A stretch of DNA of 7,123 nt from Candidatus Pacearchaeota archaeon (GTDB taxonomy: Archaea > Nanoarchaeota > Nanoarchaeia > Pacearchaeales > GW2011-AR1), in the NCBI GenBank assembly GCA_002690445.1, contig NZER01000306.1:1-7123 (forward strand), given 5' to 3'. The translations under genes and the position numbers were made by a program. Positions 1 through 7,123 of the stretch are shown in pieces. The notes under the pieces are model-generated. The model made no database searches and was not told where the DNA came from. It saw nothing but the letters and a program-made list of their open reading frames with translations. Numbering within the stretch: the first letter of the stretch is position 1; the number at the start of each line of letters is the position of its first letter.

Positions 1-48
1 CAATTCGGTTTCTTCGAACTTTTTCTTGCACTTGGAGCATTCGGACAT
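1..48 (-). CDS. 5' end of a small zinc-ribbon protein (partial)
   Basis: Only the first 16 codons are inside the window, reading MSECSKCKKKFEETEL. The C-x2-C knuckle (Cys4, Cys7) followed by lysines and Phe is typical of the first half of a small zinc ribbon, but the second cysteine pair would lie beyond base 1. The ATG at 48 follows two in-frame stops (TGA TAA), and a good Shine-Dalgarno stretch, GGGGAG, lies about 10 bases upstream, which favours a genuine start. A second open frame (1-158) runs through the same bases, so either this gene overlaps its neighbour or one of the two is not coding here. Function beyond probable zinc binding cannot be given. Confidence 0.45.
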   Translation of the reverse strand, partial: MSECSKCKKKFEETEL

Positions 49-158
49 TTATCAGTATCTCCCCAGTTAATTATATCATAATTGTCCCTGCAATTGGGAG
101 AAAATCCTCCTCGGGGTTTATCACCTTTACCCGCTCCTTTGTTTTTGGGCTCTTTCAA
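1..158 (-). CDS. Small phage protein of the GKGD-x-PR type (partial, TTG start)
   Basis: An open frame from TTG at 158 to the window edge (52 codons, no stop) encodes an N-terminus with GKGDKPR at about residues 11-17 and DNYDIINWGD at about 25-34. From memory, small hypothetical phage proteins of roughly 50-70 residues often have this pattern (KGD-x-PR, then NYD-x-I); their function is unknown. There is no in-frame ATG; a stop lies directly before the TTG, so TTG is the only start within reach and its ribosome site is weak. The frame overlaps the end of the HNH gene by 32 bases, and the zinc-ribbon start at 48 lies inside it in another frame. After residue 37 the translation becomes basic and featureless, so a frameshift near base 50 is possible. 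The assignment rests on motif memory only. Confidence 0.4.
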   Translation of the reverse strand, partial: MKEPKNKGAGKGDKPRGGFSPNCRDNYDIINWGDTDKCPNAPSARKSSKKPN

Positions 159-744
159 TTATTTCTTTATATTTTATGTATTCCTCAATAGAAACCATTT
201 TGTCTCGAGACAATTTCCCTTTGTCTGCCAATTTATGTGAGTTGGGGCACATGGGTGCTAAGTTCGAAATGGAATCATCTCTCCCCTCTCTCCTCGGTTT
301 GATGTGATGCATCTCGCATACCATATCATTAGCCTCCAAAAACGCCGTCGTCCAGCCGCACCCACAATCTATAACCAAGCAAGGTATTCTTCCATACTTT
401 TTCTTAATCTTGCCTGCAATATGATAAACGTGATTTTCGGGCTTACTGTTATACTCTTTGCTCTTTTTACGTTTTTGGTGTCTCCGGCAATTTGTAGAGC
501 AGTATTTGGCTTGAGGCATTACATTATAAAAAGTGTCGCCACATATCTCGCACTTCAACTTATGCGGTTTTCTTTGTGCGTTGCTGTGGTAGGCCCCACA
601 GCTTTGGGTACAAAATCTGCCGTCCCCTTTGTTTATTTCTGTTACTGTAGCTTTGAATTCCTTCCCACAGCCTTCCCAAAGACACTTACGAACATGAGCA
701 TCACGCCATCGATCTCCTACGAGTTTTTTTACTATTTTTTCCAT
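127..744 (-). CDS. HNH endonuclease with two N-terminal zinc fingers (second of a pair)
   Basis: This 205-residue protein is predicted to be a metal-dependent DNA nicking or cleaving enzyme. It opens with two Cys4 modules: Cys21/Cys26 with Cys45/Cys49, and Cys65/Cys68 with Cys82/Cys86. A basic stretch follows (RRHQKRKKSK, 87-96). The C-terminal HNH domain has Cys122/Cys127 (and Cys129), the His146-His147 pair, Asn161 and His170 in a CPNSH motif. In the neighbouring paralogue this motif is CPVCH, so the last structural cysteine is Ser169 here; zinc may be bound differently or the fold may be less stable. The ATG at 744 lies inside the preceding HNH gene (13-base overlap, -1 frame), and only a weak, distant GAAGAG precedes it, so coupled translation is likely. 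It could be a free-standing homing endonuclease or a phage DNA-processing nuclease; the HNH call is firm, the role is not. Confidence 0.82.
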   Translation of the reverse strand: MEKIVKKLVGDRWRDAHVRKCLWEGCGKEFKATVTEINKGDGRFCTQSCGAYHSNAQRKPHKLKCEICGDTFYNVMPQAKYCSTNCRRHQKRKKSKEYNSKPENHVYHIAGKIKKKYGRIPCLVIDCGCGWTTAFLEANDMVCEMHHIKPRREGRDDSISNLAPMCPNSHKLADKGKLSRDKMVSIEEYIKYKEIIERAQKQRSG

Positions 745-1544
745 GGCATAGCTTGCTCTTCAGTTATAAATCTTTTTTCTATGAGATAATCTATTTTGGA
801 AATTTTTCTGCCTCCACCGGTTAAGACTTCTTGGAGAATTTTTGGGTCTAAAGTTTTCATATAGTCGAAAATGGTTATATAATCGTCCGATGTTAGCAAG
901 TCGTTATCCAAATACCTGTGGCATACTGGACATGCCGCAACAAGATTATAGAGGTGGTCCGGACCGCCATCGCTGTACTTAACTAAATGATGTACATCTA
1001 AATGGACTTTCTCGTTTTTGAAGTAAGTGCTTTCGGTATATCCGCTGCGGCAATCCTTTATGCCGCACCCCATAGGGCCCAAAGCGTTTCTGAGCTTGAA
1101 GGGAATTTTGGCGTCTCTCTTTTTCGAATTCTTCCAGTTATTGTTTTTAGCCGCCTCGATTGAATATCTCCACTGCTCATTTAAGCAAAGACGAGATTCG
1201 TACCTCGATATTTTTTTTCTTTTTTTGTACTCGGTTTCGCACTTTGGCTTACCACAACAGTAACCTCTCCTCCGGCACGGTTTCTCCCCTTTTTTAATCT
1301 TCTCTACATCAGATTGTATCATTTGGAACGGATCTCCGCAAATTTTACAGTGGTAGGTTATGCTGGTCGGTTTCTTTTTATTGGCGTTAGCTATATTGTT
1401 TTTCCCCTTACCCGCGCATACTGGGTTGCAGTAGCTAGTGGAATAAAGATTAAGCTGGCTCGGCAACCTGAAGAGCCCGTTGCCGCAAAATGAACATTCC
1501 GTATTAGGTGTTCTCTCTTTTGTTTTTGCAAACGTCGCAGTCAC
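732..1544 (-). CDS. HNH endonuclease with two N-terminal zinc fingers (first of a pair)
   Basis: A 270-residue protein with the same plan as its downstream neighbour. Finger 1 is Cys17/Cys20 with Cys39/Cys43; finger 2 is Cys66/Cys69 with Cys97/Cys102. A lysine-rich linker leads to a complete HNH (beta-beta-alpha metal) domain: Cys160/Cys165 and Cys205/Cys208 as structural zinc ligands, His185-His186 as the catalytic pair, Asn200, and His209 in CPVCH. The final 30 or so residues form a short tail. The start is GTG at 1544; an in-frame stop at 1559-1557 leaves no ATG alternative, and the GAG upstream is rather far (11 bases), so initiation may be weak. A 66-base gap containing a palindrome separates it from the nuclease gene upstream. 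The last codons (AAA AAA TAG) form a six-A run overlapping the start of the next gene. Homing and phage DNA processing are both possible roles. Confidence 0.85.
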   Translation of the reverse strand: MTATFAKTKERTPNTECSFCGNGLFRLPSQLNLYSTSYCNPVCAGKGKNNIANANKKKPTSITYHCKICGDPFQMIQSDVEKIKKGEKPCRRRGYCCGKPKCETEYKKRKKISRYESRLCLNEQWRYSIEAAKNNNWKNSKKRDAKIPFKLRNALGPMGCGIKDCRSGYTESTYFKNEKVHLDVHHLVKYSDGGPDHLYNLVAACPVCHRYLDNDLLTSDDYITIFDYMKTLDPKILQEVLTGGGRKISKIDYLIEKRFITEEQAMPWKK

Positions 1545-1578
1545 ATTTTTTAAATCTCAGCAAATGTTTTATTACTGG

Positions 1579-1592
1579 CCATAGTCCTATGG
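1579..1592. repeat. 14-bp perfect palindrome in the intergenic gap
   Basis: CCATAGTCCTATGG has 6-base arms around a TC centre. It lies in the 66-base gap between the PD-(D/E)XK gene and the first HNH gene. On the transcribed (minus) strand no T-run follows it, so it is not a standard terminator. It could be a protein-binding site or a short RNA hairpin, or it may be chance. Confidence 0.35.
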
Positions 1593-1610
1593 TTTTGATT
1601 TTCCACCAAA

Positions 1611-2096
1611 TCATTCCAACTCCAATTCTGACGTCGGAATGTTATAACAATCTGCCGTAAACTTAAAAGGGTAATTGGGAGAAGAGTCCGGATCGAGCTC
1701 TCCCTTTTTCCTAAAAACTGCTTTTTTATAAAATTCTTCTTTGGAAATACTTCCTAAATACCACGCGGTCTTCATGTCGTTTAAGACACTAACGAAAGCA
1801 TATCTATCACATTTTTGTTTGGTGTTGAAGTCGGCAACGGTGCAGTTATAGTTGGATCGGGGAGCCACTTTGCGCTCTTTGGTTTTTACATCTATTTTTA
1901 CCCCGTTTCTATCTATTAAATCATAATCATAAGTATCTTTAATCTCTCCTCCTTCAAGGTGCAAAACTAAAGCTTCCCCAATGTAGGCCACTGCTGCCCC
2001 CTTCCCTTTTCTAATGGAATTATTAAGAAGGGGAAGGTCGGCTGCTCTTTTTTCAGCTTTTTTTCGAGTCGCTGTGCTTATTGTGAATTTTTTCAT
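1611..2096 (-). CDS. PD-(D/E)XK-family nuclease (second of two)
   Basis: From ATG at 2096 the protein has 161 residues. The core matches a PD-(D/E)XK restriction-like fold: Gly40-Glu41 in a helix (AAVAYIGEALVLHL), an acidic strand with Asp57 and Asp59 (TYDYDLI), and the active-site strand IDVKTK with Asp69 and Lys71. A later segment, CDRYAFVSVLND, fits the following core strand. Such small phage enzymes cut or degrade DNA with magnesium, acting as exonucleases, junction resolvases or repair nucleases; the specificity is not readable here. A longer reading from TTG at 2138 is possible, but the ATG at 2096 forms an ATGA overlap with the stop of the upstream gene and has AAAGAG eight or so bases before it, so the shorter form is preferred. 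It follows the annealing-type protein and another nuclease-like gene, suggesting a recombination role. Confidence 0.72.
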   Translation of the reverse strand: MKKFTISTATRKKAEKRAADLPLLNNSIRKGKGAAVAYIGEALVLHLEGGEIKDTYDYDLIDRNGVKIDVKTKERKVAPRSNYNCTVADFNTKQKCDRYAFVSVLNDMKTAWYLGSISKEEFYKKAVFRKKGELDPDSSPNYPFKFTADCYNIPTSELELE

Positions 2097-2668
2097 TTTA
2101 AGAGCTCTTTCAGTTGGCTCATTGGTCTGAGCTGACAACCTTCAATAAGGTGTGCTCCGTGAAGGGATTCTATTGGGCCTTCGTAGGGAGTTTCGGGAAG
2201 GTCTTTATCGTACGACCATCCCACTAGATGACACTTGTAGGGACTTGAACCTATGGGTTTTGGGTTTTCAGGAACCATGCCCAAAACATAAATCCAGCCA
2301 TCGTGTCTTTCTCTTGGCCTTACGAGGAGTCTGTAGCGTAAAGGGTCCGAGGAATATCTCATCAAACTTCCTTTAATATCAACATTGGATAAACCTATTA
2401 TATCTACGCCCCCGTCGCCTTTATGGGGATTTTTATTGGCTTTGTCTCTGGCCTTCCAATACCCTTGTGAGGAGCCAGTGAGAACCACAGATCCAGCATA
2501 GGTGGAAATTTGCCCCACTAATTGATCATACGCTAGAGTCTTTTTTCTATTTGTGTTTGAGCGGATTTGAGAAGAACCCCCTATCATTGCTAGTCGAGTA
2601 TTTTTTCGGATTCCCTCCGAATCCTCGTCAGGAATCGTATAAGTTACTATGTCTTTCGAAGAGAGCAT
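2093..2668 (-). CDS. Probable PD-(D/E)XK-like nuclease (first of two)
   Basis: A 191-residue protein that I do not recognise by name. Residues 84-100 contain GDGGVDIIG followed by VDIKGS, giving Asp89 and then Asp97-x-Lys99, the spacing and hydrophobic setting of a PD-(D/E)XK active site. The preceding helix (about 45-58) has Gln49 and Gln53 where many relatives carry Glu. A strand-rich segment follows (RYRLLVRPRE, DGWIYVLGMV), and then HLVGWSYDKDLP, consistent with the rest of a restriction-like core. ATG at 2668 is 5 bases after the upstream stop, with AAGAAG as a plausible ribosome site. Its stop overlaps the start of the next nuclease gene (ATGA), so the two are probably made together and could act together. 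An alternative is a structural or inactive relative. The fold call is moderate and the biological role is inferred from neighbours. Confidence 0.55.
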   Translation of the reverse strand: MLSSKDIVTYTIPDEDSEGIRKNTRLAMIGGSSQIRSNTNRKKTLAYDQLVGQISTYAGSVVLTGSSQGYWKARDKANKNPHKGDGGVDIIGLSNVDIKGSLMRYSSDPLRYRLLVRPRERHDGWIYVLGMVPENPKPIGSSPYKCHLVGWSYDKDLPETPYEGPIESLHGAHLIEGCQLRPMSQLKELLK

Positions 2669-2673
2669 TTAAT

Positions 2674-3387
2674 TCACTTCTTTTGCATCCGTTCAATGAT
2701 TTCAAACATTTTAATACGGGGAATATCTTTAATAGACCCCCACCCGTCTGCCCCGTCCACAGCTTCCTTTACCATTTTGTCTTTGATGACGGAAAAATTG
2801 ATCTTTTTCTCCTTCATCAAGTTGGTCAGGTAAATGTCGGGTGAAGCGGAATTCTTATTTGGGCTAGGTTTTGATATCTTCACGTTTTTAATTTCCTCCT
2901 TAGCTACTATGTTGATGCGCAAGAAGTTGCGAACGGCTCGACAAAAAGCGCGATTTTCAGCTATTGCTGCCAAATACATCTGGCCAAAGCCCTCGGTGTT
3001 ATTTAGTCCAGCATCAGCTACGCTCTGAAAGAGAATAGACTCTCCATTCTCGGTTTCGTAATTTCCCATCCAAACTATCGAACATGAAACGCACACATAT
3101 TCGGAAGAAGCGTGTGTCACTGTGTAGGTAACAGAGTGGTAACCTCGAATATTAGCAAGATCCTTAAGCCCCCCGAGCAGAATAATTAACTCATAGTCTT
3201 CGAGCTTGGAAATGTCGGTTTCGTCAGTTCTATCTCTATTAGCAACCAGAAACTCTGGTTTGATCATTTTCCGCCAGTTGACTGACCCGTCATCATTAAA
3301 GACGTAATTAATTTTTTTATTCTCTAACAGACCGTACTGGTTCCGTTTGATCATAACCGGCGGCTTATTTATAACAGCAGTTCCCAT
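2674..3387 (-). CDS. Putative single-strand annealing / recombination protein
   Basis: A 237-residue protein. An N-terminal segment with conserved-looking text (NWRKMIKPEFLV, 37-48; DISKLEDYELIILLGG, 58-73) leads to a strand-rich region (VTYTVTHASSEYVCVSCSIVW) and then an alanine/arginine helix, AIAENRAFCRAVRNFLRI (141-158). This helix resembles the A-E-x-R-A-x-x-R-A-x-R motif seen in Rad52/Sak/Erf-like phage annealing proteins and relatives. A linker of about 20 residues precedes a small C-terminal helical domain (184-237) ending near DIPRIKMFEIIERM. Annealing proteins coat ssDNA and pair complementary strands during phage replication. The neighbours fit this: an SSB-like gene upstream in the operon and two nuclease-like genes directly downstream. 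ATG at 3387 has only AGGG three bases upstream. Similarity was judged by eye; another ssDNA-related phage protein is possible. Confidence 0.55.
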   Translation of the reverse strand: MGTAVINKPPVMIKRNQYGLLENKKINYVFNDDGSVNWRKMIKPEFLVANRDRTDETDISKLEDYELIILLGGLKDLANIRGYHSVTYTVTHASSEYVCVSCSIVWMGNYETENGESILFQSVADAGLNNTEGFGQMYLAAIAENRAFCRAVRNFLRINIVAKEEIKNVKISKPSPNKNSASPDIYLTNLMKEKKINFSVIKDKMVKEAVDGADGWGSIKDIPRIKMFEIIERMQKK

Positions 3388-3396
3388 ATGCCCTGA

Positions 3397-3425
3397 ATGT
3401 TAACCTAATTGGGGTAACACGTCAA
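3397..3425 (-). promoter_or_regulatory. Possible sigma70-type promoter for the recombination genes
   Basis: TTGACG (3425-3420) and TAACAT (3402-3397) are separated by exactly 17 bases, matching the -35 consensus at 5 of 6 and the -10 at 4 of 6. The -35 begins directly after the TAG stop of the upstream gene, in a 38-base gap of an otherwise overlapping operon. Transcription would start only a few bases before the ATG at 3387, giving an almost leaderless mRNA, which weakens the call. Confidence 0.3.
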
Positions 3426-4607
3426 CTACTTTTTAACAAAAAAATGGAAGTGCTCTTCCTCTTCCCAAAACAAAGGATCATCAATTACTGGATAAGGTTC
3501 GTGCTCCATAGTAGAGGAGCCATGATCGAGCCTTAAGAAAGCTGCTGTGTTTGGGTAAAATTTATTATTATGAACAATAAAGTGAGTGGATTTATAATAA
3601 AGATTTTTAAGATCTTTAAGCTCTTCGAAATCATTTTGGGAGCGTGGAAGAATGCGCTCAACAAGACCATAATCTAAATAGTCCAACTTAAAGTCGTTTG
3701 TTTGTTCTTCTTTTTTTCGGCTTCGCATTAAATATTGTATAGATTTTTCTTTGGTCTTTTTAATAAAAGCGGGATCGTTATCATCTTCTATGTAATAAAC
3801 CAGCTCTACAATTTTTTTATGGTACTGGTTTAAGATTTTATCGCTTAAGGGTCTGTTGGTGATGACAGAACACACACAGGAATCGAGTTGTTTGCAGAGC
3901 GCCTCCTCATCAAAATTTAAATCCATTCGCATTATCAGAGACGAAACTCCCAATTTTTGCGCGTCTAAGAGATGGGTAAGGGCAGATTCTATTCTTGGGC
4001 GGCGTAAAGAGTTTCCTATTTTAACCGTTTTAAATTCGGGCGCGAAGGTGTGTATTCCAGCCAAGTTAAGGATTTTTTTGGCTACATCTTCGGGTTTGAT
4101 AGTGTTAATGGACTTGGGGTTCTCGTTGGGATTAAACGATGGTTTGTGAGAACTGTACGGCTTAAGGATTTCCAAGTTGTCCTTGTCCGTCCAGTAGGGA
4201 AGAAATTGGCTTGGATAACAATTATTGGAAAACAGTACAACCGACTTCTTGTTGTAAACTGAAGCTAGATGGGAAGATTCATTGTTGGGGCAAGCGTGCA
4301 CTAGTGATTTACGTAATACGTAGGCTTTTTGGTTGAAATTACATTGCCCAAGGGTCATATAGCATTGACGAAGCGGAATACAGTCTTTGTTGCCCAATTG
4401 AATAATTTTAATACCCTCCTCTTCCAGCTTTGGGTGGATAAGGTCAACGACAAGCTGCCAATGATCATAAACCAACGCTGAAGTTCCCAAGTTAGACGTA
4501 TCAATAGTTATAAATTTATCAATTGCTAGAGGGAAGTATTTTTCATAAACACTGGCTTTGTCGATTTTTAAATCGTTTTGTAACGCATATGATTCTAAGA
4601 TGTGCAT
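3426..4607 (-). CDS. GT9-like C-terminal half-domain fused to an unrecognised domain
   Basis: This 393-residue protein has two parts. Residues 1-150 read as the second half of a GT9 (ADP-heptose:LPS heptosyltransferase-like) GT-B enzyme: an opening HILESYA helix, a strand at 32-37 (FITIDT), the HW...LEEEGIKIIQLG unit (49-72), and an S-S-H-L-A motif at 111-115, comparable to the sugar-nucleotide-binding S-x-x-H region. The first half is encoded at the end of the upstream gene, so this protein probably needs that partner to be active. Residues about 185-393 form a domain I cannot name, with RRPRIESALTHLLDAQ, RMDLNFDEEAL, CSVITNRPLS and VELVYYIEDDND, and an acidic-aromatic C-terminus (WEEEEHFHFF). 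ATG at 4607 overlaps the upstream gene by 13 bases, in its -1 frame, with AGAGGT close upstream. A frameshift or a one-base sequence error could join the two genes. Confidence 0.7.
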   Translation of the reverse strand: MHILESYALQNDLKIDKASVYEKYFPLAIDKFITIDTSNLGTSALVYDHWQLVVDLIHPKLEEEGIKIIQLGNKDCIPLRQCYMTLGQCNFNQKAYVLRKSLVHACPNNESSHLASVYNKKSVVLFSNNCYPSQFLPYWTDKDNLEILKPYSSHKPSFNPNENPKSINTIKPEDVAKKILNLAGIHTFAPEFKTVKIGNSLRRPRIESALTHLLDAQKLGVSSLIMRMDLNFDEEALCKQLDSCVCSVITNRPLSDKILNQYHKKIVELVYYIEDDNDPAFIKKTKEKSIQYLMRSRKKEEQTNDFKLDYLDYGLVERILPRSQNDFEELKDLKNLYYKSTHFIVHNNKFYPNTAAFLRLDHGSSTMEHEPYPVIDDPLFWEEEEHFHFFVKK

Positions 4608-6517
4608 AATACCTCTTTGTTTACGTTGTCTTTTTCGTTGTGAATATAATTATTGGCTCGCTGGGTAGTCAAGTGAGGAGTGAAGGCGATTTCGAAATAC
4701 CCTTCATGGTCCCCTATACCCTCTAAGTACAGGGTATTATCAAATTGAGGGCTGTACGGTATGGTCTTGTGAACGTGTTCATTTCCGTCAAGAATGTGGA
4801 AATTTTCAGCTTTGGTAGCTACGTAGAGGTTGTAGTTGGGGTACTTCTTTTTAATAGATTTAAACAAAGCCGTAGAAAGGAAAACATCAACCGGAGACTC
4901 GGGAATTACATAAACGATGCGTTTCCCTTTGTCGTCTTTGTCCAAAAAGTCCTCTATCTTTACGGGGAAGTGTTTTTGGTTATGTTCTCGGGCCACTTTT
5001 CGGAAGTAGTCTTCGATTTGTTTACGAGGAACTTTATTTTCAAGGGACGTCATCCAAGTCTTGTACCCTTCGTCATTGGTGTGATTGTCCGTAGCTAGAA
5101 TATCTCTGTATAAAGTTAATACCCAATCCGAATTGCTTTCTATATTAGGGACAAGTGCATCTGGATTATTTTTTTTATGTTTTGCGGAGCCCTCTTCGTC
5201 AAAGTCATATTTTTGGACCTCCGTGTTGTCTATAAAGTCTTCAAAAAACTTCCCCACGGCTTCTACAGAAAACTTGTCTACGACCCATTGCCGTGCTATT
5301 TTCCCCTGCTCACCCCGATCTTGAGGGGGCATCTCATATACCTTATTTATGTTTTGGGCTATAGAATCGGGAGAAGTCGACGCTTTCTTAAACTCTGTTT
5401 GATGCTCTCGGTATTCCGACCATTCCAAAGGAATTGAGGCTGACCCTTCCTCACAGCTTTCTTCCCCACAGCTGTAATCCGTGACCAAAGTGATAAGCTC
5501 TGTTAGTTTAGCTTCTTGAATGGGAATTTCCTGACCTCCACTGGTAAAGGGGTGACAGTAAACGTCCATAAAATTGTAAACTTCATTCAGTTGATCCTCC
5601 CTTACTCCGAACCCCACGTTTGTGGTTACTTGAGATTTCGCCGTGGAGCACCGAGGGCAATCCTGATCTTCTCCATCATATTTTTTGACTTCGTAGTCTC
5701 CGCACTTTTTACAGACATGGGTGGTAAGAATTTCCGACTTATCTACACCATACTCTTCGGCCAGTTTATGGATACCCCACCCTTCTCTCCAGTAGGTGTG
5801 AAAAAGAAGATAGGTTTTTTTATTTGGTTTGTTTTCGGCTTTCCATTTGGCATACCCCTCTAAGAGATTTGGAACAGATTTTCTTAACTGATTTCTAAAT
5901 ACAAAACCTACAATAAAAGCATCTTTCTCTATGTTATTTTTTTCGCGAAGTTTTGATCTTTCTTCATCTTCTAAACGAAAGAAATTATTAGCATCAATAC
6001 ATCCGTGAACGGTTTTTACATGATCGTGGCCCATGGCGTTAAGGGCTTTTGTGGCGAAGGAGCTCCAAATCCAATAGTTTTTTATTTTGGGAGCATTGGT
6101 AATGGCGGTGGGGAGAATAGGGAGAGAGTCCAATGTTGTCCAAATAACTGAGTTTATTTTGTCAAACCACGGTTTTCCTACCGCAAATTCTGTTCCCCAT
6201 ATATCTTGAACCCCAAAATAAAAATCCGGCTTTTCTTCTTTGATTACCTTATCTATAAGATGGGCCCCGTAGCTGGCTAACCGAGCCTGTCCGGGGTCTT
6301 GGCCTATTCGATGACGCTCTGCGGGATCATCGGGAAGAGTTCCTATTGATTTCCATGGAGTTGTTTTTAAAATCGGGTTTGAATAATCCGTTCCGCAACA
6401 GTACTGGACAATTTCATATTTTTTGGTTCTGTATAGGTAAGACAAAAGGGCTTTGGCGTTTCTGCCAAAACCCGTCTTTGCTAAACTCGAGTCAGTTTGA
6501 AATAAAAGCTTCTTCAT
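4595..6517 (-). CDS. Multidomain glycosyltransferase: GT4-like, zinc ribbon insert, DUF4214-like, GT9 N-half
   Basis: About 640 residues from ATG at 6517. Residues 1-190 form a GT-B N-domain opening with LLFQTDSSLAKTGFGRN, whose Gly-rich loop is typical of GT4 enzymes. The C-domain (about 200-430) starts at FIVGFVFRNQLRKS and is interrupted by a zinc ribbon, Cys269/Cys272 and Cys287/Cys290, before the donor-site segment HPFTSGGQEIPIQEAK. The second Glu of the GT4 E-x7-E motif is Glu335; the first position is Gly327, with Glu330 nearby. A segment at 463-515 (WVLTLYRDIL ... GYKTWMTSL ... VPRKQIEDYF) matches the DUF4214 pattern. From about 532 the protein reads as a GT9 N-domain (KRIVYVIPESPVDVFLSTAL ... 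KKKYP) and stops where the next gene continues it. The donor and acceptor are unknown: virion or surface glycan, or modified DNA. A TTG two codons upstream is possible, but TAATG coupling to the SSB-like stop favours this ATG. Confidence 0.8.
   Translation of the reverse strand: MKKLLFQTDSSLAKTGFGRNAKALLSYLYRTKKYEIVQYCCGTDYSNPILKTTPWKSIGTLPDDPAERHRIGQDPGQARLASYGAHLIDKVIKEEKPDFYFGVQDIWGTEFAVGKPWFDKINSVIWTTLDSLPILPTAITNAPKIKNYWIWSSFATKALNAMGHDHVKTVHGCIDANNFFRLEDEERSKLREKNNIEKDAFIVGFVFRNQLRKSVPNLLEGYAKWKAENKPNKKTYLLFHTYWREGWGIHKLAEEYGVDKSEILTTHVCKKCGDYEVKKYDGEDQDCPRCSTAKSQVTTNVGFGVREDQLNEVYNFMDVYCHPFTSGGQEIPIQEAKLTELITLVTDYSCGEESCEEGSASIPLEWSEYREHQTEFKKASTSPDSIAQNINKVYEMPPQDRGEQGKIARQWVVDKFSVEAVGKFFEDFIDNTEVQKYDFDEEGSAKHKKNNPDALVPNIESNSDWVLTLYRDILATDNHTNDEGYKTWMTSLENKVPRKQIEDYFRKVAREHNQKHFPVKIEDFLDKDDKGKRIVYVIPESPVDVFLSTALFKSIKKKYPNYNLYVATKAENFHILDGNEHVHKTIPYSPQFDNTLYLEGIGDHEGYFEIAFTPHLTTQRANNYIHNEKDNVNKEVLCTS
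4612..4616 (-). promoter_or_regulatory. Ribosome binding site inside the upstream glycosyltransferase gene
   Basis: AGAGG (part of AAAGAGGT) lies four bases before ATG at 4607, within the last codons of the upstream gene. The spacing is short, but the match is the clearest among the internal starts here. It supports separate, coupled initiation of the GT9 C-half protein rather than reliance on frameshifting alone. Confidence 0.45.
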
Positions 6518-7083
6518 TACCAAGGAACATCAAGGTCTACTTCTTGATTATTATCCTCGGTAGGAGCCGGAGTTTCTACTTTTTCCTCAGTCTTTTTGTT
6601 AGCTGGTGGGTGAGAGGTCCCGTATTGACTCTCTTCAATACAGTCCGTAAAATAATTATTTAAGACTGTGAGAGCGTACTGTTTTAGCATGCGGCCCTCC
6701 GCAAAATTAAACCCGATAATAAAGGATTTCTTGACTCCTTCTTTCTGGTTATTCTGGTTTAGGCTAAAGCTGTAGCCTATTTGGCTGCCGTCGCGGATGT
6801 AAGGACAGAATTTGAAAGTAGTATTTCTCTCCTTAGTGCCGTGAAAGTTTCCGTATTCTCCATTGGTTTCAATTGCGTGAACCAATCCTGCAAGCTCAGT
6901 TACACTGAACTTTGAGTTAGCCTTCTTTTCGGGACCGGAGCCCTTAAAGGTACCACTTTTTGTTTGGCCGTTCCAAGACGACTGTTTAATGAAATTTACC
7001 CACAAAGCCTTGTCATTCTTATTGTAAGAAAATGAGCAGGCTGAGCCGGTATTCTTCGCGTTAGGTTTATAGAACTGCAACAT
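6517..7083 (-). CDS. Putative phage ssDNA-binding protein
   Basis: A 188-residue protein. Residues 1-141 form a compact, strand-rich domain rich in aromatic and basic residues (FYKP, ALWVNFIKQSSW, NTTFKFCPYIRDG, IGYSFSL, KSFIIGFNFAEGRMLKQY), which looks like a small ssDNA-binding fold, possibly PC4/Whirly-like. A Pro/Glu/Lys/Thr-rich flexible linker follows (142-180), ending in the acidic tip EVDLDVPW. Bacterial SSBs end in a comparable acidic tip with a terminal aromatic (DDDIPF), and phage SSBs such as T7 gp2.5 also have acidic aromatic tails, which recruit replication and repair partners. The protein would coat ssDNA during phage replication and recombination. ATG at 7083 has no good ribosome site, so coupling to an upstream gene is likely. 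Its TAA overlaps the glycosyltransferase ATG (TAATG). The binding role is inferred from architecture and context, not from a confirmed family match. Confidence 0.6.
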   Translation of the reverse strand: MLQFYKPNAKNTGSACSFSYNKNDKALWVNFIKQSSWNGQTKSGTFKGSGPEKKANSKFSVTELAGLVHAIETNGEYGNFHGTKERNTTFKFCPYIRDGSQIGYSFSLNQNNQKEGVKKSFIIGFNFAEGRMLKQYALTVLNNYFTDCIEESQYGTSHPPANKKTEEKVETPAPTEDNNQEVDLDVPW

Positions 7084-7085
7084 AA

Positions 7086-7123
7086 TCAGTGCTTGTAGTT
7101 TCTGTGTTTTCGGTTAGGAAGTC
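7086..7123 (-). CDS. Possible 3' end of an upstream gene (partial)
   Basis: One frame reads LPNRKHRNYKH and ends with TGA two bases before the ATG of the SSB-like gene, which fits the tight packing of this operon and the lack of a ribosome site there. A second frame is also open, reading DFLTENTETTSTDYVAVL and stopping at 7067 inside the SSB-like gene. The fragment is too short to decide between them or to suggest a product. Confidence 0.25.
   Translation of the reverse strand, partial: LPNRKHRNYKH

Follow-up and report, generated by a model that had tools for sequence, protein, structure and literature searches.

A single GT9-type glycosyltransferase domain is divided between two overlapping genes, here called A and B, on the minus strand of the 7,123-nucleotide stretch of DNA under study (the window), and this division is a true and general feature of an uncultured phage family. 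Of 146 distinct loci, 139 carry the two halves on separate ORFs, and none carries them on one. Sequence comparisons suggest that the A and B proteins, translated separately, dock into one GT-B (GT9) enzyme and form a complex with two glycosyltransferase sites, a reading to which we assign a probability of about 0.8. The A ORF (positions 4595-6517; 640 aa) begins with ATG (a TTG at 6523 being an alternative start) and encodes a GT4-type glycosyltransferase, a DUF4214-like region and the N-terminal part of the GT9 domain. The B ORF (3426-4607; 393 aa) encodes the GT9 remainder and a C-terminal domain. Both ORFs were found where the initial annotation had placed them; they share 13 bases (4595-4607, minus strand) and, relative to A, B is read in the -1 frame. 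Neither Rfam, at its gathering threshold, nor a tRNA scan gave a hit in the window.

In the initial annotation, the C-terminal end of A and the N-terminal start of B had been read as GT9-like, and both align to WaaF by hhalign. Residues 528-640 of A (4598-4936, minus strand), the N-terminal, acceptor-side part, match WaaF 1-115 with a probability of 97.4% (E 3.8e-11), and residues 1-185 of B (4053-4607, minus strand), comprising the last helix of the acceptor domain, the linker and the donor domain, match WaaF 129-345 with a probability of 99.2% (E 8.7e-19). Two other domains of A and B, used as controls, gave probabilities of 0.1% and 0.0%. The halves thus tile one domain, and combined they fall within GT9 by whole-length sequence profile. 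The suggestion that B begins exactly where such domains continue proved nearly right, except that some 13 WaaF residues (116-128) are absent from both halves. A profile of the A end run against PDB sequences returned 1psw at only E 0.85, sixth of nine rows, and a fold search with A did not resolve its GT9 part, the GT4 domain having filled the match list. The fold search with B placed its first helix in the acceptor domain. PF01075 is present in 45 of 56 B members. For the window proteins themselves Pfam reports GT9 for neither half, which calls for caution in annotation. The profiles and alignments used in this work, designated A1, A2 and A3, were made from 56, 40 and 26 chosen sequences, respectively.

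Beyond the GT9 parts, the initial annotation had noted neither the GT4 enzyme, zinc-ribbon-like insert and DUF4214-like region of A nor the second domain of B. Residues 1-436 of A (5210-6517, minus strand) form a complete GT-B fold of the GT4 type and are assigned to the GT4 glycosyltransferases on this fold together with PF00534, against which the window protein scores 24 bits, slightly below the Pfam cut-off of 26.4. Inside this region lies a CxxC...CxxC insert (residues 269-290; 5648-5713, minus strand) that is zinc-ribbon-like, with weak zinc-ribbon matches only; its four cysteines (C269, C272, C287 and C290) are invariant in 40 aligned members. A helical, DUF4214-like region follows at residues ~461-516 (4970-5137, minus strand). 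PF13946 was found there in 35 of 40 A members (best E 1.9e-6), and the Pfam search of window A itself reported no match to it. The C-terminal part of B (residues 192-393; 3429-4034, minus strand) is a confidently predicted alpha/beta domain, showing no similarity to GT9 by hhalign and barely covered by fold search matches. Among cultured phages, the only match of A was to S-CBS4, a single phage with two records, and was confined to the GT4 part of A; neither B nor two neighbour genes that were tested had a match.

The residues of the putative active site are distributed over both proteins. In HepI, D13, K192 and D261 are located in the active site, D13 being the proposed catalytic base (PMC5713226). 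By alignment, the equivalent of D13 is Asp544 of A (4886-4888, minus strand), and this position is Asp in 136 of 137 distinct sequences, in keeping with the catalytic Asp of GT9. The equivalent of D261 is residue 108 of B (4284-4286, minus strand), which is Asp in 109 and Asn in 30 of 143 distinct sequences, and the nearest match to K192 that could be read from the alignment is residue 45 of B (4473-4475, minus strand), Lys in 67 and Arg in 49 of the same sequences (Lys/Arg 116/143). Most relatives also carry an Asp-Ser...His motif. The window copy has Val543 in A and Leu45 and Asn108 in B, and so lacks two of the three key active-site residues, those equivalent to K192 and D261, which matter for the chemistry of HepI. 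Judged from its sequence, it is GT9-like by fold and descent, rather than a proven GT9 enzyme.

Covariation was measured in 96 rows of less than 90% identity drawn from 238 complete A/B pairs, as the number of residue pairs per 10,000 with corrected mutual information above 4 s.d. Between the GT9 parts of A and B this number was 62.1, in a measure that common ancestry can inflate. Inside individual parts it was 68.9 and 84.4 (the two GT9 parts), 23.9 (GT4) and 33.4 (B's other domain). For the remaining five combinations of different domains the values were 8.3 (A GT9 part and B's other domain), 5.3 (GT4 and B GT9 part), 4.7 (GT4 and A's own GT9 part), 10.7 (the two domains of B) and 5.4 (GT4 and B's other domain). 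Covariation between the two GT9 parts is thus ~6-13 times that of any of these five and nearly as strong as that within a part. It ranked top in 40 of 40 subsamples, and it stayed ahead both when residues 541-543 were removed (42.3 vs at most 12.0 for other pairs) and when the 63 rows with Gly543 were taken alone (18.0 vs at most 7.1). The strongest couplings fall into two sets. One joins B 6-16 with A 553, 592 and 617-634; the other joins A 542-543, next to Asp544, with B 36-45, 89-94 and 108-113. The covarying pairs include A623/B6, A553/B16 and A543/B109; two weaker ones among the top couplings (A592/B346 and A589/B246) lead outside B's GT9 part.

The active-site positions take part in this pattern. 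All 63 rows with Gly543 have Asp108 and Lys/Arg45, and of the 33 rows without Gly543, 23 are without Asp108 and 19 without Lys/Arg45. On a tree of the GT4 domain the minimum numbers of changes are 11 (position 543), 6 (108) and 7 (45). In a test for dependent evolution the likelihood ratios were 26.5 (543-108) and 25.6 (543-45), above all of 60 controls taken from 143 possible columns, the top control reaching 24.1. An independent-pairs test confined to supported branches found only three pairs for position 543 (its link with 108), none of them opposite, which is too small a number for significance.

With Val543, Leu45 and Asn108, the window copy may have an inactive GT9 site, and the site chemistry in its clade may be altered or lost. 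The A:B complex would then still form, with a dead GT9 site, and serve the GT4 enzyme as scaffold or regulator. This is a sub-case of docking, with odds that overlap those given above, and we regard it as possible though rather doubtful. The tendency of Gly543, Lys/Arg45 and Asp108 to vanish together is consistent with it, as is the purifying selection that persists on both halves across the family (median dN/dS 0.05 for the A half and 0.098 for the B half, from pairs at 80-97% DNA identity only). Arguing against it, however, Asp544 is almost universally retained, and the changed neighbouring residues may suit another donor.

A different possibility is that B is free-standing, its GT9 donor-type domain acting by itself or with its own C-terminal domain while the A remnant is merely adjacent. 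B does fold confidently when predicted alone (mean pLDDT 92.8); for A predicted alone, the final 22 residues have a pLDDT below 50. Moreover, five distinct loci (L115, L138, L150, L168 and L261) have B with no A nearby. In each of these, B is preceded by a small gene of 113-132 aa whose translation looks membrane-bound (in L138 it matches DUF1360 at E 0.0018, below the family's cut-off). One record of 142 kb from the L150 group, which may be a fragment, yielded no A-type GT9 part in a search for which three control records were positive, no GT4 family match, and no A in a full-length search made without a positive control. For this group, A may be encoded in a part that was not sequenced; otherwise B can work alone. 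The L138 record holds a 361-aa GT4-type gene on the opposite strand, ~3.5 kb from B (E 3.4e-5, below the Pfam cut-off), which matched none of five domain profiles (GT4, DUF4214, both GT9 parts and the B end) at E 10; the L261 record is 9.9 kb long and was searched with two Pfam families only. Against independence of B stand the covariation of the A end with B's GT9 part rather than with its C-terminal domain, the location of the catalytic-aspartate match on A, and the assignment of B's first helix to the acceptor domain. On balance, a free-standing B appears improbable.

That A and B are made as two separate proteins is supported by the arrangement of the genes among relatives. Loci were gathered by scans of viral contigs (the best 80 being kept where more matched) and of genome contigs and supplemented with loci from genome searches, giving 274 loci, 146 of them distinct; earlier comparisons had covered 90 and later 169 loci. 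Besides the 139 distinct loci with both halves on separate ORFs, one has the A part only (L246, at a contig end) and six have B only (L275 being truncated). Acceptor and donor parts thus lie on separate polypeptides. Junctions were counted in 255 loci, those without either part being skipped, and amounted to 132 distinct ones as defined by 400 nt around the B start. The spacing from A to B is between -17 and +15 nt in 118 of these and 192-683 nt in the remaining 14. The commonest values are +14 (n=23), -14 (n=20), -13 (n=19), -1 (n=9) and +7 (n=9), and recurrence of the 13-base overlap in 19/132 junctions indicates that the arrangement is no chance event of the window contig. Around the expected start of B, the closest start codon is ATG in 129 junctions and GTG in 3. 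A Shine-Dalgarno core lies ahead of B in 38 of the 132, compared with 6.2% of windows drawn at random from B; in the window, AGAGGT (4611-4616, minus strand) precedes the ATG, as had been pointed out.

Of the three readings put forward in the initial annotation, the two-subunit enzyme is the one favored by these data, its coupled translation being a plausible addition, while slippage and sequence error are contradicted by the relatives. Programmed -1 frameshifting near the overlap would yield some A-B fusion of more than 1,000 residues. In the window, the frame of B is indeed open for 14 codons upstream of its ATG, to base 4649, in agreement with the ~4650 originally given, and the five-A run noted at 4631-4635 is present; in addition, 3 of the 19 junctions with a 13-base overlap contain an X-XXY-YYZ-like string in some frame. 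Such a string is missing, however, from the other 16 and, by eye, from the overlap region of the window, where the absence of a classical heptamer had already been remarked. In 10 of the same 19 junctions the -1 frame opens merely 9 nt ahead of the ATG. Elsewhere A and B overlap in the +1 relation, or share a frame with a stop between them (7/101 junctions in an earlier count), or have the B frame closed until past the stop of A (39/132, junctions with inserted DNA included). The junction does not have the conservation expected of a frameshift site, and no conserved slippery site was found. This range of spacings and frames cannot be explained by a single frameshift mechanism or by sequencing error, and frameshifting is very unlikely. 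Least credible, to the point of being negligible, is a single gene broken by a one-base sequencing or assembly error: breaks inside A in two other contigs (L018 (= L097) and L125) are possibly of this kind, but the split recurs throughout the relatives with not one fused locus, and of the 281 protein-database relatives of the A end, those among the matches listed (120/281) are all at most 645 aa, although the search admitted lengths of up to 1,120 aa (the protein search for B relatives was length-limited to a range that excluded A-B fusions).

Some junctions contain additional genes. The insert is 631-683 nt long in 11 of the 14 junctions with long spacings, and seven of the 14 (L024, L033, L046, L077, L111, L108 and L177) were read. 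A single gene of 213-232 aa fills the gap in the first five of these (5 of the 11 inserts of 631-683 nt), and the three such genes tested, from L024, L077 and L111, all proved to be Anp1-like glycosyltransferases. L177 has a DUF6165 gene and L108 a 72-aa ORF with no family match. The inserts fit a glycosylation cluster with exchanged members.

Two HNH genes lie near the A/B pair in the window, and for this reason an origin of the split through homing endonucleases was considered. Homing endonucleases can fracture phage genes into adjacent genes coding for parts of one protein, a result to which A and B bear a likeness; they differ in that no nuclease gene was found between A and B in the inserts examined, and nothing seen there speaks for such an origin.

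In the most likely reading, translation of B begins at its own start codon, aided by ribosomes that terminate on A where the genes touch, and the C-terminus of A docks with the N-terminus of B, restoring a single GT-B fold. A would give the acceptor side and catalytic Asp544, and B the last acceptor-domain helix and the nucleotide-sugar-binding domain. The resulting complex, with a GT4 and a GT9 site, would probably add two sugars in turn, the product being a short glycan carried by a target of phage or host origin. We infer docking, translational coupling and two-step synthesis alike. More tentatively, A/B could be the first GT9-type enzyme made of two polypeptides, its cut within the acceptor domain leaving a GT4 enzyme permanently tethered to one half. 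The pair might then act like an assembly line, passing the GT4 product on to a GT9 site that forms only upon docking; swapping B would change the second sugar, and the five B-only loci and inserted glycosyltransferase genes would represent stages of exchange.

Not all GT9 genes of these phages are split, since a 170 kb phage record with a close A/B relative also carries an unsplit GT9-like gene (L291; 384 aa, one ORF, PF01075 at E 7e-10), which by reading of the translation appears to include an N-terminal GT9 part with a Gly-Asp motif. E. coli WaaC and WaaF, and TibC, have the fold in common with A/B, along with the motifs (a catalytic Asp beside Gly, and a Lys/Arg site); they are single-chain enzymes, whereas A/B consists of two chains and its window copy lacks two of the three key residues. 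To our knowledge, the known split glycosyltransferases all belong to the MurG-related group. Alg13/Alg14 is one GT-B enzyme made as two proteins whose interaction is needed for activity, and EpsE/EpsF of bacteria and archaea is likewise one GT-B enzyme made as two proteins (PMC8993221). Like A/B, whose closest known counterparts they are, Alg14/Alg13 (in eukaryotes) and EpsE/EpsF pair an acceptor-side with a donor-side protein, docking of A and B being suggested by sequence. Those systems are of the GT1/GT28 type and are cut between the N- and C-terminal domains, whereas A/B belongs to GT9 and has its break within the acceptor domain; unlike theirs, moreover, the A/B halves are each fused to an extra domain (the GT4 enzyme and the C-terminal domain of B, respectively). 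In a partial search of the literature we recognised no paper dealing with a GT9 enzyme in two parts or with a phage glycosyltransferase that carries DUF4214. If our reading is correct, A/B would be an independent, GT9 example of a split glycosyltransferase, represented by 139 distinct natural loci with both halves. These loci point to contacts that possibly hold the halves together, and they document the joint retention or loss of active-site residues that lie on two proteins.

In five relatives (L024, L033, L046, L077 and L111), A, the protein that ends with the N-terminal part of the GT9 domain (640 residues in the window), is separated from B, the protein carrying the remainder (393 residues in the window), by one gene of 213-232 codons that fits precisely into the gap. 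The three intervening genes tested (L024, L077 and L111) all encode Anp1-like glycosyltransferases. Other loci (L115, L138, L150, L168 and L261) contain B without A. As judged from sequence, B appears to be preceded in all five of these by a small gene of membrane type, with a putative deaminase-like ORF lying further upstream in L115, L168 and L261.

Two contigs of relatives have an A frame that is interrupted within the GT9 part or upstream of it, around 2964-2974 in L018 (identical to the L097 contig) and around 3507-3528 in L125, reflecting either assembly errors or true breaks. A GT9-like gene consisting of a single ORF occurs at 1009-2160 of locus L291, in a 170 kb record that also carries a close relative of the pair. 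In the metagenome protein P0229, approximately the first 240 residues of B are followed by a DUF6445-like end (PF20043, E 7.3e-7), a join that possibly arose by deletion.

Within the window, two neighboring HNH endonuclease-type genes on the minus strand (127-744, PF01844 E 2.1e-6; 732-1544, PF01844 E 1e-7) overlap by 13 bases. The minus-strand genes flanking B (2674-3387) and A (6517-7083) gave no good match in the family search and none among the cultured phages searched; when translations are compared, their products seem to look like those of counterparts in the relatives L011 and L177.
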